NCBI GenBank assembly: GCA_021815305.1
Contig: JAKAHC010000007.1
Coordinates: 1-64,000 of the forward strand
DNA: 64,000 bases
Direction: 5' to 3'
Origin: Deltaproteobacteria bacterium
Lineage (GTDB): Bacteria; Desulfobacterota; Deferrimicrobia; Deferrimicrobiales; Deferrimicrobiaceae
In this document: in pieces, positions 1 through 64,000 of the stretch
How positions within the stretch are numbered: position 1 is the stretch's first letter
Layout: each line of letters starts with the position of its first letter
Program-made: the position numbers and the translations under genes
Notes under the pieces: model-generated
Database searches by the model: none
Told to the model about the DNA's origin: nothing
Seen by the model: the letters and a program-made list of their open reading frames with translations, nothing else

Positions 1-72
1 GGGGAACTCGGCTTCCGCAGGCTCGCTGCGATCCTTGGCATCCTCGGATATGAGCTCGCCCCGGCGTCGACC

Positions 73-444
73 TTGCGTCCGGGTCGCAACGGCCGTTCCC
101 GACGATCTCCGGGCCGGTCCGAACCGTTGCGGAATGCATCCGCGCGGGAAATCGTGCGGAGAATGGCCCGCCGCTACATCTGGTGGCAATCGCCGGAAGC
201 GTCCATGAGGGATCCCCGGAGGGTGATCGCGCAGATCATGGACGTGGGCACGCTCGAAGACATCCAGCAATTGACCGCCGCCATCGGGAAAAGACGGATG
301 GTCGAAGTTTTGGACCATGCGCGGCCCGGCTGGTTCCATCCGAAGTCCTGGTCCTTCTGGCACACCGCGTTGGGACCGGCCTACCCCGGAAGAATCCCAC
401 CGATCCCGACAAGGAGGCGCGATGCCCTTCCCGACCCGGCTTGA
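73..444 (+). CDS. Small protein of the type found upstream of AbiEii toxins (DUF6922-like)
   Basis: Product of about 95-123 residues with the core RRMARRYIWWQSPEA followed by DPRRVIAQIMD and a PGWFHPKSWSFWH segment. From memory this resembles the small DUF6922-like proteins that sit directly before AbiEii nucleotidyltransferases; I could not check it. The 3' end overlaps the next gene by 23 bases, which suggests translational coupling and a two-gene toxin-antitoxin-like unit. The start is uncertain: the frame is open from base 1, a TTG lies at 73, another TTG at 127, a GTG at 154 and an ATG at 163. Family-like similarity begins only near residue 24, so 127 or 154 may be the real start, or the gene may enter from outside the window. 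An antitoxin role is inference from position. Confidence 0.55.
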   Translation: MRPGRNGRSRRSPGRSEPLRNASAREIVRRMARRYIWWQSPEASMRDPRRVIAQIMDVGTLEDIQQLTAAIGKRRMVEVLDHARPGWFHPKSWSFWHTALGPAYPGRIPPIPTRRRDALPDPA

Positions 445-1096
445 TATCCTGCCCCCGGGGCAGCGGAAACTCTGGCCTCTTCTCCTCCCCCTGAAGGATA
501 TGGGCTATTGCCTCTACGGCGGGACGGCGCTGGCGTTGCGGTACGGACATCGGCAGTCGGTCGACTTCGATTTCTTCTCCGACCGGCCGCTCGACAGGAA
601 CGGGCTGGAGATTTCGCTTCCATGGGTTACGGACGCGACGCCTCTCCGGAACGATCCCGGGACGCTTGTTGTCCTGGCGTCGCCGCCCCGTTCCAGGCGC
701 AAGGTGAAGGTGTCTTTCTTCGGGGGGCTTGCGTTCGGGCGGGTCGGAGTACCGGAACTCACCGGTGACGGGGTCGTCCTGGCCGCCTCCGTCAGGGATC
801 TGTTGGCCACCAAGCTCAAGGTTCTTTTCGACCGGGTGGAGCCCAGGGACTATCTCGACATCGCCGAATTGCTCAAGAACAAGGTGAGCCTGTTGCAAGG
901 ACTTGCGGATGCCCGGGCCCTCTTCGGAAACCCCTTTTCGCCGGCCGAGTGCTTGAGAATTCTCTGCTGGTTCGATGAACCCGAGCTCGCATCCCTTCCG
1001 GATCGCTGCAAAAGAACGCTGGCGCGAGAAGTCAAGGCGGCGTGGGACAAACCGTTGCCGCCGTCGAAAAAGGCCGGTTCGGGTCTTGCGATATGA
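422..1096 (+). CDS. AbiEii/AbiGii-type nucleotidyltransferase (putative toxin)
   Basis: Protein of 224 residues. Near residues 35-55 it carries the motif GGTALALRYGHRQSVDFDFF, the nucleotidyltransferase signature of AbiEii proteins: GGT, an HR.S stretch, and paired acidic residues that bind metal. A second conserved block near residue 125, VRDLLATKLKVLFDR followed by RDYLDIAEL, is also typical of the family. Known members transfer nucleotides to tRNA or act as type IV or type II toxins in abortive infection; this one's target is not visible here. ATG 422 is chosen because AAGGAGG lies 5 bases upstream. It overlaps the preceding small gene, its likely antitoxin or regulator. The C-terminus is complete, so it is likely functional. 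Confidence 0.8.
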   Translation: MPFPTRLDILPPGQRKLWPLLLPLKDMGYCLYGGTALALRYGHRQSVDFDFFSDRPLDRNGLEISLPWVTDATPLRNDPGTLVVLASPPRSRRKVKVSFFGGLAFGRVGVPELTGDGVVLAASVRDLLATKLKVLFDRVEPRDYLDIAELLKNKVSLLQGLADARALFGNPFSPAECLRILCWFDEPELASLPDRCKRTLAREVKAAWDKPLPPSKKAGSGLAI

Positions 1097-1160
1097 TACG
1101 TGACCATACTTCGCACCCCGAGGGGACCGGCCCGGAGGGGCGGACGGCCAGCGGCCATCG

Positions 1161-1474
1161 ATGAGTGAATCTTGCGGAAACAGGTCGGAAGAATGCCCGT
1201 TCCGCGATTTCCCGGAAGATCGTACCCTTGCGGAGAACGAGCTGGCCTTCGTCATCCGGGATGGATATCCGGGATGGATATCCGGTGGGCGAAGGACGCG
1301 GTCAGGGAGGAGGATGCTTCCGTCGTTGGGTTCAACGTCGGGGTGAATATCGGCGAGGCGGCAGGGCAGACGATTTTTCACTGCCATATCCATCTGATTC
1401 CCCGGAGGCGAGGAGACGTGGAAAATCCTCGTGGGGGGATGAGGCACCTCATCCCGGGAAAAGGGAATTATTGA
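1161..1474 (+). pseudogene. HIT-family protein remnant (frameshift and internal deletion)
   Basis: Two halves of a HIT-family hydrolase lie in different frames. The frame starting at ATG 1161 gives CPFRDFPEDRTLAENELAF then IRDGYP, the usual HIT N-terminus. The frame of 1172 (ending at 1474) gives GFNVGVNIGEAAGQTIFHCH plus the histidine triad HCHIH and the tail PRGGMRHLIPGKG. The middle block normally joining them (the PGH..IIP.RH region, about 40-45 residues) is missing. At the junction lies a perfect 13-bp tandem duplication (1258-1283), which itself shifts the frame. The intact histidine triad suggests a recent loss. A short product from the second frame could still be made, but it would lack half the nucleotide-binding fold. 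Confidence 0.7.
1258..1283. repeat. 13-bp perfect tandem duplication in the HIT remnant
   Basis: The unit GGGATGGATATCC occurs twice back to back (1258-1270 and 1271-1283). Because 13 is not a multiple of three, the duplication breaks the reading frame of the HIT remnant. It sits exactly where the conserved middle of the gene is absent, consistent with slippage or recombination at the deletion junction. Confidence 0.85.
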
Positions 1475-1496
1475 CGAATCCCCGGTGCGATAGAAT
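1471..1496 (+). promoter_or_regulatory. Possible sigma70 promoter of fluoride unit 1
   Basis: TTGACG at 1471-1476 and TAGAAT at 1491-1496, about 20 bases before the first fluoride aptamer. The 14-base spacer is short; an alternative -35, TTATTG at 1468-1473, gives a 17-base spacer but matches consensus poorly. A start near 1503 would place the aptamer at the 5' end of the transcript, as expected. Confidence 0.45.
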
Positions 1497-1517
1497 GCAC
1501 TAAGAAGCAAAGCAACA

Positions 1518-1570
1518 GGCGATGGAGTTCGCCGATAACCGCTGTCGTTCGGACGGCCGATGACTCCTAC
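1518..1570 (+). promoter_or_regulatory. Fluoride riboswitch 1 (crcB motif)
   Basis: The sequence contains GGCGATGGAGTTCGCC, then GATAACCGC, a variable hairpin, and CGATGACTCCTAC. This is the conserved crcB-motif fluoride aptamer: the GGCGA/TCGCC stem, the AACCGC junction, and pairing of GGAGT with ACTCC. The 3' end of the aptamer (CTCCTAC) is also the 5' arm of the terminator at 1564-1598, so fluoride binding should prevent termination and switch the downstream genes on. It heads the HAD - HEAT-like - GTPase - MFS unit. Confidence 0.95.
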
Positions 1571-1598
1571 CCGACACCCGTTGGGCAGGAGTTTTTTT
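1564..1598 (+). terminator. Intrinsic terminator, expression platform of fluoride riboswitch 1
   Basis: The arms 1564-1575 and 1580-1591 pair over 12 positions with one mismatch and one G-T pair around a 4-base loop, followed by seven T residues (1592-1598). The 5' arm overlaps the aptamer, giving mutually exclusive folds. Confidence 0.92.
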
Positions 1599-1614
1599 AT
1601 GCGCGGAGGCGTCC

Positions 1615-2085
1615 ATGCTGGAACTTGAAATCCCGGGGTTTGGAACGGTTCGTGCCGAGCATCTGGTATCCGATTTCACGGGGACCCTGGCTGTGGACGG
1701 CAAGCTGCTGTCCGGCGTCGAAGAACGGTTGGCTGCCCTCGCGAAGTTCCTGAAAATCCATGTCGTGACCTCCGACACGCTCGGCGTAGTGCGCTCCGAA
1801 ATGAAAGGATTGCCGTGCGTCCTCCACGTTCTCGCGGGGACCAATCACGACGTGCAGAAAGAGGAGTACGCGAGGAAACTGGATCCCGCCAAGGTGATCG
1901 CCATCGGCAACGGGAAAAACGACCGGAGGATGCTGAAGGCGGCGAGGATCGGGATCGCCGTTTCGGGAGGCGAGGGGTGCGCCGTGGATGCCCTTCTCAA
2001 CGCCGATATCCACGCAAGAAGCGTGGGCGAGGGGCTGGACCTCCTGATGCATACGGAGCGGATGAAGGCGACGCTGCGTTTTTAG
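1615..2085 (+). CDS. Small HAD-superfamily phosphatase, P-type-ATPase-like core
   Basis: Protein of 156 residues, first gene after fluoride riboswitch 1. Motif I is SDFTGTLAVDG with the nucleophile at Asp20, resembling the DKTGT signature of P-type ATPases rather than the DxDxT of most HAD phosphatases. The C-terminal metal motif GNGKNDRRML near residue 98 matches GDGxND of the same group. There are no membrane segments, so it looks like the soluble P-type-ATPase-like HAD proteins (COG4087 type). HAD proteins have been reported as fluoride-riboswitch-associated; substrate and role are unknown. GGAGG at 1605-1609 supports ATG 1615. A reporter-like 9-codon ORF starting at 1599 is ignored. The next gene follows after 69 bases. 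Confidence 0.82.
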   Translation: MLELEIPGFGTVRAEHLVSDFTGTLAVDGKLLSGVEERLAALAKFLKIHVVTSDTLGVVRSEMKGLPCVLHVLAGTNHDVQKEEYARKLDPAKVIAIGNGKNDRRMLKAARIGIAVSGGEGCAVDALLNADIHARSVGEGLDLLMHTERMKATLRF

Positions 2086-2154
2086 AATTGCGCACCGGAA
2101 TCCCCGGGAGGCTGTCCCACCTTGTCTGAGGATCGAGGGGAAGGATCGGCGGGA

Positions 2155-3144
2155 ATGAAAATGGAGAAGATGGATTCGGCCCTGAAGATCGTCGTCCTCG
2201 TCGACCGCCTGAATTCGCTGAAAGAAGGGGAGCTTGCCGTTGCCGATCTTGTGGCGTGCGGCAAGGGAGCTGTCGAGCCTTTGCGGAGGTTCCTGCTTTA
2301 TGGAAAGCCCAGTGGAATCTTTCAGCCGCGGCAGCATGCCGTGGAGGCGCTTGCGGAACTCGGCGCCAAAGAGGTCCTGCTCGAATATCTCACTTTCGAG
2401 AAGCATATCTCCGATCCCGTCGATCGATATGGCGAAGAGGCGGTGGAAAATACCGCGGCGCGAGTCCTTGGGGGTTGGCGTGACGAGGACGTCTATAACG
2501 TCCTCCTGCGGCTCCTGCGCGGGAAGCCGATGCCGGGCGTGATCGAAACCATCGGCGAGTACCGGCGAACCGAGGCGATCCCCGATTTCCTGCGCGCCCT
2601 CGGCGACGACGTTGCCGGTGGCCCCGCGGAAGAAGCCCTGCGGAAAGTCGGGGAACCCGCACGCCGGCCGTTGATGGATGCCGCCCTGACCCCGGTTCCT
2701 TCCGCCGCGGATGAAACCCCTTCCAGCCTGCGCCGTCGCGCTTCCGCCCTGCGTCTTCTCGCCGAACGGAATCTGTCGGCGGAAGACGGACGCAACCTCG
2801 CTGCCCTGACACGCGACCGTGACCCGGAAATCGCCGTGTGTGCGTGCCGGATCGCCCTGCTCGTGGGGAAAGAAAGCTGCCGGCAACTTGCGGTCCGCCG
2901 CTTGGTCGAGGTGCTGCCGGAAGTCGACCTGTTTCTGCAGACGGAGATCGAGGGCTGGCTGTTGCGGCGTTTCGACAGCGCCCGGATCGTTCTCGATGAA
3001 GAGATCGCTCGCCGTCAACCTGCGACGGAGGCCGCCCGATCCCCGGACAAGGTGCTGCTATTCCTGCTTGCCGTGAAACGTAGAGCGGATGCCGAATCGA
3101 GGGATGGTCATGACTCCGGGGGACACCGAAAAACCGGCCGGTAA
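2155..3144 (+). CDS. HEAT-like repeat protein in fluoride unit 1
   Basis: Protein of 329 residues, soluble and helix-rich. It contains repeated alpha-helical units of the HEAT/PBS-lyase type, for example AVEALAELGAKEVLLEYL, ENTAARVLGGWRDEDVYNVLL, IPDFLRALGDDVAGGPAEEA and IAVCACRIALLVGKESC. No catalytic motif is visible. HEAT-like arrays usually bind proteins, so a scaffold or partner of the GTPase encoded next is a reasonable guess. ATG 2155 is preferred because AAGGA lies about 10 bases upstream; an upstream in-frame TTG at 2122 is a weaker alternative. The 3' end overlaps the GTPase gene by 35 bases, a sign of translational coupling. Confidence 0.72.
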   Translation: MKMEKMDSALKIVVLVDRLNSLKEGELAVADLVACGKGAVEPLRRFLLYGKPSGIFQPRQHAVEALAELGAKEVLLEYLTFEKHISDPVDRYGEEAVENTAARVLGGWRDEDVYNVLLRLLRGKPMPGVIETIGEYRRTEAIPDFLRALGDDVAGGPAEEALRKVGEPARRPLMDAALTPVPSAADETPSSLRRRASALRLLAERNLSAEDGRNLAALTRDRDPEIAVCACRIALLVGKESCRQLAVRRLVEVLPEVDLFLQTEIEGWLLRRFDSARIVLDEEIARRQPATEAARSPDKVLLFLLAVKRRADAESRDGHDSGGHRKTGR

Positions 3145-4867
3145 CAGGAAGGAGTGGACGTCCTCGACCGCGCCCCGGAGTTTGTTGCGCGAATACGACA
3201 AGGTCAAACTCGAGCTTGCGGGACTGATCCGGGAGGTCATCGTGCAGGAGACAGCCGACGAGGGTATCCGGAACGAAGGGCAGGAACTGCTGACCCGCCT
3301 GGCGGAGGATCGGTTCAACGTGGCGGTTGTGGGCCGATTCAGTCGCGGAAAGACATCGCTGATGAATGCTGTCCTTGGCTGGGACCGGCTGCCGACGGGA
3401 ATCCTGCCTCTGACTTCCGTGCTCACCAAGGTGCGGTACGGCACCAGAGAACGGGTTCTCGTCTGTTATGCAAACAGTTACATGCCGCAGGAAATTTCCT
3501 TGGAACAGATCCCCGATTACGTTACCCAGGACGGCAATCCCGGGAATCGCAAGGGCGTGGACTATGTGGAGATACAAATTCCCTCCGAGACGCTGCGCCG
3601 GGGGTTCGCTTTCGTGGATACGCCCGGGCTCGGCTCGACCATCGCCGAAAACACCTCCATCACCACCGGCTTCTTCCGGGAAATGGACGCCGTGGTCGTG
3701 GTCACAAGCTTCGAGGCGGCCCTGTCGCAGGAAGAGATGGAGTCCCTCCGCCAAGCGGCGCAGGGGGACAGGAAAACGTTTCTGGTGATCAACAAGCAGG
3801 ATCTCGTCACCGGGGAAGAGCGGGACAAGGTCTTGCGTTACGTTGAGGAGAGGCTCACAGATGAGGTTGGGTCCGCCGGCGCCAGGGTCTTTGCCGTCTC
3901 TGCCCGCGATGGCCTCCATGCCAAGCAGGGAGGGGATGCAATAAAGCTTCGGGCCAGCGGTTTGCCGGAATTCGAACAGGAACTCGTACGCTTTCTCACC
4001 GCCGGGAAAGCGGAAAAGACGCTGACGCTTACCTGCCGACGGCTGCTCGACCTGGTTGCCGGAGCCGGGATTTCTTCGGACGCCGCAATTCCGACGCGGA
4101 TCCGGGAAATTCAAGGGAAGCTTCGGGATGATGGCGGTCAAGAACCCGCTTCCGGGGTTCCAGCTTCCACGGCAGCCTTTCTGCGTTCGGACCAGGCCCG
4201 GCTGGACCGATCGTGCCCCATTTGCGGAGAAGTGATCACACGTGTCTTCGATTTTCTATGCCGGTACCAATACCGGTTGAGCACCAGCCGCGAGGCATAT
4301 TCAGCGCATGCCGCGGACGGTGGATTTTGCGCCATGCATACCTGGCAGTACGAAAAGATCGCCTCTCCTCATGGTGTTTGCACCGCCTATGCGGAATTTC
4401 TTGATACCATGGCCCATCAGCTGCGCAGCGTGGCAGGCAAGGCGGAATCCGTCGCAGACCTTTCCTCGGGCATCGCCCGCTTGGCGATATTGTCCCCGAA
4501 GTGCAAGGCATGCCAGGTGCAAACTTCCGCGGAAGATGATGCCCTTTCAAGGTGGTTGTCCAAGGTGTCCGAGCCCGAAAAAGACGGGCCGCAGGAACTT
4601 CCTCTTCCATGCTTTCTGCATTTTCCTGCGTTCCTGGCGAGGATTACGGATGCGGAACTCGCTCGGACATTGGTGGACCGCCAGGCGGAAGTTTGCGAGA
4701 GAGTATCGGAAAACATGCGGCGCTCCGCCTTGAAGCACGACGCGAAGCGCCGCGCCTTGCTGAGCGACGAAGAAAGGCGTGCGCACCTGCAAGGGCTCAT
4801 GATCCTGGCGGGAGATCGGAGGGTGGCCGCGGCCGGCGCCGAAACGGAGGATCCGTGGCTGGGGTAA
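3110..4867 (+). CDS. Dynamin-like GTPase with C-terminal Cys/His region
   Basis: Protein of 585 residues. G1/P-loop GRFSRGKTS (75-83), possible G2 threonine near 102, G3 DTPGLGS (170-176) and G4 NKQD (228-231) show a complete large-GTPase domain of the bacterial dynamin-like type. The second half is helical. It holds CPIC (369-372), C384, GGFCAMH (C407/H410), C424 and CKAC (465-468), a probable metal-binding region resembling DUF6062-like CPIC..FC..H proteins (from memory). ATG 3110 is preferred because GAGGG ends 6 bases upstream; ATGs at 3089 and 3104 are possible. It is the third gene of the fluoride-riboswitch unit. Known bacterial dynamin-like proteins remodel or protect membranes; a role during fluoride stress is inference. 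AlFx and MgFx are classic transition-state mimics in GTPases. Confidence 0.82.
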   Translation: MTPGDTEKPAGNRKEWTSSTAPRSLLREYDKVKLELAGLIREVIVQETADEGIRNEGQELLTRLAEDRFNVAVVGRFSRGKTSLMNAVLGWDRLPTGILPLTSVLTKVRYGTRERVLVCYANSYMPQEISLEQIPDYVTQDGNPGNRKGVDYVEIQIPSETLRRGFAFVDTPGLGSTIAENTSITTGFFREMDAVVVVTSFEAALSQEEMESLRQAAQGDRKTFLVINKQDLVTGEERDKVLRYVEERLTDEVGSAGARVFAVSARDGLHAKQGGDAIKLRASGLPEFEQELVRFLTAGKAEKTLTLTCRRLLDLVAGAGISSDAAIPTRIREIQGKLRDDGGQEPASGVPASTAAFLRSDQARLDRSCPICGEVITRVFDFLCRYQYRLSTSREAYSAHAADGGFCAMHTWQYEKIASPHGVCTAYAEFLDTMAHQLRSVAGKAESVADLSSGIARLAILSPKCKACQVQTSAEDDALSRWLSKVSEPEKDGPQELPLPCFLHFPAFLARITDAELARTLVDRQAEVCERVSENMRRSALKHDAKRRALLSDEERRAHLQGLMILAGDRRVAAAGAETEDPWLG

Positions 4868-6063
4868 CCCGGAACGGCTGGATCACCAGGAGCGTCATCG
4901 GCATCGGCCTCACCAGCCTCTTCAGCGACATGGGGCACGAGATGGCCACCGCCGTTCTCCCCATGTTCCTTGCCGCCCTCGGCGGGACGGCGGCGACCCT
5001 GGGGCTCATCGAAGGGGTCTCGGACGCCTCTTCAAGCTTCGTCAAGCTCTGGATGGGGCACTACAGCGACCGGATCGGCAGGCGAAAACCCATCGCGGTC
5101 GTCGGTTACGCGATCACCGCGTGCAAAGGACTCCTTGCGGTCGCCGCCAACTGGCACCAGGTGCTCGCCATCAGGACCGTGGCATGGATGGGCAGGGGTG
5201 CCCGGGGACCGGTCCGGGACGCGTTGCTGGCCGACACGGTCGAGCCCGCCTGCTACGGGCGGGCGTTCGGGTTCCACACGGCGATGGACACCACGGGAGC
5301 GGTGATCGGCCCCGCCATCGCGTTCGTGCTGATCGGGGTCGTGAGCTACCGGCAGATCTTCCTCATCTCCGTCGTCCCGGGCGTTCTCTCGGTCGCCTGC
5401 TTTGCGGCGATGGTCAGGGAGCGCGCCCGCAAGCCCGACGGAAATCCGCGCCTCTGGGCGCGGGTCCGCGAGTTGCCTCGCGATTTCAAACTGTTCGTGG
5501 TCAGTGTGGGGATCTTCGGCATGGGGAACTTCGCCCATACGCTCCTGATCCTGCGGGCGATGGAGATCCTTACGCCGGAATACGGGAAAACCGCGGCCGC
5601 GGGGACCGCGGCGGGGCTGTATACGCTCCACAACATCCTCTATGCGGGGGTCGCCTATCCGGCCGGGGTCGTGAGCGAAAGGGTCGGCAAGCGCCCCCTC
5701 CTCGTGGCCGGGTATCTGCTGTTCGCCCTGATGTGCCTGGGGTTTCTCCTCGAACCGCCGCGACTCTGGGCCATGGCCATCCTCTTTTCCCTGGCCGGAG
5801 TCTACATCGCTCTCGTCGATTCCATGGAAAGGGCCATGGCGGGGGACCTCCTCCCCGGACATTTGCGGGGTACGGGGTACGGCTTGATGGCGACGGTGAA
5901 CGGCGTCGGCGATTTCGTCTCCAGCTTCGTGGTCGGGCTCCTCTGGGCCAAGGTTTCCCCCGCGGCGGGTTTTCTCTATGCCGGCGCCCTGACCTTTATC
6001 GGCGGCATCGTGCTTTTCTTGTTGCGGAATACGGGAGGGCCGCGGGAAGCGACGGTTCCATGA
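4855..6063 (+). CDS. MFS transporter, last gene of fluoride unit 1
   Basis: Protein of 402 residues with about 12 hydrophobic segments. The loop between segments 2 and 3 reads HYSDRIGRRKP, the major facilitator motif A. The early segment MGHEMATAVLPMFLAALGG recalls drug-proton or sugar-phosphate-like exporters, but the substrate cannot be read from sequence. GTG 4855 is chosen because GGAGG (4846-4850) precedes it; it overlaps the GTPase stop codon by 13 bases, so the four genes of unit 1 should be co-transcribed from the riboswitch. This is not one of the established fluoride exporters (CLC-F, Fluc). It could export a metabolite that builds up when fluoride blocks enzymes. Confidence 0.83.
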   Translation: MAGVTRNGWITRSVIGIGLTSLFSDMGHEMATAVLPMFLAALGGTAATLGLIEGVSDASSSFVKLWMGHYSDRIGRRKPIAVVGYAITACKGLLAVAANWHQVLAIRTVAWMGRGARGPVRDALLADTVEPACYGRAFGFHTAMDTTGAVIGPAIAFVLIGVVSYRQIFLISVVPGVLSVACFAAMVRERARKPDGNPRLWARVRELPRDFKLFVVSVGIFGMGNFAHTLLILRAMEILTPEYGKTAAAGTAAGLYTLHNILYAGVAYPAGVVSERVGKRPLLVAGYLLFALMCLGFLLEPPRLWAMAILFSLAGVYIALVDSMERAMAGDLLPGHLRGTGYGLMATVNGVGDFVSSFVVGLLWAKVSPAAGFLYAGALTFIGGIVLFLLRNTGGPREATVP

Positions 6064-6118
6064 ACGGAGCGCGCCCGGACTGCGCCGGACTCCCCGAACC
6101 GCGATTGACGGAAATCTC

Positions 6119-6147
6119 TTGCGCATCGAGCGCAACGAAGGTAATAG
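6119..6147 (+). promoter_or_regulatory. Possible promoter of fluoride unit 2
   Basis: TTGCGC (6119-6124), a 17-base spacer and TAATAG (6142-6147) lie 10 bases before the second aptamer. The match is moderate. TTGACG at 6105-6110 is an alternative -35 but too distant. Confidence 0.4.
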
Positions 6148-6156
6148 ATGGAAGCA

Positions 6157-6204
6157 GGCGATGGAGTTCGCCGTGAACCGCCCGAACGGGCTGATGACTC
6201 CTGG
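6157..6204 (+). promoter_or_regulatory. Fluoride riboswitch 2 (crcB motif)
   Basis: The same core as aptamer 1, GGCGATGGAGTTCGCC, then GTGAACCGC, a short CCGAACGGG hairpin, and CTGATGACTCCTGG. The expression platform differs from the other three: no terminator overlaps the aptamer. Instead ACTCC could pair with GGGGGG at 6221-6226, which would act as ribosome binding site for a 29-codon ORF starting at 6229, and a separate hairpin with a T-rich tail follows at 6263-6299. It controls the unit that ends in enolase. Confidence 0.93.
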
Positions 6205-6228
6205 TCGTGGATCTTCGCAAGGGGGGTT

Positions 6229-6318
6229 ATGCCCGTGAGACGGAAACCGTGTGTATCCCGATGCCCGTTGGGAACCTTCCCTGCGGGCGTTTCCTTTTTC
6301 GGGACCGGTGCCGGATAA
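6229..6318 (+). CDS. Possible 29-codon leader ORF after fluoride riboswitch 2
   Basis: ATG 6229 follows AAGGGGGG with a 2-4 base gap and reads MPVRRKPCVSRCPLGTFPAG to a TAA at 6316-6318. The ORF runs through the hairpin at 6263-6288, and its stop overlaps the GTG start (6308) of the next gene. This is the arrangement of a leader peptide or translational coupler. There is no evidence that it is translated, and codon content alone does not decide. No homology is recognised. Confidence 0.3.
   Translation: MPVRRKPCVSRCPLGTFPAGVSFFGTGAG
6263..6299 (+). terminator. Possible attenuator hairpin in the leader of fluoride unit 2
   Basis: GCCCG (6263-6267) pairs with CGGGC (6284-6288); an inner stem GGGAA/TTCCC (6270-6274 and 6277-6281) closes a tiny loop. 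It is followed by TTTCCTTTTT (6290-6299), a T-rich but interrupted tail. It does not overlap the aptamer, so any link to fluoride sensing must be indirect. Confidence 0.5.
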
Positions 6319-6694
6319 GCGCGGCCCAAGGCAGGAACGGTGGGACGCGGCGTCCTCGCGCGCCCGCGAGGAACTCCTGCGCCCCTGTCCCTACCTCGGG
6401 TACGACCACGACCGGATCGGGGTCCACTGCCTCTCCCGCGAGGCGTACGGCATCGCGGAGCGGTCGTTCCGCCGGGCGATCTGGCTCAACCCGTACGAGC
6501 CGGGGTTTCGCCTTCACCTGGCCCACGCGCTCTTCCGGCAGAAGCGGCACGAAGAGGCGTTGGACGTGCTGGACGAGCTGCGGCGGGAACGGCCCGATTT
6601 TCGCCGGGAGCAGGAGTTGCGGGACGCCATCCTGGAGGCGCAGAACGCGGGGAAAGGAGGGGGGGATGCCGGAGAAAGAAGAGGGCGCCCCTGA
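6308..6694 (+). CDS. TPR-like protein, first gene of fluoride unit 2
   Basis: Protein of about 128 residues, starting at GTG 6308 (an upstream in-frame ATG at 6251 would lie inside the leader hairpin and is rejected). It holds the block CPYLGYDHDRIGVHCLSREA and then a TPR-like repeat pair, AERSFRRAIWLNPYEPGFRL and ALFRQKRHEEALDVLDEL. A Cys and His cluster near the N-terminus (CPYLGYDHD..GVHCLS) could bind metal. Function unknown; TPR proteins usually mediate protein contacts. It overlaps the next gene by 29 bases and sits two genes before enolase, so it is expected to be induced by fluoride with it. Confidence 0.6.
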   Translation: MPDKRGPRQERWDAASSRAREELLRPCPYLGYDHDRIGVHCLSREAYGIAERSFRRAIWLNPYEPGFRLHLAHALFRQKRHEEALDVLDELRRERPDFRREQELRDAILEAQNAGKGGGDAGERRGRP

Positions 6695-7028
6695 AGGGGC
6701 GCATGCGGAGGATACGGTTGCCTTGCGGAAGGAAAACGAGAAATTTCTCGCGATGGTGAACGAGCTGTCCACCCGGTTTGCCGCGTTGAATTTCAGGGCC
6801 TATGAAATGGCGGAGGAGGTCCGGAACCTGGAGATGCGGCTGTCGGGGACGCAGGCGACGCTACGGTGCATCGAATGGGAGAATGGCCAGCTCCGCACGG
6901 AGATCCGGCTTCTCCGCAAGGTCCTCCTGGAGTTCGGCGACCCGCCTCCGCAACTCCGGCAGCTGGTGGAGTCGTACCGCCACGAGATGTGTTCCCGGGG
7001 GACGCTGCCGGGGGAGAAGGAAAAGTGA
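6666..7028 (+). CDS. Small coiled-coil protein in fluoride unit 2
   Basis: Protein of 120 residues starting at ATG 6666, with a GGAGGGGG stretch just upstream. The central part (residues about 20-95), containing [35 protein letters not shown] and [17 protein letters not shown], has heptad spacing typical of a long coiled coil. There is no signal peptide, membrane segment or catalytic motif. It overlaps the TPR-like gene, and enolase follows after 55 bases. I do not recognise the family. A structural partner of the TPR protein or of enolase is conceivable but unproven. A longer in-frame ORF extending up to 6207 crosses the riboswitch region and is not used. Confidence 0.6.
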
Positions 7029-7083
7029 CGAAAAGGCCGATACCCCGGATGCGGGGAACCCATGCCGTGAAGGGAGGGCGCCG

Positions 7084-8370
7084 ATGAGCCGGATACGGAA
7101 TGTGGTCGCGAGGGAAATTCTCGATTCACGGGGGAATCCGACGGTTGAGGTGGACGTCGTCCTGGAAAACGGGATCGTCGGACGGGCGGCGATCCCTTCC
7201 GGCGCATCGACGGGGGAGAGGGAGGCCGTGGAGCTGCGGGATGGGGACAAGAAGCGGTTCGGAGGGAAGGGTGTTCTCCGCGCGGTGAAGAACGTGGAGA
7301 AAACGATCGCCCCCGCGGTCGTGGGGATGGCTCCGACGGACCAGCTCGCCATCGACCGTAAAATGATCGGGCTCGACGGCACGCCGAACAAGGAGAAGCT
7401 CGGGGCGAACGCGATCCTGGGGGTGTCCATCGCCGCGTGCAAGGCGGCGGCGGCATTGTCCGGTCTTCCGGTGTACCGGTATCTCGGCGGGCCGACCGCG
7501 CACCTTCTGCCGGTCCCCATGATGAACGTCCTCAACGGCGGCAGGCACGCCGACAACAACGTCGACCTGCAGGAGTTCATGATCGTGCCGCTGGGACCGG
7601 CTACCTTTTCCGAGGCGTTGCGGTACGGCGTCGAGACGTTCCACGCGCTGAAAGGCGTGTTGCGCGGGAAAGGGTACCAGACGGCGGTCGGGGACGAAGG
7701 CGGGTTCGCGCCGATGCTCCGGAGCAACCTGGAGGCGATCGAGGTGATCCTGGAAGGGATCGTTGCGGCCGGGTTCAAACCGGGGAAGGACGTCGCGCTG
7801 GCGCTGGACCCGGCGGCGAGCGAATTCTTCGAGGACGGGAGATACGTCTTTTCCAAATCGGACAAGAGCCGGAAGACGTCGGAGGCGATGGTCGCGTTCT
7901 ACGCAGACCTTGTCCGTCAGTTCCCGATCGTGTCGATCGAGGACGGCCTCGCGGAGAACGACTGGAACGGGTGGAAGATCCTTCAAGGGAAGCTGGGAGA
8001 CAAGATCCAGATCGTCGGCGACGACATCTTCGTGACGAATACGGATCTGCTGTCCCGCGGGATCGGGGAGGGGGTCGCCAACTCCGTCCTGATCAAGCCG
8101 AACCAGATCGGTACCGTGAGCGAAACCGTGGAGGCGGTGGAGATGGCGCGCGGGGCCGGCTGGACCGCGGTCGTATCGCACCGGTCGGGGGAGACCGAGG
8201 ACGCCTTCCTCTCCGATTTCACCGTGGCGATGGGGATGGGGCAGATCAAGACGGGCAGCGTCTGCCGGACGGATCGCGTCTGCAAATACAACCAGTTGGT
8301 GCGGATCCAGCAGGAGTTGGGGGAGACCGCGGCGTTTGCGGGGGGAACGCCGTTTCATCGCCGGAAGTAG
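7084..8370 (+). CDS. eno: Enolase (phosphopyruvate hydratase)
   Basis: Protein of 428 residues, the normal enolase length. It interconverts 2-phosphoglycerate and phosphoenolpyruvate in glycolysis and gluconeogenesis, needing two Mg2+. It has the N-terminal [15 protein letters not shown], the loop [18 protein letters not shown], the metal-binding stretch [20 protein letters not shown], and the signature [17 protein letters not shown] with the catalytic Lys; all are intact. ATG 7084 follows a GGAGGG stretch. Enolase is the textbook enzyme inhibited by fluoride (with phosphate and Mg2+), and enolase genes under fluoride riboswitches are known. Here it is the third gene of unit 2. Whether a second, constitutive enolase exists outside the window cannot be seen. 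Confidence 0.97.
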
Positions 8371-8397
8371 CGCGGCGCTCCGGAAGCGAACCGCTTA

Positions 8398-8427
8398 TTG
8401 TTGAAGCGGTACGAGGTGTGGTATCCT
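8398..8427 (+). promoter_or_regulatory. Extended -10 promoter of fluoride unit 3
   Basis: TGG directly precedes TATCCT (8422-8427), an extended -10. TTGTTG (8398-8403) stands 18 bases upstream as a -35. The -35 overlaps the loop of a perfect 7-bp hairpin (8390-8396 with 8404-8410), which may end enolase transcription or be an operator. The aptamer begins 19 bases after the -10. Confidence 0.5.
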
Positions 8428-8445
8428 CGCCCGAAATCGAAAAAC

Positions 8446-8498
8446 GGCGATGGAGTTCGCCGATAACCGCTGTCGTTCCGACGGCTGATGACTCCTGC
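8446..8498 (+). promoter_or_regulatory. Fluoride riboswitch 3 (crcB motif)
   Basis: GGCGATGGAGTTCGCC, GATAACCGC, a hairpin with loop GTTC, and GGCTGATGACTCCTGC match the crcB consensus and are nearly identical to aptamer 1. The CTCCTGCCC end forms the 5' arm of the terminator at 8492-8526. It heads the unit holding the fluoride channel gene crcB, the most typical partner of this riboswitch. Confidence 0.96.
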
Positions 8499-8526
8499 CC
8501 GATATCCATGGGGCAGGGGTTTTTTT
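8492..8526 (+). terminator. Intrinsic terminator, expression platform of fluoride riboswitch 3
   Basis: 8492-8500 pairs with 8511-8519 over nine positions (one G-T pair) with a 10-base loop, then seven T residues (8520-8526). The 5' arm is shared with the aptamer, so ligand binding should relieve termination. Confidence 0.92.
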
Positions 8527-8547
8527 ATACCCGGAAAGGAGCAAGCG

Positions 8548-9753
8548 ATGTACGAGGTCTGGGGGATCGCGGCGCTTTGGCTGGGGCTGGCCCTGGTCGC
8601 GACGCTGCTTTCCATCTGGTTCCGCATCGCCACGGCGCTCTCCGAGATCGTCGTGGGGACCGTGGCGCAGCTGTTGATCGGCGCCTTTCTCGCGGCGTCC
8701 CTGGGGGCGGACCAGCCGTGGATCCAGTTCCTGTCCGGCACCGGCGCCATCGTGCTGACTTTCCTTGCGGGGGCGGAGCTCGACCCCGGCGTCTTCAAGG
8801 CGAAGTGGAAGGAGGCGTCGGCCATCGGCCTCGTTTCCTTCGGCGCCCCCTTCCTCGGATGCGCCGCCGCGGCCTACTACCTGCTCGGCTGGGCGGTGCG
8901 GGCGAGCTGGCTTGCCGGGGTGGCGCTGTCCACCACATCGGTGGCCGTGGTGTACGCCGTCATGCTGGAACTGGGGTTGAACAAGACCGATTTCGGGAAG
9001 GCGGTGCTGGCGGCGTGCTTCATCACCGACCTGGGGACCGTCATCGCTCTCGGGCTGCTTTTCGCCCCTTTCACGGTGCGCACCGTGGTCTTCGCCGTCG
9101 TCGCCGCCCTCGTCTTCGCGGCGCTGCCGTACCTCACCCCGCGGTTCTTCCGGAAATACGGCGGGCGCCCCTCCGAGCTCGAGGCGAAGTACCTGCTCCT
9201 GTTCCTCTTCGGGCTGGGGGCGCTGGCGGGGTGGGCGGGGAGCGAGGCGGTCCTCCCCGCCTACGTGGTGGGAATGGTGCTTGCGGGGACCGTGGGACGG
9301 GACCACGCGCTCATCCGGCGCCTGCGGACGCTGACCTTCGGGCTCCTGACCCCGTTCTACTTCATCCGGGCGGGATCGTACGTTTCCGTACCCGCGATCC
9401 TCGCCGCCCCCGCCGCGCTCCTCGTCCTGTTCCTGACGAAGATGGCGACGAAGCTGGTCGGCGTATACCCGGCCACGAAGGCGTTCCGGTACGCCCAGAA
9501 GGAGGGGATGTACACCACGCTGCTCATGTCCACGGGGCTGACTTTCGGCTCCATCTCCGCACTCTTCGGGTTGACCCACGGTATCATCGACAAGGGGCAA
9601 TACTCGCTATTGATCGTCGCCGTCATCGGGAGCGCGGTGGTCCCCACGCTCATCGCGAACGCCTTCTTCCTCCCGAGATATCTGTTGCCCGGGCCGGCGG
9701 CGGTGAGGGAGGCGCCGGCAACGGGAAAGCTGCGGGAGGATACGGGAGAATAA
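8548..9753 (+). CDS. CPA2-family cation/proton antiporter under fluoride control
   Basis: Protein of 401 residues with about 11-12 membrane segments, of the KefB/NapA-like CPA2 type. Recognisable family regions are LTFLAGAELDPGVFKAKWKE, GVALSTTSVAVVYAVMLELG and ACFITDLGTVIALGLLFAP, the last carrying the acidic residue in the unwound helix that binds cation and proton. No C-terminal TrkA-N domain is present. ATG 8548 is preferred (GGAAAGGAG upstream); an in-frame ATG at 8488 lies inside the riboswitch. Antiporters are among the known fluoride-riboswitch-controlled genes. A likely job is restoring cytoplasmic pH or the ion balance when HF enters and dissociates; transport of fluoride itself is not shown. 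Confidence 0.88.
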   Translation: MYEVWGIAALWLGLALVATLLSIWFRIATALSEIVVGTVAQLLIGAFLAASLGADQPWIQFLSGTGAIVLTFLAGAELDPGVFKAKWKEASAIGLVSFGAPFLGCAAAAYYLLGWAVRASWLAGVALSTTSVAVVYAVMLELGLNKTDFGKAVLAACFITDLGTVIALGLLFAPFTVRTVVFAVVAALVFAALPYLTPRFFRKYGGRPSELEAKYLLLFLFGLGALAGWAGSEAVLPAYVVGMVLAGTVGRDHALIRRLRTLTFGLLTPFYFIRAGSYVSVPAILAAPAALLVLFLTKMATKLVGVYPATKAFRYAQKEGMYTTLLMSTGLTFGSISALFGLTHGIIDKGQYSLLIVAVIGSAVVPTLIANAFFLPRYLLPGPAAVREAPATGKLREDTGE

Positions 9754-9796
9754 CCGCGGGAAGAGGCCGGGGAAACGACACGAGGGAGGTGCCCCC

Positions 9797-10225
9797 ATGA
9801 TGTTCCGGAAGATGCTGGTCGCGTTCGACGGGTCGGAAGGATCCTGGAAGGCGTTCGACTTCGCCGTGGAGCTGGCGGCGCTGTTCAAGGACGGCGCGCC
9901 GGAGATCTACGTCCTTTCCGTGGTGCGTCCTCCGGAGCCCATCGAGATCGTCGAGATGGAGTCGGTCCTCGACGCCGCCACGACGCTCTACGAGGAGCAG
10001 TTCCGCAAGCTTGTCGCCAAAGTCAGGGACAAGGACCTGGTGCTCCACACGGAGATCCTCACCGGGCACCCGGCGGACCAGATCGTGCGGTACGCGCACG
10101 ACAGGAAATGCGACGTGGTGATCCTCGGGCACCGCGGGAAGTCGGTGGTCGAGAGCTGGCTCCTGGGCTCCGTGCCGAAGCGGGTCTCCTCCTACGCGCC
10201 GTGCCATGTCATCATCGTGAAGTAG
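9797..10225 (+). CDS. Universal stress protein (UspA family)
   Basis: Protein of 142 residues with the Rossmann-like UspA fold: an N-terminal KMLVAFDGSEGSWKAFDFA and a C-terminal GHRGKSVVESWLLGS, which fits the ATP-binding pattern G-x2-G-x9-G-S, followed by the final strand CHVIIVK. ATP-binding Usp proteins act as stress sensors or chaperone-like regulators. It lies 43 bases after the antiporter with a GGGAGGTG site, in the same fluoride unit. Usp genes are recurrent companions of fluoride riboswitches. Start could also be the next codon (ATG 9800). Confidence 0.93.
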   Translation: MMFRKMLVAFDGSEGSWKAFDFAVELAALFKDGAPEIYVLSVVRPPEPIEIVEMESVLDAATTLYEEQFRKLVAKVRDKDLVLHTEILTGHPADQIVRYAHDRKCDVVILGHRGKSVVESWLLGSVPKRVSSYAPCHVIIVK

Positions 10226-10289
10226 TCGTCGGTCCGGACACGCTCCGGCGATCCGGCATCTTCGATTCGACAGAGAAGGAGCGTGATGG

Positions 10290-10664
10290 ATGCAAATCGT
10301 CTTGTATATCGCCTTGTTCGGCGCCCTTGGGTGCCTCTCCCGGTACTATGTTTCCGGGTGGGTCTACGATCTCCTGGGGAGGACGATGCCGTACGGGACC
10401 TTCGCGGTCAACATCCTCGGGGCGTTCCTCATCGGGCTCATCATGGAGTTTTCCTTGCGCAGCTCCCTCGTTTCCCAGGAGCTCCGGATCGGGCTGACCA
10501 TCGGTTTCCTCGGGGGGCTCACCACGTTTTCCACCTTCAGCTACGAGACGTTCCGCCTGCTGGAGAGCGGCCAGCTCCTGCAGGCGCTTGCGAATGCGCT
10601 CGTGAGCGTGTCCGCCTGCCTGGCCTTCACGTTCGCCGGGATCGTCGCCGCGCGCCACCTGTAG
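10290..10664 (+). CDS. crcB: Fluoride channel CrcB/Fluc
   Basis: Protein of 124 residues with four membrane helices, the usual Fluc size. It shows GALGCLSRY at the end of helix 1, GTFAVNILGAFLIG (the helix 2 Asn) and GFLGGLTTFSTFSYE, the helix 3 break that holds the central Na+ and the phenylalanine track for F-. Fluc proteins form dual-topology dimers with two pores that let cytoplasmic F- leave. The start ATG 10290 follows AGAAGGAG. It is the third gene of unit 3, downstream of riboswitch 3, so export is induced by fluoride. The DUF190 gene follows after 11 bases. Only one crcB gene is present, consistent with a homodimer. Confidence 0.97.
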   Translation: MQIVLYIALFGALGCLSRYYVSGWVYDLLGRTMPYGTFAVNILGAFLIGLIMEFSLRSSLVSQELRIGLTIGFLGGLTTFSTFSYETFRLLESGQLLQALANALVSVSACLAFTFAGIVAARHL

Positions 10665-10675
10665 AGGAGGAAAAG

Positions 10676-11020
10676 ATGTCCAAGCTCGTCGGTAGAAACG
10701 TGCTGATGCGGATCTTCATCGGGGAAGGGGACCGGTTCGGACACCGCCTCCTGCACGAGGCGCTCGTGGAACTCTTCAAGAAGGAGGGGTTCGCAGGAGC
10801 CACGGTGCTTCGCGGGATGTCGGGTTTCGGGGCCCACAGCGTGTACCACACGGACACGCTGCTGCGCCTTTCGAGGGATCTGCCCGTCATCGTGGAGGTC
10901 GTGGACACCAAGGAGCGGATCGACCGGGTGATGCCGAAGATCGACGAGATGATGTGCGGAGGGATGATCACCCTCGAGAAGATCACGGTGGTGCGGTACA
11001 GCCACAAACACGAGACGTAG
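10676..11020 (+). CDS. DUF190 family protein, partner of CrcB
   Basis: Protein of 114 residues. It shows the DUF190 pattern: RIFIGEGDRFGHRLLHEALV, GATVLRGMSGFG, and DLPVIVEVVDTKERI. The predicted ferredoxin-like alpha/beta fold resembles small PII-like signal proteins (from memory of the family). DUF190 genes are very often neighbours of crcB, and a regulatory or gating role for the channel has been suggested by context. AGGAGG lies just before ATG 10676, right after the crcB stop. It is the last gene of unit 3; a GC-rich hairpin follows. Confidence 0.9.
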   Translation: MSKLVGRNVLMRIFIGEGDRFGHRLLHEALVELFKKEGFAGATVLRGMSGFGAHSVYHTDTLLRLSRDLPVIVEVVDTKERIDRVMPKIDEMMCGGMITLEKITVVRYSHKHET

Positions 11021-11033
11021 GCGCTTCCCGGTC

Positions 11034-11056
11034 CCCCTCCCTGGACCCGGGAGGGG
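11034..11056 (+). terminator. GC-rich hairpin after fluoride unit 3
   Basis: CCCCTCCC (11034-11041) pairs perfectly with GGGAGGGG (11049-11056) around a 7-base loop, 13 bases after the DUF190 stop. No T-run follows, so it may slow or end transcription only partly, or protect the mRNA 3' end. Confidence 0.4.
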
Positions 11057-11067
11057 CCTGAGGGGCC

Positions 11068-11096
11068 TTGAGCGGATCCGGGATGCGTGGTATGTT
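11068..11096 (+). promoter_or_regulatory. Extended -10 promoter of fluoride unit 4
   Basis: TTGAGC (11068-11073), a 17-base spacer ending in TGG, then TATGTT (11091-11096). This sigma70-like promoter with an extended -10 would start transcription at the fourth aptamer (11106). Confidence 0.6.
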
Positions 11097-11105
11097 TCAG
11101 AGAGA

Positions 11106-11159
11106 GGCGATGGAGTTCGCCGAAAACCGCCAGTCTTTCCGACGGCTGATGACTCCTGC
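11106..11159 (+). promoter_or_regulatory. Fluoride riboswitch 4 (crcB motif)
   Basis: GGCGATGGAGTTCGCC, GAAAACCGC, a hairpin with loop CTTTC, and GGCTGATGACTCCTGC. The core is identical to the other three, while the variable hairpin differs, so these are not merely a recent tandem copy. The ACTCC of the aptamer pairs with GGAGT of the terminator at 11152-11187. It controls a Cys-rich protein and a dynamin-like GTPase, with no exporter in the unit. Confidence 0.95.
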
Positions 11160-11187
11160 GATTCCCATGCGTTCGCCGGAGTTTTTT
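11152..11187 (+). terminator. Terminator of fluoride riboswitch 4; its 3' arm includes the ribosome binding site
   Basis: ACTCC (11152-11156) pairs with GGAGT (11178-11182), extended inward by four more pairs after a mismatch, followed by six T residues (11182-11187). The GGAG of the 3' arm lies 7 bases before ATG 11189 and is the only ribosome binding site for that gene. The off-state hairpin would therefore both stop transcription and hide the ribosome binding site. Confidence 0.85.
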
Positions 11188-11188
11188 C

Positions 11189-11758
11189 ATGTCCGATTCC
11201 CCATGCCTTCCGGCCTGCAGTTACCGGCGCATGGCGCGGTGCGGGCCGGGTTTCCCCCCGCATTACGTGTGCGGCTGTTCCGGCGGGATCCCGATCGGCA
11301 CGGTGGGGGAAGAGTCATCCCTCCTCGCGGAAACGTGCGGGCCGTGCGACATTCCCCCCGAACTGTCCCCCGTACGCCGCCGGTGCCTTTTCCTGGTTCC
11401 CGTGCGCCTCTGGGAGGGGGGATCTCTCCATACGGGTTTCTCCTGCCGTTGGTTCTACGCGCTGAAACCGGAATCGCTTCCGGGAGAGGTGTGGCAGGTT
11501 TGCCTCGGCTGCCCCCACTGGTTTCCCCGTCCGGAGAACGAGGCCGACATCCCGGGAATGGACGCCTGGATCTTCAGGGTCCTCCAGGCGTACCGGGAGC
11601 CGGAGCCTGTCACCGTGTCCTCGTGGAAGACCCGCCCCGTCGACGTCCCATCGACATGGGCGGAGTCGGCGATGGAGCGCATCGGGAGGTGGATGGAGGT
11701 CCTGTTTCCGGACGGAGGAGTGACACGACGTTTCCGAAAGGGGCATGACACGCGATGA
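11189..11758 (+). CDS. Cys-rich protein of unknown function, fluoride unit 4
   Basis: Protein of 189 residues, starting immediately after the riboswitch terminator. It has 14 Cys, several in pairs: VCGCSGG, ETCGPCD and VCLGCPHWFP, plus CLPAC near the N-terminus. This suggests one or two bound metal ions or an iron-sulfur cluster. No signal peptide or membrane segment is seen. The C-terminal third is acidic and Trp-rich (AWIFRVL, SSWKTRP, RWMEVLFP). I do not recognise the family. It overlaps the following GTPase gene by four bases (ATGA), so the two are translationally coupled. The pairing of a Cys-rich moiety with a dynamin-like GTPase is mirrored in unit 1, where both are in one polypeptide. 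Confidence 0.68.
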   Translation: MSDSPCLPACSYRRMARCGPGFPPHYVCGCSGGIPIGTVGEESSLLAETCGPCDIPPELSPVRRRCLFLVPVRLWEGGSLHTGFSCRWFYALKPESLPGEVWQVCLGCPHWFPRPENEADIPGMDAWIFRVLQAYREPEPVTVSSWKTRPVDVPSTWAESAMERIGRWMEVLFPDGGVTRRFRKGHDTR

Positions 11759-13431
11759 TCACGGACGATGCGAAGGGTTGGGTGGCCGACGCCGTCGACC
11801 GTGTCGGTGTGCTCTGCCGCCGTTTCCGGGTCGAATCCCTCGCGCCGCAGCTTGCAGCCTGCGAGGAGTTGCTGCTTGACGGAGGGGTGGTGGACGTTGC
11901 CGTGCTGGGACAGTTCAAGGCGGGGAAGAGCTCGTTCCTCAACGGTCTGATCGGCGGCGCCGTCGTCCCGGTGGATGTCCTGCCGTCCACGGCCGTGGTC
12001 ACCCGGATCGGGCGCGGACCCAGGGAGCGGGTCCTGGTCCACGGCCTTGCGGGCGATACGTTCGAGATTCCCCTGGCCCGGCTTGCCGAGTTCGTTACGG
12101 AGCGGGGGAACCCCTCGAACGAAAAGCGGGTGTCGGTGGTCGACGTGGAGCTGCCCGCCCTCGCCGCGTACGAGGGGATCCGGTTCGTCGATACGCCGGG
12201 CCTGGGCAGCGCCTTCGCCCATAACACGAAGGTATCGAAGGATTGGATGCCCCGCGTGGGGGCCGCCCTCGTCGCGGTCAGCGTCAACCATCCCCTTTCC
12301 GAAGACGACCTTCTGCTCCTTTCCGACGTGTCCTCGCAGACTCCCGAGGCGGCCATCCTGTTGACGAAGGCGGACCTGGTGTCCGGGGAGGAACTCGCCT
12401 CGGTGATCGATTTCACCCGGAGCCAGGCGACGTCCCGGACGGGGAAGGAGTGGAGGATTCTCCCCGTGTCCAACCGTCCCGGCTTCGAGGGGACGCGTGC
12501 GGAGGTGGAAGAATTCCTGCGGGAACGGATCTCGGGACGGCGCAAGGAGGCATACGAGGCGATCGCGCGCCACAAGGTCCTGGGGCTCGTTGCATCGTGC
12601 CGGGAGTACCTCCTCCTGGCGCAGCGGGCGGCGGCCGCGGCCGGAGCGGCCCGGGAGGAACTCCTCGCGGCGCTGGCGAGGGAGCGCGGCGACATCGGGC
12701 CGGTTCTGGGGGAGATCCGTTTCTATTGCCGCAACCTGAAGGCGGAGGTCCGCACGGCGGCGGACGAGCGGTTCCACGCATATCACCGCGAGGTGGCCGC
12801 GCGGCTCACCGGCGATCTCCTTCGGGCGATGCCGGAGTGGAAGGGGAACCTCGCCCGGGTTACGCGCGCGTTCGAGGCGTGGCTTGCCGACGGGATGATG
12901 GAGGAGATGGGGGCCGTATCGCTGCACGGGGAGGCGCACCTGGCGGGGTTTCTCTTCAAGGCGCGGGCCAGCGTCTCCCGTTCCGTCCGGGCGTTCCAGG
13001 ACCGGCTGGCCAAGGAGATCGAGCGCGCCTTCGGGATCCGATTCGCCGGGGCGAGCTTCGATGCGCAGGTAGAGGAGCCGTCCCACCCCGACGTCCGGCT
13101 CTCCCCCACCTTCGACACCCACTTCGAACTCCTCTGGTTCCTCATTCCCATGCCCGTCTTCCGTCCTCTCGTGCGACGCCATTTCCTGCGTCGGATCCCG
13201 TGGGAGGTGGAGAAGAACCTCTCCCGTGTGGCGGCCCAGTGGGCCGACGCCATGGGCGGAGTCATCGACGGGCTCGCCCGGGACGCTTCGGAGTTCCTCG
13301 AAAAGGAACTCGCCACGATCGAAGGGCTGGTAGGCGCCCCCGGCGCGTCCGCCTCCGGCGTCGAGGAGATCCGCGCCGCCCTGGCGGAGCTGGCGTCGCT
13401 CTCCCCGGGAAGCCACGCGGAGGACGCGTGA
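11755..13431 (+). CDS. Second dynamin-like GTPase, fluoride unit 4
   Basis: Protein of 558 residues. G1 GQFKAGKSS (52-60), Thr79 as likely G2, G3 DTPGLGS (146-152), G4 TKAD (204-207). Long helical stalk-like regions follow, with many Ala/Glu/Arg heptads. Near residues 455-480 a hydrophobic-aromatic stretch, WFLIPMPVFRPLVRRHFLRR, may insert into or lie on a membrane like the paddle of bacterial dynamin-like proteins; the following PWEVEKNLSRVA is, from memory, common in such proteins. No Cys-rich domain is present, unlike the GTPase at 3110, but its partner gene supplies one. It ends unit 4; ilvD has its own promoter. Confidence 0.86.
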   Translation: MITDDAKGWVADAVDRVGVLCRRFRVESLAPQLAACEELLLDGGVVDVAVLGQFKAGKSSFLNGLIGGAVVPVDVLPSTAVVTRIGRGPRERVLVHGLAGDTFEIPLARLAEFVTERGNPSNEKRVSVVDVELPALAAYEGIRFVDTPGLGSAFAHNTKVSKDWMPRVGAALVAVSVNHPLSEDDLLLLSDVSSQTPEAAILLTKADLVSGEELASVIDFTRSQATSRTGKEWRILPVSNRPGFEGTRAEVEEFLRERISGRRKEAYEAIARHKVLGLVASCREYLLLAQRAAAAAGAAREELLAALARERGDIGPVLGEIRFYCRNLKAEVRTAADERFHAYHREVAARLTGDLLRAMPEWKGNLARVTRAFEAWLADGMMEEMGAVSLHGEAHLAGFLFKARASVSRSVRAFQDRLAKEIERAFGIRFAGASFDAQVEEPSHPDVRLSPTFDTHFELLWFLIPMPVFRPLVRRHFLRRIPWEVEKNLSRVAAQWADAMGGVIDGLARDASEFLEKELATIEGLVGAPGASASGVEEIRAALAELASLSPGSHAEDA

Positions 13432-13461
13432 CATGCGCAGGCCGGCCCGCCCCGGGACGTC

Positions 13462-13490
13462 TTGACACCGCGCACGGCGGGGAGTTAGAT
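13462..13490 (+). promoter_or_regulatory. Sigma70 promoter of ilvD
   Basis: A perfect TTGACA (13462-13467), a 17-base spacer and TTAGAT (13485-13490). It lies in the 180-base gap before ilvD and separates it from the fluoride island. The leader of about 115 bases shows no riboswitch or leader peptide that I recognise. Confidence 0.75.
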
Positions 13491-13611
13491 GCACCCAGAG
13501 CGCGGGGCGGGCCCGGAGTCCGGGTGACCGACGGTAGCGATTCGGCGGATTCGCGACCCGACCATGAAATGCCGCCTGGTTCTGCAATCCCCGGTACGGG
13601 AGGAGGTTCCC

Positions 13612-15282
13612 ATGCGTTCCGACGTCATCAAGAAAGGGTTCGAGCGGGCTCCCCATCGCAGCCTGTTGAAGGCCTCCGGCGTCACCGACGCCGATATGGG
13701 AAAACCGTTCGTCGCCGTGTGCAACTCCTTCGTCGAGATCGTCCCGGGCCACGTCCACCTGAACCGCGTCGGTGAGTACGTGAAGAAGTGCATCCGGGAG
13801 GCCGGCGGCGTCCCGTTCGAGTTCAACACCATCGGGGTGGACGACGGGATCGCGATGGGGCATCGCGGGATGCTCTACTCCCTCCCGTCGCGGGAGATCA
13901 TCGCCGACAGCGTGGAGACGATGGTCCAGGCCCACTGCTTCGACGGGATGATCTGCATTCCCAATTGCGACAAGATCGTCCCCGGCATGCTCATGGCGGC
14001 GATGCGTTGCAACATTCCCACGATCTTCGTCTCCGGCGGGCCGATGGCGGCGGGGAAGACGAAGGACGGCAGGACGGTCGACCTGATCACCGTTTTCGAG
14101 GGGGTGGCGGCGCACAAGCTCGGGAATCTCTCCGACGCGGGGCTCAAGGAACTGGAGGACCGCGGGTGCCCCACCTGCGGCTCCTGCTCCGGCATGTTCA
14201 CGGCGAACTCGATGAATTGCCTGTGCGAGGCGCTGGGAATGTCGCTTCCGGGCAGCGGCTCGGTGCTCGCGGTGGACCCGAAGCGCAACGACCTGTACCG
14301 GGCCGCATCCTTCCAGCTGATGGAATTGATCCGCAAGGACATCAAGCCCAGGGACATCGTGACGCGGGACGCCTTCGACAACGCCCTGACGCTCGACATG
14401 GCGATGGGCGGGTCCACGAACACGATCCTCCACACCCTGGCGGTGGCCCACGAGGCCGGGGTGCCGTACGACCTGGCGCGGATCGACGGCATCTCGCGGA
14501 GGACGCCGACGCTGTGCAAGGTCTCGCCCTCGTCGCAGTACCACCTGGAGGACGTCGACCGGGCGGGCGGGATCTCCGCGATCCTCGCCGGGCTGTTCCA
14601 GGCGCCGGGGCTCATGAAGCGGGGCTGCGTAACCGTGACGGGGAAGACCCTGGAGGAGAACGTGGCGGGGGCGGGCACGAAGGATCCGGCGGTCATCCGC
14701 ACGTTGGACGATCCGTACAGCAGGGAGGGGGGCCTCGCGGTCCTCTACGGGAACCTCGCCCCGGAAGGGGCGGTGGTCAAGGCGGCGGGGGTCGACCCGA
14801 GGATGCTCGTGTTCGAGGGCCCCGCGGTGATCTTCGAATCCCAGGAGGAGGCGTGCGAGGGGATCCTCGGCGGGAAAGTGAAGGCGGGCGATTTCGTCGT
14901 GATCCGGTACGAGGGGCCCAGGGGGGGGCCGGGGATGCAGGAGATGCTGGCGCCGACCTCGTACATCATGGGAGAGGGGCTCGGGGACAAGGTGGCGATG
15001 GTCACCGACGGCCGCTTTTCCGGAGGGACGCGCGGCGCCACCGTCGGCCACGTGTCTCCCGAAGCGGCGGCCGGGGGACCGATCGCGCTCGTGCGGCCGG
15101 GGGACCGGATCGCGCTGGACATCCCGGCGCGCAAGCTGGACCTTCTCGTCCCCGAGGCGGAACTTGCCGAACGGCGCGCGAAGTGGCAGCGCCCTCCCAA
15201 GGGGAAACCCACCGGCTGTCTGGGGAAATACGCCGCGCTGGCAACGAGCGCCAGCACGGGCGCCGTCCTCAAGTGGGACTGA
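13612..15282 (+). CDS. ilvD: Dihydroxy-acid dehydratase
   Basis: Protein of 556 residues, normal family length. It dehydrates 2,3-dihydroxy-3-methylbutanoate and its methylpentanoate homologue to the 2-oxo acids for valine, isoleucine, leucine and pantothenate synthesis. Iron-sulfur ligands are seen in [23 protein letters not shown] and [18 protein letters not shown]; the C-terminal [10 protein letters not shown] and [10 protein letters not shown] blocks complete the active site. ATG 13612 has AGGAGG 6 bases upstream; an in-frame ATG at 13564 lacks such a site and adds residues not found in the family. It is a single-gene unit with its own promoter. The next gene begins after 268 bases in which no gene is seen. 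Confidence 0.96.
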
Positions 15283-15550
15283 CGACCCCTCCCGCAGGCG
15301 AAGCGGTCCGCCCCGGTCCGGACACGACGCGGGAGCGGCAAAAGGCCACGAAGGGCCGGGACGGTTCGCGAAGGCCGCGGGTCCCGGGTGCCCGGCGGGC
15401 GTAGGGCGGGCATTGTAACGCTGCGTATCTCCGGTGGTTTCCCCGCCGATGGAATTTCTTCCGTTATGGTAAAATAACCCATTTCCACCAGGGCGGAAGC
15501 CGGCCGGTGTTCCGCCGGAGCCGCATCCCCGAAGGAGCCTTCGCGACCCC

Positions 15551-17983
15551 ATGGACCTGTTCCACAAACCGGCACAACCGCGGACCGTGCAGGACGAGAT
15601 GCGCCAGAGCTACCTCGATTACGCGATGAGCGTGATCGTGGGGCGGGCGCTCCCCGACGTCCGCGACGGCCTCAAGCCCGTCCAGCGGCGCATCCTCTTC
15701 GCGATGCACGAGCTGGGGAACGAGTACGGCAAGCCGTACAAGAAGTCCGCGCGCATCGTCGGGGACGTCATCGGGAAATACCACCCCCACGGCGACAACG
15801 CGGTCTACGACGCCCTCGTGCGGATGGTGCAGGAGTTCTCGCTGCGGTACCCCCTGATCGACGGGCAGGGGAACTTCGGCTCAGTGGACGGGGACTCGGC
15901 GGCCGCGATGCGCTACACCGAGGTCCGGATGGCGAAGGTCACCGGCGAGCTGCTGTCGGACCTCGACAAGGAAACCGTGGAGACCGTCCCCAACTACGAC
16001 GGGTCGCTCCAGGAGCCGCGCGTCCTGCCGTCCCGCATCCCCAACCTGCTGGTCAACGGAAGCGCCGGGATCGCGGTCGGGATGGCGACCTCGATCCCCC
16101 CGCACAACCTGGGCGAGGTGATCGGCGCGCTGCTCGCCCTGATCGGGAATCCCGACATCGGCATCGAGGAGCTGATGGGGCACATCCCCGCGCCGGATTT
16201 CCCCACCGGCGGCATCCTCTACGGCCTGGAGGGCGTGCGCGACGCCTACAGGACGGGCCGCGGCGGCGTGCAGATCCGCGCCCGCGCGTTCATCGAGAAG
16301 GCGAAGAAGGGCGACCGGGAGTCGATCGTCATCACCGAGATCCCGTATCAGGTGAACAAATCGCGTCTCATCGAACGGATCGCGGAGCTGGTGCGCGAAA
16401 AGCAGATCGAGGAGATCTCGGACATCCGCGACGAGTCCGACCGCGACGGCATGCGCGTGGTCGTGGAGCTGAAGAAGGACGCCGTGGCCGAGGTCGTCCT
16501 GAACAACCTCTACAAGCAGACCCAGATGCAGGTCTCCTTCGGGGTGCAGCTTCTGGCCATCGCCCAGAACCGCCCGCGGACGATGAACCTGAAGGAGCTC
16601 CTCGAGGAGTTCCTCGCCTTCCGGAAGGAGATCGTCACCCGGCGGACCCTGTTCCTCCTCCGCAAGGCGGAGAGCCGGGAGCACATTCTCCTGGGGCTGA
16701 AGGTCGCCCTGGACCACCTGGACGCGGTCATCAGGCTCATCCGCGCTTCGAAGGACCCGAAAGAGGCCAGGGAAGGCCTCACGTCGAAATTTCGCCTCTC
16801 GGAGCTCCAGGCGCAGGCGATCCTCGACATGCGGCTGCAGCGCCTGACCGGTCTGGAGCGCGAGAAGATCCTGCAGGAGCTGAAAGAGGTGCGCGAGGAG
16901 ATCGCCCGCCTTTCGAAGATCCTGTCCGAGGAGTCGGAGCTGCTCCGGGTCATCGGCGAGGAGTTCCGCGAGATCCGGGACGCCTACGGCGACGCGCGCC
17001 GCTCGGAGATCCAGCGCGAGACGAAGGACCTGCGGCTGGAGGACCTGATCGTGGACGAGGAGATGGTGGTCACCGTCTCCCACACGGGGTACATCAAGCG
17101 GAACCCGATCAGCCTCTACCGGACGCAGCGGCGGGGAGGACGCGGGAAGGTCGGCATGGGGACCAAGGAGGAGGATTTCGTGTCGATGCTGTTCATCGCG
17201 TCGATGCACTCCTACGTCATGTTCTTCTCGGACCAGGGGAAGGTGTACTGGCTCAAGGTCCACGAATTGCCGGAAGCGGGGCGCGCTTCGAAGGGGCGCG
17301 CCATCGTGAACCTCCTCTCCCTCTCCCCGGGCGAGAGCATCGCGTCGATCCTCCCCGTGCGGGAGTTCTCCGAGGGGAAGTTCGTGATGACGGCGACTTC
17401 GCTGGGAGTCATCAAGAAGACGGACCTCATGGAATACTCCCGGCCCCGGCAGGGCGGGATCATCGCGATGGGGTTGAACGAGGGAGACCGCCTGATCGCC
17501 ACCGCCATCACGACGGGGCAGGAAGAGGTGTTCCTCTCCACCCGCCAGGGGATGTCCATCCGCTTCCACGAGGAGGACGTCCGCTCGATGGGCCGCGCCG
17601 CAACGGGGGTGCGGGGGATCGACCTCGAGGAAGGAGACGTGGTCGTCGGCATGGACATCCTCCGGCCGCAGGGGACCATGCTCTCCGTCACCGAGAACGG
17701 ATACGGCAAGCGAACCGCGGTGGAGGAGTACCGGAACCAGACGCGCGGCGGCAAGGGCGTGATCACCCTCAAGGTGACGGAGAAGACCGGGGCGGTGGTC
17801 GGCGTGTGCCAGGTGTCCGAGGCGGACGAGGCGATGCTGGTCACCGAGGGCGGGAAGATCATCCGGCTGGCGGTGGGGGAGATCCGGGTGATCGGCCGGA
17901 ACACCCAGGGGGTGCGACTCATCGGCCTGTCGGAGAACGAGCGGGTCGCGTCGCTCGCGCGGCTGGCGGAGAAGGAAGAGTGA
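15551..17983 (+). CDS. gyrA: DNA gyrase subunit A
   Basis: Protein of 810 residues. It forms the DNA-cleaving subunit of gyrase, with catalytic Tyr122 in AAMRYTEVR. The quinolone-determining region reads [13 protein letters not shown]: residue 83 is Asn where E. coli has Ser, while Asp87 is kept. The C-terminal domain contains the GyrA box QRRGGRG near residue 515, which separates it from ParC. gyrB is not adjacent. The 3' end lies three bases before the next gene. The 268-base upstream gap holds a leader with only a weak promoter-like TATGGTAAAAT at 15465-15475. Confidence 0.97.
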
Positions 17984-17986
17984 GAC

Positions 17987-18787
17987 GTGGGGTGGCGCGG
18001 AGCCGCGAAGGCGCGTAAAGGGTTGCTCCTGGCGGCGCTGCTCCTTTCGGCGGCCGCGTGCGCCGACCCGGCGCGGGAACGTTTCGAGGGAGCGGAAAAG
18101 GAGCTCCTCGCGCAAAAGATGGAGACGGCGCTCGCGGGGTTCCGTTCGGTCGCGCGGGAGCACCCCCAGTCGCGGTACGCCCCCGCCGCCCTCCTGCGGC
18201 AGGGAGACCTCTACGGCGCGTTCTACCGGAACTTCCCCGCGGCGCTCGAGGCTTACGACTCCCTCGTCTTCAACTATCCGAAGGCGCCCGAGGTCCCGCG
18301 GGCGCTGCTTCGGACCGCGGAGATCCACCTGCTGCAATCCATGGACGCCCCGTCCGCGGCAAGGGACCTGGAAAAGGTGCGCAGGGAGTTCCCCCGCTTC
18401 GAGGGGACGGACGAGGTGCTCTTCCTCTTGGCGCGCGCGTACGGCGCCTCCCGGGACGGGGACCGCCAGGCGGCGGCGCTGTCGGAGCTGATGGAGCGGT
18501 TCCCCGAGTCGAACCGGGCGGCGGAAGGGCGCTGGATGCTGGCGTACGTTTTCCTGGGACAGCGTCGGTACGCCGATGCGGACCGGGAGTTCCGCAAGCT
18601 CCTGTACCTTTCGGCCGACCGCGGGTCGACGGCGCGGGCGCGCTGGGGGATGGCGCAGTGCCTCGAAGGGATGGAGGACCTGCCGGGCGCGATCGTGCAG
18701 TACGAGGCGCTGCGGGGGGAGTGGGAAGACCCGCAGTACGTGGAGCGGAAGATCGAGCGGCTCAGGAGCCGGCTGGGGGAGCGGTGA
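17987..18787 (+). CDS. TPR lipoprotein, BamD/YbgF-like
   Basis: Protein of 266 residues with a signal peptide (basic start, GLLLAALLLSAAAC) and a candidate lipobox Cys at 25; AAAC is a weak lipobox. The mature part holds about five TPR-like repeats, for example ALAGFRSVAREHPQSRYAPA, ALEAYDSLVFNYPKAPEVPR and EFRKLLYLSADRGSTARARW. It likely sits in the periplasm, anchored to a membrane, and binds other proteins; BamD-type outer-membrane assembly or CpoB-like roles are both possible. The start is GTG 17987, three bases after the gyrA stop. The gpsA start overlaps its end by four bases, so gyrA, this gene and gpsA may be one transcript. Confidence 0.8.
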   Translation: MGWRGAAKARKGLLLAALLLSAAACADPARERFEGAEKELLAQKMETALAGFRSVAREHPQSRYAPAALLRQGDLYGAFYRNFPAALEAYDSLVFNYPKAPEVPRALLRTAEIHLLQSMDAPSAARDLEKVRREFPRFEGTDEVLFLLARAYGASRDGDRQAAALSELMERFPESNRAAEGRWMLAYVFLGQRRYADADREFRKLLYLSADRGSTARARWGMAQCLEGMEDLPGAIVQYEALRGEWEDPQYVERKIERLRSRLGER

Positions 18788-19821
18788 AGGGAGCGGACGC
18801 AAAGGGGAACGGCCCGGGGAAGGAAACCGTCGCGGTCGTTGGGGCGGGGTCGTGGGGAACCGCCTTCGCGGCCATGCTCGCCGGGCGGTACGCCTCGGTC
18901 TCCCTGTGGGCGTACGAAACGGAGGTCTGCGCCGACATCCGCAACCGCAGGGAGAACCGGCAGTTTCTCCCGGGGATCCCTCTGCCCGGGTCGGTCCGCC
19001 CCACGAACGACCTGGAAGAGGCGGTATCGGGGAGGACCGTGGTGGCCTTCGCGGTCCCGTCCCACCACCTTCGGGACGTGGCGGGCCGCGCCGCGGCGCA
19101 CCTTGCTCCTGGAGCCAGCCTCGTATCCCTGGCAAAAGGCGTGGAGAACGGCACCCTCCGGCGGATGACGGAGCTCCTGGCGGAGGCTTCGCCGCCGCAC
19201 GCTTCCCGGGTGGCGGCGCTCTCCGGCCCCACCTTCGCGCGCGAGGTGGCGCAGGGCAAACCCACGGGGGCCACGGTGGCGTCGAAGGACATCGCCGTCG
19301 CGCGGCGGCTGCAGCACGCCCTGGCCGGTTCCCGGTTCCGCGTCTATGCGGAGGACGACGTCGTGGGGATCGAGATCGGGGGGGCGCTGAAGAACGTGAT
19401 GGCCATCGCCGCGGGGATGGCCGACGGGCTGGAGTTCGGCCACAACGGCCGGGCCCTCATCATCTCCCGGGGGCTTGCGGAAATCACACGGGTCGGCGTT
19501 CACCTCGGGGCGCAGGCGCAGACCTTCGCGGGACTGTCGGGGATCGGCGACCTGGTTCTCACCTGCACGGGCGACCTTTCCCGCAACCGCACCGTGGGCG
19601 TCCGCGTGGGCAGGGGCGAATCGATGAAGGAGGTTCTCTCCGGGATGACGATGGTGGCCGAGGGGGTGAGGACTTCGCGCTCGGCGGTGGAGCTGTCCCG
19701 CCGCACCGGCGTGCCGATGCCGATCTCCGAGCAGGTGTACAGCATCCTCCACGAGGGGAAGGAGGTCCGGGAGGCGGTCACCGAGCTGTTTTCCCGGGCG
19801 CTCAAGAGGGAGAAGGAGTAG
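18784..19821 (+). CDS. gpsA: Glycerol-3-phosphate dehydrogenase [NAD(P)+]
   Basis: Protein of 345 residues. It reduces dihydroxyacetone phosphate to sn-glycerol 3-phosphate for phospholipid synthesis, in the cytoplasm. N-terminal Rossmann motif [17 protein letters not shown], then [14 protein letters not shown] and [13 protein letters not shown]. The catalytic Lys is in [19 protein letters not shown], and the C-terminal [19 protein letters not shown] is diagnostic. GTG 18784 overlaps the TPR lipoprotein stop. The first 13 residues (Lys/Gly-rich) precede the family core by a little more than usual. nadA follows after 7 bases. Confidence 0.96.
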
Positions 19822-19828
19822 GGAGTCC

Positions 19829-20758
19829 ATGGAGAAGGCGCAGGCCGTCCTCAAGGCGGAGATACGGAGGCTCCTTGCGGATCGCAAGGCGATCCTCCTG
19901 GCGCACAACTACCAGCGGGACGAGGTCCAGGAGATCGCGGACCTCACCGGCGACTCGCTGGGGCTCTCGCGGGAGGCGGCGAAGACCTCCGCGGAGGTGA
20001 TCGTCTTCTGCGGCGTCCGCTTCATGGCGGAGAGCGCGGCGATCCTGTCGCCGGGAAAGACCGTGCTGCTGCCCCGGGAGGACGCCGGGTGCCCGATGGC
20101 GGACATGATCACGGAGCGGGATCTTGCGGAGTACAGGAGCGCGCACCCCGGCGCTGTGGTGGTGACGTACGTCAACTCCTCCGCCGAGGTGAAGGCCCTC
20201 TCCGACATCTGCTGCACCTCGGGGAACGCGGTCAACGTCGTCCGGTCGATCCCGCCGGGGAGGGAGATCTTCATGGTGCCCGACCGGAACCTCGCCCACT
20301 ACGTGGCGAAGGTCTCGGGGCGCGCCATGACGTGGTGGGACGGCTACTGCCCGACCCACGAACGGCTCACCGGGGAGGCGGTGAAGAAGGCGAGGGAGGC
20401 CCACCCGGGCGCGCCGCTGATCGTCCACCCGGAATGCCCTCCGGAGGTCGTCGGGATGGCGGACGCGGTCCTGTCCACGGCGGGGATGCAGGCCTACTGC
20501 CGCCGGTCGGCCGCAAGGGAATTCATCGTGGGGACGGAGATGGGGATCCTTTACCGGCTGCGGAAGGAGAACCCCGGGAAACGGTTCCACATCGCGTCGC
20601 GGGCGCTCATCTGCCCGAACATGAAGCTCACCACGCTGGAAGACGTCCGGGATTCCCTCGCGGACCTTTCCCCCGCGATCACCGTGCCCGAAGGAGTGCG
20701 GGCCCGGGCGAAGGCGGCCCTCGACGCGATGCTCGCCGTTCCCCGCGACGCCGCGTAA
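19829..20758 (+). CDS. nadA: Quinolinate synthase A
   Basis: Protein of 309 residues. It condenses iminoaspartate with dihydroxyacetone phosphate to quinolinate in NAD synthesis, using an oxygen-sensitive [4Fe-4S] cluster. Family blocks are [57 protein letters not shown] and NLAHYVAKV. They include the Cys ligands in [22 protein letters not shown] and [12 protein letters not shown]. The start ATG 19829 has GGAG upstream, 7 bases after gpsA; both enzymes use dihydroxyacetone phosphate. nadB and nadC are not in the window. Confidence 0.96.
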
Positions 20759-20795
20759 GACGTCCCGGAGCCCGCGGGCGGACGAACGAAACCGG

Positions 20796-23700
20796 ATGTC
20801 CTTCCCACTCTCAAGCCTCTCCTTCGAGCACGTCGCCCTGGCGCTCGCGAAGCGGGTGCCTCCCCCTTGCGTACAGTGGATGCGCGTCCCCCCGGGGGCC
20901 CGGGCGTTCCTCACGTCGAGGCTGTTTCCGCGCCTCTCCCGCCCCATCCTGTACCTTTGCCCCGACGAGAAGGAGGCGGAGGAGGCGGCGCGCGAACTCA
21001 CCGCGTACCTGGGGGCGGAGGCGGTCTTCCCGTTCCCTTCCGTCGAGGCGGGGCCGTACGAGCCGATCTCTCCCTACCTCCCCGCGGTCCACGACAGGAT
21101 GCGGGCGCTTCACCGGCTCCTTTCCGGCCCCCCCTCCGTGGTGGTGGCGCCTGTGGCCGCCGCGCTCGTGAAGACCCTCCCGCCGGAGGTCTTTCTCGAA
21201 GCGGCCGCGGCCGTGTCGCCGGGGGACCGGATCGACGTGACCGCGTTCTCCGGGCGGCTCGTCGCCCTCGGGTACGCGCGCCTTCCCGCGGTGGCCGACC
21301 CGGGGGACTTCGCCGTGCGAGGCGGGATCGTCGACGTGTACAGCCCCGCGCACCCCCTGCCCGCACGGCTTCTCCTGGACGACGACATGGTCGAGTCGGT
21401 GCGGTGGTTCCACCCGCAGACGCAGCGGACGATCCCGGCGGGGGCGTTGCCGGACGGCGAGCCCGGGGCCGCGGAACGGCTGCGGATCCTGCCGTGCTCC
21501 CAGGTGATCGTTCGCAAGGAGTACGTCGACGCCGCGTGCGCGGGCCGCGACCGGGGTGCCGGCGGCGCCGAAAGCCCGGGGCGGGCTCCCGCGCCGTTTC
21601 CTTGGGAAGAGGCCCTGCGGCAGGGGATCCGCTTCCACGGGGTGGAAGCCCTCCTGCCGCGTCTCTACGGGCACGCCGCGACGATCCTGTCCTATCTCCC
21701 CGAAGACGCCCTCGTGGTGACCGTGGACTCCGTCGCGTGTCTTGCCGCCGCGCGCAACCTCTTCGCCGAAGCCGAGGAGAACCGGACGCTCGCGGGGGAG
21801 GAGGCGGGATACCCGGGTCCCGCGGAGATCGTCGCCCCGGAAGAGGAACTGATCGCCGCGCTCTCCGGGGCGCCCATGCTTGCCTTCGACGGCATCGAGG
21901 TCCCGCCGCCGGGGCGCGCCGAAGTCCTGCGCGGCGACGCCTCGGCGGACGGGAACGAGGACATCCGGCGCAGTACGGCGACCGCGTCTTCGGAGGGGCT
22001 CCTCTACCCGCTGGCGACGGAGGCGAGGGAATGGTGGAAGCGCGGGGAGACGTTCGTCGTCACCACCCTTTCCCCCTCCCAGGTGGACCGGATGGAGGAC
22101 CTTCTTTCGCGGTACGCCCTCCCGCTGGCCCGGGTGGATACGATCCGGAATGCCCTGTCGCGGGGGCGAGGCGTGTTCCTGTGCGGTTCGGAGGTGACCC
22201 GGGGGTTCCGCATCCCGGAGCTTTCGGCGGCGGTGGTCACCGAGAGCGAGATCTTCGGGGAGAAGACCCGTGCGCGCCGCCCGCGGAAGGGAGCGATCGC
22301 CGTCCCCGAAGAGTTCTCCCTCACCGAACTGCGGGTGAACGATCCGGCGGTCCACGTGGACCACGGCATCGGCATCTACCGGGGGCTATTGCGCCGCAAG
22401 GCCGCGGGCACGGAGGGCGACTTCCTCGTCCTCGAATACGCGGGGGGGGACCGGCTCTTCGTCCCCGTGGAGAAGATGTCCCGCGTGCAGCGGTACGTTG
22501 CGGAGGGGGAGGGGCGCGCTCCGCTCTCCCGCCTCGGAGGGACGGCGTGGCAGCGCGCGAAACGGAAAGTCCGGGACGAGCTCCTGGCCGTCGCGCAGGA
22601 CCTGATCGACCTGCAGGCGAGGCGGCAGCTCGCCGAGAAGCCCCCCCTGTCCCCTCCGGACGCGGTCTTCCGCGAGTTCGAGGCGGCGTTCCCCCACGAG
22701 GAGACGCCCGACCAGGAACAGGTGATCCGCGAGGTGCTCGCAGACCTGGCCTCGCCGCGCCCCATGGACCGGCTGGTGTGCGGCGACGTGGGGTACGGCA
22801 AGACGGAGGTCGCCCTGCGCGCGGCCTTCAAGGCGGTGATGGATGGGAGGCAGGTCGCGGTTCTCGTCCCCACCACGGTGCTCGCGGAGCAGCATTACCA
22901 GACCTTCTCCCGGCGTCTTGCCGGCTACCCGGTCCGGGTGGCAAACCTTTCCCGTTTCCGGACGCGGAAGGAGCAGGCGGTTGCGCTTTCCGGGCTGTCC
23001 AGGGGGGCGGTGGACATCGTCATCGGGACGCACCGGCTGCTGCAGAAGGACGTGAAGTTCGAAAACCTGGGGCTGGTGGTCATCGACGAGGAGCAGCGGT
23101 TCGGCGTGACCCACAAGGAGAGGCTGAAGAAAATGCGCGCCATGGTGGACGTGTTGACCCTGTCGGCCACCCCGATCCCCCGCACGCTCCACATGGCGTT
23201 CTCGGGCCTGCGGGACGTGAGCCTCATCGCCACGCCTCCCGAGGACCGGCTGTCGATCCGCACCTTCGTCCTTCCCTTCTCGGGGGAGACGATCCGCGAG
23301 GCGGTGGAGAGGGAGATCCGGCGCGGCGGCCAGGTTTTCTTCGTCCACAATCGCGTCCAGAGCCTCCCGGCGATGGAGCGGTACCTGAGGGAGCTGCTCC
23401 CCGGCGCGCGGATCGCCGTGGGCCACGGGCAGATGGAGGAGGAGACCCTCTCCCTGGCGATGGACGATTTCGCGGCCCGGCGCGCCGACATCCTGCTCTG
23501 CTCCGCCATCATCGAGGCGGGTCTGGATCTCCCCAACGCGAACACGATCCTCGTGAACCACGCGCACCGGTTCGGCCTCGCCCAGCTGTACCAGCTCCGG
23601 GGACGCGTCGGGAGGGACCGGCACCGCGCCTACGCCTATTTCCTCGTCCCGAAGGACGTAAGCCTCACGACGGACGCCACGAAGCGGCTGGCCGTGCTCG

Positions 23701-24332
23701 AGGAACTCACGGAGCTGGGATCGGGTTTCAAGATCGCATCCCACGACCTGGAGATCCGCGGGGCGGGGAACCTGCTGGGAAAGGACCAGTCCGGCCAGAT
23801 CCACCAGGTGGGATACGAGCTGTACACGCAGCTGCTCGCCGAGACGGTGGCGGAGATCTCGGGGAAGGAGGCCTCGCAGGAAGAGGAGCCGGAGCTCGAG
23901 CTGCGGATCCCTGCGTTCCTGCCCGATGACTACATCCCGGAGGCGGGGGCGCGGCTTGAGTTTTACCGGAAGCTCTCCCTGACGAGAACGGCGGATGACG
24001 CCGACGAGATCGAGCTGGCGTTGCTGGACCGGTTCGGGCGGCTTCCCCGCCCCGCGCGATTCCTTTGCGATCTCGCCAGGCTGCGGGCCGCGATGCGGGC
24101 CGCGGGGGTGGCGGAGCTCAAGCGGGGGGACAGGTCCCTCTTCCTCACCCTCTCCGCCCACAGTCCGTTCGACCGGAGCCGGCTCGTGTCCTGGGTGACC
24201 CGCGAGCGGAAGACGTTTTCCTTCGCGCGGGGCGAGGTCCTGGCCATGCGGCTTCCCGGCGAGGGGCCCGAGGAGGTTCTCGCGACGGCCAAAAACCTGT
24301 TGAACCGCCTCGGTGCGGGGAATAGCATATAA
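20796..24332 (+). CDS. mfd: Transcription-repair coupling factor Mfd
   Basis: Protein of 1178 residues. It displaces RNA polymerase stalled at lesions and recruits UvrA. The N-terminal UvrB-like part is followed by the RNA polymerase-interacting domain (VHVDHGIGIYRGL). The helicase motor has Walker A GDVGYGKTEV, the DEEQRFGV box, SATPIPRTLHMA, and motif VI QLRGRVGR; the C-terminal TRCF domain contains LEIRGAGNLLGKDQSG. ATG 20796 has only a weak ribosome binding site. uvrA lies 4 kb downstream on the same strand, so two partners of nucleotide excision repair are close. The stop codon overlaps a TATAAT box. Confidence 0.97.
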   Translation: MSFPLSSLSFEHVALALAKRVPPPCVQWMRVPPGARAFLTSRLFPRLSRPILYLCPDEKEAEEAARELTAYLGAEAVFPFPSVEAGPYEPISPYLPAVHDRMRALHRLLSGPPSVVVAPVAAALVKTLPPEVFLEAAAAVSPGDRIDVTAFSGRLVALGYARLPAVADPGDFAVRGGIVDVYSPAHPLPARLLLDDDMVESVRWFHPQTQRTIPAGALPDGEPGAAERLRILPCSQVIVRKEYVDAACAGRDRGAGGAESPGRAPAPFPWEEALRQGIRFHGVEALLPRLYGHAATILSYLPEDALVVTVDSVACLAAARNLFAEAEENRTLAGEEAGYPGPAEIVAPEEELIAALSGAPMLAFDGIEVPPPGRAEVLRGDASADGNEDIRRSTATASSEGLLYPLATEAREWWKRGETFVVTTLSPSQVDRMEDLLSRYALPLARVDTIRNALSRGRGVFLCGSEVTRGFRIPELSAAVVTESEIFGEKTRARRPRKGAIAVPEEFSLTELRVNDPAVHVDHGIGIYRGLLRRKAAGTEGDFLVLEYAGGDRLFVPVEKMSRVQRYVAEGEGRAPLSRLGGTAWQRAKRKVRDELLAVAQDLIDLQARRQLAEKPPLSPPDAVFREFEAAFPHEETPDQEQVIREVLADLASPRPMDRLVCGDVGYGKTEVALRAAFKAVMDGRQVAVLVPTTVLAEQHYQTFSRRLAGYPVRVANLSRFRTRKEQAVALSGLSRGAVDIVIGTHRLLQKDVKFENLGLVVIDEEQRFGVTHKERLKKMRAMVDVLTLSATPIPRTLHMAFSGLRDVSLIATPPEDRLSIRTFVLPFSGETIREAVEREIRRGGQVFFVHNRVQSLPAMERYLRELLPGARIAVGHGQMEEETLSLAMDDFAARRADILLCSAIIEAGLDLPNANTILVNHAHRFGLAQLYQLRGRVGRDRHRAYAYFLVPKDVSLTTDATKRLAVLEELTELGSGFKIASHDLEIRGAGNLLGKDQSGQIHQVGYELYTQLLAETVAEISGKEASQEEEPELELRIPAFLPDDYIPEAGARLEFYRKLSLTRTADDADEIELALLDRFGRLPRPARFLCDLARLRAAMRAAGVAELKRGDRSLFLTLSAHSPFDRSRLVSWVTRERKTFSFARGEVLAMRLPGEGPEEVLATAKNLLNRLGAGNSI

Positions 24333-24333
24333 T
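24328..24333 (+). promoter_or_regulatory. Possible -10 box before the SurA-like cluster
   Basis: A perfect TATAAT overlaps the mfd stop codon and lies 50 bases before the first SurA-like gene. No good -35 stands at 16-18 bases; TTGAAC (24300-24305) is 22 bases away. It may be a promoter that needs an activator, or chance. Confidence 0.3.
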
Positions 24334-24383
24334 GTTTACGGATCGAACCCCTTCGACGACCCTGCGTCAAGGAGAACTTTGGC

Positions 24384-25316
24384 ATGCGTAAGGTATGGTT
24401 TTTCCTGATGATCTATTCGTTCGTCGCCGCTGCGTGCGGCGGAACCCCGCCGCAGGGGATCCAGGGGCGGACCTTGGCCGTCGTCGACGGGGAGCCGATC
24501 ACGGAGGCGGCGCTTCTGAAGGAAGTGGAGAGCCTGCCCCCCTATGTGCGGCCGATGCTCGAGACGCCGGCGGGGAGGTTCCAGTTCCTGGAGAGCGTGA
24601 TCACCCGCGACCTGCTGCTGCGCGAAGCGCTGCGCCGCGGAGTCGAACTCCGCCCCGAGGTGGCCGATCGGATCGCGATGGCGCGCAAATCCATCATCCT
24701 CGAGGCGCTGCTGCGCGAAACTGCGGAAAAGGCGGCCGGGCTGTCCGACAATGCGCTGCGCGAACAGTACGATGCCGACCCCGGGCGGTACCGGGTGGGG
24801 GAGCGCGTCAAGGTGAGCCACATGCTCTTCCACGACAAGTCGCGGGCGGAGGAGATGCTTCGGCGCGCGCGCGAGGGCGAGCCGTTCGAGGAACTGATGA
24901 AGGAAACGGGCTCGCACGACGGCGAGGTCGCCGCGGATCTCGGGTACATCGAGCGTGGGAACTTCGTGAAGGAATTCGAGGCGGCGGCCTTCGCCGCGGC
25001 CCCCGGCTCCGTGGTGGGGCCCGTGAAGACGACCTACGGCTACCATGTGATCAAGGTGTACGAGAAAAAACCCGCGGGGATCCGGACCTTCGAGGAGGTG
25101 AAGCCGCAGCTCCTCGCGGAGCATCGGGAGCAGGCGCAGAGAGAGGCCTTCGAAACGCTGATCGCCGACCTGCGGAAACGGTCGAGCGTGCAGGTCCTGG
25201 TGAAGCCGGAAGTGGGAGCGGCGCAGCGGAACGACCGGGCGGCCGCCCCTGCGCCGTCCGCCTCGAAGGACGGAGCGGAGCCCTCTCCCGCCCCGCCTCC
25301 GCAGCAGGGGAAATAA
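24384..25316 (+). CDS. Peptidyl-prolyl isomerase lipoprotein (PpiC/PrsA-like)
   Basis: Protein of 310 residues, with signal peptide and lipobox-like FVAAACGG (Cys near 18). Then a SurA_N-like helical domain starting TLAVVDGEPITEAALLKEVE, and a parvulin domain (about residues 145-235) beginning VKVSHMLFHDK, with EPFEELMKETG, DLGYIERGNFVKEFE and TTYGYHVIKV. It should help fold outer-membrane or secreted proteins in the periplasm. The C-terminus is a Pro/Ala/Ser tail. It is the first of three related genes and is the one with the most complete parvulin domain. ATG 24384 follows AAGGAG. Confidence 0.88.
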   Translation: MRKVWFFLMIYSFVAAACGGTPPQGIQGRTLAVVDGEPITEAALLKEVESLPPYVRPMLETPAGRFQFLESVITRDLLLREALRRGVELRPEVADRIAMARKSIILEALLRETAEKAAGLSDNALREQYDADPGRYRVGERVKVSHMLFHDKSRAEEMLRRAREGEPFEELMKETGSHDGEVAADLGYIERGNFVKEFEAAAFAAAPGSVVGPVKTTYGYHVIKVYEKKPAGIRTFEEVKPQLLAEHREQAQREAFETLIADLRKRSSVQVLVKPEVGAAQRNDRAAAPAPSASKDGAEPSPAPPPQQGK

Positions 25317-25362
25317 CCTGCGGAACGACAGGCCGCGGAAGTTCGCGGCGGGTGCGGCGCTG

Positions 25363-26277
25363 ATGGCGGCGCTGACGGCGCTGCTTTGGGCGTGCTCCCG
25401 CGAACCGTCGAAGGGTACCGACGCCGGGATCGTGGTGGCCGAGGTGGACGGCGTCCCCATCGTTCTTCGGGACGTGAAGAACGAGGTCCTCTCCCTGCGC
25501 GGCTATGCCCCGTCGCTCGACACCCACGGTCCCGTCCGCTCCGAGGTGTCCGAGGCGATCCGCCTCCTCGTCGAGCGCGCCATCGTCCTGAAGGAGGGGG
25601 AGCGCAGGGGCGTTGCGCTTTCGCCTTCGGATCTCGAGGCGGAGGTCAACCGGTTCCGCGCCGATTTCCCCCCGGGCGGGCTGGAGAAGGCGCTCCTCCA
25701 GGCGGGGATGGACATGGAAACCTGGAAGGGGCAGCTGCGGCGCTCCCTCCTGTACCGGAAATCCGCCGAAGCCATCGCCGCGTCGGTCGTCGATGCGACC
25801 CCGGACGAGGTGGAAGAGGCGTTCCGGAAGGAGGGGAAAACCGGCGCCCGTCCCGAGCGGATCCGCGTCCGGCAATATCTCTACGATTCGGTGGAGCGCG
25901 CGGCGGCGGCCCGGGAACGGCTCCGCGACGGGGGGTCCCCGGGTGGCGGGGGAGAAGCGTCGTCCGAGGGGATCGACCTGGGAGTCTTCAGCCGCGAGGA
26001 GCTCCCCCCGGAACTCCCCGGGGAGTTGTTCGATCTCCCCGAAGGGGGTGTGAGCGGACCGGTGTCCCGGGAAGGGGCGGCGAGCCTCTTCCAGGTGACG
26101 CGGAAGGAGTCGGCGCACGCCCCGACGGTGCGGACCGAGGGGGCGCGGATCCGGGCGTCGATCGTGTCCGCCCGCAGGGAGGCGGCGTTCCGCGGGTGGC
26201 TGACCCGGGCGGCGGCGAAGTCGAAGGTGAGGGTGAACGCGCAACTTCTCGGGAAACTGGTCGAAGGGAACCCATGA
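25363..26277 (+). CDS. SurA-like periplasmic chaperone lipoprotein with degenerate parvulin domain
   Basis: About 304 residues from ATG 25363. The N-terminus MAALTALLWACSREP gives a lipobox-like LWAC but lacks the usual positive residues. The frame is open upstream to a CTG at 25318, preceded by AGGGGAA, which would add LRNDRPRKFAAGAAL and make a normal signal peptide; CTG initiation is a possibility. The SurA_N-like part begins VVAEVDGVPIVLRDVKNEV. The parvulin region is shortened (RIRVRQYLYDSVERA then LGVFSREELPPELPGELFDL) and probably inactive as an isomerase. It overlaps the next gene by four bases (ATGA). Likely a holdase for outer-membrane proteins. Confidence 0.75.
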   Translation: MAALTALLWACSREPSKGTDAGIVVAEVDGVPIVLRDVKNEVLSLRGYAPSLDTHGPVRSEVSEAIRLLVERAIVLKEGERRGVALSPSDLEAEVNRFRADFPPGGLEKALLQAGMDMETWKGQLRRSLLYRKSAEAIAASVVDATPDEVEEAFRKEGKTGARPERIRVRQYLYDSVERAAAARERLRDGGSPGGGGEASSEGIDLGVFSREELPPELPGELFDLPEGGVSGPVSREGAASLFQVTRKESAHAPTVRTEGARIRASIVSARREAAFRGWLTRAAAKSKVRVNAQLLGKLVEGNP

Positions 26278-27245
26278 GAGCTTCCGGGAAACGTGCTGCG
26301 GCGATCGGCCTGTCGCTGCTCCTCTGCTCGTCGCCGGCGTATCCGCGCGTGATCGACGGGGTCGTGGCGGTGGTGAACGAGGAGCCCGTGACCTTCTCCG
26401 AGGTGCGCGAGGCGGTTGCGCAGGGGATGGGGGTTCCCGTGGGAGACGCGGATGCCCTGCTGCGGGAGGAGCACGACTCCCGCACGGTGTTGCGGTGGAT
26501 CGAGGATCTGGTCGAGTCGGTCCTCGTGAGGAAAGAGCTGGAAAAGGAGGGGCAGGCGATCACGAAGGCGGAGATCGACCGCGCCGTGGAATCCGTCCGG
26601 ACGGCGAACAAGCTGGACGAGAAGCAGTTCGCCGACCTCCTCGCCAAGGACGGAACCACCCTCGCCGCCTACCGCAGGCGCCTCCAGTGGCAGATGGAGC
26701 GCGGGGCGATCGTCCGGGCGAGAAAGTACAAGGAAGTGACCGTGACGGACGTGGAGCTGCGGGAGTATTACCGGAAGAACATGGAGAGGTTCCTCAAGGG
26801 CGGGCAGGTCCGGCTGGAGACGCTGTTCTTCCCCATACCCGCCGACGCCGCGGGGGAACAGGCCGCGAAGATCCGTAATGCGGCGCAGCAGGCCTCCGAG
26901 GCGGTGCGTTCCGGCCGGACCTTCGATGAGGCGTACGGGATCGCGCGAGCGACGGTCCCGGACGCGAAGCTTCTTGGCGGCGACTTTGTCCCCGAGAGCG
27001 ACCTGCTTCCCGAAGTGCAGCGGGAAATCCGCCGGCTTCGCACGGGAGAGACGTCCGCGGCCTTCTTCGCCGAGTCGGGGGCCTACATCGTCCGCGTCGA
27101 TGCGCGGCGCGGCGGGACGCCCGAAGAGTTCTCGAAAGTCAGGGAAAGCCTCGGCGAAGAGCTCACCGACCGCAGGAGCGAGAAGGCGTACGCGGACATC
27201 CTCTCCGACCTGAAAAAGTCGGCTTCCATCGACGTCCGGCTCTAA
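26274..27245 (+). CDS. SurA-like peptidyl-prolyl isomerase/chaperone
   Basis: Protein of 323 residues with a cleavable signal peptide ([19 protein letters not shown]). The SurA N-terminal domain is clear: [20 protein letters not shown], then long helices through [19 protein letters not shown]. The following parvulin-like region begins [13 protein letters not shown] and includes [20 protein letters not shown] and [11 protein letters not shown]; it is divergent. The order surA-like then pdxA is the same as surA-pdxA in E. coli, which supports SurA as the identity. It ends 23 bases before pdxA, so the three chaperone genes and pdxA probably form one operon. Confidence 0.85.
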
Positions 27246-27268
27246 CCCCTGTCCGAAGGCCTCCCTCC

Positions 27269-28285
27269 ATGCTGCCAAGGATCGCGATCACGATGGGGGA
27301 CCCCGCGGGGATCGGTCCGGAGATCGCGATCCTTGTTCACGCAGGGGAGGAGATCTTCTCCTGGTGCCGCCCGGTGGTGTACGGGGACCCGGAGATCCTG
27401 AAACGCGCCGCGCGGGTGGTTGGTTCCTCCTCGGCCGTCGTGGAGGAGGAGGACGCGGGTCCGGGCCGGATCGCGGTTTCGGCCTGTTCCCGCCTGGACC
27501 CCGCCGGGATTCCTTTCGGTCGCCCCACGCCCGCGGGCTCCGCCGCGATGGCCGGGTATATCCGCGCCGCCGCGCGGGACGTTCTCTCCGGGAAGGCCGC
27601 GGCCGTCGTCACCTGCCCCATCGCCAAGGAGGGGCTTTCGGCGGCGGGCGTGCCGTTCCCCGGCCACACGGAGTTTCTGGCCCACCTGTGCGGCGGAGCG
27701 GACGTCGTGATGATGCTGGCCGGGGATCGCCTCCGGGTGGCGCTGGCCACGATCCACGTCAGCCTGCGCCGCGCGCTGGAACTTCTTTCCCCCGCCCTCA
27801 TCGAAAGGACGATGCGCATCACCGACGCCTTCTTCCGGAAGCACATGGGGATTCCCCGACCGAGAATCGCCGTGGCGGGCGTGAATCCTCACGCCGGCGA
27901 GGGAGGGATGTTCGGGGACGAGGAGGCGGTCCGGATCGCACCCGCGATCGCGGCCTGCCGCGCGGCCGGCATCGACGCCACGGGCCCGTATCCCCCCGAC
28001 ACGGTTTTCCACCGCGCCTACCACGGCGGGTTCGACGTCGTGGTCGCCATGACCCACGACCAGGGGCTCATCCCCCTGAAGCTCGTCCACTTCGAGGACG
28101 GCGTGAACGTGACGATGGGGCTCCCCATCGTCCGGACGTCGGTGGACCACGGCACCGCATACGACATCGCGGGGAAGGGAACGGCGAACCCGTCCAGCCT
28201 GTTTTCGGCGGTGCGGATGGCGGCGCGGATGGCGTGCGCCCCGCGGGGGGCCGACCCCGGCGGGGGGCGGCCCGGGGCGGGATAA
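27269..28285 (+). CDS. pdxA: 4-hydroxythreonine-4-phosphate dehydrogenase
   Basis: Protein of 338 residues. It oxidises 4-phosphohydroxy-L-threonine in the DXP-dependent pyridoxal phosphate pathway. Blocks seen: [16 protein letters not shown] at the start, [21 protein letters not shown], the metal histidines in [11 protein letters not shown] and [33 protein letters not shown], and [18 protein letters not shown]. All are intact. The C-terminus ends in a Gly/Pro-rich tail encoded by very GC-rich sequence. It starts 23 bases after the SurA-like gene. uvrA begins two bases after its stop, so the repair gene may be co-transcribed. Confidence 0.96.
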
Positions 28286-28287
28286 CC

Positions 28288-31122
28288 GTGGCGCTCGACC
28301 GGATCGTCGTGCGCGGCGCGCGCGAGCACAACCTGAAGAACATCGACGTGGAGATCCCGCGGGACCGGCTTGTCGTCGTCACGGGCGTTTCCGGGTCGGG
28401 GAAATCTTCGCTCGCCTTCGACACGATCTACGCCGAGGGGCAGCGCCGGTACGTGGAGTCCCTCTCGGCCTACGCGCGGCAGTTCCTCGAGCAGATGGAA
28501 AAGCCCGACCTCGACGTGATCGAGGGGCTCTCCCCGGCGATCTCCATCGAGCAGAAATCGGTCGGCAGGAATCCCCGGTCCACCGTGGGGACGGTCACCG
28601 AGATCTACGACTACCTCCGCCTGCTCTTCGCCTCCATCGGGCGCGTTCACTGCCCCTCCTGCGGGAAGGAGATCCGCCAGCAGTCGGTGACGCAGATCGT
28701 GGATGCCGTGATGGCGATGGGGGAGGGGGCCCGGATCCAGCTGTGGTCGCCCATCGTGCGGGGGCGCAAGGGAGAGTACCGGAAGGAGCTTTCCCGTCTC
28801 GTCAAGGAAGGCTTCTCCCGCGTGGTGGTGGACGGTGAGGCGCGCGACCCCTCGGAAGTCCTCGACATCGACAAGAAGCGCAAGCACGACATCGACGTGG
28901 TGGTCGACCGCGTCCGGATCGCGGAGGGAGCGCGCGGGCGGCTGGCCGATTCGGCGGCGCTGTGCCTCAAGCTCTCCGAAGGCCTCGTGCGCGTGGTGGA
29001 CGAGCGGGGGAACGGCACGCTCTACAGCGAGAAGTTCGCCTGTCCCGACTGCAACGTGAGCCTTCCGGAGGTCGCCCCGCGGCTGTTCTCCTTCAACAGC
29101 CCCCACGGGGCGTGCCCCGAGTGCGACGGGCTGGGAACCACGATCTATTTCGACCCGGAGCTGGTGGTGCCCGACCCGGGAAGGACGCTGCGGGGAGGCG
29201 CGATCGCCCCCTGGAGCCGCCGGACGCAGGTCTTCCACCACCAGGCGCTCTCCTCGCTTGCCGCCCACTACCGGTTCTCCATGGAGGTCCCGTTCCGGGA
29301 CCTCCCGGAGCGGGTGCGCCACCTGGTTCTTTTCGGTTCCTCGGGCGAGTCGGTGCGCTTCCTCCTCGAGGAGGGGGATCGCCGGTACGCGTATACGAAA
29401 CCGTTCGAGGGAGTCATGAACAACCTCGAGCGCAGGTTCCGGGAGACCGATTCGGAAGACGTGCGGGAGGAACTTTCGCGGTACATGAACAACCGTCCCT
29501 GCCGCTCGTGCCGCGGCGCGCGCCTGAAAAAGGAGGCGTTGTGCGTCCACGTCGGCGGAAAGGGGATCGACGGGGTGACCGCCCTCCCGGTGAAGGATGC
29601 GATCGACTTCTTCGGATCGCTGCCTCTCACTCCGAAGGAGGAGCAAATCGCCTCGCGGATCCTCAAGGAGATCCGGTCCCGCCTCTCCTTCCTTGCGAAC
29701 GTTGGCCTGGACTACCTCAACCTCTCCCGCGCATCCTCCACCCTCTCGGGAGGCGAGGGGCAGCGGATCCGTCTCGCCACCCAGATCGGCGCGTCGCTCA
29801 TGGGGGTTCTCTACATCCTCGACGAGCCGTCCATCGGGCTGCATCAGCGGGATAACCGCCGCCTCCTGTCGACCCTCACGCAGCTGCGCGACCTCGGCAA
29901 CACCGTGCTGGTGGTGGAGCACGACGAGGAGACGATCCGGACGGCGGACTACGTGATCGACATGGGGCCGGGGGCGGGGGAGCACGGCGGGTACGTGGTC
30001 GCCGCGGGGCCGCCGGAGGAGATCCTGCGCTGCGAGGCATCCCTCACGGGGCAGTACCTCTCCGGGAGGAAGGAGATTCCCGTCCCGCGCGCGCGGCGCC
30101 GCTCCAACGGCCACGCCCTCACGCTCGCGGGGTGCAGGGCGAACAACCTGAAGGACATCGACGTGTCGATCCCGCTGGGGGTCATCACGTGCGTGACCGG
30201 GGTTTCGGGCTCTGGGAAGTCGACGCTGATCCTGGACACCCTGCACCGGGCGCTGGCCCAGAGGCTCACGGGCGGGCGGGAGCGGCCGGGCGAATACCGC
30301 GTCCTCTCGGGCATCGAGCACGTTGACAAGGTCATCCACATCGACCAGTCCCCCATCGGGCGCACGCCGCGCTCCAACCCCGCGACGTACTCCGGCGTCT
30401 TCACCCCGATCCGCGACCTCTTCTCGATGCTCCCCGAGAGCAAGGCGCGCGGCTACCGGCCCGGCCGGTACTCCTTCAACGTGAAGGGCGGACGTTGCGA
30501 GGCGTGCGAGGGGGACGGCATCATCCGGATCGAGATGCACTTCATGCCCGACGTCTACGTCACCTGCGAAGAGTGCCGCGGGCGCCGGTACAACCGGGAG
30601 ACGCTGGAGGTCGCCTACAGGGGGAAGACGATCGCCGACGTGCTCGATATGACGGTGGACCAGGCGCTCGGGTTCCTTTCCGCCGTCCCCCCGATCCGCC
30701 ACAAGCTCGAGACGCTCTTCCGCGTGGGCCTGGGCTACATCCGCCTCGGACAGTCCGCCACCACCCTTTCGGGCGGCGAGGCGCAACGGGTGAAGCTGGC
30801 CCGGGAGCTGTCGCGGCGGGCGACGGGGAAGACCGTCTACCTGCTGGACGAGCCCACCACGGGGCTGCACTTCGACGACATCTCGAAGCTTCTCTCCGTG
30901 CTCCACCTGTTCGCCGATGCCGGGAACACGGTCGTCATCATCGAGCACAACCTGGACGTCATCAAGTCGGCCGACCACATCATCGACCTGGGCCCCGAGG
31001 GAGGCGACGGCGGCGGCGAGGTCGTTGCGTGCGGCACCCCCGAGGTGGTGGCGCGGGATCCCCGTTCCCACACGGGGCGGTTCCTCCGGCGGATCCTCCC
31101 GCGCGCCGCCGCCGCGGGCTGA
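28288..31122 (+). CDS. uvrA: Excinuclease ABC subunit A
   Basis: Protein of 944 residues. It is the damage-sensing ATPase of nucleotide excision repair. It has two ABC modules: Walker [20 protein letters not shown] near the start and [15 protein letters not shown] in the second half. The ABC signatures are [11 protein letters not shown] and [11 protein letters not shown], with Walker [14 protein letters not shown] and [13 protein letters not shown]. The two zinc modules are ACPDCN...CPECDG and CEACEG...CEECRG. The start is GTG 28288, two bases after pdxA. Downstream (31123-31245) lies a convergent gap before the minus-strand genes, in which I see no clear terminator. Confidence 0.98.
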
Positions 31123-31245
31123 GGCCCCATTCTCCGGCGGCAGGAGCCGGTAGGATCGGAAGCGGCACCCGATCCCCGTACCCGGACGGGCCCGTCCCGA
31201 GCGTCACCCTCCGCCCGAACGGCTGTCCGCCCGTGAGCCACCCCT

Positions 31246-31782
31246 TCAGGCCGGCCCGTCGGCCATGGGGGCGGCGGGACCGCGGCGCATCGAACCTTTC
31301 CGCATGCCGTGACCCCGCCCCATGCCGCCCTGGAGGTCTTCCCGCGCCGCCCTCAGCGCCGCGTCGAAGGTTGCCGATGCCCCTCCGTACGCCGCGATGA
31401 ATTTCTTCGCCGCCGCTTCGGAGGCGAAGGCCCATTTCGCCCGCCGGGTCATGACGCCCTTCCGGCTTCCGCCGATCACCCAGACCGCCTTCTTCGCGTC
31501 GAGGAGGTTCCGGGTGTCGTAGTCCGCCACCCGGATGGATTTCACCCGCTTGTCCGGATGGCCGTCAAGCTCCATGACGACGCACCGGAGGCTGCAGGTG
31601 CCGACGGCCGTGCCGTCCTCGTACTCGACCCGCATCCGGCTGCGGGCGAATTTCACCCGGTCCATCCCGCAATGCGCGCAGGAGGGAAACGCCGTGCCGT
31701 CATCCGCAGCCATCGCGGGTGCGAACGCCAACGCCATGCCCGACAGGAGGACAAGCACCGAAAGGAAGCGCGGGATTTTCAT
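31246..31782 (-). CDS. NosL-like periplasmic metal-binding protein
   Basis: Protein of 178 residues with a cleavable signal peptide (LSVLVLLSGMALAFAPAMAA). The mature part contains FPSCAHCGMDRVKFARS, a CxxCGM metal site like that of NosL, then GTCSLRCVVMELD, AVWVIGG and WAFASEAAAKKFIAAYGG. NosL binds Cu(I) for nitrous oxide reductase, but no nos gene is near, and NosL-family proteins also occur alone. The C-terminus is Met/Gly/Arg/His-rich (MGRGHGMRKGSMRRG), which might add metal binding. AGGAG precedes the ATG. It is a single gene, probably read from its own promoter, which I could not pin down. Confidence 0.8.
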   Translation of the reverse strand: MKIPRFLSVLVLLSGMALAFAPAMAADDGTAFPSCAHCGMDRVKFARSRMRVEYEDGTAVGTCSLRCVVMELDGHPDKRVKSIRVADYDTRNLLDAKKAVWVIGGSRKGVMTRRAKWAFASEAAAKKFIAAYGGASATFDAALRAAREDLQGGMGRGHGMRKGSMRRGPAAPMADGPA

Positions 31783-31868
31783 GGGGGGGCTCCTTGCGCT
31801 GTTTTCCCGATTGTAGTGCAAGCGGGATGCCTCATGGGGGATATTCCGTATCCGAAGACAGAGGTGCA

Positions 31869-32420
31869 CTAGGCGGCGGAAGATTTCTTGCGGTGCGACG
31901 CCCCTTCCGCCAGGAGTTTGCGGGCCACATTTTCCGGGAAGAGGTGGTTCACCTCCTTCTCCACCGAAGCCAGGAGCGGGTGCGTGCGGTTCTCCTTTTC
32001 CATGCACCACACCTCGTCCATGTCCTCGTCGACCGTGATCACCCCTTCGGACACCACCAGCGGGAACATGATGCAGAATCGAGGCTTCCACTCCCACTCG
32101 TGCCTCCCCAGATCGATCGCGGCCTTCTGGAGGGAACAGCCGTGGGCGGGGTGGAAGAAAACACAGGAGTCGCCCACCACGTTGGTTTCCACGGCGACGC
32201 CGCTCGGGCAATCGGGATCCTTCGATTTCTCTCCGAACCAGAGCGCGGGGTCCCTCGCCTCGGCACGGAGATACGGAAGGAAACGGTCCGCGTTCTGCAG
32301 GATGACCTCCCGCTCGAGGGAGTCGGCCCAGACCCCGCCCTTGCAGCAGCGGCTCTTGCACCGGTCGAGGGCGCAGCGGTGGGGAAACTTTGCGCGGAAC
32401 ACAAGCGGGTCGATTTTCAT
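31869..32420 (-). CDS. DUF3109-like Cys-cluster protein
   Basis: Protein of 183 residues beginning MKIDPLVFRAKFPHRCALDR. Cys are grouped as CALDRCKSRCCKGG near residues 15-25, then CPSG, DSCVFFHPAHGCSLQ and FCIMFPLVV. This is the spacing of DUF3109 / Fe-S or zinc cluster proteins related to the YkgJ group (from memory). The function is unknown. An AAGG precedes the ATG 9 bases away; the longer in-frame ORF upstream begins in unlikely sequence and is not used. It lies 86 bases before nosL on the same strand. The 178-base gap on its other side (32421-32598) holds nothing I recognise. Confidence 0.75.
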   Translation of the reverse strand: MKIDPLVFRAKFPHRCALDRCKSRCCKGGVWADSLEREVILQNADRFLPYLRAEARDPALWFGEKSKDPDCPSGVAVETNVVGDSCVFFHPAHGCSLQKAAIDLGRHEWEWKPRFCIMFPLVVSEGVITVDEDMDEVWCMEKENRTHPLLASVEKEVNHLFPENVARKLLAEGASHRKKSSAA

Positions 32421-32598
32421 CGGGGGGAACCTTCTCGCCGTCGCGTGGATTTGCCGCGCGATGGCGGCGTACGCGTGCAACATTCTATTCGCGCCGACGG
32501 CCGCAGGCAACCCCGAGCGCGGATTTTCGCGCCCCATCCCGCCGCCGCTTCGGGGAACGGGCGGGCGGATTTCCTTCCAGGATCCGATCTTCCGGGGT

Positions 32599-33603
32599 TT
32601 ATCCGACGGCGAGCTGCACGCGGTTCCGCCCGTTTTTTTTCCCCTGGTACATCGCCTGGTCGGCCCGCCGGATCAGGGTGGTGGCGTCGTCGCCGTCCTC
32701 GGGGAACGTGGACACGCCGAAGCTCGCGGTGACTTTTCCCTGCGGCTGCGTCTCCCGGCCGGGGAACGGGTAATCCGCGATCGTCTCGCGCAACGCTTCG
32801 GCGATCTGCCTTGCCATCTCCCGGTTCGCTTCCGGAAGGAGGACGATGAACTCTTCGCCGCCGTACCGCACGACGATGTCGGATTTCCGGACGCGGTGCG
32901 TCATGAGCTGCGCGATGTCGCGCAGGACGGTATCCCCCTTCTGGTGGCCGTGGGTGTCGTTGTAGCTCTTGAACGAGTCCACGTCCGCGAAGATCAGGGA
33001 AAAGGAGTGGCCGTACCGGGAACAGCGGAAGATCTCGCGGTCGAGGGCTTCGTGGAAGAACCGGTGATTGTAGAGGCCCGTGAGCCCGTCGCGGATGGAT
33101 TGCTCCTTCAGCGCCTCGTTGAGCTTTTCCAGCTCCTCGTTCTTGAGCCGCAGCATCTCCACGAGGGCCTGGTTCTCCCGCTCGGTCCGGCACCGCGCCT
33201 CGACGGCCTGGGCGGACCGCAGGATGTACCGGGCGCGGAAACCGAGGAGGACCACGTTGATCGGCTTCGTTGCGAAATCCGTGGCGCCCGCCTGGTATGC
33301 CTTCCGGATCGAAGCGACGTCGTCGAGGGCGGTCATGATGAGGATCGGGATGCGCTCTCCCCCCGGAAGCGCCCGGATGGCGTCACAGGCGGCGAAGCCG
33401 TCCATCTCCGGCATCTTGACATCCAGCAGGATCAACGCCGGCCGCAGTCGCTCGAAGGCCAGGACCGCGTCCCGGCCGTTCACCGCTTCCTGCACGGCGA
33501 ACCCGGCGTTCTCGAGGGCCGCCCTCGCGACGAGCCGGATTCCGGCCTCGTCGTCCACCACGAGGGCCAGGGGCCGCTCCGCATGCGGGGGGAATTCGGT
33601 CAT
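32599..33603 (-). CDS. Response regulator-diguanylate cyclase (REC-GGDEF)
   Basis: Protein of 334 residues. An N-terminal receiver domain (residues about 11-125) has the phospho-acceptor Asp in LILLDVKMPEMDGF, the acidic pair VVDDE, and Lys in FATKPIN. A short coiled-coil linker rich in Leu/Glu follows (VEMLRLKNEELEKLNEALKE). The GGDEF domain has DGLTGLYNHRFF, FADVDSFKSYNDTHGHQKGD and the active-site VRYGGEEFIVLLPE. It should make cyclic di-GMP when phosphorylated. No autoinhibitory RxxD is obvious before GGEEF (five residues upstream it reads RKSD), so a I-site RKSD is possible. It is a lone gene; the cognate kinase is not in the window. Confidence 0.93.
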   Translation of the reverse strand: MTEFPPHAERPLALVVDDEAGIRLVARAALENAGFAVQEAVNGRDAVLAFERLRPALILLDVKMPEMDGFAACDAIRALPGGERIPILIMTALDDVASIRKAYQAGATDFATKPINVVLLGFRARYILRSAQAVEARCRTERENQALVEMLRLKNEELEKLNEALKEQSIRDGLTGLYNHRFFHEALDREIFRCSRYGHSFSLIFADVDSFKSYNDTHGHQKGDTVLRDIAQLMTHRVRKSDIVVRYGGEEFIVLLPEANREMARQIAEALRETIADYPFPGRETQPQGKVTASFGVSTFPEDGDDATTLIRRADQAMYQGKKNGRNRVQLAVG

Positions 33604-33775
33604 CTGCCATTCCTCGTCCAGGCGTAATTGTGGGCGCGGCGACGGGCCGACCCTGCCGAATCCCGCAGCGCCTGTCTGTCGGATCGGCGCGGCGAAGTCA
33701 AATATTCAATGGTTTTCCCGCCGAAGGGCGTTCCCGGGCCCGCGATCGCGCGACGGGAAGGGTCCAGGATACGGA

Positions 33776-33797
33776 AAGGGCTCCCGAAGGAGCCCTT
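33776..33797 (-). terminator. Terminator-like hairpin after atpE
   Basis: AAGGGCTCC and GGAGCCCTT pair perfectly over 9 bp. Read on the minus strand the loop is TTCG, a very stable tetraloop. It stands 36 bases beyond the atpE stop. The tail TCCGTATCC is not a T-run, so termination may be partial. Confidence 0.6.
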
Positions 33798-33832
33798 ATC
33801 CCGCAAGATCCCGAAACCCCCCGCGCGTCGGC

Positions 33833-34165
33833 CTACAGCTTCCCGACGAGCACGAACGCGATGACCAGGGCGTAGATGACCAGGGACTCGATCAGCGCGA
33901 GACCGACGATCATCGGGATGAAGATCTTGTTCTGGGCGGAAGGGTTGCGCGCGATCCCCTCCAGACCCGCGGCGATGGCTTTGCCCTGGCCTAGCGCTCC
34001 TCCGAAGGACGCGATCGCTATGCCGAACCCGGCGGCCAGGGCGATGATCGCCTTCACGTTGGAATCGCCGCCCGCGGCAGGAGCGCCCTCCGCCGCCAAA
34101 GCCACCGACGCCACTGCCACGAAGAGCAGGACGACGAGGAAAGAGAAGATGAATCTGCGGAACAT
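33833..34165 (-). CDS. atpE: ATP synthase F0 subunit c
   Basis: Protein of 110 residues. An N-terminal signal-like helix (FIFSFLVVLLFVAVASVALA) precedes the two-helix c subunit, making it longer than the usual ~80 residues. Helix 1 has SFGGALGQGKAIAAGLEGIA and the polar loop ARNP. Helix 2 has GLALIESLVIYALVI with the ion-binding Glu. The Gln in GQG, the Glu-Ser pair and the Tyr match several of the ligands of Na+-binding c rings, although the Thr after Ser is replaced by Leu. Whether H+ or Na+ is carried cannot be decided. It is the last gene of the hemL-atpZ-atpI-atpB-atpE run. Confidence 0.95.
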   Translation of the reverse strand: MFRRFIFSFLVVLLFVAVASVALAAEGAPAAGGDSNVKAIIALAAGFGIAIASFGGALGQGKAIAAGLEGIARNPSAQNKIFIPMIVGLALIESLVIYALVIAFVLVGKL

Positions 34166-34260
34166 GGGTTGTTCCCCCTTTCAGGATGTTCCCGGCAAAC
34201 GGTTCCGCCCGCCTGCCGGGGTGGTGCCTGGATCACCGGACCGGGGCGCGAGGCCCCGGT

Positions 34261-35013
34261 TCAATGCTCCTCTTGGTGCGTCACCGCGCCCGAGATGTAG
34301 ATCATGGCGAGCACCGTGAAGATGAAGGCCTGCATGAAGGAGACGAAGACGCCCAGGCCCAGGAAGACCGACGGAACGACGATCGGGATCAGCGCCATGA
34401 AGCCGGCCACCACCGCGTGGTCTCCCGTGATGTTCCCGAAGAGACGGAGGGAGAGGGACATCGGGCGGGCGAGGTGCGAGATGATCTCGATCGGCAGCAT
34501 GATCGGGGCCATCCACCAGACGGGTCCGAGGAAATGCTTGAAGTAGGCGATCCCGTTCTCCCGGACCCCGTAGTAATGGGTCGCCAGGAAGATGACCAGG
34601 GCCAGCCCCAGGGTGATGTTCATCTTCTGGGTGGGCGGCAGGAACCCGGGGATGACCCCCAGGAGGTTCATGAAGAGAATGAAGAGGAAGCAGGTTCCGA
34701 GAAGCGGAAGGTACTTGCGGTAATGGCGGCCGATGATGTCCTCGGCCAACTGCACGAGAAACGCCAGGATCAGCTCGAAGAGGTTGCGAAGCGTGAAGCG
34801 CGGTTCCGGGATCACCATCTCTTCCGTCTTCCGGCCCCCCACGACGAGAGCGGATCCGGCGATGAGGAACACCGCGATGAACAGGGCGCCGTACATGTAG
34901 AAATAGTGCCGCCCCTCCGGAAGCTCCATGAACCACGACCATCCGTGCTCCGCGGCCACCGCGGTCGCGGGCAGCGCCGCCACGGCGAGAAGCGCGAGAA
35001 TCCCCTTTCGCAT
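34261..35013 (-). CDS. atpB: ATP synthase F0 subunit a
   Basis: Protein of 250 residues. It forms the half channels of F0. The essential Arg lies in ARPMSLSLRLFGNITGDH, and the C-terminal helices read FIFTVLAMIYISGAVTHQEE. An N-terminal signal-like segment (GILALLAVAALPATAVA) is followed by the periplasmic part; this extension is unusual but seen in some deltaproteobacterial a subunits. The ATG at 35013 is preferred over longer in-frame options because it begins the hydrophobic leader. atpE follows after 95 bases. The F1 genes and subunit b are not in the window. Confidence 0.95.
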   Translation of the reverse strand: MRKGILALLAVAALPATAVAAEHGWSWFMELPEGRHYFYMYGALFIAVFLIAGSALVVGGRKTEEMVIPEPRFTLRNLFELILAFLVQLAEDIIGRHYRKYLPLLGTCFLFILFMNLLGVIPGFLPPTQKMNITLGLALVIFLATHYYGVRENGIAYFKHFLGPVWWMAPIMLPIEIISHLARPMSLSLRLFGNITGDHAVVAGFMALIPIVVPSVFLGLGVFVSFMQAFIFTVLAMIYISGAVTHQEEH

Positions 35014-35045
35014 CGCCAAGACCCCCTGTATACGTCGCGAAACGA

Positions 35046-35495
35046 TCAACCGGTTCCCATCGACCGCGTCACCGCCTCCAGGAGCACCCCCAGAAAGAGC
35101 GACGACAGCCCGAGCAGGAACCCCAGCACGTCGAACCGTCCGGACCGGACGACCAGGTAGACCACCCCGACCAGGACGAGGAACTTCACCGCGTACTGGA
35201 CGACGAACCCCTTGTGGACCGCCCCGCCGTCCGAGAACGCCTTCTCCAGGATCTTCCGGATGAGGAAGAAATTCCCGTAGGCGACGGCGGCGCCGCACGC
35301 CGCGCCGGGGAGCATCGAGAAGCTCGCCACGCCCGCCGCTCCCGCGACGGCGACGCCGGCGAGAATCAGGGACGCGGACAGGAGGATGCGCCGTTCCAGG
35401 GGCCGAAGCGAAAGGCCGGTGGCCGCGCCACCGCCTTCCGCCGGGTCTTTCCGGCCGGAAGGCGGCGCGGAGTGCGGCGGGCGCTCATTTCCCAC
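35046..35495 (-). CDS. atpI: ATP synthase-associated membrane protein AtpI
   Basis: Protein of 149 residues. After a Pro/Gly-rich N-terminus of about 30 residues there are four hydrophobic segments: LLSASLILAGVAVAGAAGV, MLPGAACGAAVAYGNFFLI, VQYAVKFLVLVGVVYLVV and GFLLGLSSLFLGVLLEAV. This matches AtpI (subunit I), which helps c-ring assembly or Mg2+ handling. It overlaps atpZ by 11 bases and lies 32 bases before atpB. Sequence conservation in this family is low, so the call leans on context. Confidence 0.8.
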   Translation of the reverse strand: MGNERPPHSAPPSGRKDPAEGGGAATGLSLRPLERRILLSASLILAGVAVAGAAGVASFSMLPGAACGAAVAYGNFFLIRKILEKAFSDGGAVHKGFVVQYAVKFLVLVGVVYLVVRSGRFDVLGFLLGLSSLFLGVLLEAVTRSMGTG

Positions 35496-35751
35496 CGGGC
35501 TTCCCCCGCTCCTCCTCGTCCTTCGACAGGTCCTTTCCCGAACGCACGGCCGCGCGATAGAGGCTGCGCACGCCCGCCGCGAACCCGAAACCGATCCACA
35601 GGACCATCAGCCACGGGCCGGTCCCGAGCCACTTGTCGAGGTAATACCCGATCCCCATGCCGATGACCACGGAAAGGGCCATCTCGAGCCCCAGGGAGCT
35701 GTACTTCCCGAGCTCGCGGTAGAACGCTTTCCGGTCCTGGCGGTCGGTCAC
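35485..35751 (-). CDS. atpZ: AtpZ/AtpI-like small membrane protein
   Basis: Protein of 88 residues with two membrane helices, SLGLEMALSVVIGMGIGYYL and GPWLMVLWIGFGFAAGVRSL, and the conserved turn DKWLGTGPW. This fits the AtpZ family, small proteins encoded ahead of atpI and subunit a that form an assembly/Mg2+ complex with AtpI. The C-terminus is charged (KDEEERGKPG). It starts 82 bases after the hemL stop and overlaps atpI. I saw no clear separate promoter, so it may be read from the hemL promoter. Confidence 0.82.
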   Translation of the reverse strand: MTDRQDRKAFYRELGKYSSLGLEMALSVVIGMGIGYYLDKWLGTGPWLMVLWIGFGFAAGVRSLYRAAVRSGKDLSKDEEERGKPGGK

Positions 35752-35833
35752 GAGGGGAAACGTCGGTTTTCTATCACAGGATCCGGGAACCCGTCAACGG
35801 GAAAACCGGGGGTGGGAAACACTCCGGATCCCC

Positions 35834-37126
<1,293 letters not shown>

Positions 37127-37179
37127 GGGGGAGTCGCCTCCTGCGGTGAGATCGGGGAAATCTTCTCCAAAGCGGAGGA

Positions 37180-37208
37180 ATTCTACCCCCTCCCGTTCGG
37201 CATGTCAA
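37180..37208 (-). promoter_or_regulatory. Sigma70 promoter of hemL
   Basis: On the minus strand: TTGACA (37208-37203), a 17-base spacer and TAGAAT (37185-37180). This near-consensus promoter starts transcription about 45 bases before hemL. It is divergent from the promoter at 37269-37297. Confidence 0.8.
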
Positions 37209-37268
37209 GATAAGATGCGGGATTTCCGTGGGTTTTCCTGAATCGGCAAAACAGGATTATAGAATCAC

Positions 37269-37297
37269 TTGACAGGGAGTTTCGTACGCGGTAGAAA
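37269..37297 (+). promoter_or_regulatory. Sigma70 promoter of the unknown four-gene operon
   Basis: TTGACA (37269-37274), a 17-base spacer and TAGAAA (37292-37297). The first gene starts at GTG 37368. The -35 box creates an apparent upstream TTG start at 37269, which is therefore not used. Confidence 0.78.
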
Positions 37298-37367
37298 GAA
37301 AACTTCCGCCGGATCCCGTTGTTTTATTTTGACCGTCGCCGGGCACGGCGGGAGAAGGGGGGACAGC

Positions 37368-37742
37368 GTGGGGATCCGGGACAAGGAGTTGATCGAGAGT
37401 CGGTTCGGCCCTCTCTGGTCCGGCAAGAACGAGATTCTCCGGGCGGGGCGCTCCCGCAACCTCTTTGAAGTAAAACAGTCGTTCGATCTGTCCGGCGGCG
37501 ATGTCGTGGCCATCGATCTGCACGAGCTGCCCGGGGGAAAGTTCGCCTTCCGTTTCTACGATGGGGACGACCGCAGGATCGTGGTCTTCGTCTTCGACAG
37601 GGAAGGGGAGATTCTCGAGGAGCACCGGGCACACATCGCCGAGTGGCTCGGGGACCTGTACCACGAGACCGGCGGCCTGGCCTTCGATCCGGAGGCGATG
37701 GTCCACATCCTCCGCAAAAGACTGTCGGAAGGAACCCCATGA
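37368..37742 (+). CDS. Hypothetical protein, first gene of unknown operon
   Basis: Protein of 124 residues, soluble. It starts at GTG 37368 behind GGGGGGA. The fold looks beta-rich in the middle: NLFEVKQSFDLSGGDVVAID, GKFAFRFYDGDD and RRIVVFVFDREG alternate like a small beta sheet, followed by helices EEHRAHIAEWLGDLYHET and PEAMVHILRKRL. No catalytic motif, signal peptide or membrane segment is visible, and I do not recognise the family. It overlaps the next gene by four bases, so the operon is translationally coupled. It is the gene closest to the promoter at 37269-37297. Confidence 0.7.
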   Translation: MGIRDKELIESRFGPLWSGKNEILRAGRSRNLFEVKQSFDLSGGDVVAIDLHELPGGKFAFRFYDGDDRRIVVFVFDREGEILEEHRAHIAEWLGDLYHETGGLAFDPEAMVHILRKRLSEGTP

Positions 37743-38116
37743 CCCTTGCGTGCAAAAAGACGTCGGTGCGCGAATCCGCCGCCCAGTGGAACCTCGATGC
37801 CCTGGTGGAGACCCCGGGGGGAGACCTTCTCCCTTGCTTCGTATCGGTGATCTCCACCTACTGCACGGTGCAGGCCTCCAACTCGGGGGACGGAGAAGCG
37901 ATCCTCCGGCGGGTTGCCGAGGCGTTGGGTGCCCCTCCTTCGACGCCTCCCCAGGTAGTCAAGGGCGGCTCCTGCGACGGGGGGGACGAGGACGAGGAGT
38001 TCCCCTTCTCCGGTTCGATGGTCTCCGCGACGTGGGATTTTCCCGGGGAGCGCAAGGGAGAGATCCTTGCGGCTTTCCGCGGCCTCTTCAGGCTCGGCTT
38101 GCAGGCGTCCGGGTGA
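37739..38116 (+). CDS. Hypothetical protein with Cys-Gly-Asp-Glu-rich segment
   Basis: Protein of 125 residues starting at ATG 37739 inside the preceding stop (ATGA). Residues 75-95 read VVKGGSCDGGDEDEEFPFSG, an acidic loop with a Cys. Three further Cys lie in the first half (ACKK, LPCFV, TYCTVQ). The remainder, MVSATWDFPGERKGEILAAF and the tail FRGLFRLGLQASG, suggests an alpha/beta domain. No family recognised. It overlaps the next gene by four bases. It might bind a metal, but there is no clear site. Confidence 0.65.
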   Translation: MTLACKKTSVRESAAQWNLDALVETPGGDLLPCFVSVISTYCTVQASNSGDGEAILRRVAEALGAPPSTPPQVVKGGSCDGGDEDEEFPFSGSMVSATWDFPGERKGEILAAFRGLFRLGLQASG

Positions 38117-39474
38117 ACTCCTACGTCGAACTGGTCCGCCGCCGGCTCGAGGACCGCGCGGCCAACCTCCTCGGGAACCTGGAAGACCTTCCCGAGGCGC
38201 AGTTACGGTTCACGATGCGGATCTTCGGGGACTGCGTCGACGAGGAAACGCACCGGGAGATGTTCGCCGGGTACAGCGAGCACTTGACCGAAGGCGAGCT
38301 CAGGACGTTCGCCGGGGACTTCGTTCCCGCCTACTCCGGCTACGCGGTTGCCGAGCTCGAAGAGAAAAAAAGGGCGGGCGAGCGGTTCGAGCCCCCGTTT
38401 CTCACCCAGGAAGAGTACCAGGAGATGCCCGTCCGGGAGAAATGGCCCCGGATCGCGGACCGCATCGCGCAGGTTCCTCCCCTGCAGCTGCGGAGGGAGA
38501 TCGCCCGGGCGGCGATGCTCTTCCGGCCGTACATGCTTTCCGACCCGGGCTTCAACGAGGGGGTTCTCGAGTTCTCTCTGTACTTCGATCTGCTGGAGCG
38601 GCTGCGTTCGCTCCCGGAAGCGCGGCTCCGGGAGGTTGCCCTGGAAATCGCCGCGGCGATCGCGCGCGTCGTGGAAGCGGGGGCGGCGGAGGAGGGGGAA
38701 CGGCTCCTCCGGGGGGTCCGGACGACGGCGGCCTCCGCGGCGGGGTTGCCCGCCGACCCGGAAAGGCTCCTGGGACCGCCGATGGAGAAATATCCGCGGG
38801 AGGTCCCGGCGGAGTTCCGGCTCCGCGCGCTGAAGAACACCCTCGCCCGGATGACCCTCAAGGACCTCCGGCTCTCCGCCCTGGTCCACCTCGACCTGTT
38901 GACCGCCGAGGAGACGCGCCGCATCGTCACCCCCTTCTTTTCGAAATTCCCCTCCTTCCACGAAATGCCGTCGAACGGACTGCGGGAGTTGATCGTGGCC
39001 GTCGCGGAAGGAACGGACGACCGCGGGATCGGGTATTTCCTCGAGAGGTACGGCTCCGGAAGAATGGCGATGTCGAAGCCCGTGGATTCCATCGTTTGGA
39101 AACTGATGCCGGAGCAGGAGCGGATCGAGGCGCTGCGCAGGGACAACGATCGCATGGACGCGTCGATGATGTCGAGGCACCTCGCGCGGTTCCTCCATTC
39201 GGAGCGCGAGCAGCTCCTGGCCGACGCCGGCCGGCAGATCGCCCTTCTGACGGATGCGCGGTTCCTGTCGGATCACGGGGAGATCCTCAAGGTCCTGGGC
39301 GCGGAAGGGGGGGGGGAGCGGGTCAAGAGACTGTACGACGCCGTGACGCTTTCCTGCGCGCGCATGGCGGGTCAGCGCGGCGAGGCGCGGGAGACGACGT
39401 ACCAGGCGATCCGGAAGGCGATCGCAGACGCATCGGGCGGGTTCCCGTGCGACCACGGAGCAGGGGAGGCGTAA
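38113..39474 (+). CDS. Large helical protein of unknown function
   Basis: Protein of 453 residues, almost wholly alpha-helical, soluble, no membrane segment. It starts at GTG 38113 overlapping the previous stop. Helical repeats of about 35-40 residues with Leu/Ala/Arg spacing, such as VPPLQLRREIARAAMLFRPY, EFRLRALKNTLARMTLKDLR, LIVAVAEGTDDRGIGYFLER and MDASMMSRHLARFLHSEREQ, recall HEAT/armadillo or FliG-like helical arrays, but no signature is clear. There is no nucleotide-binding motif. It is the largest product of the operon, so it may be the scaffold on which the smaller proteins act. Confidence 0.68.
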   Translation: MNSYVELVRRRLEDRAANLLGNLEDLPEAQLRFTMRIFGDCVDEETHREMFAGYSEHLTEGELRTFAGDFVPAYSGYAVAELEEKKRAGERFEPPFLTQEEYQEMPVREKWPRIADRIAQVPPLQLRREIARAAMLFRPYMLSDPGFNEGVLEFSLYFDLLERLRSLPEARLREVALEIAAAIARVVEAGAAEEGERLLRGVRTTAASAAGLPADPERLLGPPMEKYPREVPAEFRLRALKNTLARMTLKDLRLSALVHLDLLTAEETRRIVTPFFSKFPSFHEMPSNGLRELIVAVAEGTDDRGIGYFLERYGSGRMAMSKPVDSIVWKLMPEQERIEALRRDNDRMDASMMSRHLARFLHSEREQLLADAGRQIALLTDARFLSDHGEILKVLGAEGGGERVKRLYDAVTLSCARMAGQRGEARETTYQAIRKAIADASGGFPCDHGAGEA

Positions 39475-39478
39475 AGGG

Positions 39479-39685
39479 ATGATGTTCGAATACATGGACC
39501 GGATGGTGATGTTCCAGGACACGCCCGAGGGGTTGACGACGGACATGGGATGGCTCAAGGAGGCCGGAGAGGAAGGCTGGGAGCTGGTCTCCTCGGTTCC
39601 CCTGATCGCGCCGAACCGGGACGGCATCGCGTACGGCACCGTGGGGTGCCATGTCATCCTGAAGCGGCAAAAGAAAACGCAGTAA
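39479..39685 (+). CDS. Small DUF4177-like protein
   Basis: Protein of 68 residues: EYMDRMVMFQDTPEG and WLKEAGEEGWELVSSVPL, followed by GCHVILKRQK. The pattern of LN..G..GWELV and a closing beta strand ending in KR is that of DUF4177 proteins, whose function is unknown. ATG 39479 (a second ATG follows) stands four bases after the previous stop. It closes the four-gene operon; the next gene starts after a 293-base gap with its own promoter. Confidence 0.7.
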   Translation: MMFEYMDRMVMFQDTPEGLTTDMGWLKEAGEEGWELVSSVPLIAPNRDGIAYGTVGCHVILKRQKKTQ

Positions 39686-39717
39686 AATCAAAATGTGTTT
39701 TGCCTGTGAAAAATCGC

Positions 39718-39747
39718 TTGACACGAATATAGTAAGGGGGGTATAAA
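39718..39747 (+). promoter_or_regulatory. Strong sigma70 promoter of the CoA-transferase operon
   Basis: TTGACA (39718-39723), an 18-base spacer and TATAAA (39742-39747, within TATAAAAT). The region is AT-rich unlike its surroundings. The leader of about 225 bases has no ORF I trust. A 7-bp hairpin, TTTGCTT (39933-39939) with AAGCAAA (39954-39960), lies just before the AAGGAGGGG ribosome binding site and might modulate translation. Confidence 0.8.
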
Positions 39748-39978
39748 ATAAAACGCGTTTATAAAATCACGCCGACGCTTTCTGTGGAACATCCCGATTT
39801 TCGGCGGTTTTTCCCCCCTGCCAAAACGTTCCATGCCGGGGGCAGGCATATCCTGATTTCTTTCGGAAAGGAGGGATCGCTGGCAAGGAGGAGTTCGCGG
39901 GCATCAGGGCGAAGGAAGGAAACGATTTCCGGTTTGCTTACTTAACAAGAAGAAAGCAAATTGAAAAGGAGGGGAAGA

Positions 39979-41406
39979 ATGGGAGACTCTTGGCGCACCG
40001 AAAAGAAGCGGCCCAAAATCAAGGTCCTTGATTGGCCGGCCGTCCCGGCGCCGACGGTGGACGAAGTCTACGCCGGCGTGGACGAAAAGCGCAAGGAATA
40101 CGCTCTCTGGGTGGAGTCGGCCGTCCGGCAGCAGTTCAACGCCGACAAGCCCGAGTCGCTCAACGGGATCCGCGTCCTGGACATGACCGCCAACCAGATC
40201 ATCGGCCATTGGTGCTCCTCGCACTTCGCGGAACTCGGCGCCGAAGTCATCATGGTCGAACCGGTCGGCGGCGACCCGCTCCGCAAGCTGACTCCCTTCG
40301 GCCGCGAGGAGTACATGTTCACCTCCAAGGACGGGGAGAAGTGCGGCGCCCGGTTCCTCGCGGAAGCCCGGAACAAGTTCGCCGTCACGCTGAACGTCGA
40401 GAGCGACGAGGGGCGCAACCTGCTGAAGAAGATCATCCCCCAGGTCGACATCCTCATCGACAACTCGCCCCCGGGGCACTACGACAGCCTCGGGATCGGC
40501 TACCGCCAGCTTTCCGAGATCAACCCGCGGCTGATCTACCTCTGGGTGGGCCAGCGCGGCCAGTGGGGCCCCCTGAAGGATCAGCCCGGCGCCATGGACC
40601 CCGTCGCGCAGTGCTCGATGGGTTTCGTCCACGGTACCGGCGCGCCGGTCTCCTTCGGCGGCACCCCGACCCGGTCGGGCTGGTGGCTGTGCGACCAGGT
40701 CGGCGGCACCTTCGCCGCCATGGGCGCGATGGCCGCGCTCTACGCCCGGGAGAAGTTCCTCGGGACGGGACAGTTCGTCGAGTGCTCGGGAGCCGAGGCC
40801 GTCATCCGGATCATCGACTACAACTGGGCCTGGAACGGGATGGACGGCTCCGTCCGCCCCCGGTACGGGAACTGGGACCTCGCGATCAACATCTACGCGG
40901 TCAACCCGTGCGCCGACGGGCAGATCATGGTGGGCGGCGGGCACGACCGGCTCTGGTTCCGCATCTGGCGCACCGCGGGCAAGGCGAAGCCGTTCCTCGA
41001 ACAGCACATCGTCGAGGATCCGAAGCTCAAGGTCGTCACCGACCGTCTGCCGCATTACCAGCAGGTCGAGACGTATACCACGTTGGTGGAATGGATGAAG
41101 GACCTCACCCGGTTCGAGTGCGAGACGGCGCTGCAGGAAGAGGAAGTGGCTTCCGGCGGCGTGTCGTTCCTCGACGAGGTGTGCGAGTTCCCGCACTACA
41201 AGTACCGCGGCCACATCCGGCAGCTCGACGACGGCGAGTACGGCAAGGTGCTTCTCGGGGGCTCCAGTTTCATCGGCTCCGGGACCCCGGGCCGGATCAA
41301 GTGGATCGGCCGGCCGGTCGGCAAGGACAACGAGGAGATCTACCGGAAGCTTGCCGGTGTGAACCGGTTCGATCTTGCCGATCTCAAGAAGGGAGGGGTA
41401 ATTTAA
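39979..41406 (+). CDS. Class III (family III) CoA-transferase, subunit 1
   Basis: Protein of 475 residues. It shows family III features: GIRVLDMTANQIIGHWCSSH, the HFAELGAEVIMVEPVGGDPL block, and the catalytic Asp at 239 in GWWLCDQVGGTFAAMGAMAA. The first 60 residues are an extension longer than in formyl-CoA transferase. It is paired with a second, different CoA-transferase, as in heteromeric enzymes of the BbsEF (benzylsuccinate) type. It moves CoA from an acyl-CoA donor to a carboxylate; the substrate is unknown. ATG 39979 follows AAGGAGGGG. The next gene begins at its stop (ATG overlap at 41406). Confidence 0.9.
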   Translation: MGDSWRTEKKRPKIKVLDWPAVPAPTVDEVYAGVDEKRKEYALWVESAVRQQFNADKPESLNGIRVLDMTANQIIGHWCSSHFAELGAEVIMVEPVGGDPLRKLTPFGREEYMFTSKDGEKCGARFLAEARNKFAVTLNVESDEGRNLLKKIIPQVDILIDNSPPGHYDSLGIGYRQLSEINPRLIYLWVGQRGQWGPLKDQPGAMDPVAQCSMGFVHGTGAPVSFGGTPTRSGWWLCDQVGGTFAAMGAMAALYAREKFLGTGQFVECSGAEAVIRIIDYNWAWNGMDGSVRPRYGNWDLAINIYAVNPCADGQIMVGGGHDRLWFRIWRTAGKAKPFLEQHIVEDPKLKVVTDRLPHYQQVETYTTLVEWMKDLTRFECETALQEEEVASGGVSFLDEVCEFPHYKYRGHIRQLDDGEYGKVLLGGSSFIGSGTPGRIKWIGRPVGKDNEEIYRKLAGVNRFDLADLKKGGVI

Positions 41407-42770
41407 TGACCGGTGTCGACAAGTCCCTCAAGGACATGACGTTCGAGGATTTCTGCAAGACCGTCTTCAACATGAACGACGTGTACCACAAACCGGAGGT
41501 CCTGAAAGGGATCCGGGTCATCTCCACGACCCAGTACATCCTCGGCCCCTCCTGCGCGGCATACCTCGCCGAGCTGGGCGCCGAGACGATCAAGGTCGAG
41601 CTGCCCAAGCGCGGCGAGCCGATGCGGCACACGACGCCCTTCAACGAGCCGTTCCTGTACCCCCTCTCCCGGTGGATGCCGGACAAGGGGACAGGCCTGG
41701 GCTTCTTCGGCGCGAACCCGAACGAATACTTCCTGTCGCTGGATTTCCACAAGCCGGAGGCGATCCAGATCATGAAGCGCCTCGCCGCCAAGACCGACGT
41801 GTGCGCCGAGAACTACCGCGCCGGCACGTTCGACCGGTGGGGGATCGGGTACCGGCAGTACAAGGACCTCAACCCCCGCCTGATCTACCAGTGGATGGGC
41901 GGCTTCGGCGGCTGGGGCCCGGGCCGCAACCGCGCCTCGTACGACATCCTCGGCCAGGCGCAGGGCGGCTGCTTCTCCGTCACCGGGTGGTCGAAGGAGT
42001 ACGGCGGGATGCCCTCCAAGCAGACCATCTGGATCATGGACTACTGGGGCGGCGCGATTTCCGCATTCAACATCCTCGCCTGCCTGTACTGGAGGGACAA
42101 CGTCTCCGGGGTCGGGCAGTTCCTCGAATACTCCCAGGTGCATGGCGCCCAGCGGCATCTGACCGATTTCATCTCCCTCTACGGCAAGACCGGCATCGTC
42201 GGCCAGCGGTGGGGGAACTGGGAGCCGCTGCTGTGCGTGCACGGCATCCTCAAGTGCGGGAAGTCGTCCTATCCGAACTCGAGGAACCCGCAGGAGCAGG
42301 AAGTGGGTTTCTGCTTCGTCTCGGCGTTCAAGGACGAAGACTTCCGGAAGCTGTGTTCCCTCATCAACCGGTCGGACCTCGCCAAGAAGTATCCGACCCA
42401 CTCGGACCGGGTGGCGGCGGATGCCCAGGTGGCGATCTATCCCGAGCTCGAGAAGTGGGCCGCCGACAAGACCAAGGAAGAGGCCTGGAAAGCGTTCACG
42501 GGCGCCGGCTTGGTCGCCCAGCCCGTCTGCAACTCCAACGAGGTGGCGGACCAGGAGCATTGGCACCTCCGCGGCTCGATCCAGTGGATCGACGACCCGA
42601 CCTTCGGAGATGTCATGACGCAGGGCGTGGCGTACCGGCTGTCGGAGACTCCCGGCCGCATCAACTGGGCCTTCAAGCCGGTCGGGGCGGACAACGAGTA
42701 CATCCTCGCCAAGCTGTGCGGCTACGGCGGCTCCGAGATCGCCGAGCTCGAGAAGAAAGAGATCATCTAA
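41406..42770 (+). CDS. Class III CoA-transferase, subunit 2
   Basis: Protein of 454 residues. Family III core: GIRVISTTQYILGPSCAAYL, LAELGAETIKVELPKRGEPM, AENYRAGTFDRWGIGYRQYK, and the catalytic Asp at 212 in TIWIMDYWGGAISAFNILA. It retains the catalytic Asp, so both subunits may be active, unlike some pairs where one lost it. There is 30-35 residue N-terminal extension with aromatic residues. Its start overlaps the stop of subunit 1 by one base, expected for equal synthesis of a heterodimer. Substrate unknown; an aromatic or dicarboxylic acid is a guess from the neighbouring CoA ligase. Confidence 0.9.
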   Translation: MTGVDKSLKDMTFEDFCKTVFNMNDVYHKPEVLKGIRVISTTQYILGPSCAAYLAELGAETIKVELPKRGEPMRHTTPFNEPFLYPLSRWMPDKGTGLGFFGANPNEYFLSLDFHKPEAIQIMKRLAAKTDVCAENYRAGTFDRWGIGYRQYKDLNPRLIYQWMGGFGGWGPGRNRASYDILGQAQGGCFSVTGWSKEYGGMPSKQTIWIMDYWGGAISAFNILACLYWRDNVSGVGQFLEYSQVHGAQRHLTDFISLYGKTGIVGQRWGNWEPLLCVHGILKCGKSSYPNSRNPQEQEVGFCFVSAFKDEDFRKLCSLINRSDLAKKYPTHSDRVAADAQVAIYPELEKWAADKTKEEAWKAFTGAGLVAQPVCNSNEVADQEHWHLRGSIQWIDDPTFGDVMTQGVAYRLSETPGRINWAFKPVGADNEYILAKLCGYGGSEIAELEKKEII

Positions 42771-42786
42771 CGAAAAGGGGGGAACG

Positions 42787-43179
42787 ATGAGCGTTTTTCG
42801 CGAGACGTCGCTCATATTGGAATGCCCGAAGTGCGAGACGATCAACTACCTCGACCCCTTCACGTTCTGGAACTTCAAGGGGAAGATCAAATGCGCAGGC
42901 TGCGAGGCCGTGTGGGCGTACGAGTTGGTGAACGGCACCCGTACCGGCCCGCCGGCCCCCGCCCAGGGGCCGCACGACAAGATGCCCGGTTACGCGCAGA
43001 GCAAGGACTGGAAGTCCATCACGGACCCCGCGAAGGTCAACAAGGGGCCCCAGGCGCGCGAGGATTTCCAGGGGAAGCCGATCCCCATCACCAAGAGCAA
43101 GCGGGGAAAGCCCGTCTCGGGTGCGCCCCTGAAGCCGGAGGACCTCGTCGGAAGCCGTCCGAAGGCCTTCGCGAAGTGA
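42787..43179 (+). CDS. Zinc-ribbon-like small protein in CoA operon
   Basis: Protein of 130 residues. An N-terminal zinc ribbon: LECPKCETINYLDPFTFWNF, then IKCAGCEAVWAYELVNG (two CxxC pairs, 17 residues between). The remainder is Lys/Pro-rich and probably disordered: PAPAQGPHDKMPGYAQSKDW, PKVNKGPQ-type segments and KRGKPVSGAPLKPEDL. It resembles the small zinc-finger partner subunits found with acyl-CoA enzymes (for example the BbsA-type partner of thiolases), but the similarity is in design, not established sequence. ATG 42787 follows GGGGGG, 16 bases after the transferase. Confidence 0.75.
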   Translation: MSVFRETSLILECPKCETINYLDPFTFWNFKGKIKCAGCEAVWAYELVNGTRTGPPAPAQGPHDKMPGYAQSKDWKSITDPAKVNKGPQAREDFQGKPIPITKSKRGKPVSGAPLKPEDLVGSRPKAFAK

Positions 43180-43233
43180 CGGTCGGTTAGCGGACTCTTG
43201 CAGGATTTCGAAATTTCCAAAGGAGGAGAGACA

Positions 43234-43839
43234 GTGGCGAACATACCGAATTGCCCGAAGTGTAACAACTTCGTGCTCGCGACCGACCCCCAGATCGCCA
43301 AGGCCTATGCGGGCCAGTGCCACAAGATCGAGTGGCCGTACGCCATCAACATCCCCCGCGCGGACGGCATCGAGGGGGAGTGCGGCTACTACGACGGCGC
43401 GGGGCCGGCGATGGTCGGGCAGTGGGACCTCGCGGCGGCGGGCACGGCGGCGAAGAAGGCCGCGGCCGTTGACACCAGCATCACGAAGGTCGTCTTCTTC
43501 TACGATTCCGGGACGAAGCCCGGTTCCCAGTACTTCACGGACATCCCCAAGGCGCTCGATCTGATCAAGAAGCTCGGAGCCAAGGGAGCGGCCGTGGATC
43601 TCAAGGGGAAGCCGAATCCCGCGAAGGAGTACAACGCCGCGTGCACCGGCCCGAAAGCCGAGATCCGGGGCGTCTTCGGTGCGAAGGGCGCCCTCGAGGA
43701 CGATTTCGGCCGGACGGTGCCGGCGCTCCTGGTCTACGGCGCCGACGCGAACTACCCGCGGGAAGCGTTCCCGCGGTCCGACAAGGAGCTGCAGAAGCTC
43801 CTGGGCCCCGTCGAAGCGCTCGAGCGGCTGACGAAGTAG
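43234..43839 (+). CDS. Protein with N-terminal CxxC and thioredoxin-like region
   Basis: Protein of 201 residues. It begins IPNCPKCNNFVLATDPQIAK, with C-x2-C, and further Cys at GQCHKIEWPY and EGECGYYDG. The second half, ITKVVFFYDSGTKPGSQYFT and FGRTVPALLVYGADANYPRE, suggests a thioredoxin-like alpha/beta fold but lacks the CxxC redox site there. I do not recognise the family. GTG 43234 follows AAGGAGGAG. It follows the zinc-ribbon gene by 54 bases and precedes a strong hairpin and the CoA ligase. Confidence 0.72.
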   Translation: MANIPNCPKCNNFVLATDPQIAKAYAGQCHKIEWPYAINIPRADGIEGECGYYDGAGPAMVGQWDLAAAGTAAKKAAAVDTSITKVVFFYDSGTKPGSQYFTDIPKALDLIKKLGAKGAAVDLKGKPNPAKEYNAACTGPKAEIRGVFGAKGALEDDFGRTVPALLVYGADANYPREAFPRSDKELQKLLGPVEALERLTK

Positions 43840-43869
43840 CGACCGTGCGGAAACGCGCGGCTTGAATTC

Positions 43870-43904
43870 CGGCGGCGGGGCGCCCGAAAGGGCCCCCGCC
43901 GCCG
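43870..43904 (+). terminator. Very GC-rich hairpin between operon genes
   Basis: CGGCGGCGGGG...CCC pairs with GGG...CCCCGCCGCCG around a GAAA tetraloop, with one mismatch. No T-run follows. It sits inside the CoA operon, 30 bases after one stop and 26 before the ligase start, and may limit transcription into the ligase or stabilise the upstream mRNA. Confidence 0.5.
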
Positions 43905-43929
43905 CATCTTTGGGAGGAGGATTCACGGC

Positions 43930-45570
43930 ATGGCCAAGATACCCGAGAGCTACCTGCCGCCGCCCGAGCTGCGGCCCCGAAGGATCTACTCGCTCGAAGA
44001 GTTCAAGAACATCCCGCAGAAGTTCAACTCCACGGAGATCCTCCTCGACCAGACGGCGGCCAAATACGGCGACAGGACGGCGATCTACTTCGACGACCAG
44101 CGGATCTCGTACAAGCAGCTCCAGGCCGGCGTCAACCGCGTCGCCAACGGGTTGAGGAAACTGGGCGTGGAGGAGGGCGACCGCGTGCTCCTGCGGATGC
44201 CCAACATCCCGCCGATCATCGTCTGCAACTTCGCCATCATCAAGATCGGGGCCGTGTCGCTCCCCACCTCGGTCCTGTTCGCCCGCACCGAGATCGCCCA
44301 TGTGGCGAACCTCAGCGAGGCGAAGGTGATCCTCGTCGCGGCCATGATGCTGGGCGAGGTCGAGGCGGCGAAGGCGGACCTCAAGTCCGTGAAGACCATC
44401 GTCGTGGTGGGCGGGGACGAGAACGAGGTCCGTGCGAAGGGGTACACCCCGTACGCGGACCTCATGAAGAACCCCGACCAGTGCGAGGCGGTGAAGCGGG
44501 ACCGGATGGACGTCTCCGTCCTCCTGTTCACTTCGGGGACGACGGGCCTTCCCAAGGGGACGGCGCACTTCATGGAGGAATCGCTGATCGTCGCCGACGG
44601 TTTCGGAAAATACTGCTGGGAGGTCTCCGACAGGGACGTCATCGGAGGTCCGGCTCCCTTGGCGATGGCGGCGGGGTACTCCACCGTGGCGGTCATCCCG
44701 TTCCGGTACGGGGCGGGCGTCTCCCTCATCCCGAAGTTCGACCCGGTCTCGATGTTCAAGAACATCCAGAACCACAAGATCACGATCATGTCGGCGCTGC
44801 CGACGGCGTACCGCAAGATGCTCGTGGACATCAACCCGAAGGATTGGGACTACTCCTCCCTGCGTTTCTGCACCGGGGGCGGCGAGGCGTTGACCGCCAA
44901 GACGTACCTCGACTGGAAGGAGAAGTTCGGGCTGGAGATCTACGAGGGGCTGGGCACCACCGAGATGATGTTCGTGTTCATCTCCTCGGCGGTGACCAAG
45001 AAGGTCAAGCCCGGCGCGATCGGAACGGCGTGCCCCGGGTACGACGTCCGCGTCGTGAACGAGAGCTTCGAACAGGTCAAGCCCGGCGAGGTCGGGAAGA
45101 TGATCGTCCGCGGCCCCACGGGCACGATCTACTGGAAGGACAACGACAAGCAGAAATCGTCGGTGCGGGACGGCTGGTGCCTGGCGGGCGACGTGGTCAC
45201 GATGGACGAGGACGGATATGTCCAGTTCCTCTCCCGCGAGGACGACCTCATCAAGTCTTCGGGCTACCGGATCGGGCCCGAGGAGATCGAGGAGGCGCTG
45301 GTCACGCACCCCGCGGTCGCGGATGCCGGAGTGGTGGGCGTTCCCGACCCGATCATGGGCCAGAAGACCAAGGCGTTCGTCCAGCTCAAACCCGGCATCG
45401 CTCCGTCCGAGGAACTCAAGAAAGCGCTCGTCGAGCATTGCAAGGGGAAGATCGCCGTCTACAAGCTCCCGCGGGACATCGATTTCATCGAGGCGCTGCC
45501 GCGGACCGCGGTGGGCAAGCTCCTGCGGCGCATCCTCCGGCAGCAGGAAGTGGAGAAGACCAAGCGTTGA
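43930..45570 (+). CDS. AMP-forming acyl/aryl-CoA ligase
   Basis: Protein of 546 residues of the ANL superfamily. ATP/AMP motifs: VLLFTSGTTGLPKGTAH (P-loop-like A3), GEALTAK, YEGLGTTEMM (A5), DGWCLAGDVVTMDEDGY (A7), and the catalytic Lys in PRTAVGKLLRRIL (A10). It activates a carboxylic acid with ATP and CoA. The overall form resembles benzoate/2-aminobenzoate-CoA ligases, but the acid-binding residues do not allow a firm substrate. It closes the operon with two CoA-transferase subunits: one route spends ATP, the other recycles CoA. ATG 43930 has GGAGGAGG upstream. Confidence 0.9.
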   Translation: MAKIPESYLPPPELRPRRIYSLEEFKNIPQKFNSTEILLDQTAAKYGDRTAIYFDDQRISYKQLQAGVNRVANGLRKLGVEEGDRVLLRMPNIPPIIVCNFAIIKIGAVSLPTSVLFARTEIAHVANLSEAKVILVAAMMLGEVEAAKADLKSVKTIVVVGGDENEVRAKGYTPYADLMKNPDQCEAVKRDRMDVSVLLFTSGTTGLPKGTAHFMEESLIVADGFGKYCWEVSDRDVIGGPAPLAMAAGYSTVAVIPFRYGAGVSLIPKFDPVSMFKNIQNHKITIMSALPTAYRKMLVDINPKDWDYSSLRFCTGGGEALTAKTYLDWKEKFGLEIYEGLGTTEMMFVFISSAVTKKVKPGAIGTACPGYDVRVVNESFEQVKPGEVGKMIVRGPTGTIYWKDNDKQKSSVRDGWCLAGDVVTMDEDGYVQFLSREDDLIKSSGYRIGPEEIEEALVTHPAVADAGVVGVPDPIMGQKTKAFVQLKPGIAPSEELKKALVEHCKGKIAVYKLPRDIDFIEALPRTAVGKLLRRILRQQEVEKTKR

Positions 45571-45577
45571 CGGCAAG

Positions 45578-45603
45578 GGGGCCGCGCTCCCGGGCGCGGC
45601 CCC
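45578..45603. terminator. Hairpin between convergent genes
   Basis: GGGGCCGCGC (45578-45587) pairs perfectly with GCGCGGCCCC (45594-45603) around a 6-base loop. It lies 8 bases after the ligase stop and 9 before the end of the minus-strand gene. It lacks a T-run on either strand but may end both transcripts. Confidence 0.55.
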
Positions 45604-45611
45604 TCCGCACG

Positions 45612-46748
45612 CTAATCCCCGAGCCAGAGTCCGATCCTGCGCGTGGTGGGGATATTCTCGAACACGCACTTGCAGACCGCGAGGATCGGTATCCCCAGAA
45701 GCAGCCCCATCCCGCCCCAAAGCCAGCCGAAGAACAGAAGCGCCGCCGTCGACGCCGTGGCGTTCAGGTGCACCTCGCCGCCGACGAACCGGGGGGTGAG
45801 GTAGTTCGCGGACACCAGGTGGAGCAGGATGACGCCCGCCGCCATCACAAGGAACGGGACACCGGAGTGGAAGGAGACCAGGCCCACGATCGCCCCGGGA
45901 AGGAGGGCGAGGGGCAGCCCGAGGTACGGGACGATGCTCAAGGTTCCGCTTACGACCCCGAGAACGATCGGGTACGGCAGCCCCACCAGCAGGTAAAGGA
46001 GAACGGTGGCGGCGGAGAGGATCGCGGCGATCACCGCGTTGCCGAGGAGAAACTTCCGCATCATCCGCTCGATGTCGTCGAGGATCTCTCCCACGGTCTC
46101 CCGGTGTTCTTCGGGGAACAGCTCCCTTGTCCTCCGGGTGAGCGGCTCCCGGTCGGCGAGGATGAAGTAGGCGAGGAACGGGATGAAGCCCAGGGAGAAC
46201 AGGACGCTGCTCACCGATCCGAGGCCGCTCAGGATGGAACCGGCGAGCGATTGCCCTCCCTGGACGACGACCTGCGTGCCCGGCTTCCCGCGTACCGGCG
46301 TTTCGGCGGGCGGGGAGATGTGCTGCCCTGCCTCGGTGAGAAGGCGGCTCACCTCGCGGGTTTTCCGCGTCAACCGCTCCACCAGCGGGGCCGAACGGAT
46401 TTTCTCGGCGATCTCGGGGATGTCGGCAAGGAAGGTTTCCGCCCGGAGGTATGCGCCGTACAGGATGGCGTACAGAACGGCGATGAAGAGGAACACGACG
46501 ATGCCGCTGGCGAACTGCCGCCGGAGCCTTGCCTTCCGGCCCAGGAGTTGAACGAGGGGTTCCAGCGCGAAGGCGAGCAGGAGCGACGAGAGGATGGTGA
46601 TGAAGACGGAAGCGGCGAAGTGGAGCATGGCGACCACGCCCAGGACGGCGAGGAGGATCGCCGCCGCACGGAGGAGGATCAGGTCCGGCCCTTTCCTCGG
46701 GGGTTCCGGGCCTTCGGGCGATCTTTCGGGCGTCGTCATTTCCGCCAT
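45612..46748 (-). CDS. AI-2E family transporter (PerM-like permease)
   Basis: Protein of 378 residues with about eight membrane segments. An N-terminal pair (LLRAAAILLAVLGVVAML and FITILSSLLLAFALEPLV) is followed by a long soluble region with helices (residues 95-175). A conserved core has FIPFLAYFILADREPLTRRT, VSGTLSIVPYLGLPLALLPG and FFGWLWGGMGLLLGIPILAV. This is the AI-2E / TqsA family; members export the AI-2 signal, or act as Na+/H+ or other permeases, so the substrate is not set. It is convergent with the CoA operon and divergent from the thioesterase gene. Confidence 0.88.
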   Translation of the reverse strand: MAEMTTPERSPEGPEPPRKGPDLILLRAAAILLAVLGVVAMLHFAASVFITILSSLLLAFALEPLVQLLGRKARLRRQFASGIVVFLFIAVLYAILYGAYLRAETFLADIPEIAEKIRSAPLVERLTRKTREVSRLLTEAGQHISPPAETPVRGKPGTQVVVQGGQSLAGSILSGLGSVSSVLFSLGFIPFLAYFILADREPLTRRTRELFPEEHRETVGEILDDIERMMRKFLLGNAVIAAILSAATVLLYLLVGLPYPIVLGVVSGTLSIVPYLGLPLALLPGAIVGLVSFHSGVPFLVMAAGVILLHLVSANYLTPRFVGGEVHLNATASTAALLFFGWLWGGMGLLLGIPILAVCKCVFENIPTTRRIGLWLGD

Positions 46749-46830
46749 TTTGCCACTGTACCGTGTTTTGCGCCCGTGCGCCTACGGGTGTTTGACAATC
46801 GTCCCGGGAGGGGCGATCCTTGAAGGCGGT

Positions 46831-47259
46831 ATGCCTCCCGCCCCCTCGCATACCATCGAGATCCGCGTCCGGTTCGGCGAGACCGACCCGTACGGGGTGG
46901 CCTATTTCGCCGCGGTGCTCGACTACTTCAAGCGCGGCATGGACGAGTTCCTTCGCTCCCGGGGCATTCTTCCCGACCTCGCGTACCGGAACCGGAAGCG
47001 GCAGTACGGATTCCCCGTGGTGGCCGCCCAGTGCCGCTACCGGGCCCCGGTCCGCTTCGACGACCTCCTGACGCTGCGGACCCGGGTGGCGCGCGTCGAG
47101 AAGCGCGGCGCCACCTTCGGGTTTTCCCTGTTCCGCACGGAGTCGGGGAAGGATATCCTCGCGGCGGAAGGGAGCATCTCCTGCCGCTCCATCGACGCCT
47201 CGTGGAAGACGATCCCCCTGCCGGCGGAACTGAAAGGCGTGCTGTCGGCTCCCGCATAG
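46831..47259 (+). CDS. 4HBT-fold acyl-CoA thioesterase (YbgC-like)
   Basis: Protein of 142 residues, a single hot-dog domain. It begins IEIRVRFGETDPYGVAYFAA with the catalytic Asp of the 4-hydroxybenzoyl-CoA thioesterase group, then VLDYFKRGMDEFLRSRG, VVAAQCRYRAPVRFDDLLTL and ATFGFSLFRTESGKDILAAE. It hydrolyses acyl- or aroyl-CoA. It could serve the CoA operon encoded 1.3 kb upstream, but an AI-2E gene on the other strand separates them. ATG 46831 was chosen; the longer in-frame ORF runs antisense to the AI-2E gene. Confidence 0.88.
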   Translation: MPPAPSHTIEIRVRFGETDPYGVAYFAAVLDYFKRGMDEFLRSRGILPDLAYRNRKRQYGFPVVAAQCRYRAPVRFDDLLTLRTRVARVEKRGATFGFSLFRTESGKDILAAEGSISCRSIDASWKTIPLPAELKGVLSAPA

Positions 47260-47397
47260 GGGAATCCCAAGGCGAGCCCGGAGTCCGCGGCAGGGGAATA
47301 TCGCCGTGCCCGGGGAACGGTGCGCCTGGCGCCCCGTTCCGTTGCGACCCGGCGGCCCGGCGGGCGGCGGCGGTGCCGAGACGCCTCCCCCCCGGGT

Positions 47398-48207
47398 TCA
47401 ACCGCCCGTGCCCCGCGTTGCGCCGATCGCGGCGTCCAGCTTCCGGCGGAACCGGGCCACCAGCGTTCCCACCGCGGCCGGCGAGAGTTCCCTCCCCTCG
47501 ATCTTGAAGACATCCGCTCCGGCGGCGATCCAGACGGAAAGCTCGTCCTCGATCGAACGCGGGTCACGGGGAACCGGAAAGGCCCGGCAGACGAGGTGGC
47601 AGCTCCCTCCTCGCTTGGCGGATGCCGTTCCCGCGTCCGTTCCCTCGACGGCATACCCCGAGAGGCCGCATTTCCCGTGGAGCAGGAACTCGCTGCGGCA
47701 GTACGCGAAGACCTCGACCCGCAGTCCCGAGGCGCTCTTGATGGAGGGGACCTCCTGCGGACGGACCGCGGAGGGGAGGACGATCGCGTTCGCTCCCAGT
47801 TCCCGGTACGCACGGGCGTCCTCGGGGTTCACGGCGGAGAGTCCCACGGAGGCGCAGACCGGCATCGCGGGGAACTCCCGGCGGACCAGGGCGATCGCGC
47901 CGGGGTCGTTCAGGATGACTTCGGAGACCCCTTCGTCCCGGAGACGGGAGATGGCGGCGAGGAAGGCCGGGACCTCCCCGGAGGCGGGGATGGCGTTGAC
48001 CGCCGCGTGGAGCCTCGCCCCGGAACCCCGGCAGGCGGCGACCGCGGGACCGACCTCCTCCAGGGGGAGCCCCGCGCGTCCGCCGCGGGAGAGGGATCGC
48101 ACCCCGACGTAGACCGCGTCCGCCCCCGCCGAAAGGGCGGCGGTCACCGCGGGGAGCGATCCCGCGGGGGCAAGAAGAGACGGCGCCGGGGGGGGAAAAC
48201 GTTCCAT
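47398..48207 (-). CDS. Peptidase U32 family protein (UbiU/UbiV-like)
   Basis: Protein of 269 residues. The TIM-barrel-like core begins LLAPAGSLPAVTAALSAGAD and AVYVGVRSLSRGGRAG; the family Cys set occurs as AYCRSEFLLHGKCGLSGY and GGSCHLVCRAF, four Cys that would hold a [4Fe-4S] cluster as in UbiU/UbiV. DVFKIEGRELSP, a U32 signature, is present. Known members act in O2-independent ubiquinone hydroxylation, 23S rRNA or tRNA hydroxylation. It is short for the family and alone. The 138-base gap after it (47260-47397) holds nothing recognised. Confidence 0.82.
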   Translation of the reverse strand: MERFPPPAPSLLAPAGSLPAVTAALSAGADAVYVGVRSLSRGGRAGLPLEEVGPAVAACRGSGARLHAAVNAIPASGEVPAFLAAISRLRDEGVSEVILNDPGAIALVRREFPAMPVCASVGLSAVNPEDARAYRELGANAIVLPSAVRPQEVPSIKSASGLRVEVFAYCRSEFLLHGKCGLSGYAVEGTDAGTASAKRGGSCHLVCRAFPVPRDPRSIEDELSVWIAAGADVFKIEGRELSPAAVGTLVARFRRKLDAAIGATRGTGG

Positions 48208-48316
48208 CCATGGTATTATATCGCCGGAAAGCGCGGGATTCCCGGATACCCCCCCAGGAGGCGCGGAAGCGCGCCAACCGGACGGGGGAATTTTTTTCCC
48301 CGAGGGAAATTTTTGG

Positions 48317-48344
48317 TTGACTTGGGGGGATTCCCGAGTATTTT
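48317..48344 (+). promoter_or_regulatory. Promoter of the nuo gene cluster
   Basis: TTGACT (48317-48322), a 16-base spacer and TATTTT (48339-48344). It lies in an AT-rich, divergent gap between the U32 gene and nuoA. The leader of about 130 bases contains TGTATACA, a perfect 8-base palindrome at 48356-48363 (small possible operator), and no ORF that I trust. Confidence 0.55.
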
Positions 48345-48480
48345 GTTATGTCGATTGTATACATGACGAAAAACAATCACGAAGCGTGGAGCCTTCCCAT
48401 GACCGGCGTTCGGGGAGCAGCGCGCGCCGCGGGGTGGCGGCGCATACGCTTGCCGGGACAAGGCGGGTAACGGGGAAACG

Positions 48481-48876
48481 ATGCTGGTCCAGTTCGCGAC
48501 GGTCCTTGTGTTCATCGTGCTCGGCGCGGTCACCGTGGCGTTGATGCTTCTGCTTTCCCGCCTGTTCGCTCCAAGCGCTCCTTCCGCGGTGAAGCTCTCC
48601 ACCTACGAATGCGGCGAGGTTCCGTACGGGTCCTCGTGGGTGCAGTTCAACATCCGGTTCTACGTGGTGGCGCTCATCTTCATCATCTTCGACGTCGAGG
48701 TGGCCCTGCTGTATCCGTGGGCCGTGGTCTTCCGCAGCCTGGGGCTGCTCGCGTTCGTCGAGGCCTTCATCTTCATCGTGATCCTGCTCGCCGGGCTCGC
48801 CTATCTCTGGAAAGAGGGGGACCTCGACTGGGTCCGCACCCTGCAGGACGCCCGGGCGGGGAAAGGCGGGAAATGA
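48481..48876 (+). CDS. nuoA: NADH-quinone oxidoreductase subunit A (set 1)
   Basis: Protein of 131 residues with three membrane helices, [39 protein letters not shown] and [19 protein letters not shown]. The conserved loop [14 protein letters not shown] and the IFDVE motif in helix 2 identify NuoA, which helps to form the quinone site. It is the first gene of an 11-gene run without nuoEFG. Its stop overlaps the next start by four bases. A second nuoA is at 58797. Confidence 0.95.
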
Positions 48877-49415
48877 GCAACGACCCGGCACATGGCCAGG
48901 GGCAGCCGGCCGCGGCGCCCCTCGTTTCCGCGACTCCGGGGCTGGGACCGGAGGCGCACGTCATGGTGGGAAGCGCGGACCTGTTCGTCAACTGGGCGCG
49001 CAAATCCTCCCTCTGGTACCTCCTGTTCGCCACGGCGTGCTGCGGCATCGAGCTGATGCAGGCGGGCGCCTCGCGGTACGACCTCGACCGGTTCGGCGCC
49101 GTGTTCCGCGCCACGCCGCGCCAGGCGGACCTGATGCTGGTCGCCGGCACGATCACCCACAAGATGGCGGAGCGGGTGAAGCGCCTCTACGACCAGATGC
49201 CCGAGCCAAAGTACGTCATCGCCATGGGGTCGTGCGCCAATACCGGCGGCCCGTTCTACAAGGACTCCTACTGCGTGGTCAAGGGGGTGGACCTGATCAT
49301 CCCCGTGGACGTCTACATCCCCGGCTGCCCCCCCCGCCCCGAGGCGCTCATCGACGGGATCATGCGGCTGCAGAAGATCATCATGACGAAGAAAAACTAC
49401 GGCGCCAGGGCGTAA
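48873..49415 (+). CDS. nuoB: NADH-quinone oxidoreductase subunit B (set 1)
   Basis: Protein of 180 residues. It carries the N2 [4Fe-4S] cluster: Cys in [12 protein letters not shown] (a Cys pair), [12 protein letters not shown] and [11 protein letters not shown]. The first 35 residues ([13 protein letters not shown]) are an extension rich in Ala/Pro/Gly that set 2 NuoB lacks. [16 protein letters not shown] is the usual subunit B core. ATG 48873 overlaps nuoA. nuoC follows after 16 bases. Confidence 0.96.
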
Positions 49416-49431
49416 GGGACAAGGGAAACCG

Positions 49432-49902
49432 GTGGAAGCCAGGGCCATCTTCGAGACGCTCAAGGAAAAGTTCGGCGATGCGGTCGTGGAACTGCAGGGC
49501 GAAGGGTTCACCCCTCCCTTCGTCGTCGTCGCCCCCGGTTCGGTGAGGGACATCGCCCGGTTCCTCAAGGAAGATCCGGCCCTGTCGTTCGACTCCCTCA
49601 TGTCGCTGTCCGGCGTGGACTACAAGGACCGTTTCGCCGTGGCGTACCACCTCTACTCCATGAAGCATCGCCACGCGGTCGGCATGAAGGCGATGCTGCC
49701 CCGCGAGAGCCCGTCCCTCCCCTCCGTGGACGACGTGTGGCCCGCGGCCAACTTCCAGGAGCGGGAGGCGTACGACCTCTTCGGGTTCGTGTTCGAGGGG
49801 TCGAAGGACCTCCGCCGGATCCTCCTCCCGGAGGACTGGGAAGGCCACCCGCTGCGGAAGGACTACAAGTACGCGGAATTCTACCACGGGATCAAGATAT
49901 GA
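49432..49902 (+). CDS. nuoC: NADH-quinone oxidoreductase subunit C (set 1)
   Basis: Protein of 156 residues, the 30-kDa-type subunit of the hydrophilic arm. Key blocks are MSLSGVDYKDRFAVAYHLYS, WPAANFQEREAYDLFGFVFE and RILLPEDWEGHPLRKDYKY. The start is GTG 49432 with an AAGGGA upstream. nuoC and nuoD are separate genes here, not fused as in E. coli. The end overlaps nuoD by four bases. Confidence 0.94.
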   Translation: MEARAIFETLKEKFGDAVVELQGEGFTPPFVVVAPGSVRDIARFLKEDPALSFDSLMSLSGVDYKDRFAVAYHLYSMKHRHAVGMKAMLPRESPSLPSVDDVWPAANFQEREAYDLFGFVFEGSKDLRRILLPEDWEGHPLRKDYKYAEFYHGIKI

Positions 49903-51038
49903 CGGGGATGACGGCTCGCGGGGAAGCGCTCCGCACCCAGGAGATGACGATCAACATGGGGCCGCAGCACCCGAGCACCCACGGGGTGCTCCGGGTGATC
50001 CTCACCACCGACGGCGAGGTGGTGACCCGCGCGGTGCCCGACGTCGGGTACCTGCACCGGGGGCTGGAGAAGATCGGGGAGCGGGTCACCTACGCCCAGT
50101 TCATGCCGTTCACGGACCGGCTCGACTATCTGGCCGCGATGAACTGCAACTGCGCGTGGGCGTGGGCGGTGGAGAAGCTCGCGAAGATCGAGGTTCCCGA
50201 ACGCGCCGAGTTCCTGCGCGTCATCGTGGCCGAACTGAACCGGATCTCATCGCACCTGATCGCTTTCGGGTCGTTCACCGCGGACATGGGGGCGTTCACC
50301 CCGTTCCTCTACGCCATCCGCGAGCGCGAACGGGTCAACGACCTGTTCGAGATGATCTGCGGAAACCGCCTCACGTACAACTACGCCCGCATCGGCGGCG
50401 TTTCCGGCGACGCTCCGCCGGGGTTCCTCGAGAAGACGAAGGAGTTCCTCGACTACTTCGAGCCGAAGATCGACGAGTACAACAACCTCATCTCCTACAA
50501 CAAGATCTTCGTCCACCGGCTGGCGAACGTCGCCGTGATCCCCGCGGAGGAGGCGGTCGCCTACGGGATGACGGGGCCCAACCTGCGCGGTTCGGGAGTC
50601 CCCTTCGACCTTCGCAGGGACGAGCCGTACTCGGTGTACCCGAAGTTCGACTTCAAGGTGTGCGTGGGCACCGGCGAGCGCGGGAAGCTGGGGGACTGCT
50701 TCGACCGGTACATGGTGCGGATCAACGAGATGCGGGAGAGCGTGAAGATCGTGCGCCAGGCGCTGGCGCAGATCCCGGAAGGACCCGTCATGGCGAAGGT
50801 CCCCCGCGTCTTCAAGCCCCCGGCGGGCGAGACGTACTTCCGCTCCGAGTGCCCCCGCGGCGAGACGGGGATCTACGTGGTCAGCGACGGATCGGCGAAC
50901 CCCTTCCGGCTGAAGATCCGCACCGGTTCCTTCGTGACGATGAACATCTTCGAGAAGGTCACGAAGGGGCTCATGATCGCCGACATCGTGGCGGTCATCG
51001 GCAGCTTCGACATCATCCTCCCGGAGATCGACCGGTAA
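49899..51038 (+). CDS. nuoD: NADH-quinone oxidoreductase subunit D (set 1)
   Basis: Protein of 379 residues, the 49-kDa-type subunit that lines the quinone pocket. It begins MTINMGPQHPSTHGVLRVIL, then the GYLHRGLEKIGE and RLDYLAAMNCNCAWAWAVEK blocks. The end is VTKGLMIADIVAVIGSFDII followed by LPEIDR. ATG 49899 is used; ATG 49908 is also possible. It is about 26 residues shorter than the set 2 copy, which fits divergence rather than recent duplication. nuoH follows after 4 bases. Confidence 0.95.
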   Translation: MTGMTARGEALRTQEMTINMGPQHPSTHGVLRVILTTDGEVVTRAVPDVGYLHRGLEKIGERVTYAQFMPFTDRLDYLAAMNCNCAWAWAVEKLAKIEVPERAEFLRVIVAELNRISSHLIAFGSFTADMGAFTPFLYAIRERERVNDLFEMICGNRLTYNYARIGGVSGDAPPGFLEKTKEFLDYFEPKIDEYNNLISYNKIFVHRLANVAVIPAEEAVAYGMTGPNLRGSGVPFDLRRDEPYSVYPKFDFKVCVGTGERGKLGDCFDRYMVRINEMRESVKIVRQALAQIPEGPVMAKVPRVFKPPAGETYFRSECPRGETGIYVVSDGSANPFRLKIRTGSFVTMNIFEKVTKGLMIADIVAVIGSFDIILPEIDR

Positions 51039-51042
51039 CCCT

Positions 51043-52158
51043 ATGGAAGCTCTCGCGAGATCCCTGGTGAACTTCGTTCCCGTGCTGGGAGGCGTTCCGC
51101 TATGGACGATCACCCTGTTGGTGATGGTCGCTTCGGCGGCGGTGGTCCTGGTCTTCGCCCTCACCTTCGAGGGCGTGGGGTCGCTGGTCCTGCGGAAGGT
51201 GGCCGGAGACATCCAGGCGCGGATCGGCCCCAACCGGGTCGGGCCCAACGGCATGCTGCAGTTCCTTGCCGACGGCGTGAAGCTGGTCCTCAAGGAGGAC
51301 ATCATCCCGGCCAGGGCGGACCGGCTCCTCTTCAGGCTGGCGCCGTATTTCGTCTTCGTCGGGTCCTTCGCGGCCTTCGTCGTGGTTCCCTTCGGCGTGG
51401 GGCTGATCGCCGCCGACCTGAACATCGGCATCTACTACGTCATGGCGGTGACCTCCCTGGTGGTCGTGGGCATCCTGCTCGCGGGGTGGTCCTCCAACAA
51501 CAAGTGGGCCCTCCTGGGCGGAATGCGGGCCGCCGCGCAGATCGTCTCCTACGAGATCCCGGTGGGGATGGCCCTCATTCCGGCGGTGCTGGTCGCCGGG
51601 TCGCTGTCCCTGCAGGCCATCGTGAAGTCCCAGGGCGGGCTGTTCGGGATCTTCGGATGGAACCTGTTCCACGATCCGTTCGCCTTCTTCTCCTTCCTGC
51701 TGTACTTCACGGCGGCGCAGGCCGAGACCAACCAGACCCCCTTCGACCTGCCCGAGGCCGAGTCGGAGCTGGTCTCCGGCTACAACGTGGAATACTCCGG
51801 GATCCGGTTCGGCCTGTTCTTCCTCGCGGAGTTCGGGGACATGTTCATTGTCGCGGCTCTCGCCACCGCCTGTTTCCTGGGCGGCTGGAACGTGCCGTTC
51901 GTGAGCGTGGCGGCGCTTCCGCCGGTGTGGGGGAACCTCCTCTCCCTCGGGGTGTTCCTGGGGAAGGCCTTCACGATGGTTCTGATCATGATGTGGGTCC
52001 GCTGGACCCTGCCCCGCCTGCGCGTCGACCAGCTGATGCGGATGTCCTGGAAATACATGGTGCCCCTCACGTTCGTCAACCTCCTGGGCGTCTCCCTGTG
52101 GCTGCTGCTGTTTCACGGGAAGGGGATTCCCCAGATGATCGCCTCGCTGTTCGGATGA
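51043..52158 (+). CDS. nuoH: NADH-quinone oxidoreductase subunit H (set 1)
   Basis: Protein of 371 residues with about eight membrane helices. It links the quinone site to the membrane arm. Seen: VAGDIQARIGPNRVGPNGML, ADGVKLVLKEDIIPARAD, YFTAAQAETNQTPFDLPEAE with ESELVSGYNVEYSG (charged loop lining the quinone tunnel), and WVRWTLPRLRVDQLMRMSWK. All hallmark residues are intact. The next gene, nuoI, begins four bases after the stop. Confidence 0.96.
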   Translation: MEALARSLVNFVPVLGGVPLWTITLLVMVASAAVVLVFALTFEGVGSLVLRKVAGDIQARIGPNRVGPNGMLQFLADGVKLVLKEDIIPARADRLLFRLAPYFVFVGSFAAFVVVPFGVGLIAADLNIGIYYVMAVTSLVVVGILLAGWSSNNKWALLGGMRAAAQIVSYEIPVGMALIPAVLVAGSLSLQAIVKSQGGLFGIFGWNLFHDPFAFFSFLLYFTAAQAETNQTPFDLPEAESELVSGYNVEYSGIRFGLFFLAEFGDMFIVAALATACFLGGWNVPFVSVAALPPVWGNLLSLGVFLGKAFTMVLIMMWVRWTLPRLRVDQLMRMSWKYMVPLTFVNLLGVSLWLLLFHGKGIPQMIASLFG

Positions 52159-52162
52159 GACC

Positions 52163-52744
52163 ATGGGCCTGAAGGAATATCTGAACGACATCATGGAAGC
52201 CGTGGTCACCACGGTGAAGGGGATGCGGATCACCGCGGCGTACGGCGTGGACCCGAAGGAAGAGGTCACGCTGCAGTACCCCGAGGAGCGGTGGGAAGTT
52301 CCCGAACGGTTCCGCGGTTTCCTCCACAACGACATCAAGGTCTGCACTTCCTGCACCATGTGCGTCAAGGTGTGCCCCGTGGACTGCATCTCCCTCGAGG
52401 CGGTCCGCGGCGCGGACAAGAAGATGGTGCTCGCCTTCTACGACATCAACATCGGCCGGTGCATGTACTGCGGCCTGTGCGTCGAGGCGTGCCCCGTGAA
52501 GTCCCTCAAGCACACCGGCGGCTACGAGCGGGCGTCGGTGGACCGCGGGGAACTGATCCTTCACTTCGTCCACGAGGACGCGGCGGAAATCAAGGCCCGG
52601 GTGGCGCGCCAGGTGGCCGAGGCCGCGGCCAAGGCGGCCGAAGCCCAGGCCGCTTCCAGGGCCGCGGAGGCCCCCGCCGCCGCGAAATCCCCGGAGGCCC
52701 CCCCCGCGGACCCCAAGGCGGCAAAGGGGGAACACAGGGAATGA
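52163..52744 (+). CDS. nuoI: NADH-quinone oxidoreductase subunit I (set 1)
   Basis: Protein of 193 residues with two [4Fe-4S] ferredoxin motifs: VCTSCTMCVKVCPVDCI and RCMYCGLCVEACPVKSL. These carry clusters N6a and N6b between the hydrophilic arm and N2. From about residue 146 there is a long Ala/Lys/Pro/Glu-rich tail (AAAKAAEAQAASRAAEAPAA) not needed for cluster binding and probably disordered. It overlaps nuoJ by four bases. Confidence 0.96.
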   Translation: MGLKEYLNDIMEAVVTTVKGMRITAAYGVDPKEEVTLQYPEERWEVPERFRGFLHNDIKVCTSCTMCVKVCPVDCISLEAVRGADKKMVLAFYDINIGRCMYCGLCVEACPVKSLKHTGGYERASVDRGELILHFVHEDAAEIKARVARQVAEAAAKAAEAQAASRAAEAPAAAKSPEAPPADPKAAKGEHRE

Positions 52745-53274
52745 ACGGACCCTCCGACTTCATCTTCTACGCCGCGGCGGCCCTGACGGTCGGTTCGGCG
52801 ATCCTCGTGGCCACGCTTCCCAACATCATCTACGCGGCGGTGGCGCTGCTGTTCGCCTTCGCCGGCGTGGCGGGCCTCTACGTCTTCCTTTCCGCCGACT
52901 TCCTCGCGGCGACCCAGGTGCTCGTGTACGTGGGCGGCATCCTCGTCCTGATCCTGTTCGCGGTGTTCCTGTCGAACCGCCTCGCCGACGTGAAGATCTC
53001 CAACCCGGGCCACTTCCACCTTCCGGCGGCGGCGGTCTGCCTGGTCCTCTTCGGGGTGCTGTCGTACACGGCCGTCTCCACGCCCTTCGCGGTGAAGACC
53101 GCCGTTTACCTCCCCACGACTGCGGACATCGGCGAGATGCTGATGACCCGCTACCTGCTCCCGTTCGAGGTCGCGTCGGTCCTGCTGCTTGCGGCGCTCA
53201 TCGGCGCGGCGCTCCTGTCGCGGCCGGAGCGAGGCACCCCCGAAAAGGCCGACATGGAGGAGGGACGGGGATGA
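52741..53274 (+). CDS. nuoJ: NADH-quinone oxidoreductase subunit J (set 1)
   Basis: Protein of 177 residues with about five membrane helices. The core helix block FLAATQVLVYVGGILVLILF, with the pi-bulge region found in subunit J, is intact, and LLPFEVASVLLLAALIGAAL is the last helix. ATG 52741 overlaps nuoI. It ends over nuoK by four bases, the usual J-K coupling. Confidence 0.94.
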   Translation: MNGPSDFIFYAAAALTVGSAILVATLPNIIYAAVALLFAFAGVAGLYVFLSADFLAATQVLVYVGGILVLILFAVFLSNRLADVKISNPGHFHLPAAAVCLVLFGVLSYTAVSTPFAVKTAVYLPTTADIGEMLMTRYLLPFEVASVLLLAALIGAALLSRPERGTPEKADMEEGRG

Positions 53275-53573
53275 CCCTGGACAAGTTCCTCGTCGTCGCC
53301 GCGGCGCTTTTCTGCTGCGGCCTCTACACCGTGATGACCCGCCGCAACGCGGTCGCGGTGCTCATGGGAGTCGAGCTCATCCTGAACGCCGCCAACATCA
53401 ACTTCGTGGCTTTCTCCCACTTTCTTTCCCGCGTCATGGGCGGGCAGATCTTCGCCGTCTTCGTCATCGTCCTTGCGGCCGCCGAGGCCGCGGTGGCCCT
53501 GGCCATCTTCCTGCGGCTGTTCGCCACCACCGGGACCGTGGAAGTGGACACGGCGGACCAGCTCAAGGGGTAA
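53271..53573 (+). CDS. nuoK: NADH-quinone oxidoreductase subunit K (set 1)
   Basis: Protein of 100 residues, three membrane helices. It contains MGVELILNAANINFVAFSHF with the proton-channel Glu, and FVIVLAAAEAAVALAIFLRL with the second Glu; both are conserved proton-pathway residues. The start is ATG 53271 within the nuoJ stop region. nuoL follows after three bases. Confidence 0.96.
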   Translation: MTLDKFLVVAAALFCCGLYTVMTRRNAVAVLMGVELILNAANINFVAFSHFLSRVMGGQIFAVFVIVLAAAEAAVALAIFLRLFATTGTVEVDTADQLKG

Positions 53574-53576
53574 CCG

Positions 53577-55742
53577 TTGATCCGATACGCATACCTCATC
53601 CCGTTCCTGCCGCTTTCGTCGTTTTTCGTCAACATCGCCGTCGGCAAGCGGCTTCCCCGCAAGGGGGACTGGCTCTCCCTCGCCACCATCGCCGCCTGCC
53701 TCCTCATGTCCATCGGCATCTTCTACGAGGTCTTCCGGGCGTACGATCCGAATTTCAGGTACCACGTCGTCGTGCCGTGGCTGAGCGTGGGCAACCGGTT
53801 CGTGATCGACGCCGGGATCCTCATCGACAACGTCACCGCCGTGATGCTCCTGGTGGTCACCATCGTCTCGACCCTCGTCCACCTGTTCTCCATCGGATAC
53901 ATGCACGGCGATCCGCGGTACAACCGGTTCTTCGCGTACCTGTCCATCTTCTCGTTTTCGATGCTCGGGCTGGTCCTCTCGGAGAGCCTCTTCTTCATCT
54001 ACATCTTCTGGGAACTGGTGGGGCTGTCCTCCTACCTGCTGATCGGTTTCTGGTTCGAGAAGAAGTCGGCCGCGGACGCCGGCAAGAAGGCGTTCATCGT
54101 CAACCGCGTGGGCGACTTCGGGTTCCTCATCGGGATCCTGATCATCTTCTCCACCTGCGGGGTCCTCGGGTACGACCAGGTCTTCCAGGCGATCGGCCAG
54201 GGGAAGCTTTCGGGTACGCTCCTCACGCTGGCGGGGATCGGCGTCTTCTGCGGCGCCATCGGGAAGTCGGCCCAGTTCCCCCTGCACGTCTGGCTCCCCG
54301 ACGCGATGGAGGGGCCCACGCCGGTTTCCGCCCTGATCCACGCGGCGACGATGGTGGCCGCGGGCGTCTACCTCGTGGGCCGGGTCTACCCGATCTTCAC
54401 GCCCGACGCGCTCCTCTTCATCGCCTACGTCGGGCTCATCACCCTGTTCATCGCGGCGACGATCGCGGTGACGCAGAACGACATCAAGAGGGTGCTGGCC
54501 TACTCCACGGTCTCCCAGCTCGGATACATGGTCATGGGACTGGGCGTCGGCGGCTACACGGCGGGGCTGGCGCACCTCGCCACCCACGCGGCCTTCAAGG
54601 CGTGCCTGTTCCTCGGATCGGGGTCGGTGATCCACGCGGTCCACAGCCAGGACATCCGCGAGATGGGCGCCCTGCGCAGGAAGATGCCCATCACCTTCGT
54701 CACCTTCCTCATCGCGACGCTCGCGATCTCGGGGGTGCCCTTCTTCTCCGGCTTCTACTCGAAGGACATGATCCTTGCCGCCGCCCTCGAGTTCGGGATG
54801 AAGCATCCGCAGCACATGATCTTCTTCCTCGGCGGCCTGTTCACCGCCGGGTTGACCGCCTTCTACATGTTCCGCCTGGTGATCCTGACCTTCTTCGGCA
54901 AGCCGGTGGACCATCACAAGTTCGACCATGCGCACGAGTCCCCGCCGAGCATGTGGGTCCCCCTGGTGGTGCTCGCGGCCCTTTGCTTCTCCTTCTGGTA
55001 CTCGGGCTGGTTCGGCACGCTGATCCGGAAGCCCGCGTCGGCGGCAAACCCGGCGGCCGTTTCCTCCCCGGCTCCCGCCGTGCCGGCGGAGCGCGGCCTC
55101 GCCCCGATGGAGCACGCGGCCGTCCCCGCGCCCTCGCCGTCCCGGGAACCTGCGCCCGCGGAACCGGGACACGGGCAGGCCCCGTCCCATGGGACTTCCG
55201 TCGCCGGCGAGGCTTCCCACGCGGCGGGTCCGTCCGCGCACGGGGAGTCCCTGGCCGAAGCCGGGCACGAAGCGCACCTGGCGCACCAGGCGCACGCCTA
55301 CGCCATGTACTCCTCGGTCACCGTGGGCGCCCTGGGGATCCTCCTCGCATTCGTGGTGTACTTCTTCGGCTGGATCGACCCGGCGCGCGTGGCGAACGCG
55401 GTGAAACCGCTGTACGAGTTCCTGCTGAACAAGTGGTACTTCGACGAACTGTACGAAGCGACCGTGATCGAAGGATCCAAGGCCTTCTCCCGGTTCCTGG
55501 CGTGGTTCGACCTGAACGTGGTGGACGGGCTGGTGAACCTGGCAGCCCGCCTCGGCGTCTTCCTGTCCTTCCTCGTCGGGAAGTTCGACAACTACGTGGT
55601 GGACGGCGCGGTCAACGGCGTGGCGACCGTGACGATCTCGAGCGGCTCGGTCCTGCGGCGGCTGCAGACCGGGAAGCTGTACCACTACGTTTTCGTGCTG
55701 GCGGGCGGAGCGCTCATCATTTTCATCATCAGGGCTTTCTAA
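53577..55742 (+). CDS. nuoL: NADH-quinone oxidoreductase subunit L (set 1), with Ala/Pro/His-rich insert
   Basis: Protein of 721 residues, the distal antiporter-like proton pump. It has the conserved helices around FIYIFWELVGLSSYLLIGFW and PLHVWLPDAMEGPTPVSALI, the Lys in QNDIKRVLAYSTVSQLGYMV, and the long lateral helix and last transmembrane segment at the C-terminus. Residues about 480-575 form an insert rich in Ala, Pro, Ser and His (APAVPAERGLAPMEHAAVPA; GESLAEAGHEAHLAHQAHA) between the core and the lateral helix, which I would not expect in a typical NuoL. The start is TTG 53577; no other start is nearby. It precedes nuoM by 19 bases. Confidence 0.94.
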   Translation: MIRYAYLIPFLPLSSFFVNIAVGKRLPRKGDWLSLATIAACLLMSIGIFYEVFRAYDPNFRYHVVVPWLSVGNRFVIDAGILIDNVTAVMLLVVTIVSTLVHLFSIGYMHGDPRYNRFFAYLSIFSFSMLGLVLSESLFFIYIFWELVGLSSYLLIGFWFEKKSAADAGKKAFIVNRVGDFGFLIGILIIFSTCGVLGYDQVFQAIGQGKLSGTLLTLAGIGVFCGAIGKSAQFPLHVWLPDAMEGPTPVSALIHAATMVAAGVYLVGRVYPIFTPDALLFIAYVGLITLFIAATIAVTQNDIKRVLAYSTVSQLGYMVMGLGVGGYTAGLAHLATHAAFKACLFLGSGSVIHAVHSQDIREMGALRRKMPITFVTFLIATLAISGVPFFSGFYSKDMILAAALEFGMKHPQHMIFFLGGLFTAGLTAFYMFRLVILTFFGKPVDHHKFDHAHESPPSMWVPLVVLAALCFSFWYSGWFGTLIRKPASAANPAAVSSPAPAVPAERGLAPMEHAAVPAPSPSREPAPAEPGHGQAPSHGTSVAGEASHAAGPSAHGESLAEAGHEAHLAHQAHAYAMYSSVTVGALGILLAFVVYFFGWIDPARVANAVKPLYEFLLNKWYFDELYEATVIEGSKAFSRFLAWFDLNVVDGLVNLAARLGVFLSFLVGKFDNYVVDGAVNGVATVTISSGSVLRRLQTGKLYHYVFVLAGGALIIFIIRAF

Positions 55743-55761
55743 AGAACGGAGGTGGTCTTCC

Positions 55762-57291
55762 GTGGGTTTCATCGATAATCACATTCTCTCGCTCATGACG
55801 TTCCTCCCGGTCCTCGGGGCGGCGGCGATCCTCTGCGTCCCCAGGGGGAAGGACGACGTGATCCGGTGGATCGCAGCGGCGGCCTCCTTCCTGCCCCTCG
55901 TCCTGTCGGTCAAGCTTCTCTACGCGTTCGACCGCTCCGTCGCGGGCGTCAACGTCGCCGGCCAGTTCCAGTTCGTCGAACACTACAGCTGGATCCCGTC
56001 GATCAACGTGGAGTACTTCCTCGGGGCGGACGGCATCTCGATGCCCATGCTGATCCTGACGGCCCTGCTGTCGTTCCTGGCGGTCATCGGTTCCTTCGGG
56101 ATCGAGAAGAAAGTGAAGGGGTACATGGCCCTGTTCCTCCTTCTCGAGACCGGGATGATGGGCGTCTTCGCGTCCCTCGACTTCTTCCTCTTCTACGTCT
56201 TCTGGGAAGTGATGCTCCTGCCGATGTACTTCCTCATCGGCATCTGGGGCGGCCCGCGGAAGGAGTACGCGGCGATCAAGTTCTTCCTCTACACGCTGGC
56301 CGGATCGGTCCTGATGCTGCTGGTCCTCCTGGCCCTCTACTTCAACACCACGAATCCCGAGACGGGCGGGCACACCTTCAACCTGCTCCACTACATGGCG
56401 CAGTCCACGCACAACGGGTGGCTGAAAGGGTTCGACGTCCGCATCCTCCTTTTCCTCGGGTTGTTCATCGGCTTCGCGATCAAGGTGCCTCTCTTCCCGT
56501 TCCACACCTGGTTGCCGGACGCCCACGTCGAGGCGCCGACGGCCATCTCCGTGATCCTCGCCGGTGTCCTGCTGAAGATGGGGACGTACGGCCTGATGCG
56601 GATCTCCTTCCCGATCTTCCCCGACGTGACGCGCTGGTTCGCGGTCCCGATGGCGGTGATCGGGGTGATCAACATCGTCTACGGCGCCCTGTGCGCCATG
56701 GCGCAATCGGACCTGAAGAAAATGGTCGCCTACTCCTCCGTCAGCCACATGGGCTTCGTCATGCTCGGCATGGCGGCCCTGACCCCCACGGGGATGGTCG
56801 GCGGCGCGATGCAGATGTTCTCCCACGGGCTGATCACCGCCATGCTGTTCTTCCTCGTCGGCGTCGTCTACGACCGGGCCCACCACCGCCAGATCGACGG
56901 CTTCGGCGGACTGGGCGCCGTGGTGCCCGTCTACACCGCCTTCGTCTCGTTCGCCTTCTTCGCCTCCCTGGGACTTCCGGGCCTCTCCGGCTTCATCGCC
57001 GAGCAGATGGTCTTCCTGGGTTCCTTCGACGTGTTCCGCACCATCGTGGTGATCGCCGCCCTCGGCATCATCTTCGTCGCGGCCTTCCACCTGTGGGCGC
57101 TGCAGCGCGTCTTCCTCGGGCCGCTGAACCCGAAGTACGCCGCCCTCGAGGAGATCAACGCCCGGGAGGTCTTCTGCCTGGCGCCCCTGGGGATCATCGT
57201 CATGTACATCGGCGTCTGGCCGATGCCGGTGATAAGCCTGATGAATTCCTCGCTGGTGCACCTTGTCGATCTCGTGAAGGCGGTGATCTAG
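55762..57291 (+). CDS. nuoM: NADH-quinone oxidoreductase subunit M (set 1)
   Basis: Protein of 509 residues, antiporter-like proton pump with about 14 membrane helices. Blocks: FLFYVFWEVMLLPMYFLIGI with the essential Glu, PLFPFHTWLPDAHVEAPTAI, SDLKKMVAYSSVSHMGFVML and LSGFIAEQMVFLGSFDVFR. The start GTG 55762 follows an AACGGAGG site. The gene is abutted directly by nuoN. Confidence 0.95.
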   Translation: MGFIDNHILSLMTFLPVLGAAAILCVPRGKDDVIRWIAAAASFLPLVLSVKLLYAFDRSVAGVNVAGQFQFVEHYSWIPSINVEYFLGADGISMPMLILTALLSFLAVIGSFGIEKKVKGYMALFLLLETGMMGVFASLDFFLFYVFWEVMLLPMYFLIGIWGGPRKEYAAIKFFLYTLAGSVLMLLVLLALYFNTTNPETGGHTFNLLHYMAQSTHNGWLKGFDVRILLFLGLFIGFAIKVPLFPFHTWLPDAHVEAPTAISVILAGVLLKMGTYGLMRISFPIFPDVTRWFAVPMAVIGVINIVYGALCAMAQSDLKKMVAYSSVSHMGFVMLGMAALTPTGMVGGAMQMFSHGLITAMLFFLVGVVYDRAHHRQIDGFGGLGAVVPVYTAFVSFAFFASLGLPGLSGFIAEQMVFLGSFDVFRTIVVIAALGIIFVAAFHLWALQRVFLGPLNPKYAALEEINAREVFCLAPLGIIVMYIGVWPMPVISLMNSSLVHLVDLVKAVI

Positions 57292-58770
57292 ATGTTCCTC
57301 GGCAACCTGGGCAGCCTGCGGTACTTCCTGCCGGAGATCGCCGTCACGGCGACGATCCTGCTGCTCGTGGTGCTGCACGTCGCCTCGAATCGCCGCACGT
57401 CGGCCGCCCCGGCGCTCCTGTCGCTCCTGGGCGTCGGCACGGCGATCCTGCTCGTCGGCGTCTCCCCCGCGGGCGGGGGGAAGTCGATCTTCGAAGGGAT
57501 GGCGGCCTACGACGGGTTCGCCGTTTTCTTCAAGGGGCTGACCTCCCTCGCCACCGTCGTCGTGATCCTCATGTCGATGGACAGCACGGAGCTCGCCGGG
57601 CGCAGCCAGGCGGAGTACTACATCTTCCTCCTGGCGACCCTGCTCGGGATGTTCCTGCTCTCCTCCGCGACCGACATCGTGATGGTGTACCTGTCCCTGG
57701 AGCTGGTCTCCATCCCTTCGTACCTCCTGGCGGGGTATCTCAAGGGGAAGGAGGACTCCGTCGAGGCCGCGATGAAATACGTGGTCTACGGCGCCACCGC
57801 GTCCGGGGTGATGATCTACGGGTTTTCCCTCCTCTTCGGCCTGACCGGCTCCACCCAGATCGCGGAGATCGGCCGGTCCCTGGTCGCGGGCAAGGCGACG
57901 CTGCCCATGCTCCTGGCCGCCGTGATGGCGGCGGTGGGGTTCGGTTACAAGATCGCCGCCGTGCCGTTCCACATGTGGAGCCCCGACGTGTACGAAGGGG
58001 CGCCCACGCCGGCCACCGCCTTCTTCTCCATCGGCCCGAAGGCGGCGGGCTTCGCGGTTCTCGTGCGCTTCTACTACACCGTGTTCGCGTCCCCGACCCC
58101 CGGGACGGGGATCTGGCACCTGACGACCTCCGTGGACTGGCCGCTCCTCTTCGCCGTCCTGTCGGCCTTGACCATGACGGTGGGGAACCTGGTGGCGGTC
58201 AAGCAGAACAACGTGAAAAGGCTGCTTGCCTACTCCTCCATCGCCCATGCCGGGTACATGCTCATGGGATTCGTCCTGCTCTCCTCGGCGGGGATCGAGG
58301 CGATCCTCTTCTACCTGGTGGTCTACCTCTTCATGAACCTGGGCGCCTTTTACGTGGTGGTCCTGGTGGGAAACGGAACGAAGGGGGAGGACATCGCGGA
58401 CTTCTCGGGGTTGGGCAGCCGGGCGCCCTTCGCCGCGGTGTCTCTGGCCGTTTTCCTCTTCGCCCTGACCGGGATCCCGCCGTTCTCCGGATTCATCGGG
58501 AAGCTTTACCTGTTCGCCGAGGTCATCCACCGCGGCGTCTACTGGCTGGCCGTGGTGGCGGCGCTCAACAGCGTCGTCTCGCTCTATTACTACGCGCGTA
58601 TCGTCAAGGTGATGTTCCTCGAAGAGCCCAAGGACACGGCGGCGCTTCCCGTGCCGGCGGTCACGCGGGCAATGCTTGTCCTTTTGGTCGCGCCCACCCT
58701 GATTCTTGGTGTATACTGGGAGCCTGTGGCGCGCATCGCCTCCAATTCCGTGAAGATGCTGGCGTTCTGA
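57292..58770 (+). CDS. nuoN: NADH-quinone oxidoreductase subunit N (set 1)
   Basis: Protein of 492 residues, third antiporter-like subunit. Blocks: MVYLSLELVSIPSYLLAGYL, AAVPFHMWSPDVYEGAPTPA, KQNNVKRLLAYSSIAHAGYM and FALTGIPPFSGFIGKLYLFA. It begins at the base following the nuoM stop and closes the set of 11 (A, B, C, D, H to N). A second nuoA begins only 26 bases later, so transcription may continue. Confidence 0.95.
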   Translation: MFLGNLGSLRYFLPEIAVTATILLLVVLHVASNRRTSAAPALLSLLGVGTAILLVGVSPAGGGKSIFEGMAAYDGFAVFFKGLTSLATVVVILMSMDSTELAGRSQAEYYIFLLATLLGMFLLSSATDIVMVYLSLELVSIPSYLLAGYLKGKEDSVEAAMKYVVYGATASGVMIYGFSLLFGLTGSTQIAEIGRSLVAGKATLPMLLAAVMAAVGFGYKIAAVPFHMWSPDVYEGAPTPATAFFSIGPKAAGFAVLVRFYYTVFASPTPGTGIWHLTTSVDWPLLFAVLSALTMTVGNLVAVKQNNVKRLLAYSSIAHAGYMLMGFVLLSSAGIEAILFYLVVYLFMNLGAFYVVVLVGNGTKGEDIADFSGLGSRAPFAAVSLAVFLFALTGIPPFSGFIGKLYLFAEVIHRGVYWLAVVAALNSVVSLYYYARIVKVMFLEEPKDTAALPVPAVTRAMLVLLVAPTLILGVYWEPVARIASNSVKMLAF

Positions 58771-58796
58771 CCCTAAAGTAGCAGAAGGGTAATGGC

Positions 58797-59180
58797 ATGT
58801 CCGGACTGCTGGCCAGCTTGCAGTTCTCCAGTCCCTACTTCCCTGTGATCGTCCTCATGGCCGTTGCCGTGGGGCTTTCGGCGGGATTCGTCTTCCTTTC
58901 CCAGTGGGTCGGGCCGAAGCGGTACGACCGGACCAAGTACTCCGAATACGAGTGCGGCGTCGACCCCCTGACGACCTCCACGGTGCGGATCTCCGTGAAG
59001 TTCTTCCTGGTCGCGATCCTGTTCCTCCTCTTCGATCTGGAGACGACCTTCCTTTACCCCTGGGCGGTCCTCTACCGGTCGCTGGGACTGTTCGGTTTCG
59101 TCGAGATGGGAGTCTTCGTCGGGATCCTCCTCGTCGGCCTGGTCTACGCGTGGAAAAAGGGTGCGCTGGAATGGCAATGA
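58797..59180 (+). CDS. nuoA: NADH-quinone oxidoreductase subunit A (set 2)
   Basis: Protein of 127 residues, three membrane helices. It has the loop [20 protein letters not shown] and [20 protein letters not shown]. It differs from set 1 NuoA in most positions outside these blocks, so it is not a recent copy. The upstream AGAAGGGT is the likely ribosome binding site. The end overlaps nuoB by 10 bases. It is the first gene of a second set that, unlike set 1, has E, F and G. Confidence 0.95.
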
Positions 59181-59665
59181 ACCCTGGCGGGGGCGGCGGG
59201 TACTCCCTCTCCACCCTCGAGTCGATGGTGGCCTGGGGGAGGAAATACTCCCTGTACCCCTTCACCTTCGCCACCGCGTGCTGCGGCATCGAGGTGATGG
59301 GGGCCTTCGGGACCCACTACGACCTCTCCCGCTTCGGCGCCGAGGTGGTGCGCTTCTCCCCGCGCCAGGCCGACGTGCTCCTGGTGGCGGGGACGATCAA
59401 CTACAAGATGGCGCCGGTGCTCAAGCGGATCTACGACCAGATGCTCGAGCCGAAGTGGGTGATCTCCATGGGGGTGTGCGCCTGTTCCGGAGGGTTCTAC
59501 AACAATTACAGCGTTCTCCAGGGGATCGACAAGATCCTCCCGGTGGACGTCTATATCCCCGGGTGCCCTCCGAACCCCGAAGGGATCATCGACGCCGTGG
59601 TGCAGATCCAGAAGCTCATCGAGACCGGCGCCCCCCGTGCGGCGGACCGGTGGCCGATCAAGTGA
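59171..59665 (+). CDS. nuoB: NADH-quinone oxidoreductase subunit B (set 2)
   Basis: Protein of 164 residues. N2 cluster Cys in [24 protein letters not shown] and [11 protein letters not shown]. It has VCACSG where set 1 has SCANTG, and no N-terminal extension. ATG 59171 overlaps nuoA. It is separated from nuoC by 22 bases. Confidence 0.96.
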
Positions 59666-59687
59666 AGGGAAAGGGAAGGGAATCCCT

Positions 59688-60164
59688 TTGAGCGTCGTCC
59701 TCGACAGGTTGCGGACGCGGTTCCCGTCCGAAGTGGCGTCCACCCATTCGGATTTCGGGGACGACACGGCCCTCATCCGCCGGGAGCGGATCGTGGAGAT
59801 CCTCACCTTCCTGCGGGACGACCCGGAGTTGCTGTTCGACTTCGCGATGGACCTGACCGCCGTAGACTACCTGGGGGAAAGCCCCCGCTTCGAGGTGGTG
59901 TACCATCTCTACTCCCTGGAGAAGAGACACCGGGTCCGGATCAAGGTGCGTCTCCACGAGGAAGATCCCGTGATCGACTCCGCGGTGGCGGTGTGGCCCG
60001 GCATCAACTGGTACGAGCGCGAAGCGTACGACATGTACGGCGTCGTCTTCCGGGGGCATCCGAACCTGAGGCGGATCCTGATGTACGAGGAATTCGTGGG
60101 GCATCCCCTGAGGAAGGACTACCCCAAGGCGAAGCGCCAGCCCACCATCGGGCCGGAAGAGTAG
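59688..60164 (+). CDS. nuoC: NADH-quinone oxidoreductase subunit C (set 2)
   Basis: Protein of 158 residues. Core: AMDLTAVDYLGESPRFEVVY, HLYSLEKRHRVRIKV, WPGINWYEREAYDMYGVVFR and HPLRKDYPKAKRQ. The start is TTG 59688, chosen because GGGAAGGGA lies 5-12 bases upstream and the family core starts shortly after; no ATG is in range. Four bases separate it from nuoD. Confidence 0.93.
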   Translation: MSVVLDRLRTRFPSEVASTHSDFGDDTALIRRERIVEILTFLRDDPELLFDFAMDLTAVDYLGESPRFEVVYHLYSLEKRHRVRIKVRLHEEDPVIDSAVAVWPGINWYEREAYDMYGVVFRGHPNLRRILMYEEFVGHPLRKDYPKAKRQPTIGPEE

Positions 60165-60168
60165 AACG

Positions 60169-61386
60169 ATGCCGGAACCGTTCCTCATCGAGACCCGCGG
60201 CGGAAAGCTCGACCTGCAGGCCGAGCCGATGCTCATCAACATCGGCCCCTCCCATCCCGCGACGCACGCCACCCTGCGCTTCCAGGCGACGCTCGACGGC
60301 GAGACGATCCTGGAGATGGAGCCGGAATTCGGATACCTTCACCGCTGCTTCGAGAAGGAGTCGGAGAACGCCACCTGGACCCAGGTGATCCCGTACACCG
60401 ACCGCCTGAACTACGTCTCCCCGCTGATGAACAACGTGGGGTACGTGATGGCGGTGGAGAAGCTGTGCGGCATCGAGGTCACGGAGCGCTGCAAGTACAT
60501 CCGGGTGATCGTCTCCGAGATCTCCCGGATCATCGACCACATGGTGTGCATCGGCACGAACATGGTCGACCTCGGGGCGCTGACGAACTTCTGGTACTTC
60601 TGGAAACCCCGCGAGGAGGTCTACAAGGTCATCGAGGAGCTGTGCGGCCAGCGTCTGACCACGGCGTACACCCGCATCGGCGGCGTGATGGCCGACCTTC
60701 CGGAAGGGTGGACCGACCGGGTCCTCGGGGTCTGCCGCGACGTGATCCCGCGGTGCATCGCGGACGTCGACGCACTGCTCACGAAGAACCGGATCTTCAT
60801 CGAGCGCACGATGAACGTGGGGCCGATCACCGCGAAGGACGCCGTCGCCCTGGGGTTCACCGGCCCCTGCCTGCGGGCCGCGGGCGTCCCCCTGGACCTC
60901 CGGAAGGACCAGCCGTACCTGGTGTACGACCGGTTCGACTTCGACATCCCCGTCGGGGAGGTCGGCGACACCTGCGACCGGTACATGGTTCGCATGGAGG
61001 AGATGCGGCAGTCGCTGCGGATCATCGAACAGGCCATCGCGAATCTCCCGGGCGGACCCGTCAACATCGACGATCCGAGGTTCTTCCTGCCTCCGAAGGT
61101 CAAGGTGTACGAGAACATCGAGGCTCTCATGAACCACTTCAAGCACATCATGGAGGGAATCCGGGTTCCCGCCGGCGAGGTCTACTCGGCCACGGAGGCC
61201 GCCAACGGGGAGCTGGGTTTCTACATCGTCAGCAAGGGAGGAGGGGGGCCGTACAAGATCAAGGTCCGGCCGCCGTGCTTTCCCCTGTTCCAGGGGATCC
61301 CGCACCTGGTGAAGGGGCAGATGATCGCGGATCTCATCGCCGTGCTGGGCAGCGTCAACATCATCGCGGGGGAGCTGGACCGGTGA
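60169..61386 (+). CDS. nuoD: NADH-quinone oxidoreductase subunit D (set 2)
   Basis: Protein of 405 residues. It has MLINIGPSHPATHATLRFQA, EFGYLHRCFEKESEN, YTDRLNYVSPLMNNVGYVMA and the C-terminal KGQMIADLIAVLGSVNIIAG ending in ELDR. The His in the quinone-site HPATH and the C-terminal Arg are kept. It overlaps nuoE by four bases. It is longer than the set 1 copy, mainly at an internal loop and a Gly-rich loop near residue 360 (KGGGGPYKI). Confidence 0.95.
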   Translation: MPEPFLIETRGGKLDLQAEPMLINIGPSHPATHATLRFQATLDGETILEMEPEFGYLHRCFEKESENATWTQVIPYTDRLNYVSPLMNNVGYVMAVEKLCGIEVTERCKYIRVIVSEISRIIDHMVCIGTNMVDLGALTNFWYFWKPREEVYKVIEELCGQRLTTAYTRIGGVMADLPEGWTDRVLGVCRDVIPRCIADVDALLTKNRIFIERTMNVGPITAKDAVALGFTGPCLRAAGVPLDLRKDQPYLVYDRFDFDIPVGEVGDTCDRYMVRMEEMRQSLRIIEQAIANLPGGPVNIDDPRFFLPPKVKVYENIEALMNHFKHIMEGIRVPAGEVYSATEAANGELGFYIVSKGGGGPYKIKVRPPCFPLFQGIPHLVKGQMIADLIAVLGSVNIIAGELDR

Positions 61387-61856
61387 GCGTCGCGTTTTCC
61401 GATGCCGGGCGGAAGGAGTTCGAACGCCTGCTGGCGCGGTATCCGGAAAAGGAGGCCGTGATCCTGCCGGCCCTCCACCTGGTCCAGAAGGAGTTCGGGT
61501 ACGTCTCCGACGAGGCGATCGTCTACATCGCGGGGCTGCTTTCGGTCGCTCCGGCGCAGATCGAGGGGGTCGCCACCTTCTACACGATGTACAACCGCAA
61601 GCCGGTGGGGAAATACCACGTGCAGGTGTGCCGGAACCTCTCCTGCTCCCTCATGGGCGCGGAGCACCTGATCGGGCACCTCTCGAGGAAACTGGGGATC
61701 GAACCCGGCGAGACGACCCCCGACGGGAAATTCACCCTGTCGGAAGTGGAGTGCCTGGGCTCGTGCGGAACGGCCCCGGTGATGCAGGTCAACGACGAAT
61801 ACCACGAGAACCTGACCGAAGAGTCGATCGACGCGGTCCTGGACGGACTTCCTTGA
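61383..61856 (+). CDS. nuoE: NADH-quinone oxidoreductase subunit E
   Basis: Protein of 157 residues. Thioredoxin-like [2Fe-2S] subunit: VCRNLSCSLMG (C-x4-C) and ECLGSCGTAPV (C-x3-C) bind cluster N1a. The N-terminal VQKEFGYVSDEAIVYIAGLL and IEGVATFYTMYNRKPVGKYH are typical. GTG 61383 overlaps nuoD. With NuoF and NuoG it forms the NADH-oxidising module, found only in set 2 of this window. Confidence 0.96.
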   Translation: MSVAFSDAGRKEFERLLARYPEKEAVILPALHLVQKEFGYVSDEAIVYIAGLLSVAPAQIEGVATFYTMYNRKPVGKYHVQVCRNLSCSLMGAEHLIGHLSRKLGIEPGETTPDGKFTLSEVECLGSCGTAPVMQVNDEYHENLTEESIDAVLDGLP

Positions 61857-61876
61857 GGGGCGAAGAGAAGCCTGCG

Positions 61877-63145
61877 ATGGAGACGGTCCTCACCACCCAT
61901 TTCGCGGACGAGCGGTACCGCTTCATCGACACGTACCGGGGCTTTGGCGGCTACGAGGCGCTGCGGAAGGCGATCTCGATGCCCCGGGATGCGATCGTGG
62001 AGGAGGTCAGGAAGGCGAATTTGCGCGGCCGCGGCGGCGCGGGGTTCCCCGCCGGCGTCAAGTGGGGGTTCCTCCCGAAGGACATGTCCCGCCCGCGGGT
62101 TCTCGTCGTCAACGCCGACGAGGGGGAGCCCGGGACCTTCAAGGACCGCCGGATCATGAGCCGGGCGCCCCACCTTCTCGTCGAAGGGTTGGCGATCGCC
62201 TGTTACGCCCTCACGATCCACAAGGCCTACATCTACATCCGCGGCGAGTTCGTCCGGGAAGCGGGGATCCTCGACGAAGCCGTTTCCGAAGCGTACGCCT
62301 CCGGGTTCCTCGGGAAGGACATCCTCGGGTCGGGGTTCGATCTCGACGTGACGGTCCACCGGGGCGCGGGAGCCTACATCTGCGGGGAGGAAACCTCCAC
62401 GCTCAACTCCCTTGAAGGGAAGCGCGGCTGGCCGAGGCTGAAACCCCCCTTCCCGGCGACCATCGGGGCCTTCGGCCTTCCCACGATCGTCAACAACGTG
62501 GAAACCCTCTCCGACGTGCCGTGGATCATCACCCACGGGGGAGAGCGGTTCGCGGCCCTTGGCTGCGAAAAGAACGGGGGCACGCGGCTGGTCGGCGTCA
62601 GCGGCCCCGTGCAGAGGCCCGGCATCTACGAACTGCCCGCGGACGTGAACCTGCGGCACGTCATCTACGACGTCGCCGGAGGCTTGCGGGACGGGAAGAA
62701 GCTCAAAGCCGTCATCCCCGGGGGGTCGTCCACCCCGGTGCTGCGCGCGGACGAGATCGACGTGAACTTCGACATCGAGTCGATGGCGAAGCTCGGCACG
62801 ATGGCGGGGACCAGCGGCGTGATCGTGATCCCGGAGGGGACCTGCATGGTGCGGGCGCTCCGGGTCCTCATGAACTTCTACGCGCACGAGTCGTGCGGCC
62901 AGTGCACACCGTGCCGCGAGGGGACGGGATGGCTCAGGAAGGTCGTGGGGCGGATCGAGGCCGGCGAGGGGCGCCCGAGGGACATCGAGCTGATCCTCGA
63001 CCTGTGCGACAACATGATGGGGCGGACCATCTGCGCGTTGGCGGACGCCGCGGCGATGCCCGCGCAGTCGTTTCTCTGGAAGTTCCGGGAGGAGTTCGAC
63101 CGGCATATCCGCGACCGGAAATGCCCGTACGGAAACAGGTTCTGA
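61877..63145 (+). CDS. nuoF: NADH-quinone oxidoreductase subunit F
   Basis: Protein of 422 residues, NADH- and FMN-binding. FMN/NADH region: LRGRGGAGFPAGVKWGFL, VVNADEGEPGTFKDR, and GAGAYICGEETSTLNSLEGK. [4Fe-4S] N3 ligands in SCGQCTPCREGTGW plus the downstream Cys in RTICALADAAAMP. It oxidises NADH and passes electrons to the Fe-S chain. ATG 61877 follows the previous stop by 20 bases (AGAGAAG site). nuoG follows after 10 bases. Confidence 0.97.
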   Translation: METVLTTHFADERYRFIDTYRGFGGYEALRKAISMPRDAIVEEVRKANLRGRGGAGFPAGVKWGFLPKDMSRPRVLVVNADEGEPGTFKDRRIMSRAPHLLVEGLAIACYALTIHKAYIYIRGEFVREAGILDEAVSEAYASGFLGKDILGSGFDLDVTVHRGAGAYICGEETSTLNSLEGKRGWPRLKPPFPATIGAFGLPTIVNNVETLSDVPWIITHGGERFAALGCEKNGGTRLVGVSGPVQRPGIYELPADVNLRHVIYDVAGGLRDGKKLKAVIPGGSSTPVLRADEIDVNFDIESMAKLGTMAGTSGVIVIPEGTCMVRALRVLMNFYAHESCGQCTPCREGTGWLRKVVGRIEAGEGRPRDIELILDLCDNMMGRTICALADAAAMPAQSFLWKFREEFDRHIRDRKCPYGNRF

Positions 63146-63155
63146 AAGCGAGCCC

Positions 63156-64000
63156 ATGCCGAGCCTGACGATCGACGGAAAAGCGGTGGATGTCCCGGTC
63201 GGGACGACGATCATCAATGCCGCGGAGAAGATCGGCATCGAGATCCCGCGCTATTGCTACCACAAGCATCTCTCCGTCGCGGGGAACTGCCGGATGTGCC
63301 TCGTGGAGGTGGAGAAGTTCCCGAAGCTGCAGACCGCGTGCTCCACGGTGGTCACCGACGGGATGGTGGTGCGCACCGACACCGAGAAGGTGCGCAAGGC
63401 GGTCACGGGCGTGCTCGAGTTCCTCCTCATCAACCATCCCATCGACTGCCCCATCTGCGACCAGGCGGGGGAGTGCGAGCTGCAGAACTACTACATGAAG
63501 TTCGGGCTCCACAAGAGCCGCTTCGCCCTCGAGGACAAGGTCCGGAAGAAGAAGGTGCAGGACATCGGGGGCCAGATCGTCCTGGATGCGGAGCGGTGCA
63601 TCCTCTGCTCCCGCTGCGTGCGATTCCTCGAGGAGGTGACGGGGACCCGGGAGCTGCAGTTCTTCCGCCGCGGCGACCATTCCGAGATTTCCGTATTCCC
63701 GGGACGCCCCTTGAACAACAACTACACCGGGAATCTCGCCGACATCTGCCCGGTCGGGGCGCTCACCAGCAAGGATTTCCGGTTCAAGTGCCGCGTCTGG
63801 TTCCTCAAGGCCTTCCCCTCCGTCTGCACGGGGTGCGCCAGAGGGTGCAACGTCGAGGCGTTCTTCAAGGGCGACATCCTGTACCGGTACAAGCCGCGCG
63901 TGAACGAAGCGGTGAACCGCGCGTGGATGTGCGACTTCGGGAGGCTCGAGTACAAGAAGGCGAACAACGCCCGCCTGCTGGTACCCTTCGTCCGGGAGGA
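63156..64000 (+). CDS. nuoG: NADH-quinone oxidoreductase subunit G (partial, runs off the window)
   Basis: The first 281 residues are present. An N-terminal [2Fe-2S] domain: YCYHKHLSVAGNCRMCLVE and QTACSTVV; then the His/Cys [4Fe-4S] motif DCPICDQAGECELQNYYMKF, and a ferredoxin-like pair RCILCSRCVRF and ADICPVGALTS. Next is the motif VCTGCARGCNVEAFF of the molybdopterin-type domain. The frame is open to base 64000. ATG 63156 stands 10 bases after nuoF. The rest, including any nuoH-N of set 2, lies beyond the window. Confidence 0.95.
   Translation, partial: MPSLTIDGKAVDVPVGTTIINAAEKIGIEIPRYCYHKHLSVAGNCRMCLVEVEKFPKLQTACSTVVTDGMVVRTDTEKVRKAVTGVLEFLLINHPIDCPICDQAGECELQNYYMKFGLHKSRFALEDKVRKKKVQDIGGQIVLDAERCILCSRCVRFLEEVTGTRELQFFRRGDHSEISVFPGRPLNNNYTGNLADICPVGALTSKDFRFKCRVWFLKAFPSVCTGCARGCNVEAFFKGDILYRYKPRVNEAVNRAWMCDFGRLEYKKANNARLLVPFVRE

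Follow-up and report, generated by a model that had tools for sequence, protein, structure and literature searches.

Four genes lie in close succession on the forward strand near the beginning of the 64,000-nucleotide stretch of DNA analysed here (the window), which itself begins at the start of its contig. Together with the fluoride riboswitch that precedes them they form unit 1, spanning positions 1509-6063. The genome of 2.77 Mb contains five fluoride riboswitches, four of which are found within 9.7 kb of this window. Unit 1 and the features that follow it are given below.

1509..1576, + strand: fluoride riboswitch 1 (RF01734 aptamer; 55.6 bits, E 1e-12)
1562..1598, + strand: terminator hairpin followed by T7, the expression platform (MFE -19.6 kcal/mol, z -5.5)
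1615..2085, + strand: soluble P-type-ATPase-like HAD protein, 156 aa (D20 in DFTGT, T52, K82, GNGKND at 98-103)
2155..3144, + strand: HEAT-like alpha-solenoid protein, 329 aa (HEAT_2 7.6e-6)
3110..4867, + strand: GTPase of dynamin-like type, 585 aa, carrying a fused Cys/His domain (Dynamin_N 1.9e-25; tree)
3287..4039, + strand: G domain of the GTPase (GRFSRGKT, DTPG, NKQD; profile and motif match)
4205..4864, + strand: Cys/His domain of the GTPase (CxxC 369/372, CxxH 407/410, CxxC 465/468, CxxH 501/504)
4855..6063, + strand: MFS transporter, 402 aa, GTG start (MFS_1 1.1e-40)
6148..6210, + strand: fluoride riboswitch 2, which opens the next unit, with enolase (57.2 bits)
8437..8504, + strand: fluoride riboswitch 3, of the unit with Na+/H+ exchanger, Usp and CrcB (58.7 bits)
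11097..11165, + strand: fluoride riboswitch 4 (56.3 bits)
11755..13431, + strand: another dynamin-like GTPase, of 558 aa, which follows riboswitch 4 and has a hydrophobic paddle-like stretch (Dynamin_N 1.8e-16; tree, hydropathy)

The aptamer of riboswitch 1 lies upstream of the four genes on the same strand and scores 55.6 bits, compared with an RF01734 gathering score of 34. Folding yields a terminator hairpin (z -5.5) that uses the 3' strand of the aptamer and ends in seven T. As this strand pairs into the T7 terminator, the overlap of aptamer and terminator fits the platform of an ON switch. In the established mechanism of this riboswitch, the terminator overlapping the aptamer halts transcription when fluoride is absent, and binding of fluoride and Mg stabilizes the aptamer. 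The aptamer of the fluoride riboswitch has been described to bind fluoride with Mg2+ and to raise expression (PMC11139923). The earlier note on this DNA had placed the four genes in tight series behind riboswitch 1, and their spacing bears this out: 69 bases separate the HAD stop from the HEAT start, the HEAT and GTPase genes overlap by 35 bases and the GTPase and MFS genes by 13. Purine-rich sites resembling ribosome binding sites precede the starts of the HAD (GGAGG), GTPase (GAGGG) and MFS (GGAGG) genes. The HAD, HEAT, GTPase and MFS genes are one riboswitch-led operon, and this operon almost certainly belongs to the fluoride regulon. The complete order HAD-HEAT-GTPase-MFS, which the note had suggested looking for elsewhere, was found only in this window among the genomes and loci compared, whereas each of the four families does occur in other fluoride-riboswitch loci.

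The first gene encodes a soluble protein of 156 aa from which the transmembrane and actuator domains of P-type ATPases are absent. Its description as P-type-ATPase-like agrees with the motif DFTGT and with matches to the P domains of P-type ATPases and to HAD phosphatases. The family models matched are Hydrolase_3 of Pfam (8.1e-6) and, under the cut-off of the model, ATPase_P-type of NCBIfam (2.1e-7). In an alignment of ten HAD homologs, motif I (D-[FYL]-[TN]-G-T), the Lys of motif III and motif IV (GNGxND) are kept; since motif I is kept in this form, the second Asp usual in phosphatases is absent from all ten. We take the protein to be akin to soluble P-type-ATPase-like HAD proteins of the MJ0968/COG4087 type. 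It has in common with these a DxTGT-type motif I, a small single domain and matches to the P domain of P-type ATPases, but differs from them in sitting behind a fluoride riboswitch. Among 59 relatives, roughly one in four has a full-length homolog, and none of the seven inspected in the phylum has a riboswitch within 1.5 kb. The orthologs of Paraburkholderia oxyphila and P. caffeinitolerans begin right after fluoride riboswitches, as does a Burkholderia multivorans plasmid gene for a 'hypothetical protein' with 43% identity, which is followed by a pyrophosphatase gene; a riboswitch followed by a HAD gene is seen in loci L167, L168 and L241. The earlier note's statement that soluble HAD proteins are encoded close to fluoride riboswitches agrees with the literature (PMC11139923). 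The HAD protein may act as a phosphatase or phosphate-transfer enzyme handling a phosphoester, a role that we regard as doubtful.

The product of the second gene reaches 26.6 bits with HEAT_2, just under the Pfam cut-off of 27.7. Its AlphaFold model is all-helical at low confidence, and a fold search gave weak matches to solenoid repeats only, none with E <= 0.001. Mean pLDDT values were 50 for this model and 61 for that of the GTPase, whose alignment consisted of three sequences; owing to this low confidence we set both models aside in considering function. Strong HEAT homologs were found in only three other genomes (G293, G381 and G399), adjoining fluoride genes in each. The homolog is convergent beside a Cys/His dynamin in two of these and lies beside enolase in the third. 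The earlier note had suggested that the HEAT protein could link the GTPase to the membrane as an adaptor. It might serve as a scaffold that aids the GTPase, although we hold such a partnership to be rather unlikely.

The third gene, which the earlier note had read as a GTPase, indeed encodes one, as evidenced by the Dynamin_N match (1.9e-25) and intact G1, G3 and G4 motifs. The note did not remark on the dynamin-like character of the protein, on its Cys/His domain or on its membership of a widespread family linked to riboswitches. The G motifs are intact in 84 of 86 dynamin-like proteins, and the best solved relatives of the G domain are 5owv, 2j68 and 6j72. The G domain and a length of about 550-870 aa are shared with bacterial dynamin-like proteins (BDLP, DynA, IniA and the Campylobacter DLP pair). 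The window GTPase differs from these in lying behind a fluoride riboswitch and in a C-terminal Cys/His domain that seems to take the place of a full stalk and paddle. This domain follows a short linker, and hydropathy analysis gave no strong hydrophobic stretch outside it. By comparison, the relatives in G381 and G399 are about 870 aa long and have a stalk region between the G and Cys/His domains, with a clear hydrophobic stretch in G381. Because the window GTPase seems to lack the extended stalk and the distinct hydrophobic paddle that its G381 relative keeps, its membrane contact is not evident.

Within the last 220 residues of the GTPase, C369/C372, C407/H410, C465/C468 and C501/H504 are kept in all seven aligned copies. 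These four conserved pairs suggest that the domain holds two metal sites, possibly a double zinc site. Among the dynamin-like set the motif is confined to six proteins: the window GTPase, two from Paraburkholderia, one from a Lichenicola plasmid and those of G381 and G399. It is also found outside dynamins. A stand-alone Cys/His protein of 224 aa occurs in fluoride loci L139 and L143, and a 546-aa protein with two copies of the domain lies directly behind the riboswitch of L198. In Paraburkholderia the stand-alone Cys/His protein of fluoride loci is P0014 (448 aa), which has relatives on Burkholderia plasmids and matches the Cys/His domain with 95.6% probability in a profile comparison. That the domain is fused to the GTPase in some fluoride loci and stands alone in others suggests that GTPase and Cys/His domain work together. 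A candidate for a split version on a Burkholderia plasmid, a small Cys/His-rich neighbour of the dynamin (L241, 18966-19682), showed no significant homology to the domain of the window GTPase and was rejected. Cys/His proteins of L006 gave weak matches to DUF6062 (PF19538), below the Pfam cut-off, and a Pfam search gave no DUF6062 match for the window GTPase.

Finally, the fourth gene encodes an MFS protein, as had been noted before (MFS_1, 140.1 bits against a cut-off of 33.4). Its best scores are with models of the drug/H+ antiporter type and with NorA, all of them weak. NorA is the best solved relative, a distant one (5e-10), and unlike NorA-type drug/H+ antiporters the window MFS family recurs in fluoride loci. 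Among 60 riboswitch loci with no listed GTPase, 13 contain MFS relatives, of which two are short open frames; twice a relative is the first gene. A protein with 40% identity is found in the B. multivorans island. The same island contains a cyclopropane fatty acid synthase gene, which fits a membrane theme and proves nothing. The earlier note had suggested that the transporter could export a metabolite that builds up when enolase or phosphatases are inhibited. It might export or exchange an ion or metabolite made harmful by fluoride stress; the probability we attach to this role is low.

The GTPase search and the RF01734 search covered 395 genomes of the phylum, and the fetched loci were scanned with a covariance model built from 23 aptamers. 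Of the 84 GTPase matches, at least 54 followed one of the 150 top-scoring riboswitches of these genomes on the same strand, at a distance of no more than 3.5 kb. We then compared 85 full-length dynamin-like genes from the 395 genomes and three proteobacterial loci, including the two of the window, two from Paraburkholderia and one from a Lichenicola plasmid. A fluoride riboswitch lies upstream on the same strand within 3.5 kb in 72 of the 85 and within 500 nt in 61, counts that derive from related genomes and from a search that favours its own subfamily because the query itself is riboswitch-linked. By chance, about 0.004 genes would be expected within 500 nt, as estimated from less than one riboswitch per genome of ~3 Mb. 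As a control, seven more distant dynamin-like genes from this phylum were examined, and all lack a riboswitch within 1.5 kb, indicating that the linkage belongs to a fluoride-linked subfamily and not to all bacterial dynamins. In the 60 riboswitch loci with no listed GTPase, the first gene encodes a Na+/H+ exchanger (20 loci, and 6 more with a second type), CrcB (12) or another protein; three further dynamin-like genes occur among them. Phylogenetic analysis places the window GTPase in a clade with both proteins from Paraburkholderia and the one from the Lichenicola plasmid (support 100/99), with G381 and G399 as sister group (91/94).

Taking regulon membership and a membrane role jointly, we tentatively read unit 1 as a fluoride-inducible envelope-protection module. 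Binding of fluoride and Mg to the aptamer would allow the four-gene message to be made. Together with its Cys/His domain, the dynamin-like GTPase would then act at the cytoplasmic membrane, which it may keep intact or remodel under stress from membrane-permeant HF and acid. Other bacterial dynamin-like proteins such as DynA and IniA act in membrane stress (PMC8844932). That the GTPase is a dedicated fluoride-response membrane protein is plausible, if somewhat short of probable. Points that weigh against the envelope-protection reading are the missing sign of membrane contact in the window GTPase, the poor AlphaFold models, the restriction of the complete gene order to this genome, the rarity of the HEAT protein and the seven HAD homologs of the phylum that have no riboswitch nearby.

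Several other explanations concern the linkage itself. The association of riboswitch and GTPase could reflect vertical inheritance in a single clade, without functional meaning, and the linkage counts are not independent because most of the counted genomes come from one phylum. However, riboswitch-linked members also occur in Paraburkholderia, the dynamin-like gene of the Lichenicola plasmid is divergent from a riboswitch-led crcB gene, and the tree contains several riboswitch-linked dynamin-like subclades, so we consider this very improbable. The GTPase and MFS genes might also be passengers with a fluoride-independent promoter of their own. A consensus scan found no sigma-70-like promoter in 1380-6350, but it missed the operon's own promoter as well and therefore does not settle internal promoters, non-consensus ones being beyond the reach of such scans. 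Since the genes overlap and the same families lie directly behind riboswitches elsewhere, a separate promoter is quite unlikely. The least credible proposal is that the GTPase derives from a Leo-like phage-defence or toxin-secretion system and is merely located in the island. PADLOC gave a weak LeoA match (5e-13) with its best stretch in the G domain, but this match is partial, the other three genes of unit 1 have none, and the fluoride-riboswitch linkage is seen in dozens of genomes; this candidate was rejected.

Two further explanations accept the regulon and differ in what the GTPase would do. It could be overproduced together with the HAD protein as a compensation for inhibited targets, given that MgF3-, AlF4- and BeF3- lock phosphoryl-transfer enzymes as transition-state mimics, as has been proposed for enolase and pyrophosphatase. 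Fluoride islands bring together enolase, pyrophosphatase, HAD, MutS-type ATPases and AAA/STAND ATPases, and overproduction of phosphatases has been discussed (PMC11139923). Nevertheless, the GTPases beside the riboswitches are dedicated ones, distinct from the housekeeping GTPases on which fluoride would act too, and the unusual fusion with a Cys/His domain speaks for a specialised function. Compensation is possible, but we lean against it. Alternatively, fluoride might act on the protein as well as on the RNA switch, with the GTPase trapped as GDP-MgF3/AlF4 and thereby driven into membrane assembly. The intact G motifs are consistent with this, as is the G-domain dimer that GBP1 of the dynamin superfamily forms with GDP and aluminium fluoride, according to work cited in PMC2862293. 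Many GTPases can be trapped in this way in vitro, however, and the cell need not make use of it, so that we find a direct effect unlikely. Equally unlikely in our view is a fluoride-response dynamin family in which membrane assembly would be set by both GDP-metal-fluoride trapping and the riboswitch, and in which the metal-binding Cys/His domain would supply a second input.

The envelope-protection reading adds to a well-known type of operon. Published fluoride-riboswitch genes encode exporters, Na+/H+ antiporters, pyrophosphatase, HAD proteins, enolase, formate hydrogen lyase and MutS. Common to RF01734 (crcB motif) resistance operons and the locus described here are the aptamer, the terminator-type ON platform and neighbouring genes for CrcB, Na+/H+ exchanger, Usp, enolase, HAD and MutS-type proteins. 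The dynamin-like GTPase, the Cys/His domain, the HEAT protein and the window MFS family are not named in the published operons compared, a set that does not include the 2012 discovery paper. Likewise, our literature search found no paper joining dynamin, riboswitch and fluoride; the 2012 paper and its supplement were outside this search, and an unhighlighted listing there is possible. Overall, the locus represents a known fluoride regulon with a widespread dynamin-like component that is apparently unreported.

Fluoride defence has so far been described as export, balance of pH and phosphate, and extra copies of the enzymes that fluoride inhibits. A dynamin-like GTPase is very common behind fluoride riboswitches in the whole phylum and is also found near such riboswitches in Proteobacteria and on plasmids. 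If our reading is true, membrane remodelling would join the list of fluoride defences, and a group of orphan bacterial dynamins would gain a physiological role.

The second dynamin-like GTPase gene of the window lies behind riboswitch 4, a fluoride riboswitch:
11755-13431, dynamin-like GTPase
Its subfamily is frequent behind fluoride riboswitches among near relatives. At the border of the fluoride cluster we observed an adjoining AbiEii-like nucleotidyltransferase gene (422-1096) and a partial HIT-domain frame (1172-1474).

In relatives, a gene resembling a membrane pyrophosphatase (865 aa; named by eye) immediately follows the riboswitch-led dynamin gene at L124 (4015-6612) and similar loci, and homologs occur close to dynamin at 8 loci. 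The stand-alone form of the C-terminal CxxC/CxxH domain of the window GTPase 3110-4867 is adjoined by a small AAA/STAND-like ATPase (L175 6805-7455, L143 4473-5180). The first gene behind the fluoride riboswitch of L194 (172-1176) resembles, by eye, the C-terminal half of dynamin without the G domain. GGFG-type repeat proteins, prenyltransferase-like by eye, are encoded near a fluoride riboswitch at L187 (607-1374) and L215 (577-1341), each followed by an MFS gene or CrcB.

Two Burkholderia plasmids, L241 (NZ_CP143553.1) and L242 (NZ_CP073707.1), one of them typed as conjugative, carry fluoride islands of ~30 kb with nine fluoride riboswitches apiece. Island genes include two enolases, pyrophosphatases, CrcB, MutS-type genes, a Nuo/Hyf-like complex and dynamin. 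The HAD gene was confirmed in the L241 island, where a cyclopropane fatty acid synthase gene (3079-4278) is flanked by crcB and an MFS gene; the L242 island holds a chloride-channel-family gene. The Paraburkholderia genomes L167 and L168 contain 9 and 7 fluoride riboswitches, respectively, the majority in a single island with tandem enolases.

At L169 7174-8896 (C13:179172 of the window's own genome), the fifth fluoride riboswitch of this genome lies upstream of the gene for a 546-aa MutS_V-domain protein. This riboswitch-led arrangement agrees with the link between mutS and the fluoride riboswitch that was reportedly described in 2010.

Follow-up and report, generated by a model that had tools for sequence, protein, structure and literature searches.

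A rare eight-cysteine protein encoded with a dynamin-like GTPase behind a fluoride riboswitch

The window analysed here, a stretch of 64,000 nucleotides, carries four of the five fluoride riboswitches of its genome (Table 1). An open reading frame (ORF) of 189 codons with an ATG start lies directly behind the fourth of them, as an earlier sequence-only reading had stated, and its 3' end shares 4 bases (ATGA) with the start of a gene for a dynamin-like GTPase. That reading credited the ORF with 14 Cys; the count is 11, at positions 6, 10, 18, 28, 30, 50, 53, 66, 86, 105 and 108. With a background of 1.3% Cys, estimated by hand from the neighbouring genes, 11 Cys in 189 residues would arise by chance with a probability of about 4e-5. 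The other riboswitches of the genome head further genes. In the region 1509-6063 of the window, riboswitch 1 heads genes for HAD-like and HEAT-like proteins, for a second dynamin-like GTPase (3089-4867) that carries a Cys region with CPIC and CxxC at its C-terminal end, and for an MFS transporter. This transporter shares 27% identity (E 4e-24) with an MFS protein of a fluoride-riboswitch operon in the relative G069. In the region 6148-8370, riboswitch 2 is followed by a TPR-like ORF and an enolase gene, the latter recognised by eye from the sequence. The fifth riboswitch of the genome, in the region L004 1501-3062, precedes a gene whose product has MutS domain V (Pfam E 2.9e-16).

Table 1. Features at the riboswitch-4 locus and just upstream of it
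Feature	Coordinates	Strand	Basis
Fluoride riboswitch 3, heads antiporter-Usp-CrcB-DUF190 genes just upstream of riboswitch 4	8437..8504	+	Rfam; genes by Pfam
CrcB/Fluc fluoride exporter	10290..10664	+	Pfam CRCB E 3.3e-31
DUF190 protein	10676..11020	+	Pfam E 7e-38
Fluoride riboswitch aptamer RF01734 (riboswitch 4)	11097..11165	+	Rfam cmscan 56.3 bits, E 6.4e-13
Terminator-like hairpin GACUCC..GGAGUU with U-tract	11151..11187	+	MFE fold
8-Cys-core protein, 11 Cys, no known family	11189..11758	+	189 aa
Dynamin-like GTPase, 558 aa	11755..13431	+	Pfam Dynamin_N E 1.8e-16

In the fluoride riboswitch class, fluoride opens the switch. The Rfam gathering score of this class is 34 bits. In the predicted fold of the riboswitch-4 leader, a hairpin GACUCC-GCGA...UCGC-GGAGUU (11151-11183) is followed by a U-tract and CATG. 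The 5' arm of this hairpin (11151-11156) falls within the Rfam aptamer match, and the 3' arm carries GGAG (11178-11181), the Shine-Dalgarno sequence of the Cys-rich ORF, with a gap of seven bases to the ATG. Therefore, one RNA element can block transcription and mask the ribosome-binding site. The whole leader folds no better than shuffled sequences (MFE z -0.85), and a simple consensus scan of 10950-11250 found no promoter or terminator. We credit the terminator arrangement because the same geometry recurs in the homologue locus of G025 (J040). This genome belongs to a family other than that of the window, and there a riboswitch of 59.1 bits lies directly 5' of the Cys gene and a dynamin gene lies 3' of it, so that aptamer, terminator, GGAG, U-tract, ATG, Cys-rich protein and dynamin follow one another as in the window. 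A terminator overlapping the aptamer has been described for crcB RNAs in the available part of PMC2864571. The expression platform of riboswitch 4 is predicted to compete with the aptamer through the overlapping hairpin arm. Fluoride control of the ORF, proposed in the sequence-only reading, is borne out by the leader anatomy and its recurrence in relatives and is very likely, and the ORF would be induced by fluoride in the source organism.

Homologues of the Cys-rich protein are rare. Credible family members were found in five genomes of the phylum, namely the window genome (G000), G008, G025, G069 and G332; the G008 copy is a remnant and the G332 copy ends at a contig end. The first search recovered 3 of 59 relatives, the window genome itself included (G000, G008, G025). 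A two-row profile matched 7 of 395 genomes and added G069 and G332 as credible, and a three-row profile matched 6 of 395 genomes and, within the class to which G069 belongs, 2 of 23. Matches in G061, G106, G315, G138 and G333 were dropped (E 0.002-0.01; internal stops in G061, G138 and G333). Plasmids gave no tblastn match and viral contigs held no homologue. Genome contigs gave none with the single protein as query, and two matches, both at already known loci, with the three-row alignment. The window protein shares 36/38% identity with the J040 copy and 31/32% with a homologue from another family. An alignment of the three intact sequences has 27 invariant positions, of which 8 are Cys (C10, C28, C50xxC53, C66, C86 and C105xxC108). 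Cys is enriched among them, since 8 of the 11 Cys of the window protein lie within these 27 positions (hypergeometric 8e-6), and the J040 copy contains precisely these 8 Cys and no others. Identity across the three copies is lowest at codon position 3, and differing codons encode 27 of 46, 30 of 47 and 23 of 39 identical residues. The doubt whether the frame is conserved in relatives falls away, because homologues occur in four other genomes and the three intact copies share the 8 invariant Cys. These sequences define a real, previously unnamed family of 8-Cys proteins.

We regard it as practically certain that the ORF encodes a real protein. According to the opposite explanation, the dynamin gene alone is regulated, and the Cys frame is just part of its leader. 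It could draw on the sister genome G013, in which dynamin directly follows DUF190 without a Cys gene, on the G008 remnant, which has no good start codon, and on the G+C content by codon position (0.63/0.57/0.78), which is coding-like, blunter than that of the neighbours and slightly atypical. However, conservation between families holds at the protein level while the codons differ synonymously, and stops interrupt the remaining forward frames of the homologues, which makes this explanation hardly credible. The sequence-only reading knew of no family for the protein, and the look-ups agree: no match was obtained in Pfam (E≤1 and E≤10), NCBIfam, PADLOC or PHROG, and the PDB gave chance matches only (cytidylyltransferase, lectins; E 0.28 or worse). 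No membrane helix of sufficient hydrophobicity occurs in the intact copies by the Kyte-Doolittle scale over 19 residues, the peak of the window protein being 0.81. AlphaFold2 models from three-row alignments reached a mean pLDDT of 35.6 and 33.2, with strands (65-76/79-90 and 65-73/82-90) at pLDDT <50 only. The protein appears to be small and soluble with a conserved 8-Cys core, most likely forming two structural metal sites of the Zn-ribbon type. The 8 invariant Cys make a metal site plausible, and it is probable from their pattern that the protein binds metal. A SoxD-like zinc subunit (sarcosine oxidase delta) would account for weak matches over 32 residues (NCBIfam E 0.095; PDB 2gag_D E 0.34), but the score against SoxD (TIGR01374) is 12.9-13 bits with a cut-off of 116.5, an hhalign comparison with three SoxD-like proteins from this phylum gives a probability of 5.3%, and the N-terminal CPxC knuckle of SoxD is left unaligned; this identity is very improbable. 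Ferredoxin-type Fe-S proteins have a CxxCxxC motif. The sequence-only reading had offered an Fe-S redox protein, which would serve electron flow or oxidative stress under fluoride, and the 8 conserved Cys could carry clusters. CxxCxxC is nevertheless absent from the window protein, the spacing C-x2-C-x12-C-x19-C..C-x2-C is unlike ferredoxin or HiPIP patterns, and no redox family of Pfam or NCBIfam matches even at E≤10. A pair of structural metal sites is a better match for the two CxxC knuckles and four single Cys, and an Fe-S role is improbable. Al3+, Mg2+ and Fe, likewise named as ligands in the sequence-only reading, gain no support from these data.

A riboswitch lies directly before the Cys gene at three of the five loci (G000, G025, G069). 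In G008 the Cys gene is inside a riboswitch operon with the order riboswitch, antiporter, Usp, Cys remnant, dynamin; the C-terminal half of the remnant is gone, and no start codon lies between the Usp stop and the first conserved residues. The G332 leader opens riboswitch-like with ggcgatgaggtt, is masked thereafter and was not counted. The family is confined here to fluoride-riboswitch loci, one of the five being unjudgeable with its leader masked. In G069 (N1 bin), a riboswitch of 39.8 bits precedes a homologue of 285 aa with an extra CxxC-rich N-terminal part. No dynamin gene lies beside this Cys gene, and none was found in the genome at E≤1e-40; the pair is not obligate because of this case. 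The Cys gene is immediately 5' of dynamin at three of the five loci (G000, G025 and the G008 remnant). The family search across fluoride-riboswitch loci that the sequence-only reading had recommended found three further homologue loci in such operons. The HMM detected the Cys gene at 0 of 100 sampled riboswitch loci, and a relaxed Cys-spacing regular expression matched none of the 1746 frames behind them. ORFs with ≥5% Cys behind the sampled riboswitches looked by eye to be mostly wrong-frame readings, and the Zn-ribbon/HEAT ORFs among them were unrelated to the 8-Cys core. Fluoride riboswitches are repeatedly followed by Zn-ribbon (YCPNCW / FCPFCW) plus HEAT-type proteins, in G069 (L072 2671-5691), G356 (G356:C6:38409) and G137 (G137:C90:6867), with DUF6062 additionally in G069. 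The second riboswitch of G069 heads genes for prenyltransferase-repeat, Zn-ribbon/HEAT, MFS and DUF6062 proteins. An M-box Mg2+ riboswitch (L072 6417-6595) precedes a gene for a cation P-type ATPase near both fluoride riboswitches of the N1 bin.

The overlap with the dynamin gene is the most informative context of the Cys-rich ORF. The window dynamin-like GTPase has a P-loop, DTPG and TKAD, and its GTPase part matches 2j68 (BDLP), 6j72 (IniA) and 5owv in the PDB (E 6e-12 to 2e-9); we take 2j68 to be BDLP of Nostoc and 5owv to be DLP of Campylobacter. P-loop, DTPG and [TN]KxD are intact in 16 of 16 dynamin proteins of the window's class. In 13 of these 16, hydrophobicity peaks in an LLWFLIP-type segment, which may be a lipid-touching loop. 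Among the 26 genomes of this class, 17 have a fluoride riboswitch and 18 have a relative of the window dynamin, the latter being the same 17 and a fragment in G002. Outside the class, 100 riboswitch sites were sampled; they are the best-scoring among those listed outside families f1/f2 and not a random sample, and six of them have less than 1 kb of downstream sequence. With a profile built from the 16 class proteins, 34 of the 100 sites, in 33 of 85 genomes, are followed by a dynamin gene in the same orientation (E<1e-20). Thirty-two of the 34 dynamin genes open within 350 nt of the aptamer start, and one further dynamin behind a riboswitch, in G307, is a weak match (1.4e-9). Many fluoride riboswitches can occur in one genome (11 in G293, 7 in G348, and 5 each in G331 and G383 among the matches listed). 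Over 395 genomes, dynamin was found at E≤1e-40 in 80, and 75 of these are also riboswitch-positive. This corresponds to 75 of the 158 genomes with a riboswitch and 5 of the 237 without one (Fisher p 8e-30, shared ancestry ignored). Viewed from the dynamin side, at least 45 of 72 dynamin places outside the class have a listed riboswitch no more than 4 kb upstream in the same orientation, and at least 42 have one within 450 nt; the 72 places leave out three second or third matches or pieces (G381, G399, G300). The dynamin-like GTPase is a common and recurrent gene of fluoride regulons in the phylum.

We propose that the locus is a switch that produces an 8-Cys metal protein and a dynamin membrane module together, and as a whole this explanation has about an even chance of being right. 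Riboswitch 4 would sense fluoride, and the bound aptamer would hold the 5' arm (ACUCC), so that the overlapping terminator is prevented. Transcription would read through, and the GGAG ribosome-binding site, otherwise hidden by the terminator, would become free. Translation of the Cys-rich ORF would run via the ATGA overlap into the dynamin gene, and both proteins would be made together. C10, C28, C50xxC53, C66, C86 and C105xxC108 would build two four-Cys metal sites, most likely for Zn. The Cys-rich protein may be a rare accessory or regulator of the fluoride-induced dynamin module; that it works with dynamin is a possibility to which we give slightly less than even weight. The dynamin might protect or reseal the inner membrane under HF or weak-acid stress, by analogy with IniA under drug stress, and we hold this protective role only tentatively. 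According to the available part of PMC6715688, IniA carries out membrane fission, and its proposed role is to preserve the integrity of the plasma membrane when drugs are present. Alternatively, the Cys-rich protein could be an independent metal protein of fluoride stress (a buffer, chaperone or scavenger) that is merely beside dynamin, with separate products. We keep this alternative, rather unlikely as it is, because in G069 the Cys gene follows a riboswitch of its own with no dynamin next to it, most dynamin loci lack the Cys gene, and the structure models are of low pLDDT. The position of the Cys gene directly before dynamin at most of its loci, and the 4-base overlap in the window, speak against it and for the co-produced metal protein and dynamin module. 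A bolder version of the latter, which we consider improbable, is that the 8-Cys protein senses the metal or metal-fluoride state and sets the activity of the co-translated dynamin. Dynamin, as a standard fluoride-regulon gene, would then be the core of a dedicated membrane-remodelling fluoride module of the phylum, joined in some lineages by the 8-Cys protein, and the membrane would deal with HF or GDP-metal-fluoride in addition to export.

Fluoride biology has been framed in terms of export, a small set of target enzymes and the control of pH. The Cys family, and the dynamin strongly tied to these riboswitches across the 395 genomes sampled, suggest that fluoride resistance has an unstudied membrane arm. 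Relatives of both proteins are encoded behind such switches in other bacteria, and the bacterial response to fluoride may therefore include membrane-related functions beyond export. To our knowledge, the physiological triggers of bacterial dynamins are mostly unknown, and a riboswitch-controlled dynamin is a clean inducible handle on one of them.

The window dynamin is like IniA (6j72), BDLP (2j68) and DLP (5owv) in its GTPase part, and IniA is likewise induced by stress, as described in the available part of PMC6715688. Unlike these three, it stands under a fluoride riboswitch with a Cys-rich protein as a putative partner. DUF6062 and Zn-ribbon-HEAT proteins are likewise Cys-motif proteins behind fluoride riboswitches; no sequence relation was found between them and the 8-Cys core. 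The open-licence literature yielded no link between the fluoride riboswitch and dynamin, nor between it and a cysteine-rich protein, and the word dynamin is absent from the main text of PMC11139923, PMC7266159 and PMC2864571. The genes associated with fluoride riboswitches in the available parts of these three papers are those for exporters, Na+/H+ antiporters, pyrophosphatase, HAD, enolase, formate hydrogen lyase and mutS; antiporters and enolase, the latter often, are riboswitch-associated in that of PMC11139923. The riboswitch-4 locus resembles such regulons of the crcB motif RF01734 in its aptamer, its overlapping terminator and its neighbours CrcB, Na+/H+ antiporter, Usp and enolase, and differs from the regulons described in those parts in its Cys-rich protein and dynamin-like GTPase. 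In summary, the locus is a regulon of a known kind, and the Cys-rich protein and dynamin are its new members within the open-licence literature.
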